This document shows positions 1 through 64,000 of a stretch of DNA of 64,000 nt, piece by piece. The stretch is from Flexithrix dorotheae DSM 6795. Lineage in GTDB: Bacteria; Bacteroidota; Bacteroidia; Cytophagales; Flammeovirgaceae. The position numbers and the translations under genes were made by a program. A model generated the notes under the pieces. That model had not been told where the DNA came from. It saw only the letters and a list, made by a program, of their open reading frames with translations, and searched no databases. Each line of letters begins with the position of its first letter. Positions within the stretch are counted from its first letter, which is position 1. The stretch is taken from contig NZ_KB903465.1 of the NCBI RefSeq assembly GCF_000379765.1, forward strand, positions 374,807 to 438,806. Direction: 5' to 3'.

Positions 1-501
1 TTTTCCCTTAGCCAAAAGTTCCAATACTTCGGTTTCTCTGGGGGTAAGTGGGGAGTTGGTATTTTTCTGGAAAGATTCTACCACCATTCGGGCGATATTG
101 CTACTCATGGGCGCTCCACCCGACCGCACTTCATTGATGGCATCCAGCAGGCGGGAATAATCTGAATTTTTGGTAATATAGCCTCCTGCGCCAGCACAAA
201 GCGCGTCAAACACCAATTCGCTGTTTTCATGCACGGTAATGACAATCACATCAATTTCGGGAATAAGTTTTTTGATTCTTCGGGTTCCCTCAATGCCATT
301 CATTCCCGGAAGTTCAATATCCATTAAAATAATCTTTGGCGGATCGGTCATAATGGCTTTTATGGCATCTTCACAATTGGTAAAAGTACCATTCACTTCA
401 TAGCCTTCCATGCTATTGATGAGCAGTGCAAAGCCATCTTTTACCACTTCGTTATCCTCAATAATGGTGACCTTGGTTACCTCTTCTGTTAAAATGTGCA
501 T
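1..501 (-). CDS. NarL/LuxR-type response regulator (C-terminus cut by window edge)
   Basis: Two-component response regulator. Reading the minus strand gives a receiver domain opening with VTIIEDNEVV (acidic pocket), the phospho-acceptor context ILMDIELPGMNG, a conserved Thr in VIVITVHE and Lys in GYITKN. A LuxR-type helix-turn-helix begins at LTPRETEVLELLAKGK, where the window ends, so about 40 residues are missing. A second in-frame ATG lies 15 bases upstream at 516, and either may be the start. The receiver would be phosphorylated by a partner histidine kinase that is not adjacent here. It lies upstream of nothing recognisable except the permease at 678-3086, which ends about 160 bp before it on the same strand. 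Family assignment is secure; the regulated genes are unknown. Confidence 0.9.
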   Translation of the reverse strand, partial: MHILTEEVTKVTIIEDNEVVKDGFALLINSMEGYEVNGTFTNCEDAIKAIMTDPPKIILMDIELPGMNGIEGTRRIKKLIPEIDVIVITVHENSELVFDALCAGAGGYITKNSDYSRLLDAINEVRSGGAPMSSNIARMVVESFQKNTNSPLTPRETEVLELLAKGK

Positions 502-677
502 TTTTTCTCGAAACATTGGTGATGTGCTTTGTAATATTAAACAGAATAACTCAGAAAATTATCCCGTAAAATACGGTGTTTTTTTATTCAATATAAACAT
601 AAAGTGTACTAAAGGCAAGGATATAGTTTAAAAGGTGTGTTTAACATTCTTTTTCCCACTCTAAAAAGCTCAATGCA

Positions 678-3086
678 TTATTGTAAGGCTTCCTGCGGCT
701 CTCTGAGAGCTGCTTTGATGGTATGGTAACTGACCGTAATCAGGGTGATTGTGAAAATAATTAATGCGGCATCAAGGTACACCCCAAGGCTCATGTTGAT
801 TCTAAATGGGAAGCTTTTTAACCAGTTTTCCATCACAAAATAAGAAATGGGCCATGAAATTAAAATAGCTACACCCACCAACATGAAAAACTCTTTCAAC
901 AATAATAAAACAATGGAAACATCTGTGGTTCCAATCGCTTTCCTGATCGCAATTTCCTTCCTGCGCATATCCACCACAAAAGATGAAAGACCAAACAACC
1001 CTAAGCAGGCAATAATAATCGCCACTATGGAAAAGTATCCGGTTACCAAACCCAGTTTCCTTTCTTTGAAATACATTTTATTTAATTTTTTGGAAAGGAA
1101 ATAATACTCAAATGTCCTGTTGGGCAAGAATTTATACCAGATCTTTTTGGCTGCCAACAATGCCTGATACTCGTGGTTTTTCTTTACCTTAATGGCAATG
1201 TATTTGGAATAAAAAAACTTCGATCTGGCACTGGGCATATCAATGACAAATGGGGTGATTTCGCTATGTAAAGATTGGAAATTAAAATCCTTAACTACTC
1301 CGATAATTCTCTCTTCCCCACCTCTTGATTTCAGCTTTTGGCCCAAAATACCTTTATTGGATTTATACCCCAGGTATTTTACCATTTTTTCATTTACAAT
1401 GATTCCTTTGTATTCATCGTTTTCCTCCCTTTTAAACGTTCTACCCGCCACCAGTGGAATATCAAAAGTTTCGGTAAAATCATAATCTACCATCAAAGAA
1501 GGCAGGTAAATATATTCGTTGAGCTTCTCTTTAGCCTTGGGCAGATAATCATGAATTCTATAGTTTGTACCCAACACTTCTTCCATGGCCGTAACCGAAA
1601 GGATCACCTCTGATTTTAATAATTCCTGCTTTAAACTATCGAAATTAAACCTCAGGTTGGTGTTGGCGATGGGGATGATTAGAATTTGATCTTTGTTAAA
1701 ACCCAAATCAGCATTTTTCAGGTAGGCGAACTGCCCGATACTCACAAAAGTGGTGATAAGCAGAAAACCGGTTATCACAAACTGAAGGATGACCAAAATA
1801 CCTCTGAATCGCCTGCTTCTGACTCCCAGCACAATAGAACCACTCAAAACCTCAGCTGGTCGGAATTTGGCCAAATAGTAAGCCGGGAATAAACTGGATA
1901 ACATTCCAATTACCAATCCAGATGAAATTACACTGGTCACTAAAAGTGACTTATCCAGGTGGGTAAAATCCAGATCGGTATCCGCCACTTTCGATAAAAA
2001 AGGAAGTAATAATTCTACCAGTACAAAGGCGATTAAAATGGCAATGATACAAATGAAGATAAACTCAATAAAAAATTGTTTGCCCAACTCCAGGCGATCG
2101 GCTCCTATAGCTTTTCTAATACCGATTTCCTTTGCCCTGAGGGAGGATTTTGCAGAGGAAAGGTTGGTGAAATTTATGGCTGCAATAATTAAAATTAAAA
2201 GCGCAATAGCCGCAAATAAATATACATATCGAATATCTCCATTAGGCGAAAGTTCAAAATCCAGATCGGAATACAAATGAATTTCCCGTATGGGTTGCAG
2301 AAAAATATTCACTTCTTCCCTAAAGGATTCCGGGAAAACCTTTAGTACCAGTTTATCCAGTAAATATTCTAAATCTTCTGGTGATCTTCCTTCCTGCAAA
2401 AGTACATAAGTCCAGCATGGATCCCATTTCCAGTTGGATTTGATGATTTCCTTATCAAGATCCATTTGGTACAAAGAGGAAAACGCCACTATAAAATCAA
2501 ATTCAAAATGGGACGCATAGGTTTTTGGGGCAAAAACTCCCGAAATAGTCAGTATGGTTTTGTCCTCATAAATTAATTTTTTTCCAATAGGATTTTCATC
2601 TTTAAAGTATTTGGCAGCAGCCCGGTCGCTTATCACCACCGAAAAAGGACGGTTGAGGGCAATTTTAGGATCTCCCAAGGCAAGGGGGAAATCGAAAATT
2701 TCAAAAAAAGATTCATCTGCAAAATACAGATACGGTTCATTATCTCTTGTAGCTTTATATTCTATGGAATGAGAGGGCACCTGGAAATTAAAAAGCCGTA
2801 CCGTATTTTCCACATATTCAGGATAAAATTCTTTCATGGTAGGCCCCATTGGGAAAGGAACACTGGCAGCCTTTTCCCCTACCCCGTTCTTTTCAATCAA
2901 TTTGGTAACCCGAAATATTCTCTTATTATTCTTGTGGATAGAATCGAAGCTGAGTTCGTGCCTGATCAGGATGAGTAACAGGGTAAAAAAAGAAATACCA
3001 ACAGATAACCCGATGATATTTATGAAGGAGTAAATCTTATATTTATAAAGATTTCGGATCGCTATGGTCAGGTAATTCAGCAGCAC
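678..3086 (-). CDS. MacB/FtsX-family ABC transporter permease
   Basis: Inner-membrane permease of 802 residues with the doubled layout common in Bacteroidota: an N-terminal membrane segment (about residues 18-40), a MacB-type periplasmic core, an FtsX block of three membrane segments (about 290-410), then a second membrane anchor, a second periplasmic domain and a final FtsX block (about 690-795). The motif AKEIGIRKAIGA occurs after the first block's first helix and RKEIAIRKAIGT in the second, which are the typical cytoplasmic coupling motifs. It starts 4 bases after the stop of the ATPase gene at 3091-3786, so the two almost certainly form one exporter. Members of this class move small molecules or peptides, or transmit mechanical force across the periplasm; the substrate is not visible here. 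Confidence 0.93.
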   Translation of the reverse strand: MLLNYLTIAIRNLYKYKIYSFINIIGLSVGISFFTLLLILIRHELSFDSIHKNNKRIFRVTKLIEKNGVGEKAASVPFPMGPTMKEFYPEYVENTVRLFNFQVPSHSIEYKATRDNEPYLYFADESFFEIFDFPLALGDPKIALNRPFSVVISDRAAAKYFKDENPIGKKLIYEDKTILTISGVFAPKTYASHFEFDFIVAFSSLYQMDLDKEIIKSNWKWDPCWTYVLLQEGRSPEDLEYLLDKLVLKVFPESFREEVNIFLQPIREIHLYSDLDFELSPNGDIRYVYLFAAIALLILIIAAINFTNLSSAKSSLRAKEIGIRKAIGADRLELGKQFFIEFIFICIIAILIAFVLVELLLPFLSKVADTDLDFTHLDKSLLVTSVISSGLVIGMLSSLFPAYYLAKFRPAEVLSGSIVLGVRSRRFRGILVILQFVITGFLLITTFVSIGQFAYLKNADLGFNKDQILIIPIANTNLRFNFDSLKQELLKSEVILSVTAMEEVLGTNYRIHDYLPKAKEKLNEYIYLPSLMVDYDFTETFDIPLVAGRTFKREENDEYKGIIVNEKMVKYLGYKSNKGILGQKLKSRGGEERIIGVVKDFNFQSLHSEITPFVIDMPSARSKFFYSKYIAIKVKKNHEYQALLAAKKIWYKFLPNRTFEYYFLSKKLNKMYFKERKLGLVTGYFSIVAIIIACLGLFGLSSFVVDMRRKEIAIRKAIGTTDVSIVLLLLKEFFMLVGVAILISWPISYFVMENWLKSFPFRINMSLGVYLDAALIIFTITLITVSYHTIKAALREPQEALQ

Positions 3087-3090
3087 AATA

Positions 3091-3786
3091 TCAGGGATTA
3101 GAAATCTTGGTAAGGTTTTCGGTTACCAGCTGCCCATCGAACAGATGAATGACTCGCTGACTGTACTCTGCCGCTGCCGATGAATGGGTAACCATAATAA
3201 CTGTTGTACCCATTTCGCTTAGCTGTACTAATAATTCCATTACTTCCTGGCCTCTTGCGGAATCAAGGTTTCCGGTTGGTTCATCGGCAAGAATTAGTCT
3301 TGGTTTTCCCACAACGGCTCTTGCCACTGCCACCCTTTGTTGCTGGCCTCCAGAAAGTTGCTGGGGGAAATATTTTCTTTTGTGGGCCACCTGAAGACGC
3401 TCCATAATCTCATCTACCCTTTTTTTCCTTTCTGCAGATGGAATTTTCAGGTACATCAGCGGGAGCTGAATATTTTCATAAACTGTAAGTTCATCGATGA
3501 GGTTAAAGCTTTGGAAAACAAAACCAATATTGTTTCTTCTGAGGTAAGCCCTTTTTTTACTTGAAGCTTTGGCCACTTCTTCATTTTTAAAATACAATTG
3601 TCCACTGGTGGGAACATCGAGTAGTCCAATAATATTGAGCAAGGAGGTTTTTCCACAGCCTGATGGCCCCATAATACTAATAAACTCCCCTTCCTTTATA
3701 TTAAGGTTAATATTGCTTAGTGCAACTGTGTCAATTCCAAAATTTGAATATACCTTATCTACATTTTTTAGTTGAATAAGCATCAC
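3091..3786 (-). CDS. ABC transporter ATP-binding protein, MacB/LolD type
   Basis: Cytoplasmic ATPase of 231 residues, the usual length for the LolD/MacB group. Walker A is GPSGCGKTS (residues 40-48), the signature LSGGQQQR lies at 145-152, Walker B LILADE at 165-170 followed by PTGNLD, and the switch His is in VMVTHS. All catalytic motifs are intact. It is translated just ahead of the permease at 678-3086 (4-base gap), which it should energise. A second ATG follows the first directly (MMLIQL), so the true start could be 3 bases later. Confidence 0.95.
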   Translation of the reverse strand: MMLIQLKNVDKVYSNFGIDTVALSNINLNIKEGEFISIMGPSGCGKTSLLNIIGLLDVPTSGQLYFKNEEVAKASSKKRAYLRRNNIGFVFQSFNLIDELTVYENIQLPLMYLKIPSAERKKRVDEIMERLQVAHKRKYFPQQLSGGQQQRVAVARAVVGKPRLILADEPTGNLDSARGQEVMELLVQLSEMGTTVIMVTHSSAAAEYSQRVIHLFDGQLVTENLTKISNP

Positions 3787-4207
3787 CTGTTTCTTTTCCT
3801 CTTAGTTGAATTGCATTCTTAAAAGAAGCCACCCTAATACCAACCTTAATCACTAAAACGGGATATTTTGATTTATCCCTTCAGCAATATTACTATCTTA
3901 TTTTTTATCTACAATTTGGTTTTCTCATAAAGCTATTAATTTGACGTTTTTAGTTTTTTCAGAAACATTTTAAGCTCCATTGTGCCTCAATGTTCTTTTT
4001 TGCAAAAAATGATAGTTGGCCTTAGTTGTAGAATTTCTTTCAAAGAATTCAATATATTGATAACTTTTTCCTCAATTTAGATGCCATGGAATACAATGAT
4101 TTAACGCTCAATAGTTTATTCTCAATTTCGGATGGCATCAAGTTGTACAAATCTGTCCACTTTTTTAGGAAATTGTCCAATACCGTACAATAGTTTAAAC
4201 TTTAAAG
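3787..4207. other. Intergenic stretch, 421 bp, no gene seen
   Basis: AT-rich gap between two minus-strand ABC transporter genes. It should carry the promoter of the ATPase-permease pair at its left end and the 3' end signals of the LolC/E-like gene at its right end. Close to 4150-4200 there are two TGTCCA words 19 bases apart and two GTACAA words, which could be a regulator site, but I cannot assign them. I see no open frame that looks coding and no strong terminator. Confidence 0.5.
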
Positions 4208-5431
4208 TTAGTCGAATTTAATTGATTTTATAGGATCAATCCTTGAAATTATGATGGTGGGTATCATTAATATGGTCAGGATCATTAATGTCATCAAAAT
4301 ATTCAGGGCTATTACAATTCCCCAGTTAAATTCGATCGGGACTGCATTCATATAATAGTTGGCCGGATCGAGGGGAATCAGCTGAAATTTTTGCTGAAGA
4401 AGGCCAAAACCTATCCCAATAATATTCCCGATTATCAGTCCTTTCACTATCATTCTACCTCCATTGTACATAAAAATTTTCCTGATATTTTTATCTGTAG
4501 TACCCAGGGCCTTAAGTGTTCCGATCATGTTGGTTCTCTCTGTGATCATGATCAGGGTGATAGAGACAATATTGAAGCAGGCTACAAATAAAATCACTAT
4601 TAACACCACAAATACGTTTCTGTTGAGCATGATAAACCAATCGAAAAATTGCACGTATTTATTGGTGACCAATTCTATTTGGAGTCCTACATCCATTTCC
4701 TCCCACACCTTGTCGGAAACCTCCTCCAGTTTATCAAATTCATCAATGAACAATTCAAATCCTCCCACCTGAGTACTGTCCCAATTGTTTAGCCGCTGAA
4801 TCAGACGATTATCACCTAAAATCATTATCTGATCAAAATCTTCAATTCCCGTTTCATAAATCCCTCTAATATTCAACTTTCGAATCCGGGGAGGATCCTG
4901 CACAAAATAGACGATTAATTCATCTCCCAAATGCAACTCAAGGCGATTAGCAGTGATACTACTCACAATAATATCCTTGGAATAATTCGGGTCACTAAAG
5001 TCTATAAATTCTCCTTCAATAATATTTTTCTGAAATAATTCCAGATCGAAATCTTTTCCAACCCCTTTCATAACTGCCCCTGAAGATTCCTCATCAGTTT
5101 TTAAAATACAGGCTTTCTGGCTATATACCTGGATATGTTTTATGCCTTCAATTTCCAGGGCATTTTGATAGAGATACAAATTGGTACTTACCGGAACTTC
5201 CTCATAGGAGTTATTTTCAACCCACTTGTTGGCTTTTATATGACCTGCAAAACTGAAAATTTTCTCCTGAATCGTATTCTTAAAACCATCAAAAATGGCG
5301 AAGGAAAGAATCATGACAGCAATACCAATGGCTATACTACCTATGGCAATTCGGGCTATCAGAGAAGAAAAACTGTTTTGCGTTCCGCTTCTTATCCTTT
5401 TTGAAATAAAATATGGAAAATTGAACTTCAA
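4208..5431 (-). CDS. LolC/LolE-like lipoprotein-release ABC permease
   Basis: Inner-membrane permease of 407 residues with the single-unit layout of LolC/LolE: one membrane segment near residues 25-48, a periplasmic domain of about 220 residues, and three C-terminal membrane segments (about 270-400). The start MKFNFPYFISKRI and the following IARIAIGSIAIGIAVMI stretch are typical of Bacteroidota LolC/E proteins, and TNMIGTLKALGT is the coupling motif. In Gram-negative bacteria this family extracts lipoproteins from the inner membrane with LolD. The ATPase next door (3091-3786) belongs to the same ATPase group but is separated by 421 bp, so it need not be the partner. Assignment to the family is firm, the exact role is inferred. 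Confidence 0.88.
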   Translation of the reverse strand: MKFNFPYFISKRIRSGTQNSFSSLIARIAIGSIAIGIAVMILSFAIFDGFKNTIQEKIFSFAGHIKANKWVENNSYEEVPVSTNLYLYQNALEIEGIKHIQVYSQKACILKTDEESSGAVMKGVGKDFDLELFQKNIIEGEFIDFSDPNYSKDIIVSSITANRLELHLGDELIVYFVQDPPRIRKLNIRGIYETGIEDFDQIMILGDNRLIQRLNNWDSTQVGGFELFIDEFDKLEEVSDKVWEEMDVGLQIELVTNKYVQFFDWFIMLNRNVFVVLIVILFVACFNIVSITLIMITERTNMIGTLKALGTTDKNIRKIFMYNGGRMIVKGLIIGNIIGIGFGLLQQKFQLIPLDPANYYMNAVPIEFNWGIVIALNILMTLMILTILMIPTIIISRIDPIKSIKFD

Positions 5432-5547
5432 ATGACCTGGTGTTGGAAAATGCTAAATATACCAAACTATTTCATGAAGTGGTTTAAACTAATTTCTTTT
5501 TGTTGAAAATGCTCATTTGCATTTCTAAACAAAAAGCTTAAATCACT

Positions 5548-6165
5548 TCAATCAAAATAAGTGGGTTTATCCGGGTTATACAAATATTCAAACATTAGTT
5601 TTATCAGAGGCTCTGTCACCCTCTCTATGGAAAGTTTAGGAAGATCATCCAAAGGGAAAAAACCGACATCCAGGGTTTCCATTCCGGTTTTTAACTCTCC
5701 GCCAGTTTCTTCACAATGAAAGAATAGTTTATAGGCATGGTAGGGATCCGGGGGATGAGGGTGTTTATGTTTGTCGGTTACAGCCAGCAATTTTACAGGT
5801 TTTACCAGAATTCCCGCTTCTTCCTGTACTTCTTTAGCCACAATTTCTTTCGGGGAATAATTTATATCTGCCCATCCTCCGGGTAACGACCAGTTCCCAT
5901 CCTGTTCCTCACGAATCATCAGGATTTTGTTATCTCTGAAAACTACTCCGCGTATATCTACCTTAGGGGTCTGATAGCCAGTTTCGAAGGCAAATAAATC
6001 TTTTACCTTTTCAAATTTGGTATCGCTGAATTCAGCCATCATTTTTATGCTGATGTCTCTCAATTCTTCATACCTTTCAATGTCGTACATGCCTTCAGAA
6101 TAGGTCAAACCATTTTGGGCAATGGCCTGTATTCTTTTAGCTGTTTCTATCCACTTTAAACTCAT
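5548..6165 (-). CDS. Nudix hydrolase with N-terminal helical domain
   Basis: Hydrolase of 205 residues that should cleave nucleoside diphosphates linked to another group, probably ADP-ribose or a nucleotide sugar. Residues 1-60 form the short helical domain seen in the Nudix_N_2 group; the Nudix fold follows. The Nudix box runs from about residue 96 to 119 (GGWADINYSPKEIV, then AKEVQEEAGI). The first Glu of the generic box is Tyr and the Arg is Lys, which is common in this subgroup; the metal-binding EEAG core is kept. It stands alone, with 116 bp to the LolC/E-like gene downstream. The substrate cannot be read from the sequence. Confidence 0.9.
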   Translation of the reverse strand: MSLKWIETAKRIQAIAQNGLTYSEGMYDIERYEELRDISIKMMAEFSDTKFEKVKDLFAFETGYQTPKVDIRGVVFRDNKILMIREEQDGNWSLPGGWADINYSPKEIVAKEVQEEAGILVKPVKLLAVTDKHKHPHPPDPYHAYKLFFHCEETGGELKTGMETLDVGFFPLDDLPKLSIERVTEPLIKLMFEYLYNPDKPTYFD

Positions 6166-6350
6166 AAGATCACATTCAAAAAAATATGCCTGAAGTTAAA
6201 AACTGGATTTTACTTTTTAGGCCAAAGTGCCATTTTTTTTGTGTAGTAAGTACCGGTAAGGTTTTTTATGTAGGAATTTCCAACTCAATTTCAAACTATT
6301 GTAGCACATTAAAAATAGCCAATCCTAACAGATTGCTTTTGTCTTGCTTC

Positions 6351-9008
6351 TTACTTCTTCAGATTAGGAATACTCAAGGTAAATTTAGTACACTTTCCTA
6401 AACTCGATTCAACCTGAATAGAGCCTTTTAATTTTTCTACTGCTTCTTTGACTATATATAAACCCAATCCCGAACCAGGTTTGTTTTCCGAAGCCCTGTA
6501 AAACATGTTAAATACTTTTTCCAAATGATCTTCTCCTATTCCCTGGCCATTATCTTCTACAATAATTTCGGCCTTTTCCTTCTGGCAATTAACGGTTATT
6601 TTCACGTAGGGATTTTCCTCAAACTTATTGAAAAACCGGAAAGCATTGGAAACCAGATTATTGAGAATCACACTGATACGGTTAAGATCAGAATACAATT
6701 CAGCGTTCAAATTAAATTGGCTAATGGCCTTAATTCCTTTATACTCATCAATATAAGCGTAAGGAGAAAAGGTATCTTCCACAAGTTCCTGAATATTTAT
6801 TTTTTCGGATTTTACCTCAAGTCGGGTGTTACGGGAATAATCCAGAATATCTTTGATAAAATTATCCATTTTGTGCAGCCCTTTTTCCTGCAAAGCCAAA
6901 AATTCCCTGATTTGCTCAATATCATCTTCTGCTTTAGTTATTTCAATAAGACCCAATGCCGAAGTAATTGGTGCCCGAAGGTCATGGGAAACACTATAAA
7001 CAAAATTATCCAGCTCTTTATTGGTTTTGGTAAGTTCCAGATTGTGGTTATTTATTTCTTCCTGAGCCTTTTTAATCTCGGTAATATCCCTGCAAATACC
7101 AATCAGACCAAGAGTCTCCCCATCCGGACCGAAATATGGCGTTTTTAAAACATCCAATAATACTTTTCTACCATCGGGATAGGTGATAAACTGCTCCATT
7201 CTTTGAGGAATTCTTTTCTTCAGAATTTCCTCATCATTTTTATGAAATTGATCGGCCTCTGTATGGTCAAAAAACTCCAGGTCAGTTTTATCTATAATTT
7301 CACTTTCCTTTTTACCAAGGTATTTTTCATAGGCAATATTGCAGCCCAGGTATTGGCTTTCCTGATTTTTGTAAAAAATCAGATCTGGAACAGAATCAAT
7401 TAAGGAGCGTAACAAGGCCCTTTTCCGATTGAGATCTTCTGCTATTTTTTTATAGTTTTCTTCACTTTTCTTTAATAAATCTCCTGCTACTTTTTGGTGT
7501 GTGATACTGGAGAATATCAAAATTCCACCAATGATTTTATTTTCCAGATCCCGGATAGGCGATGAATTTACAATCAGCCATTCCCTTTTTCCATTTTTGG
7601 TTTCAATGATCAATTCCTGATTTTTTACAACTTCTCCATTGTTAATTGTCTTTGAAAAAGGCAGCTCATCTTCATTTATTTTGGATCCATCCGGATTCAG
7701 ACATTTCCACTTTTCGCCATATTTTTCAATTTTCAGGGATTTAAAGGTTTCTGGCGATTCATCAAAAAAATTAAGTGCCGCTTTGTTAATTTTATGAATT
7801 TCTCCATCATGAACATCGGCAATAATTAAACCTACAGGAGAATATTCAAAAGCGGTATCCAACACCATCTGAAGCATTTTTTTCTGTCTGGCAGACTCTC
7901 TTAATTCTGTTACATCATGAGAAATCACCAGAATAGAATCTCCCTGATTTTCACTATTAATTATAGGAACAGAGGTGGTCTGGTACCAATATGGGTTATG
8001 TACGGAAAGTTGAAAATATTCTTCCCTTGTATCAATGGTCCCTTTATCCAGCACCTCATTTATTTTTCTGATGTAAAAATCAGCTTTTTTTTCAGGGAAC
8101 AAATCCCTCAGATTCTTCCCAATAAAATCTTCTGGCTTCCCACCCATACGGATTCCGGCCTGCCTGTTAAAAAAAAGAATGTTTCCTGCTCTATCATACT
8201 GGGAAATAGGCAAATCGATATTTTCCACTAAAAACTTATAATTTTCCTCACGCTGAGATAATGTTTCTTTAGCCAGAATTCTTTCCGTAACATCCTCATG
8301 GATTCCCACCAACCGAACCGCTTTATCAGTATCCGGATTCCGAATAATGATGGCTTTGGAAAGGATATGGCGGTATTCCCCATTCTTATGCCTCATCCTA
8401 AATTTCACTTCATACTTATCCCTTTTCTTTTCTATAAATTCATTTACCCTTTCATATGTAAGGGCCTTGTCTTCAGGATGTACCAGTTGGTTGAAACCAT
8501 CTATATGATGTACCACTTCATCCTCTTCAAAACCCAAAATCGATTTCCATCTTTTGGAATAATAAACCTCATCAGTTTCCAGGTTCCAATCCCAAATACC
8601 ATCATTGGAAGATTCAAAGGCAAGCCTTAATCTTTCTTCATTTTCCTTTAGCTGTAGATCTACATTTGGCTTATTTTGCCCTTTATCAATTAAAGTTAAC
8701 CGGCCATTAATTACTTTGTTATCTTGATGGATTATGGGCATAAGGGCAAGTATCACCGAAAATTGCTTTGAGAAAACCAGATCGATTTGAAGTTCTAAAG
8801 GTTTAAGATCCTTTACAAATTCAAGAAACTGGTCCTTAAAAAAGGCTCTTTGATGGGCTGAAATAAAAGGAAAAATGGTTTGATCAAGACAGGATTCCGG
8901 AATAAAAGTATTTTGATGCTCAATAAAAGTGAACCTTCCCTCAGTATTTAATTGGAAAAAGGTTTGTTTAAAACTATTGATAATATCGGTTAACGCAGCC
9001 TTACTCAA
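6351..9008 (-). CDS. Multi-PAS sensor histidine kinase
   Basis: Cytoplasmic-looking sensor kinase of 885 residues with no clear membrane segment. After an N-terminal region of about 115 residues there are four PAS/PAC units, roughly 120-245 (ending VGIHEDVTER), 250-370 (ending VISHDVTEL), 375-500 and 530-655 (ending IGICRDITEI). A coiled linker leads to the HisKA phospho-acceptor motif VYSVSHDLRAP (His near residue 674). The ATP domain shows the N box NNLVSNAFRF and G boxes DNGQGIG and GSGLGLYIV. The same HisKA subtype is used by the kinases at 43654-45540 and 63091-64000. No response regulator is adjacent; the first one to the left is the cut gene at the window edge. Signal and partner are unknown. 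Confidence 0.95.
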   Translation of the reverse strand: MSKAALTDIINSFKQTFFQLNTEGRFTFIEHQNTFIPESCLDQTIFPFISAHQRAFFKDQFLEFVKDLKPLELQIDLVFSKQFSVILALMPIIHQDNKVINGRLTLIDKGQNKPNVDLQLKENEERLRLAFESSNDGIWDWNLETDEVYYSKRWKSILGFEEDEVVHHIDGFNQLVHPEDKALTYERVNEFIEKKRDKYEVKFRMRHKNGEYRHILSKAIIIRNPDTDKAVRLVGIHEDVTERILAKETLSQREENYKFLVENIDLPISQYDRAGNILFFNRQAGIRMGGKPEDFIGKNLRDLFPEKKADFYIRKINEVLDKGTIDTREEYFQLSVHNPYWYQTTSVPIINSENQGDSILVISHDVTELRESARQKKMLQMVLDTAFEYSPVGLIIADVHDGEIHKINKAALNFFDESPETFKSLKIEKYGEKWKCLNPDGSKINEDELPFSKTINNGEVVKNQELIIETKNGKREWLIVNSSPIRDLENKIIGGILIFSSITHQKVAGDLLKKSEENYKKIAEDLNRKRALLRSLIDSVPDLIFYKNQESQYLGCNIAYEKYLGKKESEIIDKTDLEFFDHTEADQFHKNDEEILKKRIPQRMEQFITYPDGRKVLLDVLKTPYFGPDGETLGLIGICRDITEIKKAQEEINNHNLELTKTNKELDNFVYSVSHDLRAPITSALGLIEITKAEDDIEQIREFLALQEKGLHKMDNFIKDILDYSRNTRLEVKSEKINIQELVEDTFSPYAYIDEYKGIKAISQFNLNAELYSDLNRISVILNNLVSNAFRFFNKFEENPYVKITVNCQKEKAEIIVEDNGQGIGEDHLEKVFNMFYRASENKPGSGLGLYIVKEAVEKLKGSIQVESSLGKCTKFTLSIPNLKK

Positions 9009-9284
9009 CTCAACAATAAATTTGATTTATATGAATTATACCGGAATAGCAGAAAAAACTACCAACTATTAATTTTTGAGAAAAAAAATCAAGTGGTTTG
9101 CAGATGTAGTTTAAAAAAGTATTGATGAATAAACATGAAATAGCCAAAATTTATATTAAGTTAAATATAATGAATAATAATAAAAAATTTGGCAAAAAAC
9201 TTTATTTGGAATCAACCAATATTGGTTTTTTACGACATTCGATGATAAGTATTTAGAGAATAGCTAAAATTATCTGAAAGCCTT

Positions 9285-9713
9285 CTATTTCTTGTGATGA
9301 ATAAGGTGCCACCTGACTTTCCGGGAATTTATGCATTCTTTCACTTGTTTTTCCCTTGCGGGAAGCTGAAAGTTTTTTCCGGTTTTTACTTCTACGAATA
9401 CCACCTGTCTCAATTCTCCTTCACTTAGTCCGTCAAAAACCACCAGGTCAATTGGAGATCCCAAAAAGCGAACATCTTTGGGATTAAAGGGAAAATCGGT
9501 AAAATAGGGTAACAATTGCTCAATGGATTTGCCCATGGTTACAGCCTGGCTACTTTTTATGGCTTCTTCCCTGATAATGGGAACTTCTTCCTCTACCCAT
9601 TCTTTAAATAACTTGTCGGCTTCTAATTCTACCCGATCAGCAATATCTCCTCTTTTCCTTAAAAGCAGAATAAAAATAATTAAAGTAAGTATACCGATGA
9701 TTACCCATTCCAT
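9285..9713 (-). CDS. Membrane-anchored Holliday-junction-resolvase-like nuclease domain protein
   Basis: Protein of 142 residues. Residues 1-18 (WVIIGILTLIIFILLL) form one membrane segment, followed by an acidic helical linker and then a small domain with a PD-(D/E)xK-like pattern: GSPIDLVVFDGL with a conserved Asp, then VVFVEVKTGK with the E-x-K pair, then a C-terminal basic tail ending VRWHLIHHKK. This matches the family described as endonuclease related to archaeal Holliday junction resolvase. The anchoring places the domain at the cytoplasmic face of the membrane, odd for a DNA repair enzyme, so its real target is uncertain. It is monocistronic, with 276 bp to the kinase gene downstream and 343 bp to the isomerase gene upstream. 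Confidence 0.75.
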   Translation of the reverse strand: MEWVIIGILTLIIFILLLRKRGDIADRVELEADKLFKEWVEEEVPIIREEAIKSSQAVTMGKSIEQLLPYFTDFPFNPKDVRFLGSPIDLVVFDGLSEGELRQVVFVEVKTGKNFQLPAREKQVKECINSRKVRWHLIHHKK

Positions 9714-10056
9714 TGGTTTTGTGTTAAAGCAGTTGTAAAATAATTAAGCATGTTACATTTTTAAGCACAAAAATGCAAAACCGCTAATATTTTACCCAAT
9801 AAATTCAGGTTTTAGTTTTGAGTCGGAAAAATTGAAGGTAGGGAGTTAGATGCTGGAAAGTTAAAAACCTTAGTTGGCTGATGCGTGTCGTTTGTGACTA
9901 AATCCAGGCTGTTTTTGCTTTAAAAATCTGATAGCCAACCACCAATAGTTGAGCCTTCTATATTTTTTGTAACTTTTAAAGTTGGACTGGTGGTGTAAAA
10001 TCGGCACACACAAAACGCGTGTGCCAACCCAACGATTTCTAACTTCCAGCAAAAAA
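9714..10056. other. Intergenic stretch with repeat-like sequence, no gene supported
   Basis: Gap of 343 bp between two minus-strand genes. It contains a perfect 7-bp hairpin at 10003-10025 and, on the left, the word GTTGGCTG and its partial complement ATAGCCAACC about 60 bp apart. A 60-codon minus-strand frame spans 9870-10052 but its composition (many Arg, Trp, His, Tyr) looks like translated intergenic sequence. I read the stretch as a non-coding element plus the 3' end of the isomerase transcript. Confidence 0.45.
10003..10025 (-). terminator. Hairpin after the isomerase gene, possible weak terminator
   Basis: GGCACAC (10003-10009) pairs with GTGTGCC (10019-10025) around a 9-base loop. 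On the minus strand it lies about 30 bases past the stop codon at 10057 and is followed by GATTTTAC, a poor U-tract. It may end the isomerase transcript or be part of a dispersed element. Confidence 0.4.
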
Positions 10057-10977
10057 CTACAAATTCAAAAACTGACTTAAATAATTTCTGCTGGTGAGGA
10101 TAGCACTTTTTATATTTTCAGCTGAGCCTTCGTAAGCCTTGTCTTCCACTTCAATACAAACAGGTCCTTTATAGCCCACAGTAGTAATAGCTGAGAAAAA
10201 ATCTCTCCATTTTACATCACCCAAACCCGGAATCTTTGGAGAATGATATTCCAGCGGGTTCGCCATTATTCCCACTTTGTTGAGTTTATCTCTGTAAACT
10301 TTCACGTCTTTTAAGTGGATATGGTGGAGTTTGTCTTTGTAATCGTAAATAGGTTGAATTTCATCCATTTGCATCCAGACCAAATGAGAAGGATCGTAAT
10401 TCAAGCCAAAATTATCACTGGGAATGGCTTCAAACATTTTGTCCCAAATAGCAGGGGAAATTGCCAGGTTTTTTCCACCAGGCCACTCGTCATTGGTAAA
10501 AAACATTGGGCAGTTTTCAATGCCTATTTTAATGTTATTATCATCAGCTACTTTTACAATTTCCGGCCACACTTCTTTAAACTTTGCCAGGTTATCATCA
10601 ATAGATTTAGATGGGTCTCGCCCTATGAAAGTATTGACTACAGGCACACCTATTTTGGCAGCATTGGCAATAATCTTTTTAATATGTTCAATGTATACTG
10701 CTGCTTTTTCCTCATCAGGATCAAGCGGGTTGGGGTAATAACCCAAGCCGGAAATATATACCTCTTTTTCTTTGAGGTAAGATTTAATATGGTTGATTTT
10801 GTCATCACTGATGTCTTCCACATCGATATGCGTCACTCCTGCATACCTTCTTTCTGCCTTGCCTTTTGGCCAGCACATCATTTCCACACAGGAAAACTTG
10901 TTGGCTGAGGCAAAATCTACTACTTCTTCAAATGAATTATCTGCTAATATGGCGCTTACAAATCCGAGATCTAACAT
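10057..10977 (-). CDS. Sugar phosphate isomerase/epimerase (TIM-barrel, xylose-isomerase-like)
   Basis: Cytoplasmic protein of 306 residues with the AP-endonuclease-2/xylose isomerase-like TIM barrel. Metal-binding positions are seen in IGIENCPMF (Glu), NYDPSHLVW (Asp, His), HLKDVKVY (His) and VCIEVED (Glu). No signal peptide. It follows the Gfo/Idh/MocA gene at 11073-12221 with 95 bp between, on the same strand. In Bacteroidota such pairs commonly act on oxidised sugars or inositol derivatives, the oxidoreductase making or using a keto-sugar and this enzyme isomerising it. Specific substrate unknown; the family call is strong. Confidence 0.92.
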   Translation of the reverse strand: MLDLGFVSAILADNSFEEVVDFASANKFSCVEMMCWPKGKAERRYAGVTHIDVEDISDDKINHIKSYLKEKEVYISGLGYYPNPLDPDEEKAAVYIEHIKKIIANAAKIGVPVVNTFIGRDPSKSIDDNLAKFKEVWPEIVKVADDNNIKIGIENCPMFFTNDEWPGGKNLAISPAIWDKMFEAIPSDNFGLNYDPSHLVWMQMDEIQPIYDYKDKLHHIHLKDVKVYRDKLNKVGIMANPLEYHSPKIPGLGDVKWRDFFSAITTVGYKGPVCIEVEDKAYEGSAENIKSAILTSRNYLSQFLNL

Positions 10978-11072
10978 TTTTTAATTATTGGTTATTTAGT
11001 AAAGAAAAAAAAGGGATGAATATAAGCTTCCGCAATACCCATCCCTATTCCTATAATAATTTTAGGGGAAAT

Positions 11073-12221
11073 TTAAATAGTTACCCAGGCTTCTTTTTTA
11101 TGGCTTTCCACAATTTTGTCACAAAGCAATAGCTCCCTCAAACCATCTTTGAAAACAGGATAAGTTGGGTTAGCACTTGGCTTTCCAGCTCTTACATCAG
11201 CATAAATTTCCTTGAAAATCTGCTTGGATGTATCCGGGAAACCTTCATTGTGTCCACCAGGGAAAGAAACTACACTTCGAGCTTCAGCCTCAAATAAAGA
11301 AGGGTCTCTCATCAGCATCTGGTTAGGTGTATCTCTTTTGCCTATCCAAAGGTCATTTGGCGATTCAGAACACCAGGAATAAGTTTCATTTGATCCGGCA
11401 ATTTCCAGACTCAATCTGTTTTTCCTACCTGCTGCAACCTGGCTCACGGTTACCACACCTTTGTTTCCATTATCAAACCTCAATAGTACTGAGGCATAAT
11501 CCTCCGTATTGATTGGCACATCGGCATAATCCTCTGGTTTTAACATTTTTCCGGAATAAGTTTCTACCGGCTTAAGAGGCTTTTTCCTTGTTTTATGAAT
11601 GGTAGAGAAATCCGCCATCACCTGGGTGATCTTCAAACCTGAAATGTATTCAATTACATCCATTAGGTGAGATCCGATATCGGCAATTGCCTTGGAGTCA
11701 CCTGATTTATCCGGCTCCAATCTCCAGTTGTAGTCCGTTTCCAGAAATAACCAATCCTGAAGATAAGATCCCATAATTGAATAAATCTCCCCAAGTTGAC
11801 CTTTTTCCCTCAGGGTTTTCATTTGTCTTACGATAGGATAATATCGAATATTAAAATGAACCGCATTTACCAAACCTTTGCTTTCTGCCAAAGCCACTAA
11901 TTCTTCTGCTTCTGCCACTGTAGTCGCCAAGGGTTTTTCGCATACTACATGAATTCCTTTTTCCAATGCCAGTTTTGACATTTCAAAGTGCAGATTATTG
12001 GGTGTACAAACATGAACACAATCCAATTCTTCTTTATCCAACATGGCTGCATAATCTGCATATGCATTGGGGATTCCCAAATCTATTGCCTTTTCTTTTG
12101 CTTCATCTTCAAAAGGGTGGAACATGGCCACAACCTCTATATTTGGAATCCTTCTTAGGGCCTCAATGTGCGCAGGACCTATAAATCCAACACCTGCAAC
12201 AGCTACTTTAATCTTTTCCAT
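11073..12221 (-). CDS. Gfo/Idh/MocA family NAD(P)-dependent oxidoreductase
   Basis: Cytoplasmic dehydrogenase-like protein of 382 residues. Residues 4-120 form the Rossmann domain: VAVAGVGFIGPAHIEAL is the nucleotide loop and VVCEKPLATTVAEAEEL carries the family's EKP motif with the catalytic Lys. The C-terminal alpha/beta domain contains GDSKAIADIGSHLMDVIEY with the conserved Asp and His of the active site. There is no Tat or Sec signal. It precedes the isomerase at 10057-10977 and probably shares its transcript. Likely substrates are sugars, sugar acids or cyclitols. Confidence 0.93.
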   Translation of the reverse strand: MEKIKVAVAGVGFIGPAHIEALRRIPNIEVVAMFHPFEDEAKEKAIDLGIPNAYADYAAMLDKEELDCVHVCTPNNLHFEMSKLALEKGIHVVCEKPLATTVAEAEELVALAESKGLVNAVHFNIRYYPIVRQMKTLREKGQLGEIYSIMGSYLQDWLFLETDYNWRLEPDKSGDSKAIADIGSHLMDVIEYISGLKITQVMADFSTIHKTRKKPLKPVETYSGKMLKPEDYADVPINTEDYASVLLRFDNGNKGVVTVSQVAAGRKNRLSLEIAGSNETYSWCSESPNDLWIGKRDTPNQMLMRDPSLFEAEARSVVSFPGGHNEGFPDTSKQIFKEIYADVRAGKPSANPTYPVFKDGLRELLLCDKIVESHKKEAWVTI

Positions 12222-12557
12222 TTCCAGCTATTTGTTTGTTTTAATTAAAAAATCGACTCTATTTGTACCATAAAACACTTTTTTTCAGCAAGGTCTTCGA
12301 CCGAGACGTTTCGTCCATCAAGCTTCAGCAGTTCTAATAACGCAGGGTTGCAAAAATGTAAACCCTGCCAGGACAGCCTGTCCGGTAAAACCTGTCTGGA
12401 AAAATTACGGTTAATGAAAACCTTAAACCCGCAACAATTTTAATTCAGGAACTATAATTTTTCGGGTTCTCAAAGCTACTTTTCAATTTTTTAAAAAGAA
12501 ACCGGGAACGTTTTTTTTCTTCATTTTTTTTAAATCGACTTCTGCTTACCCTTGTTT
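12222..12557. other. Intergenic stretch, 336 bp, with a dispersed hairpin repeat
   Basis: Gap between the minus-strand oxidoreductase and hutI. It holds one copy of the 43-bp CAGCAAGGTCTT repeat (12286-12328) and, farther right near 12370, the short palindrome GGACAGCCTGTCC. The left end must carry the promoter of the oxidoreductase gene, though I found no good TAnnTTTG box. No coding frame is convincing. Confidence 0.5.
12286..12328 (+). repeat. Dispersed hairpin repeat, family 1, copy 1
   Basis: Begins CAGCAAGGTCTTCGACCGAG and ends AAGCTTCAG. GTCT and AGAC pair around TCGACCG. It aligns over its whole length with the copies at 20658-20700 (reverse) and 51655-51697. It lies 65 bp upstream of the oxidoreductase start. 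Confidence 0.7.
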
Positions 12558-13808
12558 TCAGCGGGTTTTAGAATTGGGGATAAGATTTCCATTTTTCCAA
12601 ACCATTTCTGGTTTCATTTTTCCCTGATGATATAATATTTCACGATAATCATTGGTGGGAAAAGCCACAAAATCAGCCAGGTAATCTTGTTTTAAAATCC
12701 CGCGATCTTCCAGCTGCAAAGCCTTTGCAGCCCTGCCTGTGATGGCAGCAAAAGTTTCCGCTGTGGTTAATTTTTGATGGGCTCCGTAAACTGCCGCCTG
12801 CATGAGCAAATCTCCCATGGGGGCAGACCCCGGATTCCAATCGGTGGCAATCACCAGACAACCACCCATGTCCAGGAACTTTCTCCCTTTCATAAAAGGC
12901 TCTCCCAATCCCAATGAGGCACCGGGCAAAGCAGTTCCTATTACATCTGCTTTAATAAGTTTTTTAAATTCTTTTTCACCACTGGCTTCCAGGTGATCGG
13001 CACTTATAGCTCCAAATTTTGCGGCTATTTCACTTCCTCCGGTGCTGAATTGATCGGCATGGACGGTAATGGAAAAGCCATATTGCTGAGCCATATGAAG
13101 ATAGCTGGCTGCCTCTTTTGTAGAAAAAGCACTTTCTTCAATAAAAATATCAATGCGGTTACTAAGTTGGTTATCTTTCAAAAAAGAAAAAAGGTTATTG
13201 GCTGTGAATAATAAATATTCCGCAGGGCTGCCTTCAAAATCTTTGGGTTTAATGTGCGCAGCCAGACAAGTGGGAATCAAATCAATTTTCAGGCGAGCAT
13301 CTACTATTTTGATGGCTTCCAGCATTTTGATTTCGGACCCCAGATCAAGTCCATAACCGGATTTAACTTCACAAGTGGTCACTCCTTCGCTCAAGTGTCT
13401 TTTAGCCCTTTTTGCCAATTGATTTGCCAACTGGTCTAAATCAGCCTCTCTGGTTTTGGTAACCGTATCCCAGATTCCCCCACCCTTTCTGGCGATTTCC
13501 AGGTAACTTACCCCGGCATTTCTTAAGGCATAATCCCCAGCCCTGGTTCCTCCGTAGCAAATATGAGTATGAGCATCAACAAAACCGGGGAGTAGCACAA
13601 AATCATCTTCAATAAGGTCGACTTTTTGGGAAAAAGATGGCTTCAAATCTTTGAATTTCCCAATGGCCTTTATTTTCCCGTTTTCTACCACAATTCCTCC
13701 CTCTTCAATAATTTGTAACTGATCATCGGAAAGTGGTCCGGAAAATACCAATCCATCCAAGGTAACCAGTTGTCTGAAGGGCCCAATTAAAGTTGTTTTT
13801 GTAGACAA
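12558..13808 (-). CDS. hutI: Imidazolonepropionase
   Basis: Third enzyme of histidine degradation, hydrolysing imidazolone-propanoate to N-formimino-glutamate in the cytoplasm. The 416-residue length fits the family. Metal site motif HTHICYGGTRAGDY appears near residue 80, the substrate-binding KSGYGLD near 150, AHIKP and VHADQFS further on, and ATDWNPGS near 335 with the catalytic Asp. All key residues look present. hutH and hutU lie 19 kb away on the opposite strand (32831-36059), so the pathway is split. The neighbours here, a sugar-type oxidoreductase and a lipoprotein, are unrelated. Confidence 0.96.
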   Translation of the reverse strand: MSTKTTLIGPFRQLVTLDGLVFSGPLSDDQLQIIEEGGIVVENGKIKAIGKFKDLKPSFSQKVDLIEDDFVLLPGFVDAHTHICYGGTRAGDYALRNAGVSYLEIARKGGGIWDTVTKTREADLDQLANQLAKRAKRHLSEGVTTCEVKSGYGLDLGSEIKMLEAIKIVDARLKIDLIPTCLAAHIKPKDFEGSPAEYLLFTANNLFSFLKDNQLSNRIDIFIEESAFSTKEAASYLHMAQQYGFSITVHADQFSTGGSEIAAKFGAISADHLEASGEKEFKKLIKADVIGTALPGASLGLGEPFMKGRKFLDMGGCLVIATDWNPGSAPMGDLLMQAAVYGAHQKLTTAETFAAITGRAAKALQLEDRGILKQDYLADFVAFPTNDYREILYHQGKMKPEMVWKNGNLIPNSKTR

Positions 13809-14535
13809 GGAATTAAGGTTATTGGTGAAATGTGAAGGTAGGAAAAGTATTTAATTTTTGAAATGGAATATTTTAAAAGCCTGGTTTTCATTATAAACCT
13901 TATAAACTTTAATCTAGCTAAATTCTTGAAAATTTACTTTTCCGGTTTACAAAATCTGGCATTTTCTCTTGCTCTAATCTAATTAGAGTGAAGTAACAAA
14001 CTTCACCCAGCACAAAGCTGTCCGACAGAAATAACAATGCGCTCGAAACAAATTTGGCATTTACCATGTAACATTAAACTGGTCCTTCATTTTCACAAGT
14101 CCACAGCATCAATAACGATCTCATTACCAGAAATTTAACATATTTATTAAAAGCAATATATAAAGTACCAAAGCTCTCCAGCTGCAAGACTTTTCTATAG
14201 AAACAAAACAATTGACCCTAAGCCATACGAATAGAATATTACGGATTTTTTATTAAAAAATATATTATTTATTTCATTTACAACATTTATTATATAATAT
14301 TGTTTCGATAATTATGCATAACCGCTAAAATTTTTATTAAATTTAAGCATTATACTTACTATCCACTAAAACAATAGCGCACACATTCCGTTATTTCAAA
14401 TAAATTTTTAGTACTTTTTTTAATTATACAAAATACAAAAATTATAAGCCCCAATAACCTGGGCTATTCCCTTATCATAGTTAAAGTAAATTAAAATATT
14501 CAACTGTAAATAAATCTCTACATTAAAATCATTCT
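13809..14535. other. Long AT-rich intergenic stretch, 727 bp, with a repeat copy
   Basis: Divergent gap between hutI (minus) and a small lipoprotein gene (plus). It contains family 2 repeat copy A at 13986-14063. From about 14230 to 14520 it is extremely AT-rich, more so than neighbouring gaps. No open frame over 60 codons looks coding. The hutI promoter should lie near 13830-13880; TACTTTTC on the minus strand there differs from the TAnnTTTG box at one position. Confidence 0.5.
13986..14063 (+). repeat. Dispersed repeat, family 2, copy A
   Basis: About 78 bp. It starts with a hairpin (GTGAAGT and its complement in AACTTCACCC), followed by CAGC-ACAAA-GCTG, CTGTC-C-GACAG and a conserved tail from AAATAACAATGC through CTCGAAACAAATT to ATTTA. 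By hand alignment about 69 of 79 columns match copy B at 15165-15243. Confidence 0.75.
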
Positions 14536-15135
14536 ATGAAAAAATACTTTGCTTATTTTCAGATCATTCTCATATTAAGCTCATGCGCATCAGGTTATAC
14601 CACAATTAACCCTGCTAATATTTATTATCAATCTTCCTCGGATCATGGAAGCGTTTCATTTGCTTATAAATATGAAGTTTTAAACGAGAGAGGGAATAAG
14701 AAATATGCCAAAAAAGAAGTAAAAAAAGGCATAAAGCTAGTAGCAATTAAAGTTGAAAATCATTCCAATGAAGATTTAGTTTTTGGAAAAGACTATGTGG
14801 TTTACTCTGGAGATAGACCAGTCAACTTACTTGAATCAAGTTTTATTCATTCCCAACTCAAACAAGGGGTTCCTATTTATTTACTCTACTTGTTACTTAC
14901 CCCAATGCAATTCACTTCAAATGAAGAGAGCACTCACATTGGATTGGTAATTGGCCCGGGAATCACCTTAGGGAATATGATCGGGGCAGGAACTGCAAAT
15001 GCAAATTTTAAAAAAGAATTGGAAAATAATCTCCTAAACAACCGAGAAATTAAATCTGGTGAGACTGTCTACGGATTAATTGGAATAGTTGATAATGGTT
15101 ATAATCAGTTAACCTTGAAAAATATTAACCAATAA
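14536..15135 (+). CDS. Small lipoprotein of unknown function
   Basis: Protein of 199 residues with a lipoprotein signal: MKKYFAYFQIILILSSCASG, lipobox Cys at residue 17. The rest is a soluble beta-rich domain with a hydrophobic patch near residues 115-125 (IYLLYLLLTPMQ) and a Gly-rich segment GPGITLGNMIGAG near 150. I recognise no known domain. The gene is AT-rich, sits after a very AT-rich gap, and is bracketed by two copies of the same repeat (13986-14063 and 15165-15243), which would fit an inserted or rearranged segment. Likely anchored in the outer or inner membrane facing the periplasm. Confidence 0.75.
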   Translation: MKKYFAYFQIILILSSCASGYTTINPANIYYQSSSDHGSVSFAYKYEVLNERGNKKYAKKEVKKGIKLVAIKVENHSNEDLVFGKDYVVYSGDRPVNLLESSFIHSQLKQGVPIYLLYLLLTPMQFTSNEESTHIGLVIGPGITLGNMIGAGTANANFKKELENNLLNNREIKSGETVYGLIGIVDNGYNQLTLKNINQ

Positions 15136-15164
15136 ATTTGACGGTGTTTTTCATTTAGAAATCT

Positions 15165-15243
15165 GGGTGAAGTTACCAAACTTCACCCAGCACCATGCTG
15201 CCAGACAGAAATAACAATGCACTCGAAACAAATTCGGTATTTA
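15165..15243 (+). repeat. Dispersed repeat, family 2, copy B
   Basis: Starts with a perfect 10-bp stem, GGGTGAAGTT and AACTTCACCC around ACCA (15165-15188), then CAGCA-CCA-TGCTG, then the conserved tail ending GGTATTTA. The last three bases, TTA at 15241-15243, are also the stop codon (TAA on the minus strand) of the TlpA-like gene. The hairpin probably also works as a transcription end for the two converging genes. Confidence 0.75.
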
Positions 15244-16269
15244 TTCTTCAACTAATTTATTCAGTTGAGCTTCCAGTTGAGCTGGCTTAATATTCACAGC
15301 TAAAATTTTCCCTTCCTTATCCAAAAGAAAATTTGAGGGAACATATTGGATTCCCAAAGGTTTTAATTCCGGACTTTCCCAGCCCTTGGTGGCTATAGAG
15401 TGAATCCATGGCAGGGCATCTTTTTTTATGGCTTTTTCCCACTGATCAGAATTATCATCTAAAGAAATCCCTACAATTTCCAACCCTTTACTTTTGTACT
15501 GATCATAAATCTTTACCAATTCTGGATTTGTGATTCTGCAAGGTTTACACCAGGAAGCCCAAAACTCTATTAATAAGAAATCCTTTTTAAAATCTGTTGT
15601 ATGGTGTATTTTCCCATGCTGATCTGTGAATTTAAAATGTTTAAAACTTTGCCCGACCTGAAAGTTTTTCAGTTTCCCAATGGAAACTTCAATATCCTCC
15701 AAATACTCAGCGTTTTGAGTCGTAGAATCAAGTTTTGCAAACAAACTCTGGATTTGCGAGAAAGAAAGGATAGGATCCATCGCCACTTCCGATAATATTA
15801 AGCCACCCAATTGACTCTGTGGATTGAGACTAATTACACTATCCATTTTTAAGAACAACTTAGTTCCAAAGTCAGTAGCCGATTCATTTTCCTCTATAAA
15901 AATCATAAAATCGTTGATCAAATTAGCACTTTTATTTCCCTCAATTGATCTTATGGAAACTATTTTATCTTGAAGTTCCACCTCAATTTTCATTTCTCCG
16001 GGTTCTATAAAAAGCAAATCCCTGAAATATCCATTTTTCACAAAAATCCTTCCTTCGGTAGGATAAGCTACATTTCCTTTAAAATTAAAGCTATTATTTA
16101 CCACCAAACTACTATCCAGCTCCTCTCCATATTCCAGGTAGATGTAATCATTAAAATCTACAGATATTTTCCCCTGAAGGATAAAGGGTTTAAATTTAGG
16201 ATTAGAATTTCCATTAAATGAAATAAGGAATTGAAAAAACAAAACTGATAAAACAAGTTTTCTGGTCAT
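15241..16269 (-). CDS. TlpA-like thioredoxin-fold protein, periplasmic
   Basis: Exported thiol-disulfide protein of 342 residues. Residues 1-22 form a signal peptide (KLVLSVLFFQFLISF). An N-terminal beta-sandwich-like domain (about 30-200, DUF4369-type) is followed by an AhpC/TSA-type thioredoxin fold. The redox motif WASWCKPCR is near residues 238-246 and the cis-Pro is in YVPSNFLLDK. Members of this group reduce or oxidise periplasmic cysteines, often during cytochrome or polysaccharide-related protein maturation. It is flanked by family 2 repeats, and its stop codon falls in copy B. Partner unknown. Confidence 0.9.
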   Translation of the reverse strand: MTRKLVLSVLFFQFLISFNGNSNPKFKPFILQGKISVDFNDYIYLEYGEELDSSLVVNNSFNFKGNVAYPTEGRIFVKNGYFRDLLFIEPGEMKIEVELQDKIVSIRSIEGNKSANLINDFMIFIEENESATDFGTKLFLKMDSVISLNPQSQLGGLILSEVAMDPILSFSQIQSLFAKLDSTTQNAEYLEDIEVSIGKLKNFQVGQSFKHFKFTDQHGKIHHTTDFKKDFLLIEFWASWCKPCRITNPELVKIYDQYKSKGLEIVGISLDDNSDQWEKAIKKDALPWIHSIATKGWESPELKPLGIQYVPSNFLLDKEGKILAVNIKPAQLEAQLNKLVEE

Positions 16270-16394
16270 TTTTTTAATTAGTTAGGTAAATATTATTTGT
16301 TGAAAAATAAATTTGGAATTATAAAAGCGGAAAACTTCTAATTATTGAGAAAGTAAACATGGTACTTTCGTAAATTTGGCCTGGGCGCAATTTA

Positions 16395-16421
16395 ATTGCA
16401 ATCGAAACGAATTCTGTATTT
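16395..16421 (+). repeat. Partial family 2 repeat, copy C (tail only)
   Basis: ATTGCAATCGAAACGAATTC and the following TGTATTT match the tail of copies A and B at about 23 of 27 positions, in the same orientation. The hairpin head is replaced by a different small hairpin, GCAATT-TAATTGC. It lies upstream of the TlpA-like gene. Confidence 0.5.
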
Positions 16422-16466
16422 GCCAATCGATTTAAAAGAGCATTGCAAATGCACGGTTATTTTACT

Positions 16467-16485
16467 GGAGCAATTCAATTGCTCC
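16467..16485. repeat. 19-bp perfect palindrome
   Basis: GGAGCAATTCAATTGCTCC reads the same on both strands except the centre base. It lies 29 bp beyond the 3' end of the orphan permease gene, just after a T-rich run on the minus strand, so it could be a 3' stem for that transcript or a protein site. Confidence 0.5.
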
Positions 16486-16513
16486 CGAGCAAAAAAAATC
16501 AAACAAAAATAGA

Positions 16514-18889
16514 TCACTCATCCCGCAAAGCCTTTACCGGATTAGCTGTAGCGGCTTTTAGTACTTTTCCTCCTATGGTAATGGCAGAAACAAAAATTAG
16601 CAGGAAAATGGAAACTGCAAAAGCTGTAACATTCATGGGGATATAATAATCATAAATACTGCTGAGTAAAGCATCAACAGCAAAGTAAGCCCCCACACAA
16701 CCTAAACAAACAGCTATACTCAGCATGATTAGAAATTCTTTATTGATGGTAAATGCGATATTAAAAATAGTGGCCCCTAATACCTTTCGTACGCCAAGTT
16801 CTTTAATCCTTTTCAAAGTATTGAGGGAAACCATTGTAAACAATCCGCTTGCTGATAAAATCACAGCGATCATTGAGAGATAGATAAACATGAGTTTTAT
16901 GTTGTTATTTATCAACTTGGCTTCATATAAAGTTTCCTCCTGACGGAAGCCCTGATAAGGTTTGTCTGGAATAGTTCGTTTCCATTCTTCCCGAAAATAA
17001 TCACTCATACTCACCAAGTCTTCCTGCTTTACCTTGGCCACCAGGTATTGATATTGGTCTTCATCAATCAGCCTCATGTAAAGTGGCTCTATTGGGCGCC
17101 ATACACCAAACATATAAATATCTTTTACCACACCTACCACAGTTAAATGAGTGGTGTCATTAATGGTAATTTTCTGCCCTAAAGGTTCATCCCAACCAAA
17201 TTCCTTCACCAGCATCTCACTGACTATAGTGGATTCCTTTCTGTCCGTTTCCGAATCTTTAATAAACTGCCTTCCCGAAACCAGCTGCATGCCTATGGTT
17301 TCAAAATAATCATCCCCTATTCTCAAACCATCAGCTTCATACTCCTTTGCCCCACTAACCAGTGTATTTCTAAAAATATCCCAACCCACATGTTCATCTG
17401 TTCCGGCAAGGGAAATCACCTTTGGGTTTTGCTGTACCGCATTTTTGTAAGCATTAAAATCTGCCTGATTACTAAAGGGAATTACCACCAGCGGGTCTTC
17501 CTCATATCCAAAATCAAAATTATCCTGGTAATCTGCATTTTGGGTAAAAATTACTCCGGCAATAATCGCAATTAAGGAAATGGCATATTGCAAGGTCAGT
17601 AATGTTCTTGTAAAGTTATTCGTACCCGAAATCTTTAAAGTACCTTTTAAAATTTTTGCCGGTTGCAATCCACTGATATAAATAGCCGGATAGCCTCCCG
17701 CTATTAATCCAGTTCCAAATAAAATTGCGATAAGAAAAAATAAAAAACCGGCATTTTCCATGTAATTCATCTGGATATCCAGAAAGTCCCAAAGGGAATT
17801 ATAGGCAGGGATAAAAAACCGGGAAAGGAAAAGTGCCAAAAGCAATGCGATAAAACACAATACAATATTTTCCCCAAGAAATTGGAATATTAACTGGCTC
17901 CTGTGCCCACCCATTACTTTTCTGATGCCAATTTCTTTCAACCTTTTACTGGCGGTGGCGATGGAGGTATTGGTAAAATTAAAACAGGCAATTAATAGCA
18001 ACAGCCCGGCCATTACCACCGGTGAAATCACTGCAGGAACAGGCAGCGCCTCATATAAATATGCGGCCCTTACTTCTTCCATATTATGGGCCATGGTAGT
18101 AAGTGGTTCCAGGTAAAATTCAGAAATTTTCCAGTCTTCACGCGCCTGGTTTTGTGGGGCAATGTATTTGGAAAGTTGCTGTTGAACTTCCTTTTGGGAG
18201 GCCGGATTTTCGAGGTAGATAAAAGTAGCCTGTGTAAGCTGTTCCCAACTGTTCACATCGATATCCCGCAGCTCAGCATAGTTTTCATACAAAGTAAGTG
18301 CATCAAACCTCAGACTGGAATTTAGGGGAATTGTTTCATACACTGCTCCTACCAGATATTCTTCTTCCTTGCCATTGGTATGTTTGATAGAAATTTGCTC
18401 TTCAATAGGATCTTTTCCTTTAAAATGCTTTTCCGCCAGTTTTTCACTGATCAGGATTTTGCTTTTATCCTGAAATGCTTCTTCAGACCCATTGATAATT
18501 CTAAAGGTAAAATCTTCGAGAAAGGCAGGATCGGCATAAGCCACTTCCGTTTTAAATAATTCATCTTCAAAAATCAGGTTGGCACCATCCAGGGAGGAAT
18601 ATCTTACCGCATTTTTTACTCCCGGAATTTCAGCGGCTATGGTTGGTCCCATCACCTGAGGCACTATTCCAAATGGAATTTTTTCTTCATTTATTTCCCT
18701 AAAAGCATTTACTTTAAATATATGGGCCGCATTTTCATGAAAGGCATTAAAATTTCTATCGAAATCATAATTAAGATAAGCCAGAATACAACAGGCTAAA
18801 GAAGTTGCCAGTCCGAAAATATTGATTAAAACAAAAAGTTTATTTTTCCACAAACTTCTGAAAGTAATGAGCAGATAGTTTTTAATCAT
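16514..18889 (-). CDS. MacB/FtsX-family ABC permease without adjacent ATPase
   Basis: Inner-membrane permease of 791 residues with the same doubled layout as the one at 678-3086: N-terminal helix near 18-38, periplasmic core, FtsX block near 285-410, second anchor near 430-455, second periplasmic domain and last FtsX block near 670-785. Coupling motifs LKEIGIRKVMGG and IKELGVRKVLGA are intact. There is no ATPase gene next to it, upstream or downstream, so it must share one encoded elsewhere. Start MIKNYLLITFRSLWKNK is typical of the family. Substrate unknown. Confidence 0.92.
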   Translation of the reverse strand: MIKNYLLITFRSLWKNKLFVLINIFGLATSLACCILAYLNYDFDRNFNAFHENAAHIFKVNAFREINEEKIPFGIVPQVMGPTIAAEIPGVKNAVRYSSLDGANLIFEDELFKTEVAYADPAFLEDFTFRIINGSEEAFQDKSKILISEKLAEKHFKGKDPIEEQISIKHTNGKEEEYLVGAVYETIPLNSSLRFDALTLYENYAELRDIDVNSWEQLTQATFIYLENPASQKEVQQQLSKYIAPQNQAREDWKISEFYLEPLTTMAHNMEEVRAAYLYEALPVPAVISPVVMAGLLLLIACFNFTNTSIATASKRLKEIGIRKVMGGHRSQLIFQFLGENIVLCFIALLLALFLSRFFIPAYNSLWDFLDIQMNYMENAGFLFFLIAILFGTGLIAGGYPAIYISGLQPAKILKGTLKISGTNNFTRTLLTLQYAISLIAIIAGVIFTQNADYQDNFDFGYEEDPLVVIPFSNQADFNAYKNAVQQNPKVISLAGTDEHVGWDIFRNTLVSGAKEYEADGLRIGDDYFETIGMQLVSGRQFIKDSETDRKESTIVSEMLVKEFGWDEPLGQKITINDTTHLTVVGVVKDIYMFGVWRPIEPLYMRLIDEDQYQYLVAKVKQEDLVSMSDYFREEWKRTIPDKPYQGFRQEETLYEAKLINNNIKLMFIYLSMIAVILSASGLFTMVSLNTLKRIKELGVRKVLGATIFNIAFTINKEFLIMLSIAVCLGCVGAYFAVDALLSSIYDYYIPMNVTAFAVSIFLLIFVSAITIGGKVLKAATANPVKALRDE

Positions 18890-19353
18890 AATTCAATTAG
18901 TTGGGTATAGTTTCAGTTTTTGAAATGAATTGGCAAGAAAATAAAAGCTGCCTCTTTTTCCGCTAATAATTTGTAATTTAGCAACAGTATTAGGTATTAC
19001 AAAGTACTGTTTTATAATCAAAAAATAATTGAAATAAACGGCTTTAATCAGGGATAAAAAACAAACAATCCTTTCAAAAAATCACTTCCATTTACGGGAA
19101 TACAGCCTTGAGGTTTTAGATGCAGTTTTATTTTTCTCTTAATTTGGGGAATAATATGCAAATTGATTAGGGAAGTTTAAAACAGTGATGTATTAATTTA
19201 GGACAAATAGATTTTTAGGAAATAAAATCAATTTTTCCTTCAACTTGCCGAGTTTTACAAAAAAGGGAACTTAAATTAAACCTTCAGCAAAAGAAATAAG
19301 TTGAAAATCAGCTATTCCCACAGCAATTTAGATTCAAAATTAATGATGTAGTA
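18890..19353. other. Intergenic stretch, 464 bp, nothing recognised
   Basis: Divergent gap between the orphan permease (minus) and a secreted hydrolase (plus). AT-rich with no convincing frame, no strong hairpin with a T-run, and no clear TAnnTTTG box on either strand. It must hold both promoters. Confidence 0.4.
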
Positions 19354-20577
19354 ATGAAAAAAATTTTATCATCTCTTTCCGGTATACCTTTTCTAAAAAT
19401 CAATTGGTCCATTTTCTTGCTGGCAGCCCTTTTTTGGAGTTGTTCGGAAGATCCCGAACCGGAAGTTCCGGTTGAAAATAAATTTCTGGTAGAGTCCTCC
19501 CTTAAATCGGAGTACAATGAAAGCTTTCTTAAAACCCTTGCTGGTTTAGGAGGTTATGGCAGTTTTACTGATATCATTAGAAATGATATCGAGATTTACA
19601 GATTAAAATATAAAACCACAGTCGGAGGCCAGGAAGTAATAGCCTCCGGAGTGATTTCCATTCCTACAAATGTAAGTGGTGCTATTCCTTTTTTAAGTGC
19701 CCACAGAGGAACCATATTTGGTGATGATGAAGCCCCTTCCGAGGCCAATCCATTTTATGCTTTCGAACTATTTGCGGCAGCCGGATATGCTACCGTATTA
19801 CCCGATATGATTGGATTTGGGGAAACAAAAGACATGGTGCAGCATTATTACAACAAAGAAGCCAACAGCCAGGTCGCAATAGATATGATGCATGCGGGAA
19901 GGGAATTTTTGAGGGGAAAAGACATTGAATTGAACGATCAGCTTTTTCTTCTTGGCTATTCTCAGGGAGGTTTTATCACGATAGCCACCCAACAGGCCAT
20001 TGAAAGTGATCCTGCTTTAAACTGGGACATTACAGCTGTAGCCGCTGGTGCAGGATCTTATAATATAGAATTTGTGATGGATGACGTGATCAACAGGGGA
20101 ATTTTTACCGCTCCCGGATTTTTAAGCCTAATTGTTTATTCCTTTAATGAAGTCAATGGTTTTGGAAAATCGATGGATTATTATTTTCAGGAGCCATATG
20201 CCAGCCAAATTCCCGATTTACTGGATGGTTCAAGTGGATTCGCTGAAGTAAATGCTGCGCTTTCCGATACTCTATCTGTTTATTTCCAGTCCACTTTTGT
20301 TGACGGCTTAAAAAACAGAACGGAAACCGAAATGATCAATGCCTTCAGGGCCAATAGTGTCCAGGACTGGAAACCCAATGCACCTGTACGGTTATACCAT
20401 TCTTCTGGTGACCAGTATATCCCTATAGAAGATTCTCAGCAAACCGCAGAGGTAATGAGTAAAAATGGTGCGGATGTGACTTTTATTCAGGTTGGTGATA
20501 AATCTCATAGTGCTGCTTCTGTTGATATGGTGATTGAAGCTGTTCCATGGTTTGAAAGTCTGAGGACTGATCTTTAG
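19354..20577 (+). CDS. Lipoprotein alpha/beta hydrolase (secretory lipase/esterase-like)
   Basis: Protein of 407 residues with a lipoprotein signal ending in ALFWSCSEDPEPE (lipobox Cys near residue 31), then an acidic, Pro-rich linker. The alpha/beta hydrolase fold shows LSAHRGTIFG near the oxyanion region, the nucleophile elbow GYSQGG near residue 205, and a late catalytic pair in SSGDQYIPIED (Asp) and DKSHSAAS (His). This resembles fungal/bacterial secretory lipases and prolyl-ester hydrolases. It faces the periplasm or cell surface and would hydrolyse esters. Monocistronic, 0.46 kb after the divergent permease. Confidence 0.87.
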   Translation: MKKILSSLSGIPFLKINWSIFLLAALFWSCSEDPEPEVPVENKFLVESSLKSEYNESFLKTLAGLGGYGSFTDIIRNDIEIYRLKYKTTVGGQEVIASGVISIPTNVSGAIPFLSAHRGTIFGDDEAPSEANPFYAFELFAAAGYATVLPDMIGFGETKDMVQHYYNKEANSQVAIDMMHAGREFLRGKDIELNDQLFLLGYSQGGFITIATQQAIESDPALNWDITAVAAGAGSYNIEFVMDDVINRGIFTAPGFLSLIVYSFNEVNGFGKSMDYYFQEPYASQIPDLLDGSSGFAEVNAALSDTLSVYFQSTFVDGLKNRTETEMINAFRANSVQDWKPNAPVRLYHSSGDQYIPIEDSQQTAEVMSKNGADVTFIQVGDKSHSAASVDMVIEAVPWFESLRTDL

Positions 20578-20657
20578 CAATCTCCTTATGAATAGTTATT
20601 TCCCAATATACAAATTACCAGGATCTGTATTTTGGTAACTCTTTGGCTCTAAAACTT

Positions 20658-20700
20658 CAAAAAGCTGATTTACACAAAGTCTTTACCTAAGACCTTGCTG
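20658..20700 (-). repeat. Dispersed hairpin repeat, family 1, copy 3
   Basis: On the minus strand it begins CAGCAAGGTCTTAGGTAAAG and continues ACTTTGTGTAAATC. It matches copy 2 (51655-51697) at roughly 32 of 43 positions and keeps the hairpin AAGGTCTT / AAGACTTT. It sits between the secreted hydrolase and the truA promoter. Confidence 0.6.
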
Positions 20701-20787
20701 TAAAGGGATTTAAAAGGTCCTGTTGGGTAAAAACCATTCTATTTTGTTATAAAAGACTATTTTTTCAGGCGGATTCGGTCGAAGAAG

Positions 20788-20817
20788 TTGCGGCAAATCA
20801 AAATATAATTAATTTTG
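20788..20817 (+). promoter_or_regulatory. Promoter of truA (Bacteroidota -33/-7 type)
   Basis: TTG at 20788-20790, a spacer of 19 bases, and TAATTTTG at 20810-20817, a full match to the Bacteroidota -7 box TAnnTTTG. Transcription would begin near 20824. A TTG codon inside the -7 box (20815) is in frame with truA but cannot be the start if this promoter is used. Confidence 0.65.
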
Positions 20818-20838
20818 CCCACCTTCTTTTTTTATGAC

Positions 20839-21621
20839 ATGAAAAAATATTATTACCTCATTCAGCTCCAGTATCTGGGGTTTAGGTATCACGGCTGGCA
20901 AAAACAGCCAGATGTAAAGACCGTCCAAAAAATGGTTGAGAAAACGGTCAGGTTTGTACTGGAACATGAGGATTTTAAAGTACTTGGCTCTGCCAGAACG
21001 GATGCCAAAGTTTCGGCCAATAATGCAGCTTTTGAATTATTTCTGAAGGCACCAATTGATACCGAATTATTTTTTAAGGCATTTAATGAAAATCTTCCAC
21101 AGGATATCAGGGCCACAGGCATAAAGGAAGTTGACCGCTCTTTTAATATCATCAACAGCCCCAAATACAAGGAATATATTTACCTGTTTTCTTTTGGTGA
21201 AAAAAATCATCCTTTTAGTGCTCCGTTTATGACCTATATTTCCGAAAAGCTGGATATTGGGCTAATGGAAGAAGGGGCCCGGCTTTTTGAGGGATTGCAC
21301 AATTTCCAAAACTACTGCTACAAACCCAAAGAAAACACCATGTTCAACAGGGAGATCAAATACAGTAGAATTCTGGAAAATGATGTTTACACGGCTAATT
21401 TTTTTCCGGAAAAAAGCTTCCTTTATAAGGTAATAGGAAAGGGTTTTATGCGTCATCAGGTCCGGCTGATGGTGGGTGCGCTCATCAACCTGGGTAAAGG
21501 GAAATTTGATATGGATTACATCAGGTATTCCCTCACAGAGAAAATAGAAGATCCACTAAACAATATTGCGCCATCTTCAGGGCTTATACTCAATAAGATT
21601 GAGTTTGATGATGATCTTTAA
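20839..21621 (+). CDS. truA: tRNA pseudouridine synthase TruA, divergent subtype
   Basis: Cytoplasmic enzyme that should convert uridines in the anticodon arm (classically positions 38-40) of tRNAs to pseudouridine. I chose the ATG at 20839 (protein MKKYYYLIQLQYLGF, 260 residues) because the upstream TTG at 20815 lies in the predicted -7 box. The catalytic Asp is in GSARTDAKVSA (Asp55). The usual motif is G(A/S)GRTDxGVHA, so the G-V-H part is altered to K-V-S. The second signature is KGFMRHQVRLMVGAL. The family is clear, while the changed motif suggests a subgroup whose target sites may differ. Confidence 0.88.
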   Translation: MKKYYYLIQLQYLGFRYHGWQKQPDVKTVQKMVEKTVRFVLEHEDFKVLGSARTDAKVSANNAAFELFLKAPIDTELFFKAFNENLPQDIRATGIKEVDRSFNIINSPKYKEYIYLFSFGEKNHPFSAPFMTYISEKLDIGLMEEGARLFEGLHNFQNYCYKPKENTMFNREIKYSRILENDVYTANFFPEKSFLYKVIGKGFMRHQVRLMVGALINLGKGKFDMDYIRYSLTEKIEDPLNNIAPSSGLILNKIEFDDDL

Positions 21622-21811
21622 ACTCAGTGCTCATTCTTTCACAGATTAGATAAAAGCCTGTATAAATTCATAAACCCACTAAAAAGATTGCTGCTGCAAT
21701 TTCTCTCAGTTATCCTGATGGAGGATTATTCCTTGCCACGATATTTTGTATTCAAAAGGCTTTGAAAGAATAACAATTTAAAACCAATTCTTTTAAAAAC
21801 TTTTGTAATTT

Positions 21812-21835
21812 AGGCCGATTCAAAGGCCTTTTTTT
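21812..21835 (+). terminator. Short terminator-like hairpin before the cytochrome gene
   Basis: AGGCC (21812-21816) pairs with GGCCT (21825-21829) and is followed by seven T. It would end the truA transcript. TAATTTAG at 21806-21813, one base off the -7 consensus, overlaps it and could start the cytochrome transcript, so the reading is ambiguous. Confidence 0.45.
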
Positions 21836-21848
21836 GTTTGTAATCCAA

Positions 21849-22343
21849 ATGAGTGACGAAAGTTTAAAACATATAAGAAAATTACTTAATGGACTGGGTT
21901 TCAGTCTTATCCTTTTTTTGGTAGCCCTTTTTTTAATTCCCGGAGGAGTTATGATTTATTCCCATGTAGACTTCTCTTCTCCGGAAATGGCTGATCCTGT
22001 CTCCCCCCAACTTGCAGAAAATACTCCAAAAGTCTTGGAGGCTGCCCAGGATGCCATTGTTGATGGAAAGGATGCAGCAACTGGCCTGATTGCCGATGAA
22101 AATTACCAGCTGGTAAAAACCAATTGTACTGCCTGCCACTCAGCCAAACTGATTACCCAAAACAGAGCAACCAGAGCTGGTTGGGAAAGTATGATTCGCT
22201 GGATGCAGAATACCCAGAAACTTTGGGATTTAGGTCCAAATGAGCCGTTAATTCTGGATTACCTGGCCAAAAATTATGCACCCCAAAAACAAGGTAGAAG
22301 AAAGAATTTGGAAAATATTGAGTGGTATGAGTTGAAGGATTGA
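21849..22343 (+). CDS. Membrane-anchored monoheme cytochrome c
   Basis: Protein of 164 residues from the ATG at 21849 (an in-frame TTG at 21834 lies in the T-run of a hairpin and is less likely). One N-terminal membrane segment (about 15-38, LGFSLILFLVALFLIPG) anchors a periplasmic domain. The heme motif is CTACHS (Cys near residue 93, heme-ligand His), and WESMIRWMQ near 115 offers Met as second ligand. The pattern resembles the cytochrome subunit of sulfite dehydrogenases, but no molybdopterin enzyme is adjacent. It probably carries electrons in the periplasm. Confidence 0.9.
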   Translation: MSDESLKHIRKLLNGLGFSLILFLVALFLIPGGVMIYSHVDFSSPEMADPVSPQLAENTPKVLEAAQDAIVDGKDAATGLIADENYQLVKTNCTACHSAKLITQNRATRAGWESMIRWMQNTQKLWDLGPNEPLILDYLAKNYAPQKQGRRKNLENIEWYELKD

Positions 22344-22417
22344 TTTTGAATATCCACATTATTTCTTCAATTGCAAAAGCAATTCAGGTCAACATCCTTA
22401 CCATTTACTTTAAGCTG

Positions 22418-23020
22418 TTATACTTTGGTTTTTGTAGCCACTACCACTCCGGTGGACCAGTCCATTTGAGTAATGACAAAATTGGGTAATGACTCCAGTT
22501 TTTGCATCAAATTAGCTGCTTTTTCGGCATGTCCTTCCGGCCAGTTTGGGTGAGGTTTCATGTCATCAATTATATAAAATCCACCTGTTTTCACCATTGC
22601 CAAAACCTCATCCAATTCCGAATACTTTCCAGGCCAGGCATCGGAAAATATTAAATCAAATTTTTCTGATTGATGCTTTTGTATCCACTCAGCTCCGTCT
22701 CCACAAATAATATTGATGCGACTGTCCTCCCCAAAAAATTCATTGACAATATTGATTAACTTCGGATCATTATCCACAGAAGTCAGTTGGGAATTCTGAT
22801 CCAAACCATCTGCCATCCATGATAAAGACAAGCCAATTCCCGTTCCCAGTTCCAAGATATTCCCACTTGGTTTGGAAGCCACTAAAGTGCGGAGCAAAGC
22901 ACCCACTTCACTATCTGAAGGCATGGTAAAACCGATTTCCTCACATTTTTTTTCAAGTGCAGAAAATGTTTGAGGAGGTTTAGGGAGGTTAAATTGGTTC
23001 ATATTCATTTTATCTTTCAA
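22418..23020 (-). CDS. Class I SAM-dependent methyltransferase, O-methyltransferase-like
   Basis: Cytoplasmic enzyme of 200 residues. The SAM-binding loop NILELGTGIGLSLSW is near residue 55, the acidic SAM-ribose contact is in LTSVDNDPKL, and FDLIFSDAWPGKY plus FYIIDDMKPHPN resemble the metal/substrate region of catechol-type O-methyltransferases. Start Met is followed by further Met codons (MKDKMNMNQF), so the start may be 12 or 18 bases later. Substrate unknown. A terminator-like hairpin lies on the same strand 46 bp upstream of its start. Confidence 0.85.
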   Translation of the reverse strand: MKDKMNMNQFNLPKPPQTFSALEKKCEEIGFTMPSDSEVGALLRTLVASKPSGNILELGTGIGLSLSWMADGLDQNSQLTSVDNDPKLINIVNEFFGEDSRINIICGDGAEWIQKHQSEKFDLIFSDAWPGKYSELDEVLAMVKTGGFYIIDDMKPHPNWPEGHAEKAANLMQKLESLPNFVITQMDWSTGVVVATKTKV

Positions 23021-23065
23021 TTCCTTAGCTAAAGTTGCAATTATTGGATTAAGCTAAAAATAAAA

Positions 23066-23093
23066 AAGGACTCTCCAAATTTAATTGGGGAAT
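23066..23093 (-). terminator. Terminator-like hairpin upstream of the methyltransferase
   Basis: On the minus strand GGATTCCCCAA and TTGGAGAGTCC form an imperfect stem followed by TTTTTTATTTTT. There is no minus-strand gene just before it, so it may be an attenuator or the end of a small RNA. Confidence 0.4.
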
Positions 23094-23205
23094 CCTCAGA
23101 AAAACTTCGCATACACATATCGTTTTTATTTTGTTAACATACTTAAATAGATAAAATATTTTATGCTATGAGAAATAACTTTACCTCAAAAAAATTCACA
23201 TATCC

Positions 23206-24756
23206 ATGAAAAACATTCTATTAATTTTATTTTTATTCATTCAACCCGCATTTTTATTTTCCCAGGATAAGATAGTTCCTATTAAACTTGAAAAAGGCGA
23301 AGAACTAGATAATAGTATTGATTTTGGAGAAAATGGTTTCATACTTCAAACAAATACGGCTGGTCTTTATAAAAAAGCACAACATATTCTCAGACGGTAT
23401 GATAAAGATTTAAACCTTAAATGGGAATTAAAAATTGAAGGGAAAGGACAAAAGTCATTTCAAGGGCCACAAGGATATAATGCTCCACCAGATTTATTAT
23501 CTAACGAAAAAGGTGATTTTTTTTACTTGGTAGAAGATCTTCCAGAGCAACTAAAGAACCGGATTGCTATCACCAAAATCAGTAATGATGGAAAAATAGA
23601 AGAAGAATATGTAATTGAAAAATATAAGAAAATATTTGAAGTAATACAGCATATTTTCCTTTACAATGACAAGTTATATATAATTGGGAGCTCTGACCAT
23701 TATTATAATTTTGGTTTGATCAATGAGAAAAAAGGACAAACCTTGTTGGCGTATATTGATGTCAAGAATAAAAAAATGCAGGTGAATACTCTAAAATTAC
23801 CTGAATTAGAAAATCCTAAAATTTCTTCCTATTGGTATTTCAAGGAAATTTATAATGATCAGTTAATAATGGTAAGTCAAGAATTACCAAAGTCTCAGAA
23901 AAAAGGGAGTGCGTTGTATCATATTCTAAGCCTTGACTTTAAAGGAAATACCACAAAACAAACCAAAATTGATCTACCATTTGGGGAAACTTTCATACTT
24001 CCATCATCAAATAGAATTTTAAACCTAAATGATTCAAAAACTTCTTCAATCCAACAAGATATCCAATCTTTTGCTTATACTTCTGGATCGGGTGATACTT
24101 CGGTAAAGCAATTGGCAAATGTTGGGGCTTATAGTGAACTTTATGTTGATAAGACTACCGGGGAAATACTTATTTTCGGATTACTTGGAGAAAAGGAAGC
24201 AGTAGGGCAAGGCAGCAAAATGTTTTTTAATGAAATATTCATTAATTGTTATTCATATGATGGAAAACTAAAATGGGATAAAAGAATTCCAAAACCGGTA
24301 TCCCTTTTAGATCCTAAATTCCCCCATTTTTTAGCCCATAACTTAATCCTTAATAAAGAAAAAGATAAAATAAATCTTCAATTAGGTTTAGTAACTACAA
24401 AAAGTAAATTTAATCTTTCAAAGGCTATTTTTTCGGCAGATATATTAACCATGTCAATATCGAAAACTGGCGAAATTCTTAATCAGAAGGAAGACAAATT
24501 TACAGAATTTGCTAAAGGATTAAGCAATGGAAAAAGTTTCGGACTAGTTAATGTGTATTTATTCATCAATTCCAGTCTTTTCAAAAGCTGCTTATATGGG
24601 AACCCAAATGGGAACTTTATAAAATATGCGATCACAGAAGATAAACCAATGTATGATATTGAAAAGATAATAAACCCTTCTGAATCTGGAGAAACCTTAT
24701 TTATTTACGGGAAAAAGAGTTATGAACTACATTATTATAAAAGAAAAATGAATTAA
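23206..24756 (+). CDS. Secreted protein of unknown function
   Basis: Protein of 516 residues with a Sec signal peptide (MKNILLILFLFIQPAFLFSQ, cleavage about residue 20). The mature part has repeated short beta-type stretches such as GYNAPPDLLSNEKGDFFYLV, LYIIGSSDHYYNFG and GEILIFGLLGEKEA, which suggests a beta-propeller-like fold, though I find no named domain. No membrane segment after the signal and no C-terminal sorting domain. It probably resides in the periplasm or outside the cell. It stands alone, ending at a strong bidirectional terminator shared with the gene on the other strand. Confidence 0.75.
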   Translation: MKNILLILFLFIQPAFLFSQDKIVPIKLEKGEELDNSIDFGENGFILQTNTAGLYKKAQHILRRYDKDLNLKWELKIEGKGQKSFQGPQGYNAPPDLLSNEKGDFFYLVEDLPEQLKNRIAITKISNDGKIEEEYVIEKYKKIFEVIQHIFLYNDKLYIIGSSDHYYNFGLINEKKGQTLLAYIDVKNKKMQVNTLKLPELENPKISSYWYFKEIYNDQLIMVSQELPKSQKKGSALYHILSLDFKGNTTKQTKIDLPFGETFILPSSNRILNLNDSKTSSIQQDIQSFAYTSGSGDTSVKQLANVGAYSELYVDKTTGEILIFGLLGEKEAVGQGSKMFFNEIFINCYSYDGKLKWDKRIPKPVSLLDPKFPHFLAHNLILNKEKDKINLQLGLVTTKSKFNLSKAIFSADILTMSISKTGEILNQKEDKFTEFAKGLSNGKSFGLVNVYLFINSSLFKSCLYGNPNGNFIKYAITEDKPMYDIEKIINPSESGETLFIYGKKSYELHYYKRKMN

Positions 24757-24757
24757 T

Positions 24758-24796
24758 AAAAAAAGCGAGGGAATTAAATTCTCTCGCTTTTTTATT
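24758..24796. terminator. Bidirectional rho-independent terminator
   Basis: GCGAGGGAA and TTCTCTCGC (one G-T pair) form a 9-bp stem around a short AT loop, with A-runs on the left and T-runs on the right. It serves the plus gene ending at 24756 and the minus gene ending at 24835. Confidence 0.85.
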
Positions 24797-24834
24797 GATT
24801 ATCAATAAATTACAAAAATACTATAGAACTGAAA

Positions 24835-27204
24835 TCACTCCTTCCCCTCATTAATCCACAAATCAATTCTTGGAGTTTTCCAGCTGTAGGGCTTGCCTAA
24901 TACATCATAATCTCCATCTCCATCCAGATCGGCAATTTTGCCTTCGTGCACTCCAAATCCTGTGGCAACCATTGTTTCTTCAAAATTTCCTTTTCCATCT
25001 CCTATCAAAATTCTTACTCTTGAACCCGGGTTTCCTTCTCCAAATCGCATTTCGGCACAGAAAATATCCAAATGGCCATCATTATTAAAATCAAAAGTTT
25101 CTAAAGTATGCCCATTGTCTAATTCGGTAATCAAAGTTTTGCCATACCAGGTGCCATCTTTCCACTCGTATAATCTTAAGGCAGCTTTTCCATCTCCGGC
25201 CACTAACAATACTTCCGGCCGACCACCTTCTATAAACTGTCCTGCTCCAGATCTTGTAAAACTATAGCTTGGGTCCACCAGGTTTTCTACATATTCGGTG
25301 CCATTCCAGGTGAAATATCGTCCTCCACCAACAATATCAATAATTCCATCCTCATTGATATCGGCCTTTGCCAATCCTTCATGCTCATTTATTCCCTTCC
25401 AATTCGGATAGCCTTCCTGACCCAATTGTTCCATCTGGCTGTCATCACTGTAAGTATAAATAGGCTTGTATTCCCAGGACTTTGCCTTTCTAGGATTTTC
25501 GGGGATTTCGGCAACCATCAGCGCCCCTGCAGTCTGGTTCCAGAATGCCAGTTCAGCTTTTCCATCTCCGTCAAAATCACCAAACATTTGGTCGTGATGC
25601 TTATTCTTACCTGTATCTTTTATAATATGTCTTTCCCACGGTTGGTCAGGATTGAGATTTGGATAAGGGTTCTCCCACCACCAAACATTATTACTTCTGC
25701 TTTCTCCTGCAAAAACAGCATCCAGATCACCATCGCCATCTATATCGTAAGTGGCGGAACCAGCTTCAATAAACAGTGGTTTATCCTCAATGATATACTT
25801 TTTCCACTCCCCTTTTTCATATCTTAAAAGGGCCACTGAAGGCGCCATGGTTCTGTCAGTAATCATAAAATCCTGTGCACCATTATTATCCACATCAATA
25901 ATCAGGGAAGCCGTTTGTTGTCTTCCTGGCAATGGCAGGGGCAAATCCTGATTGATGGTAGAAAGATGTTTCCATTTTACGATTGGCTTTTCAATCGCTT
26001 TATTTCTCCACACATGCATAAATTTGTAGTTGTCCCATCCGGCACTGACAATATCTAAATCTCCATCTCCATCCAGATCATCCATCATCGTTCCCAAATG
26101 GCCCTCTTTTCCGGTGTCAAGAATATGTTTGGTAAAATTACCTTTCCCATCATTTTCCCATGCCTGTAATTCCAGCCTTGGGCCTTTGTGTTCATTGGTA
26201 ATGAGGTCAAAATCCCCATCATTATCCAGGTCTTTTACCGCCAGATTATTCATGGAATACTGAGTCACCACCCAATTCCTTATCCATTCTTTTGAAGAAT
26301 CTTCAGGCTGCCGGTACCAGAAAAGATTTCCGTCTGGTTCATTTCCCGGCCATCTTTCTTCCGCAATAATCACATCGGCTTTATTATCTCCGTCAATATC
26401 GGCCACTTCTACCCTGTCAATCGGGTGATTTCCTTTTCCCAGTTCAGTAGCTTTCCATTTTTCAGTACCATCTCCGGGGTTTTCCCACCATACCACAATC
26501 ATGGGTTCATCTCCACCTTCCGGCCTTCTTCCTCCAGCAATATCAATATCTCCATCTCCATCAATATCCCCTGCACCAATACCTTCATCTGAAGAATTTT
26601 CTCCTATTAGCGTAGTTTTCCATTTTCCTTTTTCAGGGTTTTTACCTACTTCAATACAATAGACATTCCCATTTCCGGCAATCAAGACTTCCTCTTTTCC
26701 TCCAGCCACAATTTGTGCAGTTCTGAAACCCTGGCTATTGGTATGGGATGTGGCAGGAACCTGAGCAATTTTTATAACATTCCATTGAGTACCTGCTTTG
26801 TCTTTAGCTTCCAGCCAGAAAACATCGGGAAGGGCCTGGGCAATCACATCGGCATATTCGTCACCATCTACATCCATAATTACAAACCCATCTACATTTA
26901 CTCCAAAATCTGCCTTTCCCCACTCCCCTTCCATATTTCCTCCTGGGTTTTGATAATAGTACCTGCCGGATACCACATCTTTCTGTCCATCACCATTCAC
27001 ATCGCCAATACTCAACCCGAAATACCTCAGCCATTCTGGTTTGGTAAAATCACCCCATTTCCCTTTATTGTCATCAATTTGGATGTATTTCCATTGATCG
27101 AAAGGAAGTAGATTTTGGGCAAAAGAAGTAAATGTAAAAAAGCATAAGAGGGGAATTGTAAAGACAATTCTGAAGTGTGGTAATTTTTCTTTTTTCATTT
27201 TCAA
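24835..27204 (-). CDS. Exported FG-GAP/VCBS repeat protein
   Basis: Protein of 789 residues with a signal peptide (about 1-29, ending FTSFAQ). It is built of many repeats with calcium-binding loops of the type DxDxDGxxD: DVNGDGQKD, DVDGDEYAD, DIDGDGDID, DIDGDNKAD, DLDNDGDFD, DLDGDGDLD, DVDNNGAQD, DIDGDGDLD, DFDGDGKAE, DINEDGIID, DFNNDGHLD and DLDGDGDYD. These suggest a seven-bladed, integrin-alpha-like propeller, possibly with a second partial propeller, stabilised by Ca2+. Aromatic Trp-rich WWENPG loops recur between repeats, as in the group of bacterial proteins near polysaccharide-use genes. No catalytic domain or sorting signal is seen. Role in binding or adhesion is inference. Confidence 0.88.
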   Translation of the reverse strand: MKMKKEKLPHFRIVFTIPLLCFFTFTSFAQNLLPFDQWKYIQIDDNKGKWGDFTKPEWLRYFGLSIGDVNGDGQKDVVSGRYYYQNPGGNMEGEWGKADFGVNVDGFVIMDVDGDEYADVIAQALPDVFWLEAKDKAGTQWNVIKIAQVPATSHTNSQGFRTAQIVAGGKEEVLIAGNGNVYCIEVGKNPEKGKWKTTLIGENSSDEGIGAGDIDGDGDIDIAGGRRPEGGDEPMIVVWWENPGDGTEKWKATELGKGNHPIDRVEVADIDGDNKADVIIAEERWPGNEPDGNLFWYRQPEDSSKEWIRNWVVTQYSMNNLAVKDLDNDGDFDLITNEHKGPRLELQAWENDGKGNFTKHILDTGKEGHLGTMMDDLDGDGDLDIVSAGWDNYKFMHVWRNKAIEKPIVKWKHLSTINQDLPLPLPGRQQTASLIIDVDNNGAQDFMITDRTMAPSVALLRYEKGEWKKYIIEDKPLFIEAGSATYDIDGDGDLDAVFAGESRSNNVWWWENPYPNLNPDQPWERHIIKDTGKNKHHDQMFGDFDGDGKAELAFWNQTAGALMVAEIPENPRKAKSWEYKPIYTYSDDSQMEQLGQEGYPNWKGINEHEGLAKADINEDGIIDIVGGGRYFTWNGTEYVENLVDPSYSFTRSGAGQFIEGGRPEVLLVAGDGKAALRLYEWKDGTWYGKTLITELDNGHTLETFDFNNDGHLDIFCAEMRFGEGNPGSRVRILIGDGKGNFEETMVATGFGVHEGKIADLDGDGDYDVLGKPYSWKTPRIDLWINEGKE

Positions 27205-27567
27205 TTTAAAAATAGTCGTGTAAATTAAATTTGAATTTCGCCCAAATGGGAGTCAAAATTCAACTAAAAAGCAACATTTTTTCGGATCATTCAGGCATTA
27301 CAAATTAATACACATCTACTGATTTTTACTTGAACTGAATTGCCGTTTTATAGCACCATATTTTCAATAAATTAAGTTGAAAATATAAAATACGCTTTTA
27401 TATGCCTTTGTTTTTACCCAGAACAATATGTTTTTGAGGTGCACAGCAGTTTTACGCAACGCATAAAAAGCGGACGGCTGGCTGATAGAAGCATTTGGTA
27501 AAAATAACCAGTAGACAATGAAAAATTATTTTTTCAAAAAAGTGTAGAGTTTAATAATTTTCAGTTG
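27205..27567. other. Intergenic stretch, 363 bp, nothing recognised
   Basis: Gap between two minus-strand genes. AT-rich, no open frame that looks coding, and no stem with a T-run. The left end must hold the promoter of the FG-GAP gene. Confidence 0.4.
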
Positions 27568-28404
27568 TTAAGCAAGGAATTGCTGAAGAGCCTGGTATGT
27601 CCTTTCGTCCCAAAGGATTTTATAATGGCCTGCCTTTTCTAATTCAATGATAGACGCTTTATCCCAATTTGCGGCAACTTTCCTTGCCTGGTCTATTCCA
27701 ATTATTCTGTCTTGCTTACCTTGAATTATTTGTACTTTTCCTACATTATTGATCGAAGGACATACCTTGCTCAAAACCAGGTCATCCGATTCAAATCCAG
27801 TAGTTTTTTTGACAAGATTAAGAATTCCATCCTTTGTTTTGCCTGATAGTCCAACCATTTGCACCACATGATCCACCCGCTCTTCAAAACTGTCGGGGGT
27901 GGTAATCATAAAAAGTTTCTCAATTTCCAGTTTCGGATTTTGATTTAGGGAATAAACCAAGGCCACACTTCCAAAAGAATGGGTAATGACCAGATCATAA
28001 TGATTGTTTTGCATGAACTCCAACACCAGCTGGCAATAGTCAAACATGGTAATAGAGACTTTGGGACTCAGACCGTGTCCAGGTCCATCAAAGCCCTCAA
28101 TAGTAAAATCATCTTTTAATAACACCTCGATAATACCACCAAAATTGGCCGCTTTTCCTTCCCAGCCATGGATGACCAATGCCTTCTTTTTCCCTGTCCC
28201 CCACTTGTAGGTTTTAATGTCGGTACCATTGAAATTAAAAACCCCTTTTGTAGCTTTTTCTACAATTTGAGATTCATTGGGTTTGAACCCCAATTTTCTT
28301 GGATTGGACATTAAACTGTAAACACGCTTTGCCGACCAATCAGGTGAGCATGTTTCTAAAATTTTTAAATAGGACTTAATTAAACTGGCTTGAATTGCAT
28401 TCAT
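27568..28404 (-). CDS. Alpha/beta hydrolase, cytoplasmic
   Basis: Protein of 278 residues without signal peptide. Oxyanion-region motif VIHGWEGKAANF near residue 75, nucleophile elbow THSFGSVA near residue 143, late Asp in QGKQDRIIG near 230 and catalytic His in EKAGHYKILWDE near 260. This makes a complete Ser-Asp-His triad. It resembles small esterases of the proline iminopeptidase/lysophospholipase group. Monocistronic; substrate unknown. Confidence 0.88.
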   Translation of the reverse strand: MNAIQASLIKSYLKILETCSPDWSAKRVYSLMSNPRKLGFKPNESQIVEKATKGVFNFNGTDIKTYKWGTGKKKALVIHGWEGKAANFGGIIEVLLKDDFTIEGFDGPGHGLSPKVSITMFDYCQLVLEFMQNNHYDLVITHSFGSVALVYSLNQNPKLEIEKLFMITTPDSFEERVDHVVQMVGLSGKTKDGILNLVKKTTGFESDDLVLSKVCPSINNVGKVQIIQGKQDRIIGIDQARKVAANWDKASIIELEKAGHYKILWDERTYQALQQFLA

Positions 28405-28958
28405 GATTGAATCAAATATTATTCAGAGGTTTCAGGAAAAGAACACGTGAAAAGGAGGATAAGTTAGGGCAAAAAATAAATTATTTTCAAAAAAAAACAA
28501 AAAAATTACCTGACTGCCTTTATTCAGATCAATGCTAATTTTGTATTAATAAAAAATCAAAATATTAGGCCAATCAGACCCCGATTCCTTAATTCTTTCC
28601 TAAAAAACAGGCCAAATTTTTAAGAAAACAAGGATTATATTTTAATCCTGATAAGCCTCTCAATCTAACTTAGAACTTTATTCTGAAAAAAATGTATTTA
28701 ACAAATATTATTTCATTTTATACAGACATACCAAACTAATACAACATTAAAATTATTTTAAATTTCATTTTAACATTACTAATAATTTATTGTATTATTC
28801 CTATGCAGGTGTTTCCTCCTTATAAATTTTAATGTTCAATGTTGTGGTGTTTTCTTTAAAATCTTCCTGATGCCTGCCTATCCTTACATCCCCTAATTTG
28901 TGGTTGTTAATAGTTGCTAAGTTGTATACACAAATCATCACAATTAAACACCATATCC
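28405..28958. other. Divergent intergenic stretch, 554 bp
   Basis: AT-rich gap between the hydrolase (minus) and the tandem paralogues (plus). Near 28897 the word CTAATTTGTGG resembles a -7 box but lacks one base. No coding frame, no clear hairpin. Confidence 0.4.
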
Positions 28959-29606
28959 ATGAAAAAGGCAACTCTTATTTTTTCCATCCTCCTATTTTTC
29001 ATTACCATTTCAATGGCTAAGGATAAATTAAGATGGAATAAAGGAGTTGTAGTACTCAACAACAATGAGATGATTGAAGGCAATTTGAGCTACGATCATG
29101 AAAGAGAACTTATAATGGTGAAACTGGAAGGCACTACCAGGGCTTATTCTTCCCATGTAGTCACCTATTTTCAGTTTTTCGATGAAATTTTGAGGGTATC
29201 TCGAACTTATTTATCCATTTCTGGTAACCAGCAAAATAAACGAAAAAGCAATCAATTTTTTGAACTTGTATTGGATGGTTCTCTTCCCATTTTTAGAAAA
29301 GAGAAAAAGCATATCAACTTCAAATTAGTACTCAATCACGACAATCCTTATTTCTCAAAGTACAATGCCTGCTTCGATTACTTCACCTATTATAATGGGG
29401 AATATATTGAGCTATCCGAATTCAAAGATTATTTATACCCAAAATTAAACAAGCAAAATAAAGAGTTAATCTCATTCGTAGATCAACACAACCTTAACTT
29501 AAAACTGACCGGACATCTGGTATTACTTATTGATTATTACAACTCACTACAAATTGATTTGGATTACACCAAATTAAACTTATCCCAAGCCATAATTACC
29601 AATTAA
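28959..29606 (+). CDS. Exported protein of unknown function, tandem paralogue 1
   Basis: Protein of 215 residues from ATG 28959 (MKKATLIFSILLFFITISMA, a signal peptide cleaved near residue 20); an in-frame TTG 45 bases upstream is rejected because it would bury the signal. The mature part begins KDKLRWNKGVVVLNNNEMIEG and is a beta-rich domain followed by a helical tail. It is paralogous to the next gene: both share (K)xxW-KG-(I/V), an EG-(N/E)-(L/I)-x-YD turn, FFD followed by a hydrophobic-R stretch, FFE-(L/I) and a YN-x-CxxFDYY/YFDYY motif near residue 145. No named family is recognised. Probably periplasmic or surface-located. Confidence 0.75.
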   Translation: MKKATLIFSILLFFITISMAKDKLRWNKGVVVLNNNEMIEGNLSYDHERELIMVKLEGTTRAYSSHVVTYFQFFDEILRVSRTYLSISGNQQNKRKSNQFFELVLDGSLPIFRKEKKHINFKLVLNHDNPYFSKYNACFDYFTYYNGEYIELSEFKDYLYPKLNKQNKELISFVDQHNLNLKLTGHLVLLIDYYNSLQIDLDYTKLNLSQAIITN

Positions 29607-29651
29607 GACCTTTTTTAATCATCTTTTTCAACAATTAATCTGAAATTTTTA

Positions 29652-30317
29652 ATGAAAGTTTTTGCAATCACGCTGTGCCTGTTAGTGAGTACATTTTTAA
29701 GTTTAAGTGCCGCCTCAAAGGGAAATAAAATCACCTGGTTTAAAGGGATAATTGAGTATCATAATGGAGTAGAAATTGAAGGGGAAATTTACTATGATTA
29801 TGATTTGGAAATTATCAGTCTGAAAGTGGGAAATGGTCAGTTAAAAGTATTTACTTCCAAAAACCTGTCTGGATTTAGTTTCTTCGATCATTTGGTAAAC
29901 ATTGAGCGCAATTTTGTTTCTATCGATTATTACCCGGAGGAAAAAACGAACGGAGCCTGTTTTTTTGAAATACTGAAAGTTGGGGAAATGAGTATTTTGA
30001 GAAGACCAAAAAAGAAAAGTTCTATTCCCATTTTAAAAGATGAGGAGTTTGCCACCCGATACAATTCCCTTTGCAAATACTTCGATTATTATGTATTCAA
30101 TGAAAAGGGATTTGTACCATTGATTGATTTTAAGGAGGAATTATTGCCTCAAATAAAGAAAGAATTTAAGGAAGAAGTGGCTGATTTTCTATCCAGAAGA
30201 GATTTGAATTTCAATAATGTAGAACAATCGCTGATGGTAGTTGAATTTTACAATGCTTTACACGAAGCAAAAAAATCAGGGATCGTATACGCCAAACTTG
30301 AAAATTCTGGGAAATGA
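29652..30317 (+). CDS. Exported protein of unknown function, tandem paralogue 2
   Basis: Protein of 221 residues with a signal peptide (MKVFAITLCLLVSTFLSLSA). It lies 45 bp after paralogue 1 on the same strand and is probably co-transcribed. Aligned features: KITWFKGIIEYHNGVEIEGE corresponds to KLRWNKGVVVLNNNEMIEGN in the first copy, GFSFFDHLVNIERNFVSI to YFQFFDEILRVSRTYLSI, and YNSLCKYFDYY to YNACFDYFTYY. The duplication is old, with most positions changed. Function unknown; the fold looks like an N-terminal beta barrel or sandwich with a C-terminal helix pair. Confidence 0.75.
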   Translation: MKVFAITLCLLVSTFLSLSAASKGNKITWFKGIIEYHNGVEIEGEIYYDYDLEIISLKVGNGQLKVFTSKNLSGFSFFDHLVNIERNFVSIDYYPEEKTNGACFFEILKVGEMSILRRPKKKSSIPILKDEEFATRYNSLCKYFDYYVFNEKGFVPLIDFKEELLPQIKKEFKEEVADFLSRRDLNFNNVEQSLMVVEFYNALHEAKKSGIVYAKLENSGK

Positions 30318-30369
30318 GATTCCTGGTTGAATAAATATATTTAACGCAATCCCCCAAAAGCTTTGTCAG

Positions 30370-31068
30370 TTAGTCTGGCAGAGCTTTTTTCTTGAGGTTA
30401 ATCATCTGATAAGCAATTGAAAACTGGAAATTAATATTCCTGTTATCTACATACATCCCACCGCTTGTATTATGCAGTCCATAGTTGCCTATCAGGTTCA
30501 ATTCTACTTTTTGATTAACTTTATAAATCACTGCTCCATTAAGGGCAAAATCAATAAATTCACCTTGATAATCGCTCAAATAATTACCCAACAAACTAAA
30601 CTCCGGACCTAATCCAAATCCAAATTTATTAGGCATATAATAAAAATAAAGTGGAATACTAAAGTAATGAAGATGCTCTGTGCTTGTACTTGAAAAAGTT
30701 GAGTTTGATCCTGATGGATCAGGAAGTTTAGGGGGCTCTAGACCAATTGAATTATTATAATTGCTATAATTGCCACTTTTACTTGAAGATACATACCCTT
30801 TCATATTGTATAAATATTCTGCCTGTATTCTAAATTTGGAATTTTCTTTTTGATATCTGGCATAACCACCAAAATGCATCCCCAACTTCAATGAATAACT
30901 GGTATTCGGATAGGAATAATAAATAATTCCAGGCACTTCGGAATGGTTTACTATGGTGCTCATATTGGGTCCAAACTTTAATCCAAAACTATATTGAGCA
31001 TTTCCCGACTGGTTTAAGAAAAGAACAGCAATGAAGAAAAAAATTATTGCTTTAGTAAAAAATTTCAT
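30370..31068 (-). CDS. Outer-membrane beta-barrel (porin-like) protein
   Basis: Protein of 232 residues with a signal peptide (about 1-24, ending SGNAQ). The mature sequence starts YSFGLKFGPNMSTIV and shows alternating aromatic/Gly strands (FHFGGYARYQKE-type, YFSIPLYFYYMPNKFGFGLG, KVELNLIGNYGLHN, FQFSIAYQMINL), as in the PorT-like 8-stranded barrel family of Bacteroidota. Length fits an 8-strand barrel. Converges with the paralogue pair. Role unknown. Confidence 0.85.
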   Translation of the reverse strand: MKFFTKAIIFFFIAVLFLNQSGNAQYSFGLKFGPNMSTIVNHSEVPGIIYYSYPNTSYSLKLGMHFGGYARYQKENSKFRIQAEYLYNMKGYVSSSKSGNYSNYNNSIGLEPPKLPDPSGSNSTFSSTSTEHLHYFSIPLYFYYMPNKFGFGLGPEFSLLGNYLSDYQGEFIDFALNGAVIYKVNQKVELNLIGNYGLHNTSGGMYVDNRNINFQFSIAYQMINLKKKALPD

Positions 31069-31353
31069 TGAATCCTGAGTATTCTGATTAAAAAAAGTAG
31101 AATCAATTTGAAATACGAAAAAATCAATAATTTAGAACAAAACATCACAAATCCTTCAAAACTATTAACATAAACTACACGTAACAACCATTATCGGAAT
31201 TTTTTTTCATACAAACAAATAAAAACAGCTTTTCTTCAACCCTCAACCAACATTTTATTATTAATACCACAAATTTCCGATAATAATGCTATTTTATTCT
31301 GTATTTACAGCCATTTATATCCAACTATTTATTTTTCACAAAATCCACTTTCA

Positions 31354-32076
31354 ATGAAAACTCTATACCCATTAACCATTTTCAGTTTTTTCTTAAGTTG
31401 TTTTTTGATTTCCTGCCACCAGGAGGAGCCGGAATTAAATGAAATAGAGGACCCCTGGGACAATTATCCTTACGAAGAAGTCCAGATTTCCAAAACTGAA
31501 AACTTTGTTAAACAATTTGCTGAACTGACCGGGAGTGAACTTAGGAGTAGCCATATTTCAGATTATTTAAAAGCACAACCAGAAGGAGCACTGAAAAGCC
31601 AGATACAAGCCACCAATACAAGAATGAAGGAAAACGGTTTTGATAATTTCCTTCTTTCTAAAGTTTATGTCAACGAAACCCATAATGTACTGTTCTACCC
31701 GCTTTACAGAACTGATGACCGCCAGAACATGAACCATTGTATGCCATTTTTTCAAACAACAGCAGTAACTGTTGATCCTAATCTTTCGGAAGGACCTGTC
31801 ACCGTAGCCATGGCTCTTGCTGCTGAAGCGGATGCCAGGAATTTTGATTCTTACCATGTTGCCAACCATTTTTTACCTATTTCTATGAATGGTAATGGCA
31901 CAGGCAATTTTGAGTCTGGAATAACAACACACAATTACTCCACAGCCAGTGGAACTGTAATCATTAACTATGACAGACTTTATGAAGGTAATTTTAAAGG
32001 GGTGATAAAAGTGGAAGCTTTTTCCTCAGATGGGACTTATCAATTCAAAAAAATGTGGAAAATCACTTTTGATTAA
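31354..32076 (+). CDS. Lipoprotein of unknown function
   Basis: Protein of 240 residues with a lipoprotein signal (SFFLSCFLISCHQEEPELNE; lipobox Cys near residue 21) followed by a run of acidic residues that in Bacteroidota can act as a surface-export signal. The C-terminal half contains a stretch with NFESGITTHNYSTASGTVII. No known domain recognised. It is monocistronic, 285 bp after a divergent barrel gene and ends at a strong hairpin. Confidence 0.75.
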   Translation: MKTLYPLTIFSFFLSCFLISCHQEEPELNEIEDPWDNYPYEEVQISKTENFVKQFAELTGSELRSSHISDYLKAQPEGALKSQIQATNTRMKENGFDNFLLSKVYVNETHNVLFYPLYRTDDRQNMNHCMPFFQTTAVTVDPNLSEGPVTVAMALAAEADARNFDSYHVANHFLPISMNGNGTGNFESGITTHNYSTASGTVIINYDRLYEGNFKGVIKVEAFSSDGTYQFKKMWKITFD

Positions 32077-32091
32077 GAAAAAAAGGGATGA

Positions 32092-32110
32092 GGGAGGTTT
32101 ATAACCTCCC
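32092..32110. terminator. Convergent terminator hairpin
   Basis: GGGAGGTT and AACCTCCC form an 8-bp stem around TAT, between the converging lipoprotein gene and the DUF4494 gene, with A-runs before and T/A-rich sequence after. Confidence 0.7.
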
Positions 32111-32116
32111 TTATAA

Positions 32117-32644
32117 TTATAAATTTTCCTCTTCGATTTCTTCCTCTTCAGATTCAATTTGTTCTTCCTGAACTTCTGAAAGAGGCTTAAGGTTTTCCGG
32201 AATTTCTTGCTCTAGTTCACCATCATAGGGAAAAATCTCAACAATTGGGCTCTGGTTAATGGCCGTAATTTCATAAGGCACCAACATGGTTTTCAGGTTA
32301 TCCTGTAACCTCTCATAAGCCTCTTTCACATTGTGGGCAGAAACCAACATCAAATTAGTGACTTTCTTTTCCTTTCCGGTTTTTTCATCGGCAGTGACAT
32401 ACACCACCTTGCAATGAAACCAGGTATCAATATCATCATACTGGAAAATATCTACGTATTTGCTTTTTCCAATATTTGTTACCATAAATTCACCCCTGAT
32501 CACACTACCCAACTGCTCATATATCCTGGCCTCAGCCTCTGTAAAAGTAAGGGCATCAAGCAAATAAGCCTCTGTTACTTTATTCAGGCGTCCTTTATCA
32601 TCTTCTTTTTCGTATTTTATCTTGCACAGAAACCAGGTTCTCAT
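32117..32644 (-). CDS. DUF4494 domain protein
   Basis: Cytoplasmic protein of 175 residues. It begins MRTWFLCKIKYEKED, and TEAYLLDALTFTEAEARIYE is the typical DUF4494 signature; a second related half follows (DTWFHCKVVYVTADEK and MLVSAHNVKEAYERLQ), so the protein is an internal duplication of an approximately 80-residue unit. The C-terminal 30 residues are strongly acidic (Glu runs). The family is restricted mainly to Bacteroidota and has no assigned role. The duplication is my reading of the sequence. Confidence 0.88.
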   Translation of the reverse strand: MRTWFLCKIKYEKEDDKGRLNKVTEAYLLDALTFTEAEARIYEQLGSVIRGEFMVTNIGKSKYVDIFQYDDIDTWFHCKVVYVTADEKTGKEKKVTNLMLVSAHNVKEAYERLQDNLKTMLVPYEITAINQSPIVEIFPYDGELEQEIPENLKPLSEVQEEQIESEEEEIEEENL

Positions 32645-32830
32645 ATTTTTTTGTTTTTGCTGAATTTGAAATTTCGATCAAAAATGCCATTCATTTTTGG
32701 AGCGGCAAATATAAAAGTTTCTAACATTTCCCTTCCAATTATTAAATAAAATCCTGCCTGTTTTTTTACATTTTTTGATTAAATTGCCGGGAATACCTTA
32801 ACCATTTATTACTACAAAAAGTCAAAAATT

Positions 32831-34411
32831 ATGGATGCCCATCCAAAGCAATTTTCCTATGGGAAAGCCCAACTTTCTGTGGGATTTGCGCTTGATTTAG
32901 TTCAGGATAAAACCGAGGGAATTTTCGAAAAAGCAACAATCGAAAAAATTACCCAAAGCCAGGATGCAGTTAACCAAATTGTGGAAAAAAAGAAAACTGT
33001 TTATGGCATAAATACAGGCTTTGGCCCACTTTGCACTACTATAATTTCCAAAGAAAATACTCAAAAATTACAGGACAACATTCTAAGAAGTCATAGTGTG
33101 GGTGTTGGAGAGCCTATTCCCAGGGAAATCGCCAAACTAATGCTGGTGCTTAAAGTTCAGGCACTTTCCCAGGGATTTTCAGGCATCCGGCTTTCTACCC
33201 TTGAAAGAATTCTATGGCATATTCAACAGGACATTATTCCTGTGGTACCTTCACAAGGTTCTGTTGGAGCTTCAGGAGATTTGGCTCCATTGGCCCATCT
33301 TTTTTTACCGCTCATTGGGCTGGGAAAAGTGAGCTACAAAGGAGAAATAAAAGAAACAGCAGAGGTATTTCAAACAGAAGGCATAGAACCAGTTACCCTG
33401 GGCCCAAAGGAAGGGTTAGCGTTAATAAACGGGACACAATTCATTGCAGCTTATGGGGTTAAAGTTGTGGAAAAGCTGCACAATTGTCTGGCCACAGCCG
33501 ATATCATTGGTGCGATGATGATAGAAGCATTACTTGGTTCTATTAAACCTTTTCAGCCTGAACTGCATACCCTTAGGCCTTACAAGGGGAATATTCATGT
33601 AGCCCACAGAATCAGTAGTTTATTGGAAGAATCCGAGATTCTCAAATCCCATGAAGATTGTAGCCGGGTACAGGACCCTTATTCCCTGCGATGCATTCCA
33701 CAAGTGCATGGCACTTCCAGAAATGCCTGGCTACACTTGAAAGAAATACTTCATATAGAACTAAATTCCGTCACGGACAATCCTGTAATATTCAATGCCA
33801 ACCACACTATAAGCGGAGGAAATTTCCATGGCCAGCCTTTGGCACTTCCGCTTGATTATGCCACTATTGCCGCGTGTGAATTGGGGAATATTTCAGACCG
33901 GAGGACTTATTTATCTCTGGATGGGGAGACAACCGGGCTTCCAAAACTTTTAATGAAAGATACAGGAATAAACTCTGGTTTTATGTTACCACAATACACT
34001 TCAGCTGCCTTGGTGAGCGAAAATAAAAGTCTTGCTTTCCCCGCAAGTGCCGACAGTATACCTACTTCTTTGGGTCAGGAAGATCATGTAAGTATGGGTT
34101 CAATTAGCGGCAGAAAAGCGCTACAGGTAATTGAAAATCTGGAGAAAATTCTTGCCATAGAATTACTATGCGCTGCACAGGCTTTTGATTTCAGGAGACC
34201 TCTTAAATCAGGGGTAATGCTCGAGGCCTGTCATGCAGCGGTAAGAAGCAAAATTGACCATGCTGAGGAAGACCGGGTTTTTGCCCATGATATAGAAATT
34301 GCCCGGCAGATCATCACTCAAAAAAAACTTGTGGAAATTTCAGAAGCAACAGCCAAACAACACGATATTAACTTAAATAGCGAATACAATGAACTATTCA
34401 ACCTTTATTGA
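32831..34411 (+). CDS. hutH: Histidine ammonia-lyase
   Basis: First enzyme of histidine degradation: removes ammonia from L-histidine to give urocanate, in the cytoplasm. The self-formed MIO electrophile comes from Ala147-Ser148-Gly149 in [15 protein letters not shown]. The active-site Tyr lies in [10 protein letters not shown] (near residue 58), and [16 protein letters not shown] and DHVSMGS are other family motifs. Length 526 is slightly above the bacterial norm of about 510. Its last 23 bases overlap the start of hutU, so the two are translationally linked. Confidence 0.97.
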
Positions 34412-36059
34412 TAAATATGCCAGTCATCCTCATTACAAAGCTCCCAAAGGAAATAAACTCCATGCCAAGTCCTGGCAGACTGAAGCTCCGCTCAGAATGT
34501 TTTTAAACAATCTGGATGAAGCCGTAGCCGAAAACCCGGAAGAACTTGTGGTATATGGAGGTACAGGCCAGGCGGCCCGAAATGTGGAAGCAGCTAAAAA
34601 AATAATCGAATGCCTCTTAAAGCTGGAGGATGATCAAAGTCTTTTAATTCAATCTGGAAAACCTGTGGGTATACTACCTACTCACCCGGAAGCACCAAGA
34701 GTGTTAATTGCCAACAGCAACCTTGTGCCCAACTGGGCAAATTGGGAGCATTTTGAAAAATTAAAAGAAAGAGGCCTGATGATGTATGGACAAATGACAG
34801 CAGGTAGCTGGATTTATATTGGCAGTCAGGGCATATTGCAAGGGACATACGAAACTTTTGTGGCCTGTGGCCAGCAGCATTTCAACGGAGACCTAAAACA
34901 TAAGCTTCTGGTTACCGGAGGATTAGGAGGTATGGGAGGTGCACAGCCTCTAGCTGCCACCATGGCCGGAGCCACATTTCTCGGTGTGGATATTGATCCT
35001 GCAAGAATTCAGAAAAGAATAGAATCTGATTATATCCACAGGATGACTTTTTCCTATGAAGAAGCCAAAAACTGGGTATTGGAAGCGAAGAACAAAGGAG
35101 AAGCTCTTTCTGTAGGTTTGGTAGGAGATATTGGGGATGTTTTGGAAAAACTAATTGCCGATAATATCACACCGGATATACTCACAGACCAAACCTCTGC
35201 CCACGATCCGGTAAATGGCTATATTCCTAACGGACTGAGTTTAACTGAAGCAGCAATCCTAAGACAGGATTCTCCTAAAAAGTATAAAGAAAAATCATTG
35301 AGAAGCATGGCAAGACATGTAGGCTTTATGCTGGAACTAAAAAAACGGGGCGCTAAAACTTTTGATTATGGAAACAATTTAAGAGAGTTTGCCCGACAAG
35401 GAGGTGAGAAAAATGCTTTTGATTTCCCCGGATTTGTTCCTGCTTATATTCGTCCACTTTTTTGCGAAGGAAAAGGACCTTTCCGCTGGGCGGCATTGTC
35501 AGGAGATCCAACGGATATTTACGAAACTGATCAGGCTTTAATTGACGCATTTCCCGAAAACACCCACATGATTAACTGGTTAAAAGAAGCACAAAAAAAG
35601 GTTTCATTTCAGGGATTACCCTGTAGAATTTGCTGGCTGGGATTGGGAGAAAGACAAAAAGCAGGGTTGATTTTCAATGATCTGGTAAAATCCGGAAAGG
35701 TAAAAGCGCCAATTGTGATTGGACGAGACCATCTCGACTGTGGCTCTGTAGCCTCTCCTTTTAGGGAAACAGAAGCCATGAAAGATGGAAGTGATGCCGT
35801 TTCCGACTGGCCTTTGCTTAATCTAATGGCCAACACGGCCGGAGGAGCCACCTGGGTTTCGTTTCATCATGGTGGAGGTGTGGGAATGGGATTTTCCCAA
35901 CATGCCGGAATGGTAATTCTGGCTGATGGTACTGAAAGGGCAGCAAATTGCATTAAAAGAGTTTTACACAACGATCCGGCAATGGGTGTAATTCGCCATG
36001 CTGATGCAGGTTACGAAATCGCAACAGAAAAGGCAAAAGCTTTTAATTTAAAGTTATAG
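34389..36059 (+). CDS. hutU: Urocanate hydratase
   Basis: Second enzyme of histidine degradation, adding water to urocanate to give imidazolone-propanoate with tightly bound NAD+. The 556-residue length is typical. The NAD-binding loop [14 protein letters not shown] lies near residue 176, the active-site Cys region [13 protein letters not shown] near 413, and [15 protein letters not shown] near 493. It overlaps hutH by 23 bp. Its product is the substrate of HutI, whose gene lies at 12558-13808 on the other strand. Confidence 0.97.
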
Positions 36060-36653
36060 TCTTGAAGTGATTCAAACTTATTGTTTTTAACCGAAAATGA
36101 AATTAAAAGAGACTTATCAAGACACTTTTTGAAAAGAATAGCAGCGCTATTGTTGAAAAAAGTAACGCAGAGAAGGCTTTTTTAAAACATTTTTCAGGAA
36201 ATAGAAAAAGTTTAAATCACTTCCTTGAAATAATAATGAAATTCATTCAAGATTAATTAAAAAAATTTCAAATTAATCTGAGGTAAACCTATATTTACAT
36301 GGGGGAAGATTTTGCAGCCCTTCCCTTTCGGACTACTCCACATCAGTAAGGTTTTTTCGATTAATTTTCGAACAAGATTTTTCATTCTACTCATGGATTG
36401 TTATATTCAATCCTCTCCACTAATTGGCACTAGTAAAATTTGCACAAAGCAGGCAAGGTATATCATTGGTTAACATACTGATAATCAAGCTTAAGCTGCT
36501 TCTGCTAATTTATATACCAGTGGTACAAGGTTACTTTTTTTAGATTATTTCTATTAAATAGTTAATTAATAGATGACTACCAAGCATGGTAATAAGGCAC
36601 TGATTCTTTTACCCTGTTTAATATTTTTTGCAATTTTTGGATTAAATCATGCT
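36060..36653. other. Intergenic stretch, 594 bp, nothing recognised
   Basis: Gap downstream of hutU and before the winged-helix gene, both on the plus strand. AT-rich. An in-frame extension of the next gene begins at 36573 and would code a hydrophobic leader, but the family normally starts at the ATG at 36654. No RNA gene or strong terminator was found. Confidence 0.4.
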
Positions 36654-37859
36654 ATGCGGATCACTTTATCAACAGAAGAAGCCAGGCGATTAGCACTTTC
36701 ACAACAAGGACTGATTAGGAAACACTCATTTGGAAGAGGGAAAAATGGAACACTAAAAGCCATAGAACATTTAGGTTATATCCAGATTGACACCATTTCT
36801 GTGGTGGAAAGGGCTCATCACCATACTCTTTGGAGCAGGTTACCAAATTATACGCCTAAATTCTTACAGGATTTACAGGTTAAAGACAAGAAAGTATTTG
36901 AATACTGGAGCCATGCAGCAGCTTTTCTTCCCATGAGTTCCTTTCGCTACTGTCTCCCACAAATGAAGGAGATTGAAAAAAAAGAGTCTTACTGGTTCAA
37001 GAAAGAAAAAAAGCTAATGGACTTTGTACTGGACCGAATTAAGGCGGAAGGACCGCTTCAGGCGAAGGATTTCCAAACCCCAGAAGGATATAATTCCGGA
37101 CCATGGGACTGGAAACCGGCTAAAAAGGCACTCCATCACCTGTTTATGGAAGGTAAAATCATGATCAAATCCCGAAAAGGATTCCAGAAAGTTTATGACC
37201 TCACAGAGCGTGTACTACCCGATGATCTGGATATATCCACACCCACTGCTGAAGAATTTTGTGAACACCATATTCTTAACACTATCAATGCGCATGGTCT
37301 GGCCGAAGAAAAAGAATTTTGTTATTTAAGAAAAGGGATCAGGCCAAAAATCAAAGCCACCTTAAAAAAGCTGGAGGAAAGCGGGGAGATTATTTCCATC
37401 CAAATAAAAGATGCCTCAAAATACATCTATTATTCTACCAAAGACTGCCTGGATAATATGCCTAAAAAAATCAGGCAAAAACAATTGCATTTCCTCTCCC
37501 CATTCGATAATGCCATTATCCAGCGAAAAAGGATTGAAAATTTATTCAATTTTAATTACCAGACTGAAATTTATCTGCCAGAACAAAAAAGGGTTTATGG
37601 TTATTTTTCCCTTCCAATTCTCTTTGGAACAGAATTTATTGGAAGAATAAACCCTAAAGCCGATAGAAAAACCAAAACTCTTCATTTAGATAACCTGGTT
37701 TTTGAAAATGGCCTGGATGAAGATGAAATTGTAAAACCTTTAACAGAAAAAATTGTAGAATTTGCACACTTTAATAAGTGCCAACAAGTGGAAATTACCG
37801 GAAATAATGGAAATAATTTCCTTGAAAAAATTGAGGATTGTTGCAATCAGGAACTTTGA
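36654..37859 (+). CDS. YcaQ-like winged-helix DNA-binding/glycosylase-family protein
   Basis: Cytoplasmic protein of 401 residues from ATG 36654 (MRITLSTEEARRLALSQQGL). An ATG at 36573 would add 27 mostly hydrophobic residues; I reject it because the family starts at this point and is cytoplasmic. The N-terminal motif GYIQIDTISVVERAHHHTLWSR carries the QxD-type active-site region of the YcaQ/AlkZ family, and LSPFDNAIIQRKR in the second half is the other family signature. Known members unhook DNA interstrand crosslinks (YcaQ) or remove alkylated bases. Role in DNA repair here is by family. Confidence 0.85.
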   Translation: MRITLSTEEARRLALSQQGLIRKHSFGRGKNGTLKAIEHLGYIQIDTISVVERAHHHTLWSRLPNYTPKFLQDLQVKDKKVFEYWSHAAAFLPMSSFRYCLPQMKEIEKKESYWFKKEKKLMDFVLDRIKAEGPLQAKDFQTPEGYNSGPWDWKPAKKALHHLFMEGKIMIKSRKGFQKVYDLTERVLPDDLDISTPTAEEFCEHHILNTINAHGLAEEKEFCYLRKGIRPKIKATLKKLEESGEIISIQIKDASKYIYYSTKDCLDNMPKKIRQKQLHFLSPFDNAIIQRKRIENLFNFNYQTEIYLPEQKRVYGYFSLPILFGTEFIGRINPKADRKTKTLHLDNLVFENGLDEDEIVKPLTEKIVEFAHFNKCQQVEITGNNGNNFLEKIEDCCNQEL

Positions 37860-37876
37860 ATTTTGTGCAAACAAAA

Positions 37877-37902
37877 AAACCTTTCAGAAATCTGAAAGGT
37901 TT
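37877..37902. terminator. Bidirectional terminator between YcaQ-like gene and tRNAs
   Basis: AAACCTTTCAGA (37877-37888) and TCTGAAAGGTTT (37891-37902) form a perfect stem around AA, with A-runs on the left and T-runs on the right. It ends the plus-strand gene and the minus-strand tRNA transcript. Confidence 0.85.
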
Positions 37903-37908
37903 TATTTG

Positions 37909-37992
37909 TACCAGGAGCGGGACTTGAACCCGCACGTCCCAAGGGACACAAGATTTTAAGTCTTGCGTGTCTACCAATTCCACCATCCCGGC
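37909..37992 (-). tRNA. tRNA-Leu (anticodon UAA)
   Basis: 84 bases on the minus strand starting GCCGGGATGGTGGAATTGG. The anticodon loop in CAAGACTTAAAATCTTG reads CTTAAAA, giving UAA. The variable arm TGTCCCTTGGGACGT forms its own stem, as in class II tRNAs. The T arm is GCGGGTTCAAGTCCCGC and the acceptor pairs with TCCTGGT, discriminator A. CCA is not encoded. Confidence 0.95.
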
Positions 37993-38041
37993 AAAAGCTT
38001 CTCAAAAAAAAGAAAACCCAAATTCTTTTGGGCTTCATTTG

Positions 38042-38114
38042 AGCAGGAGACGAGATTCGAACTCGCGACCCCCACCTTGGCAAGGTGATGCTCTACCAGC
38101 TGAGCTACTCCTGC
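38042..38114 (-). tRNA. tRNA-Gly (anticodon GCC)
   Basis: 73 bases on the minus strand starting GCAGGAGTAGCTCAGCTGG. The anticodon stem-loop CACCTTGCCAAGGTG gives GCC. The T arm is TCGCGAGTTCGAATCTCG and the acceptor closes with CTCCTGC, discriminator T. CCA is not encoded. It lies 49 bp before tRNA-Leu and is probably in the same transcript. Confidence 0.95.
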
Positions 38115-38139
38115 TTTGCCTTTTCCGTTAAAAGGTGTG

Positions 38140-38147
38140 CAAATATA
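38140..38147 (-). promoter_or_regulatory. -7 box of the tRNA operon
   Basis: TATATTTG on the minus strand fully matches the Bacteroidota -7 consensus TAnnTTTG. It lies 25 bases before the tRNA-Gly 5' end. The -33 position holds only a T-run, without a clear TTG. Confidence 0.55.
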
Positions 38148-38221
38148 AAAGCCTTATTTTTAAAAGAAAAAATTTTAGCAGAAATATTTTCATTATTTTT
38201 TCAATTGCATTTACCAGGTTA

Positions 38222-38650
38222 CTAATGGGTAGTTTTTCCTTCATACATTTTGGTAAACACACTATCCACCGGTTCCCAAAGTTCTATCTTGTTTCCCTCC
38301 GGATCCATGATATGAGCAAACTTACCATATTCGAAGGTTTCCAGTTCGCCAACTATTTGTACACCCTCCTTTTCCAGCTGCTCCAGCAAATCTTCTATAT
38401 TATCCACCCGATAGTTTACCATAAAATCCTTTTTGGAAGGCTCATAATATTTTGTAGATGCATCCATTGGGCTCCATTGCAAATAAGCCTTTTCATCTGG
38501 TTTTTCGGTTTTTCTAAACTCAAACAATGCCCCATATTGATCGGTATTCAGACCAAGTTGAGTGTTGTACCACTCTTTCATTTTATCGGGATTTTCGCAT
38601 TTAAAAAAAATCCCTCCTATTCCGGTTACCCGTCCTTTTCCTTTTGCCAT
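38222..38650 (-). CDS. VOC-superfamily (glyoxalase-like) protein
   Basis: Cytoplasmic protein of 142 residues with the two beta-alpha-beta-beta-beta halves of the vicinal oxygen chelate fold. It opens RVTGIGGIFFKCENPDKMKE, and the C-terminal half has GKFAHIMDPEGNKIELWEPV, with Glu in a metal-ligand position typical of the family. Members include glyoxalases, dioxygenases and resistance proteins; the substrate cannot be told. A terminator at 38715-38756 separates it from the thioesterase group, so it is likely its own transcript. Confidence 0.85.
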   Translation of the reverse strand: MAKGKGRVTGIGGIFFKCENPDKMKEWYNTQLGLNTDQYGALFEFRKTEKPDEKAYLQWSPMDASTKYYEPSKKDFMVNYRVDNIEDLLEQLEKEGVQIVGELETFEYGKFAHIMDPEGNKIELWEPVDSVFTKMYEGKTTH

Positions 38651-38714
38651 ATTTTTGTTTTTTGATGAGGTAATGGTTTCAATTTAACCATTCAAAAAGT
38701 CTATTGCAAAAAGA

Positions 38715-38756
38715 AAAATCCTGACCATATTGGTTTTTCCACCTGGTCAGGATTTT
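38715..38756 (-). terminator. Terminator after the thioesterase gene
   Basis: AAAATCCTGACCA and TGGTCAGGATTTT form a 13-bp perfect stem with a 16-base loop, followed on the minus strand by T-rich sequence. It ends the TetR/MBL/thioesterase transcript. Confidence 0.85.
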
Positions 38757-38784
38757 AATGTTGAAGTTGTATAAAGTTAGGGAT

Positions 38785-39294
38785 TTAATTTCTTTTTAAG
38801 GCTTTGGCGATTTGGTAAACCCTGCTTTCAAAAGAATCATTTTGCCCGTTCAAGCTTTCAATTTTCACCAATCCCAAAAGGTTATGCATCTTTTCAGGAA
38901 AAACTGATCTTTTTCCACTTCGCAAATCTATGGCTACATAATCCGCCCATAAGACTGCCTTTAGCTCTGTTTTGTCTTTATTAAACATCTGCATCTCTAC
39001 TTTTACAGTACTTTCATTAAAACCGATTAAAGCACTTTGGATAACCACTTCTTCCATTAAATTGGCCGGACGGAAATAGGAAATCTGATTTTGCCTGACT
39101 ACAAAACCAATCCCCTGTTCCTTGGACATTTTAAAAAGATCAAGGTCATAGTATTTGATGAGATGATCTTCCCTGGCATTCACAAAATAATCTAGATAGC
39201 GTGCATTATTCAGGTGCCCATAGGGATCGCAATCCTGAAACCTGATTACTGACTTACTTTCTGGTTTTTTAATTAATTCCTGTGTTAATTCCAT
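38785..39294 (-). CDS. Hotdog-fold acyl-CoA thioesterase
   Basis: Cytoplasmic protein of 169 residues of the 4-hydroxybenzoyl-CoA thioesterase group. The signature IRFQDCDPYGHLNNARYLDY (about residues 17-37) carries the catalytic Asp in D-P-Y-G-H-L-N-N. It should hydrolyse an acyl-CoA or related thioester. It lies 68 bp after the MBL-fold gene on the same strand and ends before a strong terminator. Co-occurrence with a TetR regulator suggests a role in fatty acid or aromatic acyl metabolism or in detoxification, which is inference. Confidence 0.88.
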   Translation of the reverse strand: MELTQELIKKPESKSVIRFQDCDPYGHLNNARYLDYFVNAREDHLIKYYDLDLFKMSKEQGIGFVVRQNQISYFRPANLMEEVVIQSALIGFNESTVKVEMQMFNKDKTELKAVLWADYVAIDLRSGKRSVFPEKMHNLLGLVKIESLNGQNDSFESRVYQIAKALKRN

Positions 39295-39362
39295 TTTTAT
39301 GAGTTTTTAGATTGAAACATTTCCACCTGTGGCGGTTGTTTTTTTAATAAAAGAAGCCTAAA

Positions 39363-40151
39363 TCAGGCTGAGAAAGCATAAGAATCTCCTTCTTTCAAAA
39401 ATTTTAATCCATTAAATTTCAGTGATTTAAGTTTATCCACAGGCTCTGAATAATGTTTGAAGGAATTGATATGCACTGGAAATACCAATGCAGGATTCAA
39501 TAGTTTTGTCAATTCATCCAGCATTTCCGCATTAAGGGTTAGAGGGCCTCCAAAACGGTTTCCCAGCACACCACCCATGTTGGGGATTAAAATATCTGCT
39601 TTTCTGTTTTTTAGCTTATTCCTTACTTTTTCATTGAGGATAGTATCCCCAGTAATATAAATACTAGTATTTTCAAACTGATATTGAATATTAATCCAAT
39701 AGCCATTTACTCCTCCAGCCAGCACAGAAGAAAAAAGATTAGCACCATGAACTGCTGGCATAGCCTCCACTTCAACTTCCATTTCACCTTTCTGAAAGAT
39801 CATTTTCTCGCCATTTTTCAATTTTTTTATATCCAATGGGGAAATGGTGCTTAACTTTTTGAGGGCATTTTTATGCGTAATTATTTTAGCATCAGATTCA
39901 ATTTTTTTTAATCCTTCAGCATCTAAATGATCCTCATGTGCATGGGTAATGAGCCAAAGATCGATGTCTTTAAAATCGTATTCTGCAAATTCAGGAGCCG
40001 TTATTCTTTTGGATTTAAAGAATCCATAATCCTGAAGTGTTCCTTTTTGACACAACACAGGATCGCAAGCTATCCTCAATCCCTGGTAATACATTACCCA
40101 GGTTGCCCCTCCAATCCATTTAAAGTGTAAGTTTTTGAAATTAGCTCTCAT
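39363..40151 (-). CDS. MBL-fold metal-dependent hydrolase (UlaG/RomA-like)
   Basis: Cytoplasmic protein of 262 residues with the metallo-beta-lactamase fold. The metal motif HAHEDHLD (His70, His72, Asp74, His75) is intact; further ligands lie in VHGANLFSS and YITGDTIL, and PVHINSFKHY is near the C-terminus. This is the L-ascorbate lactonase-like / RomA group of MBL hydrolases. It follows the TetR gene by 43 bp, and a palindromic operator (40160-40171) lies 9 bp before its start codon. In several bacteria such genes are de-repressed by a TetR partner; the substrate is unknown. Confidence 0.88.
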   Translation of the reverse strand: MRANFKNLHFKWIGGATWVMYYQGLRIACDPVLCQKGTLQDYGFFKSKRITAPEFAEYDFKDIDLWLITHAHEDHLDAEGLKKIESDAKIITHKNALKKLSTISPLDIKKLKNGEKMIFQKGEMEVEVEAMPAVHGANLFSSVLAGGVNGYWINIQYQFENTSIYITGDTILNEKVRNKLKNRKADILIPNMGGVLGNRFGGPLTLNAEMLDELTKLLNPALVFPVHINSFKHYSEPVDKLKSLKFNGLKFLKEGDSYAFSA

Positions 40152-40159
40152 GATTATTT

Positions 40160-40171
40160 GACCGATCGGTC
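40160..40171. promoter_or_regulatory. Palindromic TetR operator before the MBL-fold gene
   Basis: GACCGATCGGTC is a perfect 12-bp palindrome within ATTTGACCGATCGGTCTGTC. The 21-bp context matches the reversed site at 40794-40805 at 17 of 21 positions. It lies between the tetR stop codon and the MBL-fold start. Confidence 0.75.
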
Positions 40172-40194
40172 TGTCTATGGTTAAAAAAATAGCC

Positions 40195-40770
40195 TTAGCT
40201 ATCCAGAATTAATTCAACTGATTCTCTAATGGCTTCCCAGTTTTCCACATCATGATGGATTCTTGAAAGTAAAAATGCACCTTCTATCAAGTTAAAAATA
40301 ACCTTTGCTCTCCTTTCTCCCTCATCTATTCCATTAAGTTCCAGGTAAGTTGCCAGACTTGTTTCCCATTTTCTGGCTGCATTACTGCAGGCTTTTCTAA
40401 TTTCTTCATTCTGGTTTGAAATTTCCAGAGCCACCGGGGAAACCGGACAAGCACTTCTAAACTCAGTTTTTATCAATCGATCAATCAGGTTATCGATTAA
40501 GGCAGAAATCCCTTTGATAGCGGTTTCCTGGTTTCTCATCACCCTGGCCCAATCTTTCAATTGTCTTTTACCTGCATGATTAATGGCAGCTACCACCAAT
40601 TCGTCCTTGGTTTTAAAGTGATGGTACATACTTCCCTTCTTCCCTTTGATTCCCGCTTTTTCCAATATCTCTGCTACACCGGTTCCATAATAACCTTTCT
40701 GCTCTAATAATTGGGCAGTCACCTCAATGAGCACGTCCTTTATCGATTTTTTTTCTTCTACTTGCATCAC
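40195..40770 (-). CDS. TetR-family transcriptional repressor
   Basis: DNA-binding regulator of 191 residues. The N-terminal helix-turn-helix is LLEQKGYYGTGVAEILEKAG followed by KKGSMYHHFKTKDELVVAA, the standard TetR_N signature (about residues 12-60). The C-terminal ligand domain resembles the LmrA/YxaF group (EFRSACPVSPVALEISNQNE). It heads a minus-strand group with the MBL-fold and thioesterase genes. Two copies of a GACC(A/G)ATC(A/G)GTC site, one in its own promoter and one before the MBL gene, point to self-repression and control of the group. Its predicted -7 box ends 6 bases before the first ATG, so the mRNA may be leaderless or use the second Met. Confidence 0.92.
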   Translation of the reverse strand: MMQVEEKKSIKDVLIEVTAQLLEQKGYYGTGVAEILEKAGIKGKKGSMYHHFKTKDELVVAAINHAGKRQLKDWARVMRNQETAIKGISALIDNLIDRLIKTEFRSACPVSPVALEISNQNEEIRKACSNAARKWETSLATYLELNGIDEGERRAKVIFNLIEGAFLLSRIHHDVENWEAIRESVELILDS

Positions 40771-40775
40771 TCCAA

Positions 40776-40807
40776 CAAATATAAAAACAAACAGACCAAT
40801 CAGTCAA
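40776..40807 (-). promoter_or_regulatory. Promoter of the tetR operon with embedded operator
   Basis: On the minus strand TTG (40807-40805), a spacer of 21 bases, and TATATTTG (40783-40776), a full match to the -7 box. The operator GACCAATCAGTC (40794-40805) fills the spacer and covers the -33 element, so a bound repressor would block RNA polymerase. Confidence 0.65.
40794..40805. promoter_or_regulatory. TetR operator in the tetR promoter
   Basis: GACCAATCAGTC differs from the perfect palindrome at 40160-40171 at two positions. It overlaps the -33 element of the promoter. Confidence 0.7.
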
Positions 40808-40859
40808 GTAAAATTCAATTTATTTTTCCTGCCACGTTTTTAATTTCCAGAACTTCCTT

Positions 40860-42155
40860 CTATTCATTTTTAAATATCCTGCCATCCTTCATCACAAAAG
40901 TAACCTTTTCCATCACCTGAATATCTTTTAAAGGATCGCCATCCACTGCCACAATATCTGCTAATTTTCCAACTTCTATTGACCCCAGCTTATCTTCTAC
41001 CTGTAGCATTGTCGCTGCCACACTGGTAGCCGACTGAATAGCCTCCATGGCAGGCATGCCTACTTCCACCATATAACCAAACTCCTTCCAGTTTTCACCA
41101 TGAGGAAATACCCCGGCATCAGTTCCAAAGGCTATTTTAACCCCGCGTTTATAGGCTTTTGAAAAGGTTGTTTGAATCATAGGTCCAATTTCCAAGGCCT
41201 TGGGAACAATGATATCAGGATAATATCCGGGAATTTTAGCCAGTTCCTCTACAGATTTTCCTGCAGTTATAGTCGGGACATAATAAGTACCATGCTCAAT
41301 CATCAGATCCATTACCTCTTCAGTCATTTTAGTACCATGCTCTATTGAAGTTATTCCTGCCAGCACGGCTCTTTTCATTCCTTCTGCCCCATGTGCATGA
41401 GCTGCGGTGATCATTCCATAATCATTTGCGGTTTCCACAATTGCCCTAATTTCCTCTTCGGCAAACTGGGGCCTTTGCCCATCTTTGGCGACACTTAAAA
41501 CACCTCCTGTAGCCGTAATTTTAATCACATCTGCACCATTTTTATACCGCTGTCTTACCGCCTTTCTTGCTTCATCAGTCCCATTGATTACACCTTGCTT
41601 GGGTCCTGGGTCCCCCATCAGGTCAAATTTCACTCCATTGGTAGGGTCGGCATGCCCTCCGGTAGTGGCAATGGATTTCCCGCTGGTATAAATTCTTGGC
41701 CCTTCAATATAGCCGGCATCCACCGCTTTTCTCATGGCAATATTCACTCCGCTTCCTCCCAAATCTCTCACCGTAGTAAAACCAGCCATCAAAGTCCTTT
41801 TCGCATAAATCGTTGACCGGAAAGCAATATCTGCTTCATTCATATTAAACCTTTCCATGTACCTGTTTTTGCTGGTTTCGTTTTCTATATGCACATGCAT
41901 ATCCATCAGACCTGGCATAACTGTTTTATCTTTCAGGTCAATTACCCTATCATCCGTCCCACCTTCCTGAAAACCTTTTTCCACTCCTGTAATCTTATTT
42001 TTTTCCACAATGATGGTCATCTCTTTCATAGCAGTATTGCTCTTCCCATCAATTAATAATCCACATTGTATATAGTGCTTTTGAGCAAGTGACAGATTTC
42101 CCAAAACTGAGAAAAAGAGAAAGAAAGCAAAGGAGGTTATTTGATATTGCATCAT
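40860..42155 (-). CDS. Exported amidohydrolase (prolidase/imidazolonepropionase-like)
   Basis: Protein of 431 residues with a signal peptide (about 1-24, ending LGNLSLAQ). It is a TIM-barrel metal hydrolase: first metal motif MDMHVHIEN, candidate carboxylated Lys in ADVIKITATGG, second-metal ligands in TAAHAHGAEGMKRA and SIEHGTKM, and the catalytic Asp in FGTDAGVFPHG. In the amidohydrolase superfamily this arrangement is found in Xaa-Pro/Xaa-Arg dipeptidases and related enzymes (Sgx9260-type). It likely works in the periplasm on dipeptides or cyclic amides. It is a single gene, 89 bp upstream of the tetR start. Confidence 0.9.
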   Translation of the reverse strand: MMQYQITSFAFFLFFSVLGNLSLAQKHYIQCGLLIDGKSNTAMKEMTIIVEKNKITGVEKGFQEGGTDDRVIDLKDKTVMPGLMDMHVHIENETSKNRYMERFNMNEADIAFRSTIYAKRTLMAGFTTVRDLGGSGVNIAMRKAVDAGYIEGPRIYTSGKSIATTGGHADPTNGVKFDLMGDPGPKQGVINGTDEARKAVRQRYKNGADVIKITATGGVLSVAKDGQRPQFAEEEIRAIVETANDYGMITAAHAHGAEGMKRAVLAGITSIEHGTKMTEEVMDLMIEHGTYYVPTITAGKSVEELAKIPGYYPDIIVPKALEIGPMIQTTFSKAYKRGVKIAFGTDAGVFPHGENWKEFGYMVEVGMPAMEAIQSATSVAATMLQVEDKLGSIEVGKLADIVAVDGDPLKDIQVMEKVTFVMKDGRIFKNE

Positions 42156-42294
42156 TGTGAGTATTAAAAATTGTGAGGAATGAAATTAAAAAAGTAAAAA
42201 ACGGGTAGTTTCCCTTATAAGCTTACTACAGCTAAATATAGTGGATTTATTTGTCTGTGGAAAGGAGTATTTTGGATAGGGGCAAATAAAAAGC

Positions 42295-42324
42295 CCAACC
42301 TTTTATAGGAGAATAAAGGGTTGG
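42295..42324 (-). terminator. Terminator after the soluble histidine kinase gene
   Basis: CCAACCTTTTAT and ATAAAGGGTTGG form a 12-bp stem with one G-T pair around a 6-base loop, 25 bp beyond the kinase stop codon; on the minus strand it is followed by GGGCTTTTTATTTG. Confidence 0.8.
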
Positions 42325-42349
42325 ACTATCCTGAATTGATCAAAGAGGA

Positions 42350-43345
42350 TCAATTGAAGGGTAATTCTACAATAAACTCTGTGTGGCCAGGACGGGAATT
42401 TACATAAACTTTTCCATCATGCTGCTGGATAATCTGGTTCACAATATCCAAACCCAGGCCAGTTCCTTTCCCAAAACCTTTGGTTGTAAAAAATTCATTA
42501 AACACCATAGGTTGAATTTCCTTTGGAATTCCTGCACCACTATCAATAATACTTATCCTTATCCCATTCTCCAATGATTCTGTTTTTACTTTAAGGAAAC
42601 CATCAAAATCAAGGGCATCAATGGCATTATCAATCAGGTTAGTCCAAACCTGATTTAAGGCACTTTCATACCCGATAATAGTATTCGAATTTGGAGAGAA
42701 GCAGGTATGAATTTTAATATTTTTCAATTTCCACTTGTGTCTTAACAGCAGAATAGAATTTTCGAGGCTTTTCTTCAAATCCACCGGATGCTTTTCATCT
42801 CCATTATCCATATGGGAATAATACCTCACCGACCCAACCAGCTGGTTTATTCTATGAGTAGCCTCGTTGATATCTGAAGTAAATTTTTGAGATTGAATAG
42901 TTGCGGAGTACCACTCTAACACAGTGGGAATACTGTTGTCAGGAATAAGACCTTTTAATTCTTCTAAATCCTCTTCTGAAATTCCCCAATCTACCAAATC
43001 GACAGCCATTTCGTACCCATCCTCAAACCCGTTTTCCTCCAGCCATTCACAGATTTCATCCTCCCACTGGCATTTTTCGGCTATTGAAATGGCCGGCATG
43101 CCCTCTTCAATCTCATCTCCAGGACCAAGATATTTAAATACATTATCCAATGTCTGGCTGGAAATATTATATTTTCCCAATTCCGGAGCAAGTTCGTTTA
43201 GCTTAACCAATTGCAATTTTAGTAATTCTGCACTTTTTTGTGCGATAGTAGCTGGGTTGGTAATTTCATGAATTAATCCCGCAGTGAGCTTTCCCAAGGT
43301 TTCCAGCTTTTCTTTTTGTTGGAAACCTGTCTTCATTTTATTCAT
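42350..43345 (-). CDS. Soluble histidine kinase with an insert in the dimerisation domain
   Basis: Protein of 331 residues without membrane segments or a recognisable sensor domain. The phospho-acceptor motif comes almost at once: LTAGLIHEITNPATIAQ (His26). The second dimerisation helix (SQKFTSDINEATHRINQLV) comes only about 140 residues later; between them is an acidic helical insert rich in Trp and Glu (WEDEICEWLEENGFEDG and VDWGISEEDLEELKG). The ATP domain is complete: N box NQVWTNLIDNAIDAL, G1 DSGAGIP, G2 GTGLGLDIV. The same insert type is known in kinases whose N-terminus carries a cyclic-nucleotide-binding or FAD reductase module; here that module is absent and no partner gene is adjacent. 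Confidence 0.88.
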   Translation of the reverse strand: MNKMKTGFQQKEKLETLGKLTAGLIHEITNPATIAQKSAELLKLQLVKLNELAPELGKYNISSQTLDNVFKYLGPGDEIEEGMPAISIAEKCQWEDEICEWLEENGFEDGYEMAVDLVDWGISEEDLEELKGLIPDNSIPTVLEWYSATIQSQKFTSDINEATHRINQLVGSVRYYSHMDNGDEKHPVDLKKSLENSILLLRHKWKLKNIKIHTCFSPNSNTIIGYESALNQVWTNLIDNAIDALDFDGFLKVKTESLENGIRISIIDSGAGIPKEIQPMVFNEFFTTKGFGKGTGLGLDIVNQIIQQHDGKVYVNSRPGHTEFIVELPFN

Positions 43346-43653
43346 TTCTTAATGTTTCAGTTAAGTATGAGAAGGAAGTCAGAAATAGAGTTCAAATTTA
43401 CAACTTCATTTTTAATTAAAAGTTCAATTTTGAACACTGGTATCCGAACACTCCTGTTATCTTCTATTTTAAAATTCTAATTAGTCTCCAACTTTAAACT
43501 AAGATAAAGTTGAAAAATTTCAGGTAGCAATATTTTAAAAACTCTTTAGAAAGTTATGCTTTTAAGTATAAAACCAATAATACTTTTGCTATTGTTAACA
43601 AAAACATGTAATCATTTGTTAATAATATTAATTTTTCGGACAGGAATGGATAT

Positions 43654-45612
43654 TTAGATACTTTCCTGGCTGGGAAGGATAATTTGGAAGTGAGTCAGGT
43701 TACTCCCATTTTCGATAAAACGAATATCACCATTGAGTTTCCGGGCGGCTAACCGGGACATGTAAAGCCCCAGGCCTATATTTTCCCCATTGCCAGTTCC
43801 CTTCATAAACATAGAAAAGAGATTTTTTTTCATTTCATTGGCCACGCCAAGCCCATTATCCAAAAAATCGATTTGAACATGCTTCACAGCCTTTCCCCCC
43901 TTTATTTTAATCTCTGGCCGGCTGGTGTAAATATTTTTAAATTTTATAGCATTATCCATAAGATTACTGAGCATAAACTCCACAAGCTTCTTGTCGGAAT
44001 AAAATTCAATTTCTTCCAGATCGATATACTCTAAATTTACCTCATCCAATTTATGCGAAAATTTCTGACTAACTTCCTCCAAAGCATCCTTGAGCAAAAT
44101 TCTTTCAGAAACAATCTTTTTCTTTTTAATTTCATGCAAGTCGGAAAGACGGGAAAGAATAGAATTTAGTTCATTAGATTCTTTAAGAAACAAGTTAAAA
44201 AACTTTTGTGCTTCCTCATTCTCCACCTCCATCAGAGCCAATTGGCTCAGTCCCAAAAGCCGGGCTAATGGGCCTTTTATATCGTGAGAGGTTCTGTAAA
44301 TAAAAGTATCCAGTTCATTGTTTGATTTAAGTAAAGCAATATTTTTCTCTTCTATTAGTTCTTGGCGTTCCTTTATTCTCTTTTTTTCCAGCGCTTCCTT
44401 TTCAATGGTATTTTTAATTAATTCTTTTTTAATCATGGAAATTCTATCTGCCAGACCTAGTGAAAATAAGGCTACTTCTATTACTGCACCAATTTGTAAA
44501 GCATGTTGCGTAAATGGATTCGGAAAAATAATTAATAACCTTTGCCCCGCATAAACCAAAGCAGCCAAAACAAACACAACATTTCCTGCCAGAAAATACC
44601 TAGCTGGTGTAAAGCCTTTTTTCAATTTTATAATTGAAATTCCAAGAACGGAGGAAAGCCCTATGATAGAAAATATAATTACAAAGGATCGCCCAATTTT
44701 CCAGTAACCGGCAACCATTAAAATTAAAATAATCAAATTACCAATAAGCAATCCGGATATTATGCTGTTTAACTTTTTATCGCTGCTATTAACCTGGTGA
44801 AAATTTCTACCAAAAAGAATAAAAAACAGGAGAATAAAGGGTGGAGTTAAAAACCTGATATAAAGGTCAGGTCTTGGATGGTTATATAACCAGATTTCTG
44901 CCAGATATCCGCTATTGGCCAATAGAAAAGTAGCGAGAAAAAATAAAAATAATATATAGTAGAGATAACTCTTATCCCAAAGGGTAATCCAGATGAAAAA
45001 ATTGTAAAAAAGCATGATAAACAAGGCTCCGTAAAAAAAGGCCTGAAACACCTTTTCCTTTACAAACCTTTTCTGGAAAACGGACTCTGGAAATAAATTT
45101 ATAGTCTGCAGGGTTAATGCTTTGAATTGGTGGGAAATACCTGAAACACTTTTTATTTTCACAAAACAGGTAATTTCGGCAGATTTAGCCAAATTAAGCC
45201 CGATAAATGCCATCATTCCATTATCCACATCTCTGTAGGGAATTGGCATCAGGTCTCCTGTAACTTTTTCAATAATCAATTCCTTTTGCTCATTAAAACC
45301 ATAAAAATGCACAGAATCGGTGAAAGAAAAGTTGATTTTAAATTCCTGAGACTGGTTACCGATATTTTTAATCTTAAACTTCACCCATTGAACCATCCCT
45401 AACTCCTCTTCAAAATTTTCAATTTGGTTATTCAGGTGAAATAACTGATCAGGCCTGATAGTTTCCGATGGGTCTTCCCAAATGGTTATATAGGGATTTA
45501 AGCTGATTGTTTCTGTTTCATTCCCGTCAATTTCCACCACGACATCCGCCTGTATAGATCCGAAGCAAAGTAAGAAAATACAAAAAGCAGTAAAGGTGAT
45601 TTTATAAAAAAT
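43654..45612 (-). CDS. 7TMR-DISM sensor histidine kinase; start codon unclear
   Basis: Membrane sensor kinase. The frame from GTG 45540 gives 628 residues: a periplasmic 7TMR-DISMED2 beta-sandwich (about 1-145), seven membrane segments (about 170-375), a coiled linker, HisKA motif YRTSHDIKGPLARLLG (His near 418) and ATP domain with NLMDNAIKFKN, DNGLGVA and NIGLGLYMS. From that GTG the protein would lack a signal peptide, but the same open frame continues upstream and codes a clear one (YKITFTAFCIFLLCFGSIQA) with no ATG, GTG or TTG ahead of it. I therefore extend to ATT 45612 as a possible rare start; alternatively an ATG at 45626 reaches the frame if a T6 run at 45605-45610 held seven T. Ligand unknown. 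Confidence 0.85.
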   Translation of the reverse strand: MFYKITFTAFCIFLLCFGSIQADVVVEIDGNETETISLNPYITIWEDPSETIRPDQLFHLNNQIENFEEELGMVQWVKFKIKNIGNQSQEFKINFSFTDSVHFYGFNEQKELIIEKVTGDLMPIPYRDVDNGMMAFIGLNLAKSAEITCFVKIKSVSGISHQFKALTLQTINLFPESVFQKRFVKEKVFQAFFYGALFIMLFYNFFIWITLWDKSYLYYILFLFFLATFLLANSGYLAEIWLYNHPRPDLYIRFLTPPFILLFFILFGRNFHQVNSSDKKLNSIISGLLIGNLIILILMVAGYWKIGRSFVIIFSIIGLSSVLGISIIKLKKGFTPARYFLAGNVVFVLAALVYAGQRLLIIFPNPFTQHALQIGAVIEVALFSLGLADRISMIKKELIKNTIEKEALEKKRIKERQELIEEKNIALLKSNNELDTFIYRTSHDIKGPLARLLGLSQLALMEVENEEAQKFFNLFLKESNELNSILSRLSDLHEIKKKKIVSERILLKDALEEVSQKFSHKLDEVNLEYIDLEEIEFYSDKKLVEFMLSNLMDNAIKFKNIYTSRPEIKIKGGKAVKHVQIDFLDNGLGVANEMKKNLFSMFMKGTGNGENIGLGLYMSRLAARKLNGDIRFIENGSNLTHFQIILPSQESI

Positions 45613-45913
45613 GGTATTGGTATTATTAGGTTCATTTAAAGCAAATTCTGCCTGATTTCTAAAAGTAACAGGAAAACGCAGGAAAACTTTCTAATGTATA
45701 TTAAAATAGTCCAATGAAAATTAAATTAATCCTGAATTCATTGAAAAATAGACTTTGGCCATTCACATATTAAAAACCCTAATTCAAATAATCAGTTTAG
45801 GAAGAATTCCTGGGTTTATTAAATTCAAAAATAATTCTGGTATAGAAAGGCTCTACTTCCAATCTAACCAGAAAAACATAAAATATGAAATTGAAATAAC
45901 TAAAACCATTCAG

Positions 45914-46369
45914 ATGAATACCAAAACAGAACATATTCAATTAGAGATGGAGTCCCACTCAAATCTGAAATTAAGGTATGGTTTAGCTGCTTTAAGAATT
46001 AGCATTGGGATTGTTTTTATTTGGTTTGGGGCATTAAAATTCTTCCCCACTTTGAGTCCTGCTGAAACCCTTGCCACTTCCACCATTAGCATATTAACCT
46101 TTGGGCTGATTCCGGCAAAAGTCTCTATTTTACTTTTAGCTTTAGGGGAATGTGCAATAGGGCTGGCCTTATTAATTGGTGCATATATGAAAGTTACCCT
46201 GATTTTATTATTGCTTCATATGTTTTGCACTATTTCTCCAATGTTCTTTTTCCCTGAAATGATTTTCACCAATATTCCTTTTGGATTGACGCTTGTAGGA
46301 CAATACATTGTCAAAAACATTATCATCATTAGCGGAGGAGGTGTTTTAATTGCGGCTGTCAGTGAATAA
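45914..46369 (+). CDS. DoxX-like integral membrane protein
   Basis: Protein of 151 residues from ATG 45914 (MNTKTEHIQLEM). An in-frame TTG at 45755 would add 53 residues without matching the family, so I reject it. Four membrane segments are visible: LRISIGIVFIWFGALKFF, AKVSILLLALGECAIGLALLIGAYM, VTLILLLLHMFCTISPMFFF and IVKNIIIISGGGVLIAAV. The layout and RxxxGxxFxxxGxxKF motif fit the DoxX/DUF417 superfamily, which includes quinol-linked subunits and stress proteins. Stands alone; role unknown. Confidence 0.75.
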   Translation: MNTKTEHIQLEMESHSNLKLRYGLAALRISIGIVFIWFGALKFFPTLSPAETLATSTISILTFGLIPAKVSILLLALGECAIGLALLIGAYMKVTLILLLLHMFCTISPMFFFPEMIFTNIPFGLTLVGQYIVKNIIIISGGGVLIAAVSE

Positions 46370-46481
46370 TAGAATAAACCAGTGCAATAGCTTTATTTAT
46401 ATGCTAATTTAGTTCCTGCGAATCAGTTGGTTAATCTCGCTAATATGGATGTAGATTTCATTAGGTAAGACTCTGGCTATT

Positions 46482-49286
46482 TTACCTGTCAAACCAGGTA
46501 TTTCTTTTGCTGAGTTTTAAATCCTGGAGAATGGCTGATTTCACACTAATATCCACATTGTAGGATTGTCTTGGTCCAAAAGGAATCCAGCTTAAAGCCA
46601 TTTGCCAGCAGTGTAGATCTCTGTGCAGGTTGATACTGGTAAAACCAAAACCCTGTAATTCAAAGTCATAAGCGGTTCTTACCCCAATTTTCCATTTCTC
46701 TGTCAGTTTGACTTCGGCCATGATATTCATGGTTTGCACCACAGTAGATTCATTATACCCTACTTTTCCATACCTAAGGTTATAACTCAGGTTTAAAGAC
46801 CAGGGAATATTAAAATCTACATATAACGTAGGGTTATTTTCAATAAATTCCAGTTCCTGTTTTTCTCTTTCTGTGAGATTTTTCTTTTCTTCTTTTTTCT
46901 TTTTATCAGGCCTAAAAGAGGTGGACACAGCCAAGGAGGCATTGGTCAGGTTTCCTACTCCATTTCCGGTATTCCAGGCAAATTCATTGATTCTTTTTTG
47001 ACTGATACTCAATGAACCATCAGTATTTTCATCTACACTTAATAATTCATAAGTATACGGATCGATTGTACCTGCCACATTGATAGAAAATCCACTGATG
47101 AAAGGAACATTTTTAAACAGGGTGGTCCTGGCACTCATGGTAATATTGGATAGGTTAAATGAGTCCACAGCCAAGTTATAAGCACTTCTGATACTAAAAC
47201 TCTGTATCACAGGAATCTTTTTACTCTCTACTTTCCCTGTGGAGTCTGGCTTCATCCTCACTTTTGCTTCCAACTGATTGTCTATTCCAAAAGACAAACT
47301 ACTGCTTTTTCCCTGTCCGGGAATACCATACTGTGCACCCTGAAACCTTGTAACCGTCCGGTAACTACTTGCCAGAGAATCACTTTGTACATTTTGATAA
47401 AATCCCCATCTTGGATCACCCAAATCCGGTCGGTAAGTAAAACTGATATTTGGCGTCATCATATGCCTGATTCCTTCTACTTTACCAATTTTTGGATAAA
47501 AGAAAGAATATAATCTCGTAGTCATCCCAATACCGGTATTAAAATCGAATGCTCTTGAAAATCCATCTTTTTCGCTTACATAAACTCCATTCTCCTCTTC
47601 TGAAAATTCATAATCATACTTCTTGGCGTACCAATATTCGGTATAGTTCAGGTTGGGGGTAAATTGGAAAAACTTCAACAATGTAAAGTTTGTGGATATT
47701 GGAATCCTGTGCACTGCCCCAAATTCAGCATTTTGCAGAAATTCGCTAAAATTGCTAAAAAAATCGGGGGGCAATGCATTTCCATCATCATCGAATTCTA
47801 TTTCTTCCTCAGGTATATCAAAGGAATTGTCAATTGGATTTAAAACCGTAAAAGGAAAACTTGTAGATTGTTCCTCATTCGTCACACTGGCCTTGGCATT
47901 AAAAGAGTATGCAAAGCTTAGCTGGGTAAATACATTTTTCTTTGTGGAATTTTTACCTTTTAGCGGATAAATCCTTCTCATTGCCAGGTTGGCTTCAGGG
48001 AAAAGATTGGTTACCTGTGTGTTAACATTTTGGTTAATTCTAATGTTTGCCCCTGCATTAAAAGGTGTGCCCTCAAAAGTTTTACTATAAGAAACACTTG
48101 AATTAAAGGATGCGGAAATATAATCCTGAGTATTGAAAGAGTTATTCCGGTTGTAAGAGGATGAACCTACATTCACATTGGCCGAAAACCTGCTCGATCC
48201 CCTTGAAACCGGGGAATGGCTCCATCTCAGCCAATAATCTGTTGACTCATTAACTTCCAGGTTATCCTGCTGTCTTTTTACATTATTGTAACTGAAATTA
48301 AACCGCCCATTAAATTTATACCTCACTCTGTAATCTGCATCGGTAGAAAATCCCCATCCCCCCAAAGAATAAATTTGCCCTAGAACTTTCAAACTCACAT
48401 ATTCTCCTAATGGCAGGAAAATCCCCCCGTCTCTTAAATAAAAACCTCTTTCTTTGGATTCACCCCATGTAGGTACAATGAGCCCGGCACTTCGTTCTTC
48501 GGAAAAGGGAAATAAACCAAATCCAAATCCCAAAGGAGTAGGCACCCCATTCAATTCGAAATTGAAAGGACCTGAAATGATATATTTATTGGGGACAATT
48601 TTTAATTTACTGGTATTAATTCCATAATGAGGTTCTTCATATGCGCAGGTAGTATAAATATTACTTCTGGCATACATCTCATTTGCCGGTGTTTTCTTTA
48701 CCCGTTTACTCACCACATAGCCATCTCCCTGCTGGGTAACAATCTTTTTAATTATACCTTTCCCGGATTCTATATTATAATCCATTTCCTCGGCATTATA
48801 AGTCTCCCCAGCCTGAGTAAATACCGGAAGCCCTAATTTTGTACCAGTTGAATCTACCATTCCTTTCGCAGAAACGGTATTGTTACGCATATCAAATACA
48901 ATATGGTAAGCTTCAATACTCATCTCCCCATAAGTCACTTTAGCATCTTTATACAGATAAGCCTTTGAATTCACCATGTCATAAATCACAGTATCGGCAT
49001 TATAATCAATGGTAGTTTCAATTGGACCCTCTTTTTGGGTGGAATCCTTCTGGCTTTTATTAACCAAAGCTGAATCCAGAGAAACATTCAGGGTGGAATC
49101 GGAGGTTTGGGTGATTTTTACAGAATCAGGCCTGGGGTTGTCCTGTGCAAAAAGGTGACTATTTCCCCCAATTGCCAGTAGGAAAAGAATAGCTACTACC
49201 TTTAATTGAAAATGGGCAAATTTTAGATTAAAAATATATTTGTTTTTTTTGTACAAAATAAAATTGATATCGTAACCTTTATTCAA
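46482..49286 (-). CDS. lptD: LptD-like LPS transport outer-membrane protein
   Basis: Protein of 934 residues with a signal peptide at about residues 25-48 (LKVVAILFLLAIGGNSHLFA) after a basic N-terminal stretch, then an N-terminal OstA-like domain (YNADTVIYDMVNSKAYLYKD, residues about 90-200) and a large C-terminal beta-barrel of aromatic-alternating strands ending in WQMALSWIPFGPRQSY. In Gram-negative bacteria LptD with LptE places LPS in the outer leaflet of the outer membrane. The order lptD / divergent amidase / MCE protein is a conserved Bacteroidota arrangement. The start is the only good Met, although the extra 24 residues before the signal are unusual. Confidence 0.88.
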   Translation of the reverse strand: MNKGYDINFILYKKNKYIFNLKFAHFQLKVVAILFLLAIGGNSHLFAQDNPRPDSVKITQTSDSTLNVSLDSALVNKSQKDSTQKEGPIETTIDYNADTVIYDMVNSKAYLYKDAKVTYGEMSIEAYHIVFDMRNNTVSAKGMVDSTGTKLGLPVFTQAGETYNAEEMDYNIESGKGIIKKIVTQQGDGYVVSKRVKKTPANEMYARSNIYTTCAYEEPHYGINTSKLKIVPNKYIISGPFNFELNGVPTPLGFGFGLFPFSEERSAGLIVPTWGESKERGFYLRDGGIFLPLGEYVSLKVLGQIYSLGGWGFSTDADYRVRYKFNGRFNFSYNNVKRQQDNLEVNESTDYWLRWSHSPVSRGSSRFSANVNVGSSSYNRNNSFNTQDYISASFNSSVSYSKTFEGTPFNAGANIRINQNVNTQVTNLFPEANLAMRRIYPLKGKNSTKKNVFTQLSFAYSFNAKASVTNEEQSTSFPFTVLNPIDNSFDIPEEEIEFDDDGNALPPDFFSNFSEFLQNAEFGAVHRIPISTNFTLLKFFQFTPNLNYTEYWYAKKYDYEFSEEENGVYVSEKDGFSRAFDFNTGIGMTTRLYSFFYPKIGKVEGIRHMMTPNISFTYRPDLGDPRWGFYQNVQSDSLASSYRTVTRFQGAQYGIPGQGKSSSLSFGIDNQLEAKVRMKPDSTGKVESKKIPVIQSFSIRSAYNLAVDSFNLSNITMSARTTLFKNVPFISGFSINVAGTIDPYTYELLSVDENTDGSLSISQKRINEFAWNTGNGVGNLTNASLAVSTSFRPDKKKKEEKKNLTEREKQELEFIENNPTLYVDFNIPWSLNLSYNLRYGKVGYNESTVVQTMNIMAEVKLTEKWKIGVRTAYDFELQGFGFTSINLHRDLHCWQMALSWIPFGPRQSYNVDISVKSAILQDLKLSKRNTWFDR

Positions 49287-49597
49287 TTATCACCAAAATC
49301 CTTTACAGATAAATTTTAAAAGGCGGATTGTAAGAATTTTTGACTGAAGTCCCTCCCGCTTAAAAAATAAAGCCTGATATATTTGAGTAATTATTATCTC
49401 ATTGTCAGGCATTTGTGGCAAACTAAGTAGCAATCTACTTTGTTTACCCATTTGAATTAATGTAAATTTTTAGGTAAAAAAGTATTATAAAATATTGGTT
49501 TGCAACTATTTAACATTTTTTATTTAAATTTTATAACAATAGTTAAACGTTGGTAAACGGTTATATTTTTCACCAGAAAATTTGGAGCTGCAATTTT
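49287..49597. other. Divergent intergenic stretch between lptD and the amidase
   Basis: 311 bp. TTTG at 49499-49502 and TAAATTTT at 49525-49532 approach the -33/-7 pattern for the amidase but with a 22-base gap. GCCTGA and TCAGGC near 49372-49412 form a long-loop inverted repeat. No gene seen. Confidence 0.4.
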
Positions 49598-50377
49598 ATG
49601 AAAAATCTACTAATTATTCCTTTTCTAACCCTAGGAATTATTTTTAATACATTCGCATGGCAGGACCCTCCACACAAAATCTCCAAGGTAGTAATTGATG
49701 CGGGCCATGGAGGTTTTGATCCCGGTTGTCATGGTGTTTTAAGCAAAGAAAAAGAAGTTACTTTAATGGTAGCCAAAGAATTAGGGCAACTCATCAACAC
49801 TTTTCATAAAGATGTAGAAGTAATTTATACCAGAGATCAAGATAAATACATTACCTTAAATGAAAGGGCTAAAATTGCCAATAATGCCGGAGCTGATCTA
49901 TTTATTTCCATCCATTGTAATGCGCATCCCAAAAAAACCATTTATGGTGCAGAAACTTATGTAATGGGTTTGAGCTCTTCGGAAGAGAATCTTTCAGTGG
50001 CCATGAGGGAAAATGCCGTGATTCTGAAGGAAGAAGGTTATGAAGAAAATTATGATGGATTCGATCCAAACTCCCCGGTTTCCTATATCATGATGGCCAA
50101 TTACCAAAATGCCTTTCAGGATATTAGCCTGCATTTTGCCAGCAAAATCCAAAATCAGTTTACAGAGGAAATTAAGCGTTCTGACAGAGGGGTAAAACAA
50201 GCCGGCTTTTGGGTGTTGGCCAAAACCACTATGCCTAGTGTGTTGGTGGAAATTGGTTTTTTAAGCAACAAAGAGGAGGAAGCTTATTTGAATTCGGAAA
50301 AAGGAAAAGCTGAAATTACCACCACTCTTTACAAAGCATTCAGAGATTTTAAAATGGAATACGAGAAAAATAATTAG
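49598..50377 (+). CDS. N-acetylmuramoyl-L-alanine amidase (Amidase_3)
   Basis: Periplasmic zinc amidase of 259 residues that should cut the bond between MurNAc and L-Ala in peptidoglycan. Start taken at ATG 49598 (MKNLLIIPFLTLGIIFNTFA, a signal peptide); an upstream in-frame ATG at 49550 is disfavoured because it would bury the signal. Zn motifs: VVIDAGHGGFDPG (His), EVTLMVAKELG (Glu nearby), SIHCNAHP (His), and the catalytic Glu in VLVEIGFLSN. It lies divergent from lptD and before the MCE gene; a role in cell division or envelope remodelling follows from the family. Confidence 0.93.
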   Translation: MKNLLIIPFLTLGIIFNTFAWQDPPHKISKVVIDAGHGGFDPGCHGVLSKEKEVTLMVAKELGQLINTFHKDVEVIYTRDQDKYITLNERAKIANNAGADLFISIHCNAHPKKTIYGAETYVMGLSSSEENLSVAMRENAVILKEEGYEENYDGFDPNSPVSYIMMANYQNAFQDISLHFASKIQNQFTEEIKRSDRGVKQAGFWVLAKTTMPSVLVEIGFLSNKEEEAYLNSEKGKAEITTTLYKAFRDFKMEYEKNN

Positions 50378-50686
50378 GGAGAAGATCTAGGCATAACACC
50401 TGATTACAATTTAATTCTTTCGATTTTAAAAGAATAATAACAGGTCTGTGCGATTCCAAAACCTCCAACAGATTACTTTCGCTTGGCAAAACAACACTTA
50501 TAATATGCGTATAACTTAACATTGAGATTTTCACCTCATAATCAGGGAATTGTAGAGGAAAATTAAGTTTAAATTAATCCCTTCAGATAATTCTGTTCAA
50601 TCCTTTTTGTAATTTACTGAATTATTCATGTTTTTTGAGGAGGTCCTTTAAACCTGTCCTAACTTTTTAATCTAAAAATAAAAATA
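50378..50686. other. Intergenic stretch, 309 bp, nothing firm
   Basis: Between the amidase and the MCE gene on the plus strand. ATTCTTTCG and its partial complement TAAAAGAAT near 50413-50434 form a weak stem. TTTTTG near 50600 followed about 20 bases on by a T-rich word may be a weak promoter. No gene seen. Confidence 0.35.
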
Positions 50687-51610
50687 ATGTCCAAAGAATT
50701 TAAAGTTGGTATTTTAACAGTAATTGCCGGAGTAATACTTTACTGGGGAGTGCGGTTTCTGAAAGGAATTGACCTTTTTTCAGATACCAGTGTTTATTAT
50801 GCCTACTATGAAAATATTGGAGGCCTTCAACCAGCTAATCCGGTTCTGCTCAACGGAATGTCGGTTGGAAGAGTTTTGGATATTGAAATTGTTCCCGAAA
50901 AAAACAACAAAGTGATGGTAAGCCTGGAAGTGGCCAATGACATTCAAATAGGTGACCAGACCGTGGCTTTACTGACCGATCCGGGACTACTAAGTGACAA
51001 AGCGGTTGAACTCAAAATAAATACTGTAAATGGTTACCTGAAAAGCGGGGATACACTCAGGTCGGAAATTGACAATGGTGTGATGGATATCCTGGAGGAA
51101 AAAGCCTTCCCTATAATTAACACCCTTGATTCCACTTTTGCAAGCTTAAACATAGTACTTAAAGGACTTGATGGACTTGGAGATGAGTTGAAATCTACAT
51201 TAGTGGTGGCCAGAGACAAAATGAATTCGGTCAATACACAAGAACTGGATGGGACCTTACAAAACTTCCGAATAACCAGTGAAAATCTGGCGAAAATGTC
51301 TGAAGAATTAAAACCCTTGGCTACTAAACTCAACACACTTGCCGATTCTCTGAACGAAGCTCCAATTAAATCTTTGGCTACGGAAATGAATGCCACCATG
51401 GCCAATCTCAATACCACGGTGGAAAAAATCAACAATGCCGAAGGATCGCTTGGTTTATTGATTAATGACAAAAAGCTTTATGAAGACATGGACCAGACCA
51501 TTCGTGACCTGGACAGTCTTTTGGTTAACCTAAGGGAACATCCAAATCGGTATGTGCAGTTTTCAGTTTTCGGAAAAAAAGACAAGGAAAAGAAGAAAAA
51601 GGATAAGTAA
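50687..51610 (+). CDS. MCE/MlaD-family lipid-transport protein
   Basis: Protein of 307 residues with an N-terminal membrane anchor (VGILTVIAGVILYWGVRF, residues 7-25), an MCE domain (about 37-115; YYENIGGLQPANPVLLNG and LLTDPGLLSDKAVELKI are typical), then a long alpha-helical coiled-coil region and a very basic tail (KKDKEKKKKDK). MlaD-type proteins bind phospholipids as ring-shaped hexamers in the periplasm and move them between membranes. No MlaE or MlaF gene is adjacent. Conserved neighbourhood with amidase and LptD in Bacteroidota. Confidence 0.92.
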   Translation: MSKEFKVGILTVIAGVILYWGVRFLKGIDLFSDTSVYYAYYENIGGLQPANPVLLNGMSVGRVLDIEIVPEKNNKVMVSLEVANDIQIGDQTVALLTDPGLLSDKAVELKINTVNGYLKSGDTLRSEIDNGVMDILEEKAFPIINTLDSTFASLNIVLKGLDGLGDELKSTLVVARDKMNSVNTQELDGTLQNFRITSENLAKMSEELKPLATKLNTLADSLNEAPIKSLATEMNATMANLNTTVEKINNAEGSLGLLINDKKLYEDMDQTIRDLDSLLVNLREHPNRYVQFSVFGKKDKEKKKKDK

Positions 51611-51654
51611 ATTGGAGCAGCAGGCTAAAAATGCCTTTGCGCTGATTTTTGTTC

Positions 51655-51697
51655 CAGCAAGGTCTTCGATAGAGACCTTGCGTAAATCCAACTTCAG
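51655..51697 (+). repeat. Dispersed hairpin repeat, family 1, copy 2
   Basis: Best-preserved copy: GCAAGGTCT and AGACCTTGC form a perfect 9-bp stem around TCGATAG (51658-51682), then GTAAATCCAACTTCAG. It sits 44 bp after the MCE gene stop and may act as its 3' hairpin. Confidence 0.75.
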
Positions 51698-51792
51698 AGA
51701 AATGAGAAATGTAAAAGTACAGGATTTTAAAAATGCAGTTTCTAGTTTTTGCTGAGTACTCCTTTTTTATCACTTAGTTTTTGCTTGTCGCA

Positions 51793-52200
51793 CTAGCTAT
51801 CCATAAATCCTCCTGAGTCGGTATCATCATAAAATTCCTGGCCACTTTCAGCATCAAAACCTGAATAATCCTGTTCATCGAATGGACTATATTGGCTATC
51901 GTGGTAGAAATCGTCCCGGATACCATAATACCACAATCCGTAATGCGTATTTCGATCTGTCATCCATCTTTCGTATTCCTCATCGTGCACAGAATTTCTG
52001 TTTCTTCTTTGGCGGGCTGGCAGACTTCTGAGTTGCTGTTTTTTCTTTGCCGTTCCACATTCTACACAAAAAACCTCATCTTCAATCTGAGTGGAATGTT
52101 TAGAACAAATACTTTTACTACATTTAGAACAGGTCTGGTTGGCAAAGTTGCTGCATTCTTTAAGGATAAACATCCCTTTTTTTACTTCACATCTGGCCAT
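51793..52200 (-). CDS. Small Cys-rich zinc-finger protein of unknown function
   Basis: Protein of 135 residues. The first 48 residues carry a cluster of Cys and His (CEVKKG, KECSNFANQTCSKCSKS, ICSKHSTQ, FCVECG) that should bind two zinc ions in a B-box/RING-like treble-clef pattern. The remainder is hydrophilic, with Arg-rich LPARQRRNR, then an aromatic, acidic tail of the YxxWMTDRNTHYGLWYYG type. No signal peptide or membrane segment. It follows the membrane-protein gene at 52204-53088 by only 3 bases, so the two are surely co-transcribed. No named family recognised. Confidence 0.78.
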   Translation of the reverse strand: MARCEVKKGMFILKECSNFANQTCSKCSKSICSKHSTQIEDEVFCVECGTAKKKQQLRSLPARQRRNRNSVHDEEYERWMTDRNTHYGLWYYGIRDDFYHDSQYSPFDEQDYSGFDAESGQEFYDDTDSGGFMDS

Positions 52201-52203
52201 AAA

Positions 52204-53088
52204 TTAAATAGGTTTTACGTGTTTGTAAGCTTTAGTGATTGTACCCAAAAAATGATTGAGCTTCACACTTTCATCTAAAGTGGCTGAAACATCTGTTGAT
52301 CTGATTTTGAAAACATGAAACCGATCTGATGAAACATAGGCCATTTTATAAGCACCATTTACAGGTTGGTTTTCATTGGGATTTTTCACCAGTTCATAAC
52401 TTTCTTTCGGAATGGAAAGCTTCAGATTCACATTGTGCTTCACCTTATATTTTGTTTTAAACTTGATCTTTCCCCTAGGGTTTTTCTTTGTAATATCTCG
52501 TTTTCTCACCAAATCATTCACCGTCCAATGCAGTTGTGTTTGGTCCTGAAGTTTTGCTTTACCACTCATCCATTGCAAATCATAAAAAGTGGTTTTCACC
52601 TTTGGATACTTTTTATTTGAGTTGGGAATGGTCTCCACTATATTATCTTTTTCACAGGGGTTATTCAAATTAATCTCCAAATCTATTTTCTCTTTTTTCC
52701 GGGATTCCTCCTTTAGAATAGCAAGCAGGGGTACAATAAAAAGCCTGAGATGATTCGTCAGGTCCATTTTATTGAATTTACTTGAAGATTTATAAATCAG
52801 CACAATTCCAATCACAGCCAGAACTGGAATAACCAGTCCATAATAAAATTCATTGGCCAAACAAATAACCGTAAGGATGAATCCGGCAATTCCAATGAAA
52901 ACCATTAAAATCGCATAAGTTTGATTTTTTCGATAGGTATCGCCATAATGGTCCATTAAAGCGACTTTTTTGAGTCTTTCCAGCCAGGCAGAAGCAGGCT
53001 GATTTCCTGATATCTTTTTGGTACTGATGATTTCTTTTTGTTCATCATCAAGTGAATTATAAACCTCTAAACTTTTTTTACGACTCAT
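52204..53088 (-). CDS. Membrane protein of unknown function, partner of the zinc-finger protein
   Basis: Protein of 294 residues. After a charged N-terminus there are two membrane segments in a hairpin (about 57-105; ILMVFIGIAGFILTVICLA and GLVIPVLAVIGIVLIYKS). The C-terminal 180 residues form a soluble cytoplasmic domain rich in basic beta-type stretches (KYPKVKTTFYDLQW, GKIKFKTKYKVKHNVNLKL, RFHVFKIRSTDVSATL). No known domain recognised. The stop codon lies 3 bases before the zinc-finger gene, so the pair forms an operon of unknown purpose. Confidence 0.78.
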   Translation of the reverse strand: MSRKKSLEVYNSLDDEQKEIISTKKISGNQPASAWLERLKKVALMDHYGDTYRKNQTYAILMVFIGIAGFILTVICLANEFYYGLVIPVLAVIGIVLIYKSSSKFNKMDLTNHLRLFIVPLLAILKEESRKKEKIDLEINLNNPCEKDNIVETIPNSNKKYPKVKTTFYDLQWMSGKAKLQDQTQLHWTVNDLVRKRDITKKNPRGKIKFKTKYKVKHNVNLKLSIPKESYELVKNPNENQPVNGAYKMAYVSSDRFHVFKIRSTDVSATLDESVKLNHFLGTITKAYKHVKPI

Positions 53089-53124
53089 GTAATTGTTGTA
53101 TTTATGGGTTGTCAGTTTGTTGCT

Positions 53125-54291
53125 TTAAATAACTGAAATTAATTGGGAATAAAAAGCCTTTAATTCATCTTTTTTCTGGTCCCAGGTAAAATTATTTCGG
53201 ATATTTTCAAATCCGCCCGTTGCCAGTCTTTGCCTTTCTTCAGGATAATCCAGTAAAAATCTTAATGCTCTGGAAAGTTCTGCCGGACGGTCAGCTTTTA
53301 CCAGTTTCCCATTTTCCCGGTCTTTTACCAGTTCTCTCACAGCCGGAATATCAGAAGCCACCACCGCTGTACGACAGGCCATGGACTCCAATACCTTTAG
53401 CGGGCAACAACCCTGGATCAAATTTCGGCTGCATTCTTTTAAGGGGGCAATGGAAATCTCAGCATGTTGCACCCAGCGATAAAGTTCTTCTTTGGCCAGT
53501 TGGGCATGCCAGATAATGCTCTCGGAAAGCTCCAGCTTTTCCACAAACTTCTTGAAAGGCTTGGCAAATTTAGCCCGGTTGGAAGAGCAAATCACCAGTT
53601 TCAAATCTTTATAATCCCGAAGGCCTGCAAATGCTTTTAACAATACATCTACGCCCTGCCATTTTTGTAGGGCCCCAAAATAAATCAGGTATTTTTCCGG
53701 AGCATCAAATGGCCTTTCAAGCTGTCCGGGAATTTCTGCTCCGTTGTAAATTACGGTGATTTTTTCTGCGGGTATTCCTCTATTAATCAGGTTGGATTTA
53801 ATTGAATTGGAGGGAGTTACAATGGCATCAGCCTTTTCCATACAAAAATCTTCCAGCTGCCTGATTTTGCCCAGTGTGCTTTCCGATAAATAACTGTATT
53901 TAAAGGGTAACTCAATGGAAGGCAATCCATTAACTTCAAAAACAGTCTGGTAGCTCCTTTTCTGCTGAAGAATTGCCAAACCGCTCCATATATCCCGAAA
54001 GTGGCACAGTTCTAAATTCTGGTGATTTTCCAATTCCTCCTGAAAAGCCCGTACATAACTTTCGGCCCTTTCCAGATAATTGGGAATAGCCTCTGAAAAC
54101 CGGACGATTTCTATATTTCCCTCTTGCTGGTAGGTTGGCAATTTTTCATTCCCCAATACATACAATAGCCCTCCATTATAATGCTCGAACAAAGCCTGGG
54201 AAAAATGGCTGATATGAGTGGCTGCTCCTTTAGCAGAAGGATACAGATCAAATGCGGCATAAAGTGCTTTGTGGTTCAGGTTGTTTGTCAT
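53125..54291 (-). CDS. GT4-family glycosyltransferase
   Basis: Cytoplasmic GT-B enzyme of 388 residues. N-terminal domain residues 1-190 begin with DLYPSAKGAATHISHF, the acceptor-side glycine loop. The C-terminal domain has LIYFGALQKWQGVDVLLKAF and the nucleotide-sugar region ISIAPLKECSRNLIQGCCPL followed by KVLESMACRTAVVASD, in which the Glu of KVLESMA is the usual sugar-nucleotide contact. It should transfer a hexose from a nucleotide or phospholipid donor to a glycan or lipid. No polysaccharide gene cluster is adjacent. Confidence 0.92.
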   Translation of the reverse strand: MTNNLNHKALYAAFDLYPSAKGAATHISHFSQALFEHYNGGLLYVLGNEKLPTYQQEGNIEIVRFSEAIPNYLERAESYVRAFQEELENHQNLELCHFRDIWSGLAILQQKRSYQTVFEVNGLPSIELPFKYSYLSESTLGKIRQLEDFCMEKADAIVTPSNSIKSNLINRGIPAEKITVIYNGAEIPGQLERPFDAPEKYLIYFGALQKWQGVDVLLKAFAGLRDYKDLKLVICSSNRAKFAKPFKKFVEKLELSESIIWHAQLAKEELYRWVQHAEISIAPLKECSRNLIQGCCPLKVLESMACRTAVVASDIPAVRELVKDRENGKLVKADRPAELSRALRFLLDYPEERQRLATGGFENIRNNFTWDQKKDELKAFYSQLISVI

Positions 54292-54447
54292 CTATTTATT
54301 CTCTCCTCTCGATTCAAAAATTAAAAGTGGTTAATCGGAGGCCAATTTCAAAAGTTATCAAAAGAAAAAATGGAAATACAACTTTAAATTTAAAACCAGA
54401 ACTTAGCATTCAGCAGAAGAGATAGAAAATTAACCTTATAACCTCCC

Positions 54448-54478
54448 AAGCACATCAATGGATTAGTGTGCTTTTTTA
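54448..54478 (+). terminator. Orphan terminator-like hairpin
   Basis: AAGCACA (54448-54454) and TGTGCTT (54467-54473) form a 7-bp stem with a 12-base loop, followed by a T-run. No plus-strand gene precedes it in the gap, so it may end an unseen small RNA or antisense transcript. Confidence 0.5.
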
Positions 54479-54544
54479 TTTCCTCTTCCCAATCCACAAT
54501 CATCTTTTTCTGGCAACTGATTTTTCAGTTTTAGTAATTTTAAA

Positions 54545-54574
54545 TTTGACATTAATTCCAAAAGGATAACTTTA
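54545..54574 (+). promoter_or_regulatory. Likely sulfatase promoter
   Basis: TTTG at 54545-54548, 18-base spacer, TAACTTTA at 54567-54574, one base off the TAnnTTTG box. A transcript would begin near 54581, 40 bases before the start codon. Confidence 0.5.
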
Positions 54575-54620
54575 AGGAAGATTTAATAACATTTCAAATT
54601 TATCTAATTAAATAAAAATT

Positions 54621-56507
54621 ATGCGCCAATTTTATCTATTAATGATTATCACATTTTTTGCAGCTTGTGCACCAGAAAAACCTGAGAATCCGGCACCGCC
54701 AAATATTTTGTGGATTTCCTGTGAAGACATTAGTCCCGCCTGGGGTTGTTATGGAGACCAGCAAGCCACCACGCCAAACATCGATCTTTTGGCCGACAAA
54801 GGATTTGTATTCACGCAGGCCTTTTCCAATGCACCTATCTGCTCCCCTGCCCGATCTACTTTGATTACTGGCATGTATGCGAAGTCTTTGGGCACTCAAA
54901 ATTTAAGGTCAGACATACCAATTCCAGCTGATTTAAAAATTTTGCCAGAGGTGCTGAAAGCTAATGGATATTATACGACCAACAATGCCAAAACCGATTA
55001 TAATTTCAGCCATGAAGGTCGATGGGATGACAGCAGCAACAAGGCCCACTGGAGAAATAAGCCTGAAGGAAAACCCTTTTTCAGTGTTTTCAATTTCGGG
55101 ATTACCCATGAAGGCCATGCCAATACCGACAAAAAAGAGGACACCGAAACCCTGCCTAAAAAACATGATCCGGCCAATATGAAACTGCCACCTTACTTCC
55201 CGGAAACCGAAGAATTTAAAAACATCATGGCTCATCAGTATGATTTAATTACTGTTTTTGATCAGGAGGTGGGCAAGCTGGTCGATCAACTTAAGGCAGA
55301 CGGACTTTACGATAACACCATCATTTTTGTGTTTTCAGACCATGGCTACGGGCTTCCCCGATATAAAAGATGGCTTTATGACACTGGCTTAAAAGTACCC
55401 TTTGTATTGCATGTACCCGAAAAATATAAGGACAAAGCGGCCAATCTTACCCAAAGTAAAGTGGATAAAATGGTGGGATTTGTAGATTTTGCACCTACAG
55501 TGCTAAACCTGGCCAATGTTGCCGCTCCACAGAGGATGGAAGGGCAAAATTTTCTGGGCAAAGATGCCCCGGAAAAACCTTATATTTTTGGCTATAGAGA
55601 TCGCGCAGACGATGTTTATGATATGAGCAGGTCAATTTTTGACGGACGATATTTGTATGTCAGAAATTATATGCCTCAAAAACCTTATATTCAGAATGCC
55701 ATCATTTTCAATAAAGGGAAGCGATCTTATGAAGAATTATTCAGGGTAAAAGAGGCTGGGAATCTCCCACCTGAAGCACAGGACATGTTTGCGCCCAAAC
55801 CAGTAGAAGAACTTTACGATTTGCAAAATGATCCGAATGAACTCAATAACATTGTTGATGAGCCTCAGCTGGCAGAAAAAGTAAAATCATTGAAAGCCAG
55901 GCTCCACCAGCATATAATTGAAACCAAAGATACCGGACTGATGAATGAAGGAGATATGATGGTGAGGGCAGGCAACCAGTCTGTTTATGAAATGACACAT
56001 GATGCTGCCTTATTCAACCCTGAGAAAATCCTTAAGGCAGCCGAATTGGTGGGAAAAGTAACGGATATCAATCAGTTAGCCACTTATTTTGAAGATGAAG
56101 ATGCAGCGGTAAGGTTTTGGGCCATGCAAGCCCTAGATGCTTTTGAAGGAGATATTTCCAGTCAAAAACCAGCATTAAAGAAATTACTGGAAGACCCTTC
56201 CGTACCTAACCGGGCATTGGCGGCCGAATTACTCCTTAATAAATATAATGATGAAAGCGGGCTGGAGGTACTCAAAGAAGCATTAACCGAGAAGAATGAG
56301 CCCGTACTTTTACAGGTAGCGATCAATGTGAGAAATATTGGAGAAAAAGCTAAACCGCTTGTTCCTTTCATTAAAGAAAATATTTATCCCGAAATTTCGG
56401 GAGAGGTTTGGGGCAGGTACAAATCATGGCTTTACCCTATGTTCATAGGCATGGCTCTTGATCAAACCTTAGCCAATTGTGGAGAAGAAGTGGTGATTGA
56501 GAATTGA
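54621..56507 (+). CDS. Lipoprotein arylsulfatase-type sulfatase (S1) with C-terminal HEAT-like repeats
   Basis: Protein of 628 residues with a lipoprotein signal (FFAACAPEK, Cys16). The sulfatase fold spans about 25-460: metal site NILWISCEDISP, the formylglycine-forming motif ICSPARST (Cys74 with Pro76 and Arg78), and the late DHGYGLPRYK site with Asp and His. The C-terminal part (about 490-620) is a helical repeat region resembling HEAT/Armadillo (LATYFEDEDAAVRFWAMQAL), unusual for sulfatases. It resembles heparan N-sulfatase-like S1 members, acting on sulfated glycans at the cell surface. The maturase that makes formylglycine is not in the window. Confidence 0.92.
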   Translation: MRQFYLLMIITFFAACAPEKPENPAPPNILWISCEDISPAWGCYGDQQATTPNIDLLADKGFVFTQAFSNAPICSPARSTLITGMYAKSLGTQNLRSDIPIPADLKILPEVLKANGYYTTNNAKTDYNFSHEGRWDDSSNKAHWRNKPEGKPFFSVFNFGITHEGHANTDKKEDTETLPKKHDPANMKLPPYFPETEEFKNIMAHQYDLITVFDQEVGKLVDQLKADGLYDNTIIFVFSDHGYGLPRYKRWLYDTGLKVPFVLHVPEKYKDKAANLTQSKVDKMVGFVDFAPTVLNLANVAAPQRMEGQNFLGKDAPEKPYIFGYRDRADDVYDMSRSIFDGRYLYVRNYMPQKPYIQNAIIFNKGKRSYEELFRVKEAGNLPPEAQDMFAPKPVEELYDLQNDPNELNNIVDEPQLAEKVKSLKARLHQHIIETKDTGLMNEGDMMVRAGNQSVYEMTHDAALFNPEKILKAAELVGKVTDINQLATYFEDEDAAVRFWAMQALDAFEGDISSQKPALKKLLEDPSVPNRALAAELLLNKYNDESGLEVLKEALTEKNEPVLLQVAINVRNIGEKAKPLVPFIKENIYPEISGEVWGRYKSWLYPMFIGMALDQTLANCGEEVVIEN

Positions 56508-56528
56508 TGTAAATTTTTATCTAAACAT

Positions 56529-56555
56529 GGCACAGGGTCTCCCTTGTGCCTTTTT
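56529..56555 (+). terminator. Terminator of the sulfatase gene
   Basis: GGCACAGGG and CCCTTGTGCC form a stem with one bulged T, followed by TTTTT. Confidence 0.8.
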
Positions 56556-56581
56556 CATAAAGGAAATGTGAATTAATTACC

Positions 56582-57115
56582 TTAATTTATTGGCAATTTT
56601 AAGTCCTTCGCTCTCCATTCTGTTTTTTCCTCCATCATTGTTGTAAATTCCTTTAGTCCTACCAAATGCTGGTGTATAGTCAACTTTTTATCCACTCCAA
56701 TTAATTTTAAATATCCGGAAATAGGATTGAACTTAATTTGACTAATTTCTGACCATTTTATTTGCCTTATCGTACCTTTCCAGTTCTGAACAGAAATGCT
56801 TGTTTCGTTAAATTTTAATTTATGGTTTCGGTAATATAACAAACATGGTGTCCCCGCAACTCCACCTATTAGAAAGACTACCAAACTAATAATATACATC
56901 CCCTTGTCCTGATAAAAAATACCGGCAATCACAAAAATGGAAGTCATCCCAATAAAGAACAACCCTAAAACTAAATAAAGTTTATTCATCCTTAATTCTA
57001 TTTCACCCCCCACCGTTTTTTCAATTTTTTGATTTGTGCCCTTATTCATATAATTCATTGCAAGGCTAACTCCCACACCAATGAGGCTATATAATACCAA
57101 CTTTTCCCAGTTCAT
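56582..57115 (-). CDS. Membrane protein of unknown function with C-terminal PH-like region
   Basis: Protein of 177 residues with three membrane segments (about 5-22 LVLYSLIGVGVSLAM; 48-68 LVLGLFFIGMTSIFVIAGIFY; 74-92 IISLVVFLIGGVAGTPCLLYY). The last 75 residues (ISVQNWKGTIRQIKWSEISQ, then IKFNPISGYLKLIG) have the strand pattern of bacterial PH-like domains, often on the cytoplasmic face. No named family is certain. Converges on the sulfatase gene and stands alone. Confidence 0.7.
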   Translation of the reverse strand: MNWEKLVLYSLIGVGVSLAMNYMNKGTNQKIEKTVGGEIELRMNKLYLVLGLFFIGMTSIFVIAGIFYQDKGMYIISLVVFLIGGVAGTPCLLYYRNHKLKFNETSISVQNWKGTIRQIKWSEISQIKFNPISGYLKLIGVDKKLTIHQHLVGLKEFTTMMEEKTEWRAKDLKLPIN

Positions 57116-57359
57116 TTCTTCTTGATTTTCTCTTTTTTATCTTATTGATTAAAACGGTTTTAATTAAATTTCAATTGCTCCTGAATTAATAAACTATACC
57201 TTATTAATGCCACCTTACTTTCCGTAATTTAATCCCAACTAACCAAATTGAAACAAAACTTTTTAGTATGCTTTTAGCAAAAAAATTAAGTTTATGAAAA
57301 AATTCTGAACTAAGCTGGTCCAAAATGTATTTTAGGAATTTAAAGGCAATCATATAGCA

Positions 57360-57995
57360 ATGAAAATAATCTCTACGAATATAGGCAAACCAACCACTTT
57401 TATCTGGAATGGAAAAGAGGAGGTAACTGGTATTTATAAAAAACCAACCGGCAAGCCAATCTATCTCACTAAAAATGATGTGGTAGATGATACGGTTTCT
57501 GATCGTCTGCATCATGGGGGTTATTACAAAGCCTGTTATGTGTTTGCTTCAGAACAATATCCTTACTGGAAAGCTTTATATCCCGATCTCGATTGGAGTT
57601 GGGGCATGTTTGGGGAAAACCTGACACTTTCCGGTTTTGATGAAACTGAAGTTTATGTCGGGGATATTTACAAGATTGGGAATGCATTAGTTCAGGTTTC
57701 CCAGTACCGGGAACCCTGTTACAAATTCAGCCATAAATTTGGCACCCCTAAAGTGCTCAAACAATTTATAGAGCATAGTCGTGGAGGAACTTACCTCAGT
57801 ATTCTGGAAGAAGGTGAAGTAAATGTGGATGATGAATTTACACTAATGGAACGACCGGAAGAAAGTTTAACTGTAGCACAATTATTTCGATTAGTTCATG
57901 CGAAGGAAAAAGATCAGGAGCACTTAAAAATTGCTGCAAAATGTCTGTTTATCCCAGCTAAAAAACGGAAATTGTTTAGTTCTTTTGTTCAATAA
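57360..57995 (+). CDS. MOSC-domain protein (YiiM-like)
   Basis: Cytoplasmic protein of 211 residues. The MOSC beta-barrel domain (about 20-155) contains KNDVVDDTVSDRLHHGG, MFGENLTLSGFDE and SQYREPCYKFSHKFG, whose Cys is the conserved MOSC residue that may bind molybdenum cofactor or sulfur. A C-terminal 3-alpha region follows, as in YiiM. Known members handle N-hydroxylated compounds or sulfur transfer from the molybdenum cofactor; the substrate here is not known. Confidence 0.88.
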   Translation: MKIISTNIGKPTTFIWNGKEEVTGIYKKPTGKPIYLTKNDVVDDTVSDRLHHGGYYKACYVFASEQYPYWKALYPDLDWSWGMFGENLTLSGFDETEVYVGDIYKIGNALVQVSQYREPCYKFSHKFGTPKVLKQFIEHSRGGTYLSILEEGEVNVDDEFTLMERPEESLTVAQLFRLVHAKEKDQEHLKIAAKCLFIPAKKRKLFSSFVQ

Positions 57996-58154
57996 AAATT
58001 CTAGCCAATCTTAAAATGATTTTCAGTGGCTCGCTGAATTTTGGAACTATAAAGATGACAGTGTGACGCTGTCAAAATTATCTGGTCCAAGTGGACACTT
58101 GAATCAGATATAGCAAGGCATTCCACTTTACAAAATCAAATAGCGATAAATTAA

Positions 58155-58189
58155 AAAGCCATTGCAACGCTTAAGGCTACAATGGCTTT
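58155..58189 (-). terminator. Terminator after the rhamnosidase-like gene
   Basis: AAAGCCATTG (58155-58164) and CAATGGCTTT (58180-58189) form a 10-bp stem; on the minus strand it is followed by TTTTTAATTT, 26 bases beyond the stop codon at 58216. Confidence 0.8.
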
Positions 58190-58215
58190 AAATATTAATT
58201 TTTTTAGTATGGTAA

Positions 58216-60570
58216 TTATTTAACGGTAATCTGATTTACCCCTTCTTTTAAGGATTGACTTATACCCTTGTATTCCCATTCTCCACTTAATCCCTTTGGC
58301 AGAGAAATTTCAGCTTTGAGCACGCCTTTTTTCACGGTGTAATTCACTGCAATTTCGCCTTTTGGATGTGGCATAGTAGCCTGAATATTTGTCAAATCAC
58401 CAAGATGAGGCTTAATTTTCACATGCTGAAAACCAATATCCGCTGGCTGGATGCCACAAGTCAGGCTCATTAAGTAATAGGCAGGATGCGCACTCCAGGC
58501 ATGGCAGTCACTTCGGTCGTGAGAAGCAAACCCTGTTTCTCCGCAGGTAGTATGACCTCTGTCAATATAAGTGTACCAGAAGTCCAGATTTTCCAGGAAT
58601 AAATCTTCCTTGCCAGTTTTTTGCAAGGCTTTAAAAAGAAAGAAAGAGAAATAAGAACTTGCCATTTCCGTAAATTCAGGATAAGTCAGAATTTTATCCA
58701 TCAATTCTCCTTGTTGAGCTGGGGTAATTACATCACACAAAATAGCCATTAAATTCGTATGTTGAGAAAAAATATCACTTCCCGGATAATCGGCAAAAAG
58801 GCCTTTTTCCATGTTCCACGCCTGATTAAAGACTGCCGCTTTTATGCTTTTGGCTTCCGCTTCCCATTTTTTAGCCTCCTCATTCAAACCGATCTGATTA
58901 AATAACCGGACAGTACAATCCAAACTGTGCACATAGTACAAAGTCAATAAAATAGAATTGGTCATTTCCCCATTTTCGTCCTTCCTGGGAATGCTTCCTT
59001 TGGTAATACTCCAGTCAATGAAGTTCTGATTTTTAACCGTACCTAAAATTCCCTTTGATTCATCCAGATGACGGTGGTAAAAGCCCAAAACTTTTTCAAT
59101 ATTATCCTTAAACTGACTCACATATTCGGCATCTCCACGGATGAAATAATAATCGTGCAAACTTTGTATCCAGGCCAAGGACCAGGACCCCATATCAAAA
59201 TCAAACCTGGAAGGATAAGCAGATTTAAACAATCCGGTTTCTCGGTTTTCAGATTGCGGATATAATCGCATAACCTCTCTAAAAAGCCTGTCATCAGTAG
59301 AATTGTATGTGGAAATGGCTCCAATTGGCCGATTATCTCCACCATAACTCAATTGTTCATAAAATGGGGTATCGTAATAAGTCTCTCCAGAGCACATTCT
59401 GAAAGTTTGAAGGCTCATTTCAAAAATTTCATTGAGCCTGGCATTGTTACTATTAAAGGTGGACATTTTTGGATAGGGATAACCTGAATATTCACTTTCC
59501 AGAGCTAAAACTTCAAGCGGTTGATCCCCGGTCTCCACATTCATTTGCACATACCTGAACGCTCTTTTCCAAAGCGGGCGAAACATTCTTTTTCCATTGC
59601 CATCTGGGTGAAAAACATCCCAAACACCAAACATGGTTTTTCCTTCCACAGAATCCCTGTGGGCCTTTAAATTTACTTTTTCATAGAGCGCCTCGGCATA
59701 TTTCAATTGAATAGCGCTTCCTTTTCCTCCACTTACTGTCAGTTCCGGATAGCCCATGGTAAATAGCTCGTAGTCAAATATGATGGAGGCTTTTGTATTG
59801 GCAGGAATGGTAATTTGAGTATTGCCATTTAGAAAATTATTGGGAAAATCAATACCGGTTACTTTTCTGATTTTCGCAGGTTTTTCCCGATGATCATCCA
59901 TGAAAGCAATGTTTCTGGGCACCAGTTTCCAGGGATAGTTTCCACCTAAATCCAGCTTTTCTGCATTTTTCCAGTTTTTATCGTCAAAGGACAATTCTTC
60001 CCAACCCCAGGGGTATTTTTCACCAAAAACCTCATCACCAGGACCACAGGCATAAAATCCGTAAAACCATCGCTCCTTAAAAAGCATCTCATAATAAGAT
60101 ACTGGCTGGTAGGCCTCATTTTTCAATACTTTCCATGTTTCATTGGTATCCAGTTGTTTAAATTTTTCATCTTCACTCCTTAGAAAAAAGGCAGTTTGTA
60201 CCGAAAGCAATGCGAGCGGTTTATCTTTTCCCGCATTATGCACTACAGTTGCCAGGATATTTTCTCCCTGTTTTAGAAAAGGAGCTATGTCAATAATGTC
60301 ATATTTGTAGGTTTTTAAATCTCCTTTGGCCGGTCCGTAACAAACCCTTTTCCCATTTACAAAAAGGTTGTATCGGTTATCTGCCGAAATGTGAATCACC
60401 AGTGTTTCAGGGACTTGCTCAAGGCTCAGTTTCTTTCGGAAATGATAAACTCCGTATTCGGTTACATTTGCTGAAGGATAAGATATCCATGGCGCTTCAT
60501 CTTTGTTTTGGCAAAAACCGGACAGGGAAAGAAATTGGAAAATGAATAAGCATAAAGTTAGTTTTTTCAT
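58216..60570 (-). CDS. Exported GH78-like alpha-L-rhamnosidase
   Basis: Protein of 784 residues with a signal peptide (MKKLTLCLFIFQFLSLSGFC). The ATG at 60570 is preferred over that at 60579 because a full -7 box ends at 60584, too close for the longer start. N-terminal beta-sandwich domains bind sugar, and a middle to C-terminal (alpha/alpha)6 barrel (about 370-700) carries TYYDTPFYEQLSYGGDNRP near residue 405, which matches the conserved acidic active-site region of GH78 and relatives. A final beta-sandwich follows. It should remove alpha-L-rhamnose, or a similar sugar, from glycans in the periplasm. The neighbouring sulfatase gene lies 1.7 kb away beyond two unrelated genes. Confidence 0.87.
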   Translation of the reverse strand: MKKLTLCLFIFQFLSLSGFCQNKDEAPWISYPSANVTEYGVYHFRKKLSLEQVPETLVIHISADNRYNLFVNGKRVCYGPAKGDLKTYKYDIIDIAPFLKQGENILATVVHNAGKDKPLALLSVQTAFFLRSEDEKFKQLDTNETWKVLKNEAYQPVSYYEMLFKERWFYGFYACGPGDEVFGEKYPWGWEELSFDDKNWKNAEKLDLGGNYPWKLVPRNIAFMDDHREKPAKIRKVTGIDFPNNFLNGNTQITIPANTKASIIFDYELFTMGYPELTVSGGKGSAIQLKYAEALYEKVNLKAHRDSVEGKTMFGVWDVFHPDGNGKRMFRPLWKRAFRYVQMNVETGDQPLEVLALESEYSGYPYPKMSTFNSNNARLNEIFEMSLQTFRMCSGETYYDTPFYEQLSYGGDNRPIGAISTYNSTDDRLFREVMRLYPQSENRETGLFKSAYPSRFDFDMGSWSLAWIQSLHDYYFIRGDAEYVSQFKDNIEKVLGFYHRHLDESKGILGTVKNQNFIDWSITKGSIPRKDENGEMTNSILLTLYYVHSLDCTVRLFNQIGLNEEAKKWEAEAKSIKAAVFNQAWNMEKGLFADYPGSDIFSQHTNLMAILCDVITPAQQGELMDKILTYPEFTEMASSYFSFFLFKALQKTGKEDLFLENLDFWYTYIDRGHTTCGETGFASHDRSDCHAWSAHPAYYLMSLTCGIQPADIGFQHVKIKPHLGDLTNIQATMPHPKGEIAVNYTVKKGVLKAEISLPKGLSGEWEYKGISQSLKEGVNQITVK

Positions 60571-60916
60571 ATCGCACATTTATCAAAAATAAAATTTATG
60601 AAGAAGTTGTTAAAGCTTCCAATTTATACAGTTTAACCACAAAAACTATCTTGTTCCATAGGGTAAATTAGTCTAAAAAATCACTTTTTAAGGACAGAAT
60701 AATAATTAGGCATGTTAAAATTTTATTTAATAGGAATTTTGCCACTTCCCATATTATTTATTTTATTTGAATCACTCATCTACACTTAACTTAAAACTAA
60801 CCAACAACTTTTCACCTGGCCTGACTTAAGGGAATAACTTTCTCCCTTTCCTTCATAAACTTTCATGGGCAAATCCTTCCAGACTTTTTTATTCACAATT
60901 AATTTAAAAATTAACC
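60571..60916. other. Divergent intergenic stretch, 346 bp
   Basis: Between the rhamnosidase-like gene (minus) and gamma-glutamyltransferase (plus). Apart from the rhamnosidase promoter, no coding frame or hairpin stands out; the ggt promoter was not identified. Confidence 0.4.
60584..60613 (-). promoter_or_regulatory. Likely rhamnosidase promoter
   Basis: On the minus strand TATTTTTG (60591-60584) fully matches the -7 box TAnnTTTG; the word TTTA sits 19 bases upstream in the -33 position instead of TTTG. Confidence 0.45.
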
Positions 60917-62644
60917 ATGCTTACATTTAATCGAGGATTAATCATCTTTTTTCTGTTTTTCTTAATTTCCAATTGCCAGCAGCAACAAATGGAAGATACC
61001 ACTTCTGTGGAAAGTGGTAAAAATGAGGGTGTTTTAGCCAAAAATGGAATGGTAGTCACTGCACATCCACTTGCTTCTCAGGTAGGATTAGCCATTTTAA
61101 AAAAAGGAGGAAACGCTTTTGATGCCGCTATTGCGGTACAATATGCCCTGGCCGTAGTTTTACCTAAAGCTGGTAATATTGGAGGTGGTGGATTCATGGT
61201 CTACCGAACCAAAGATGGAGAAAATGGTGCATTGGATTTTAGGGAAAAAGCACCACTTAAAGGAGACAGAGATATGTACCTTGATAAAAAAGGGGAACCC
61301 ATAAAAAATTTAAGTCTGAAAGGGCATCTGGCTGCAGGCGTTCCAGGTACGGTTGCCGGAATGGATGCGGCATTTCAAAAATTTGCATCACTTCCATTCA
61401 GCGAAATTATCCAACCATCAATAGATCTGGCCCAGAACGGTTTTGAACTTACCGAATATGAAGCTGACTTATTGAATAGATTCCAGGAAGATTTTAAAGC
61501 GATCAATTTACATACACCCTACCTGGTAAGAGAGGAAGAATATCAGGAAGGAGATTCCATCTATCATACAGATTTGGCCAAAACCCTGGAGAGAATTCGG
61601 GACAATGGAAAAGACGGGTTTTACAAGGGAGAGACAGCTGATTTGATTGTGAAGGAAATGAAAGCAGGCAAGGGGATTATTTCCCTGGAAGACCTTGCCA
61701 GCTATGAAGCCAAATGGAGAAAGCCAATCATTGTCAACTATAGAGGACATAAAGTGATTTCCATGCCCCCATCTTCAAGTGGCGGATTGGTATTAGGACA
61801 ATTACTGAAAGGAAGTGAATATTTCGATTTTCCTTCTTTTGGAGTAAATACCACTAAAAGCATTCATGTAATGACTGAATTACAAAGAAGGGCTTATGCG
61901 GACAGAGCAGAACATATGGGTGATATGGATTTTTATGAGGTACCTATTGATATGTTATTGGAAGATAGTTATATCAAAAACAGAATTTCAGATATTACCA
62001 TGGATTCTGCAACTTCTTCTCAGGTGATTAAGTCAGGGAAGGTAAATACAATAGAAAGTTTTCAGACTACACATTTTTCTATTGTGGATAAAGAAGGAAA
62101 TGCAGTGGCTATTACCACTACCTTAAACAGCTATTTCGGATGTAAAGTCATGGTAGATGGAGCTGGTTTTTTCCTTAATAATGAAATGGATGATTTTAGC
62201 ATAAAACCAGGAGTACCCAACCAGTTTGGCCTTGTGGGTGCTGAGGCCAATGCCATTGCTCCGGGAAAAAGAATGCTTAGTGCAATGACCCCTACCATTA
62301 TTGAAAAAGAAGGAAAATTGTTCATGGTAGTAGGTACTCCCGGAGGTTCCACCATTATCACCAATGTTTATCAGGTCATTCTCAATGTAATTGATCATGG
62401 ATTAACCATGCAGGAAGCTGTGGACGCAAAAAAAATGCATTCCCAATGGTTGCCAGACAGAATTATTGCTGAAAAAGGTTGCCTGGATAGTTTGACTATT
62501 GACGCTCTACAACACCTTGGACACGAAATAAAAGAAATAAATACCATAGGCCGGATTGAGGCCATTTTGGTAAAAGAAGATGGGACTTATGAAGGAGCCG
62601 CTGACAAAACAAGATCAGGAGATGCCATGGCTTTGGGATATTAA
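60917..62644 (+). CDS. ggt: Gamma-glutamyltransferase
   Basis: Exported lipoprotein-like enzyme of 575 residues; signal peptide to about residue 20 with a Cys in ISNCQQQQ, so it may be lipid-anchored. It is made as one chain that cleaves itself at Thr in FQTTHFSIVDKEGNAVAI (near residue 384), giving the large and small subunits. The glycine-binding PPSSSGGLVLGQ is near 285, and VVGTPGGSTIITNVYQVI is the conserved late motif. The enzyme splits glutathione and other gamma-glutamyl compounds in the periplasm. It ends at a strong hairpin and stands alone. Confidence 0.95.
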   Translation: MLTFNRGLIIFFLFFLISNCQQQQMEDTTSVESGKNEGVLAKNGMVVTAHPLASQVGLAILKKGGNAFDAAIAVQYALAVVLPKAGNIGGGGFMVYRTKDGENGALDFREKAPLKGDRDMYLDKKGEPIKNLSLKGHLAAGVPGTVAGMDAAFQKFASLPFSEIIQPSIDLAQNGFELTEYEADLLNRFQEDFKAINLHTPYLVREEEYQEGDSIYHTDLAKTLERIRDNGKDGFYKGETADLIVKEMKAGKGIISLEDLASYEAKWRKPIIVNYRGHKVISMPPSSSGGLVLGQLLKGSEYFDFPSFGVNTTKSIHVMTELQRRAYADRAEHMGDMDFYEVPIDMLLEDSYIKNRISDITMDSATSSQVIKSGKVNTIESFQTTHFSIVDKEGNAVAITTTLNSYFGCKVMVDGAGFFLNNEMDDFSIKPGVPNQFGLVGAEANAIAPGKRMLSAMTPTIIEKEGKLFMVVGTPGGSTIITNVYQVILNVIDHGLTMQEAVDAKKMHSQWLPDRIIAEKGCLDSLTIDALQHLGHEIKEINTIGRIEAILVKEDGTYEGAADKTRSGDAMALGY

Positions 62645-63090
62645 ATAATACCCTGTATATTTGCATCATATTGGAAATATAGCTATGCCCAATATGATGC
62701 ATTTTTTACTAGTCTCAATACAAAAATTCCAACCGAAAAACTGATGAAAATGAAATAATTACCACTAATTATGGTAATTAATCAACTCACTTCTAAACTG
62801 ACCTAACTTTAACTACTAAGAAGTGACAATTGTCGGTTTCACAAACTTTTTTTACTGCAGGATTATTGGTTCAATTTTAGATATTGGCCTGATAATCAAA
62901 TATAAATTTGCTACTTAACTACCCTCATAAAACTAAATACCTAAAATCTAATTAAGGTATTCAATACTCGTTCTACCAAACAATATTTTTTAATAACAAC
63001 CTGATAAATAACATTATAATAAAACCCAAAATTAGGGCAGATTAAAGTATAGATTTTTCTAAAATATTTTAATAGGGCCTTATTTAGTTT
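62645..63090. other. Intergenic stretch, 446 bp, with a terminator
   Basis: Between ggt and the truncated kinase gene. Besides the terminator at 62662-62707 there is no coding frame. The promoter of the kinase gene was not identified with confidence; TAGATTTT at 63050-63057 is one base off the -7 box. Confidence 0.45.
62662..62707 (+). terminator. Terminator of the ggt gene
   Basis: TGCATCATATTGG (62662-62674) and CCAATATGATGCA (62689-62701) form a 13-bp perfect stem, followed by six T. Confidence 0.9.
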
Positions 63091-64000
63091 ATGAGCGAAG
63101 ACTTTTATTTAAGGAAGTACGAGGAGTTAAAGCAAAAAGAAAATCATTTTAGAATACTAAATAATTTTGCCACCTCTCTTTTATATCAATCTACAGTTGA
63201 AGAAATATTATGGGATGTAACAAAGAACGCAATTGCAAAACTCGGTTTTGAAGATTGTGTGGTATACCTGTTAGACGAAAATGACGAGTACCTGGTACAG
63301 GGGGCGGCCCATGGAAGTAAAAATCCATCAGAAAAAGAAATCAAGGATCCTATAAAAATTAAATTGGGAGAAGGAATTGTAGGGCATGTGGGCAAGTCAG
63401 GCATACCTGAAATTATTAATGACACCTCAAAAGATCCGCGTTATATTATCGATTATGCCGTCAGACATTCCGAAATTGCAGTTCCAATTATTGCTCAAAA
63501 TAAAGTAATAGGAGTAATTGATTCTGAGCACCCTGAAAAAAACTTCTATACTGAGGAACACCTGGACTTGCTCATTACCATTGCTTCCATGACATCCACA
63601 AAGCTCTCCAAAGCGAATGCACTCATGGAGTTGGAAAGACAAAACGAAAAATTAAAAAAGATAAATGCAGAATTAGATCGATTTGTGTATTCTGCTTCCC
63701 ACGATTTAAGAGCACCTTTATGTTCTGCTTTGGGCCTCATCCAGGTAGCTATGGATGAAAAGGACATCAGTAATATTAAGGGCTATCTCAGCTTACAGGA
63801 AAGCTCGCTCAAAAAGCTGGATAATTTGATTAAGGATATCGCCAATTATTCAAGGAATGAAAAAGACAGGCTTAAACAAGAAGCCGTGAATTTTGAAAGT
63901 ATAATTTGTTCTGCCATACATTACGTAAAGTCCATACCCTGCTATAATGTTTTCGAAATTCAGCCGGTTATCAAGCTTCAACTTTCATCACCATTTTTTT
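63091..64000 (+). CDS. GAF-domain sensor histidine kinase (cut by window end)
   Basis: The visible 303 residues start MSEDFYLRKYEELKQKENHF, and no membrane segment is seen. A GAF domain spans about 22-170 (KIKLGEGIVGHVGKSGIPEI and VIGVIDSEHPEKNFYTEEHL), then a coiled-coil linker and the HisKA motif FVYSASHDLRAPLCSALGLI (His near 208). The ATP domain lies beyond the edge. The dimerisation domain is closely similar to that of the kinase at 6351-9008. GAF domains commonly sense cyclic nucleotides, light or redox via a bound ligand; the signal is unknown. Confidence 0.92.
   Translation, partial: MSEDFYLRKYEELKQKENHFRILNNFATSLLYQSTVEEILWDVTKNAIAKLGFEDCVVYLLDENDEYLVQGAAHGSKNPSEKEIKDPIKIKLGEGIVGHVGKSGIPEIINDTSKDPRYIIDYAVRHSEIAVPIIAQNKVIGVIDSEHPEKNFYTEEHLDLLITIASMTSTKLSKANALMELERQNEKLKKINAELDRFVYSASHDLRAPLCSALGLIQVAMDEKDISNIKGYLSLQESSLKKLDNLIKDIANYSRNEKDRLKQEAVNFESIICSAIHYVKSIPCYNVFEIQPVIKLQLSSPFF

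Follow-up and report, generated by a model that had tools for sequence, protein, structure and literature searches.

The window, that is, the whole stretch of 64,000 nucleotides of Flexithrix dorotheae DNA that was analysed, carries on its minus strand open reading frames in the order amidohydrolase, tetR, MBL-fold hydrolase (MBL), thioesterase, and VOC. A sequence search of the window located two short palindromes on either side of tetR, GACCGATCGGTC at 40160-40171 and GACCAATCAGTC at 40794-40805, which are treated below, in slightly longer form, as candidate operators 2 (op2) and 1 (op1), respectively. The features of the locus are as follows:

40860-42155, minus strand: amidohydrolase gene, which adjoins tetR in the same-genus relative G001 as well
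40805..40807, minus strand: -33 TTG, overlapping the edge of op1
40793..40806, minus strand: candidate op1, TGACTGATTGGTCT, about -35 to -22 from the predicted transcription start; conserved sequence
40776..40783, minus strand: -7 box TATATTTG of the predicted tetR promoter, unchanged in G001
40195..40767, minus strand: tetR, predicted repressor of the LmrA/YxaF type, 190 aa from the ATG (PF21993, 4.3e-21; PF00440, 2.7e-12); in-frame GTG at 40770
40183..40189, minus strand: T-run of 7 T, its end 10 nt short of op2, with the short stem ATAGC/GCTAT in front of it
40159..40172, minus strand: candidate op2, AGACCGATCGGTCA, separated from the tetR stop codon by 22 nt and from the MBL start by 7 nt
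39363..40151, minus strand: MBL-fold hydrolase gene, 262 aa, between op2 and the thioesterase gene (PF13483, Lactamase_B_3, 1.3e-15)
38785..39294, minus strand: 4HBT_2 thioesterase gene (FadM/YbgC-like), 169 aa (PF13279, 7e-20)
38708..38756, minus strand: predicted intrinsic terminator 3' of the thioesterase gene, with a hairpin of -21.6 kcal/mol (z -3.8) followed by a U-run
38222-38650, minus strand: VOC gene, outside the predicted operon

Since the predicted terminator lies between the thioesterase and VOC genes, the latter was rejected as a member of the operon, and the reading of the locus as a NemR/GloA-like system, in which MBL and VOC would form a glyoxalase-like pair, was abandoned for that reason. 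The terminator is listed by folding prediction, whereas a pattern scan admitting only loops of 3-8 does not list it. Two tRNA genes, at 37909-37992 and 38042-38114 of the minus strand, are situated just downstream of the cluster. The layout of the operon predicted from its genes, sites, and spacing is P(op1)-tetR-(T-run, 10 nt, op2)-MBL-thioesterase-terminator.

By its domains, the tetR product can be classified as a TetR protein of the LmrA/YxaF group: its TetR_N helix-turn-helix (PF00440) scored 46.7 bits (Pfam cut-off 24), its LmrA/YxaF-like C-terminal domain (PF21993) 75.5 bits (Pfam cut-off 27), and its best PDB match was YxaF (1sgm, 3.9e-15). Through this closest PDB sequence and the common domain PF21993, the LmrA/YxaF (QdoR) regulon of Bacillus subtilis resembles the present operon. 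YxaF/QdoR represses its own gene via an operator at its own promoter and is released by quercetin (PMC8481877). The target of the B. subtilis regulators is a dioxygenase, and the sections of that paper drawn upon here report no operator behind the regulator stop codon, unlike what is seen in F. dorotheae (PMC8481877). The family profile of the thioesterase matches YbaW (1njk) at 2.3e-16, plus YbgC entries, a profile match in common with the FadM (YbaW)/YbgC thioesterases; the broader PF13279 model was passed, but the YbgC/FadM subfamily model TIGR00051 (NCBIfam) gave 60.4 bits, below its cut-off of 68.7. Within the DCDxxxHLNN region D21, C22, D23, H27, L28, N29, and N30 are invariant in 19 aligned sequences. 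The best PDB match of the MBL protein is the isothiocyanate hydrolase SaxA (6brm, 7.9e-11), a distant likeness in sequence.

An earlier note on this DNA, made from its letters, had described the two palindromes as near-identical, and in matching orientation they do have 17 of 21 bases in common (counted by eye). Allowing at most 2 mismatches, the first 12-mer has 3 matches in the 64-kb window (expected 0.55), a number reached in 2 of 100 shuffles; the second, less symmetric 12-mer is not significant alone, with 6 matches in the 64 kb against 3.4 expected, and 14 shuffles reaching 6. Random recurrence elsewhere in the genome was also checked: in the 9.54-Mb genome the 17-base consensus TTGACYGATYGGTCTGT fits only these two sites at 0-1 mismatch (2 at 0 and none at 1), followed by 2 sites at 2 and 45 at 3 mismatches. 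The resulting total of 49 at up to 3 mismatches is below the 59 obtained with a reversed control pattern and thus gives no sign of a wider regulon, an idea dropped for want of any further genomic match with 0-1 mismatches. One of the two sites with 2 mismatches is located just upstream of another TetR gene.

The second palindrome had been assigned to the tetR promoter, and it indeed starts at the -33 TTG (40807-40805), upstream of TATATTTG (40783-40776) on the minus strand. TATATTTG and the TTG fit a promoter of the sigma-A type with TAnnTTTG at -7 and TTTG/TTG near -33, in line with the Bacteroidota consensus TAnnTTTG/-33 TTTG given in the cited parts of PMC7366714 and PMC9723704, and both elements are unchanged in G001; the position of op1 between -33 and -7 holds as a sequence prediction. 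With the -7 box placed at -12 to -5, as in Flavobacterium (PMC9723704), the predicted tetR leader would be 4 nt to the ATG at 40767 or 1 nt to the GTG at 40770, so that the nearly leaderless tetR mRNA proposed in the earlier note stands, as a prediction. The same source puts leaderless messages at 5.5% in F. psychrophilum (PMC9723704), and leaders shorter than 10 nt make up about 3.7% in B. thetaiotaomicron (PMC7366714).

The whole cluster recurs in identical order in G001, a Flammeovirgaceae MAG and the only same-genus genome drawn by the searches. Its op1 is kept as an unchanged 24-base block, with the -7 box also unchanged and the flanks diverged, and its op2 differs by one C-to-T change; both sites are thus kept inside diverged intergenic DNA. 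The same order as in the window is present in L214, a locus from an uncultured Cytophagales MAG, in which tetR is 39% and the thioesterase 46% identical, and the MBL is 48% identical to the window MBL in BLAST and 44% in the alignment. In L214 the MBL and thioesterase genes are separated by 2 nt, compared with 68 nt in the window, TGACCGATTGGTCT lies upstream of tetR, AGACTAAATGGTCT lies between tetR and MBL, and a T-run ends 10 nt before AGACTAAATGGTCT (spacing counted by eye). An additional TGACCGATCGGTTT occurs downstream at 3398. The motif expected at orthologues of the three genes hence accompanies them in all three loci, those of the window, G001, and L214.

These three are the only loci seen in which MBL stands between tetR and the thioesterase gene. 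A search by gene order found some MBL-family match in 186 of 291 genomes, and among the 30 loci kept only the window and G001 showed tetR and the sites; among 199 loci with a thioesterase match, MBL matches were confined to the window and G001, both represented by several copies of the locus, and L214. A contig search with the MBL protein as the query gave no match. MBL as the usual target was therefore ruled out, being rarely beside tetR and the sites in either collection, and the idea that the pair of MBL and thioesterase is the controlled operon survives in part: it describes the locus here, in G001, and in L214, but the usual partner of tetR is the thioesterase alone. In the MBL of G001 (L002:2121-2903) the metal motif THAHEDHLD reads THAHHLD, two residues of HxHxDH missing in frame, which may mean either loss of function or an assembly error; L214 keeps THNHEDHLD. 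Another MBL-fold gene, in L059 (1507-2838), directly precedes a TetR gene; that locus is without a GACY-type site and has one loose ATACC-like match at 1192.

For 21 of the 101 unique thioesterase genes in the loci collected to that point, a TetR gene on the same strand lay no more than 250 nt upstream; the other 80 include those of the window and G001, where MBL intervenes. A scan of GTDB genomes, seeded with the tetR-linked thioesterases, was then considered through its best 80 of 480 relatives; tetR was present in 54 of these 80 loci, including those of Aquimarina, Winogradskyella, Roseivirga, Flavivirga, and Ichthyenterobacterium, a proportion that gives no prevalence because of how the scan was seeded. 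Adding the window and G001 to the 21 and the 54 gives 77 modules, or 75 after removal of two duplicates, with L214 outside the set. On sequence grounds the commoner unit is tetR plus thioesterase without MBL, the thioesterase being the recurrent target.

Operators were called with a 13-point palindrome score at a cut-off of 10. Among the 75 modules, which share descent, op1 was called in 71, op2 in 69, and both in 66, whereas none of 77 thioesterase genes without tetR directly upstream reached the cut-off, and shuffles reached it in 40 of 2300 cases for the op1 regions and 14 of 2300 for the op2 regions. As the score was set after viewing the first 23 modules, the fairer test is the named set, not used in setting it, in which op1 was called in 52 and op2 in 49 of 54 modules. 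The tetR-thioesterase gap is 27 nt or less in four of the five named modules that lack op2, and 231 nt in the fifth. One module counted as lacking op1 (L175) showed a full site when a different stretch was searched; its tetR frame is shortened though both operators are present, by a frameshift or a sequencing error.

The type of the operators follows a residue of the TetR recognition helix, the one before KG. It is Thr or Ser in 51 of the 66 two-site modules, and in all 51 the second base of both sites is T, one op1 having an imperfect second half. In the remaining 15 the residue is Ala, Lys, or Pro, and the second base is never T; here op2 has G in 15 of 15, and op1 has G in 12 and A in 3. 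Thr/Ser therefore corresponds to ATACC..GGTAT and Ala/Lys/Pro to AGACC..GGTCT; the window TetR has Lys and that of L214 Pro. A second TetR encoded in the window's own genome (L343:2391-3056, on G000:C25) has TKGS, and its gene is flanked by two ATACC-type operators, the second of which stands 10 nt beyond a T-run and in front of a FabF-like ketosynthase gene; a locus in another genome, L320, looks alike. This covariation ties both operators to the TetR protein, with counts that are inflated by shared descent. Sites of the same type are known for other TetR proteins, which counts in favour of the operator reading: in Thermus thermophilus, TTHB023 (PfmR) binds the consensus CTGACCGATCGGTCAG at about 2 nM, its sites mapping to fatty-acid genes, and SbtR has the consensus TGACYrnnyRGTCA (PMC7022988). 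These sites belong to another phylum and are found at promoters, and the cited parts of the paper describe no T-run/operator element (PMC7022988). With both palindromes kept in the two relatives of the same order, with the pair present in most modules, and with the covariation of type and helix residue, the proposal that they are operators of this TetR is strengthened, and the protein very likely binds both op1 and op2.

What distinguishes op2 is the DNA in front of it. In 54 of the 69 modules with this site, exactly 10 nt separate op2 from the end of a run of at least 4 T, and in 58 the distance is 9-11 nt, whereas the distance of 10 is found at op1 in only 6 of 71; 8 of the 69 have no run of 4 T. 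The stretch from the tetR stop codon to op2 contains a run of at least 5 T in 53 of 69 modules; 500 shuffles gave 14.2 on average and 26 at most. The offset of op2 from the stop codon is more variable, mostly 16-26 nt, and the following start codon, as read, is 4-38 nt beyond op2 or, in 6 of the 69 modules, overlaps it.

The rule extends to TetR genes followed by other genes. Op2 was found behind 18 of 61 unique TetR genes not followed by this thioesterase, at 10 nt from the T-run in 16; the 18 include the tetR of the window and five loci fetched by T-run/palindrome patterns, and without these five the figure is 12 of 13. Judged by eye from their first residues, the genes after the 18 look like short-chain dehydrogenases, EmrB pumps, thiolase, ketosynthase, hydrolases, and PaaI-like proteins. 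With the five pattern-fetched loci included, a run of at least 5 T in the first 25 nt after the stop codon was present in 64 of 81 TetR genes with op2, 14 of 52 without it, and 163 of 1167 other genes, and 10 nt was the commonest distance in 9 of 10 TetR clusters at 40% identity, 20 of 23 at 50%, and 28 of 36 at 60%. When 178 genomes were scanned freely for TTTT followed after 5-15 nt by a loose ATACC palindrome, with distances taken from coordinates, there was no peak at 10 (11 of 59 rows, against 13 of 59 at 12 nt), many of the rows probably lying in coding DNA; the spacing rule is thus confined, as far as seen, to sites behind TetR genes.

The customary picture of a TetR regulator is that of a switch at a promoter. 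The reading that we favour, with moderate confidence, is that this TetR, bound at op1, shuts its own promoter and, bound at op2, acts as a block to elongating RNA polymerase, and within this best reading we infer binding, repression, an elongation block, a role for the T-run, and a ligand. A TetR dimer of the LmrA/YxaF type at op1, between -33 and -7, would shut initiation, and the same protein at op2, about 20 nt past its own stop codon, would stand in the path of polymerase coming from tetR, by which the enzyme genes would be kept off when the promoter leaks. Lying between tetR and the enzyme start, op2 would be an operator inside the transcribed region if transcription runs on from the tetR promoter. 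A polymerase halted by TetR at op2 is expected to have its RNA 3' end in the T-run 10 nt before this site; the rU-dA hybrid there would be weak, so that the halted complex would readily backtrack or be released. Both sites would be freed, and the thioesterase gene opened, by a ligand, which may resemble an acyl-CoA or be some other metabolite of a hydrophobic or reactive kind.

The geometry is consistent with a known roadblock: an EcoRI roadblock halts RNA polymerase 14 nt upstream of its site (PMC5499547), and the same distance applied to op2 puts the RNA 3' end inside the T-run (-17 to -11), with the reservation that values from EcoRI and E. coli polymerase may not transfer. Removal of roadblocked polymerase in E. 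coli is mainly by Mfd (PMC4132739). Regulators that stop polymerase on their own transcription unit have been described. LacI represses itself by a roadblock at operator O3 (PMC3711431) and so controls its own transcription in the manner proposed here, but it belongs to another protein family, and the portions of that paper cited here mention no T-run rule. C.Kpn2I likewise halts RNA polymerase on its own gene (PMC6237814), but from a site within the regulator coding region and as part of a restriction-modification system (PMC6237814).

A rather doubtful alternative, though the strongest of those considered, is that op2 governs an internal promoter of the enzyme genes, TetR blocking its start site; such a promoter had been postulated for the enzyme pair in the earlier note, and its -7 box might be a degenerate one made up from the tetR stop codon plus the T-run, or be read by another sigma factor. 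Of the 71 modules with op1, 51 have a perfect TAnnTTTG box after it (4.5 expected by shuffling), and in 26 of these 51 the first in-frame ATG is at most 10 nt from the predicted start, a count that favours short leaders through the choice of the first ATG. Near op2 there is no perfect box in any of 69 modules, either in the 60 nt upstream (2.1 expected) or in about 29 nt downstream (0.7 expected), which, with so few expected, amounts to no enrichment and not to proven avoidance. On this comparison the internal promoter is not supported, and was set aside. Boxes with one deviation, which could make up a degenerate promoter, are in fact enriched at op2, in 48 of 69 modules upstream (60 nt; 29.5 in shuffles) and 27 of 69 downstream (13.5). 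Upstream, the majority overlap the T-run and finish 10-15 nt short of op2, reading TAnnTTT with the final G absent in 42 of 55, and 16 of 26 downstream ones begin within the palindrome, in its last bases. These boxes, however, keep no fixed distance from op2, in contrast to the end of the T-run, and a scan for sigma-70-type promoters, despite a weak match (9 of 12) at 40177-40150, found 9 sites against 11.2 expected.

It is improbable that the function of op2 is to cooperate or form a loop with op1, at a distance of 634 bp, or to titrate the repressor, the T-run then being a bent-DNA helper. Two sites of one type do flank tetR in most modules, and the rigid spacing could reflect helical phasing, but the T-run, so regular at op2, is seldom found at op1. 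To our knowledge no looping by this TetR group has been described, which also weighs against this explanation. Least credible, indeed very improbable, is that the op2 palindrome acts as an RNA hairpin before the enzyme start codon and the T-run as the ordinary terminator tail of tetR: op2 is predicted to form a 4-bp hairpin, and in the window and G001 the T-run has the short stem ATAGC/GCTAT in front of it, but over 58 modules RNA stems before the T-run are not in excess (mean z 0.03; score 2.63 against 2.66 in shuffles), and op1, in a promoter, is a palindrome of the same type, both sites changing type with the TetR.

The reading of op2 as an obstacle to elongating polymerase can be taken one step further. 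Tentatively, and as a possibility to which we give less than even weight, the T-run, the 10 nt, and the operator may form a composite element of Bacteroidota TetR operons, a hairpin-less terminator active only with repressor bound: polymerase would be halted by TetR at op2 while the 3' end of its RNA lies in the U-run, and the weakness of the hybrid would turn the halt into release. Operator sites of this type for TetR proteins, self-repression by YxaF/QdoR, and self-repression by roadblock (LacI O3, C.Kpn2I) are already known; among the best-ranked open-licence papers no description was found of the T-run/operator element or of the tetR-thioesterase module.

The loci described here point to a group of Bacteroidota TetR proteins with a second operator behind their own gene, mostly 10 nt past a T-run, and preceding genes for thioesterases, apparent ketosynthases, reductases, and pumps. 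The link of one recognition-helix residue to AGACC or ATACC helps in assigning sites to regulators. Were the composite element real, it would be a repressor-dependent conditional terminator common to TetR operons with unrelated enzymes. If bound TetR ends transcription at op2, the element could be used as a compact genetic switch, and many Bacteroidota operons would become readable by a simple sequence rule.
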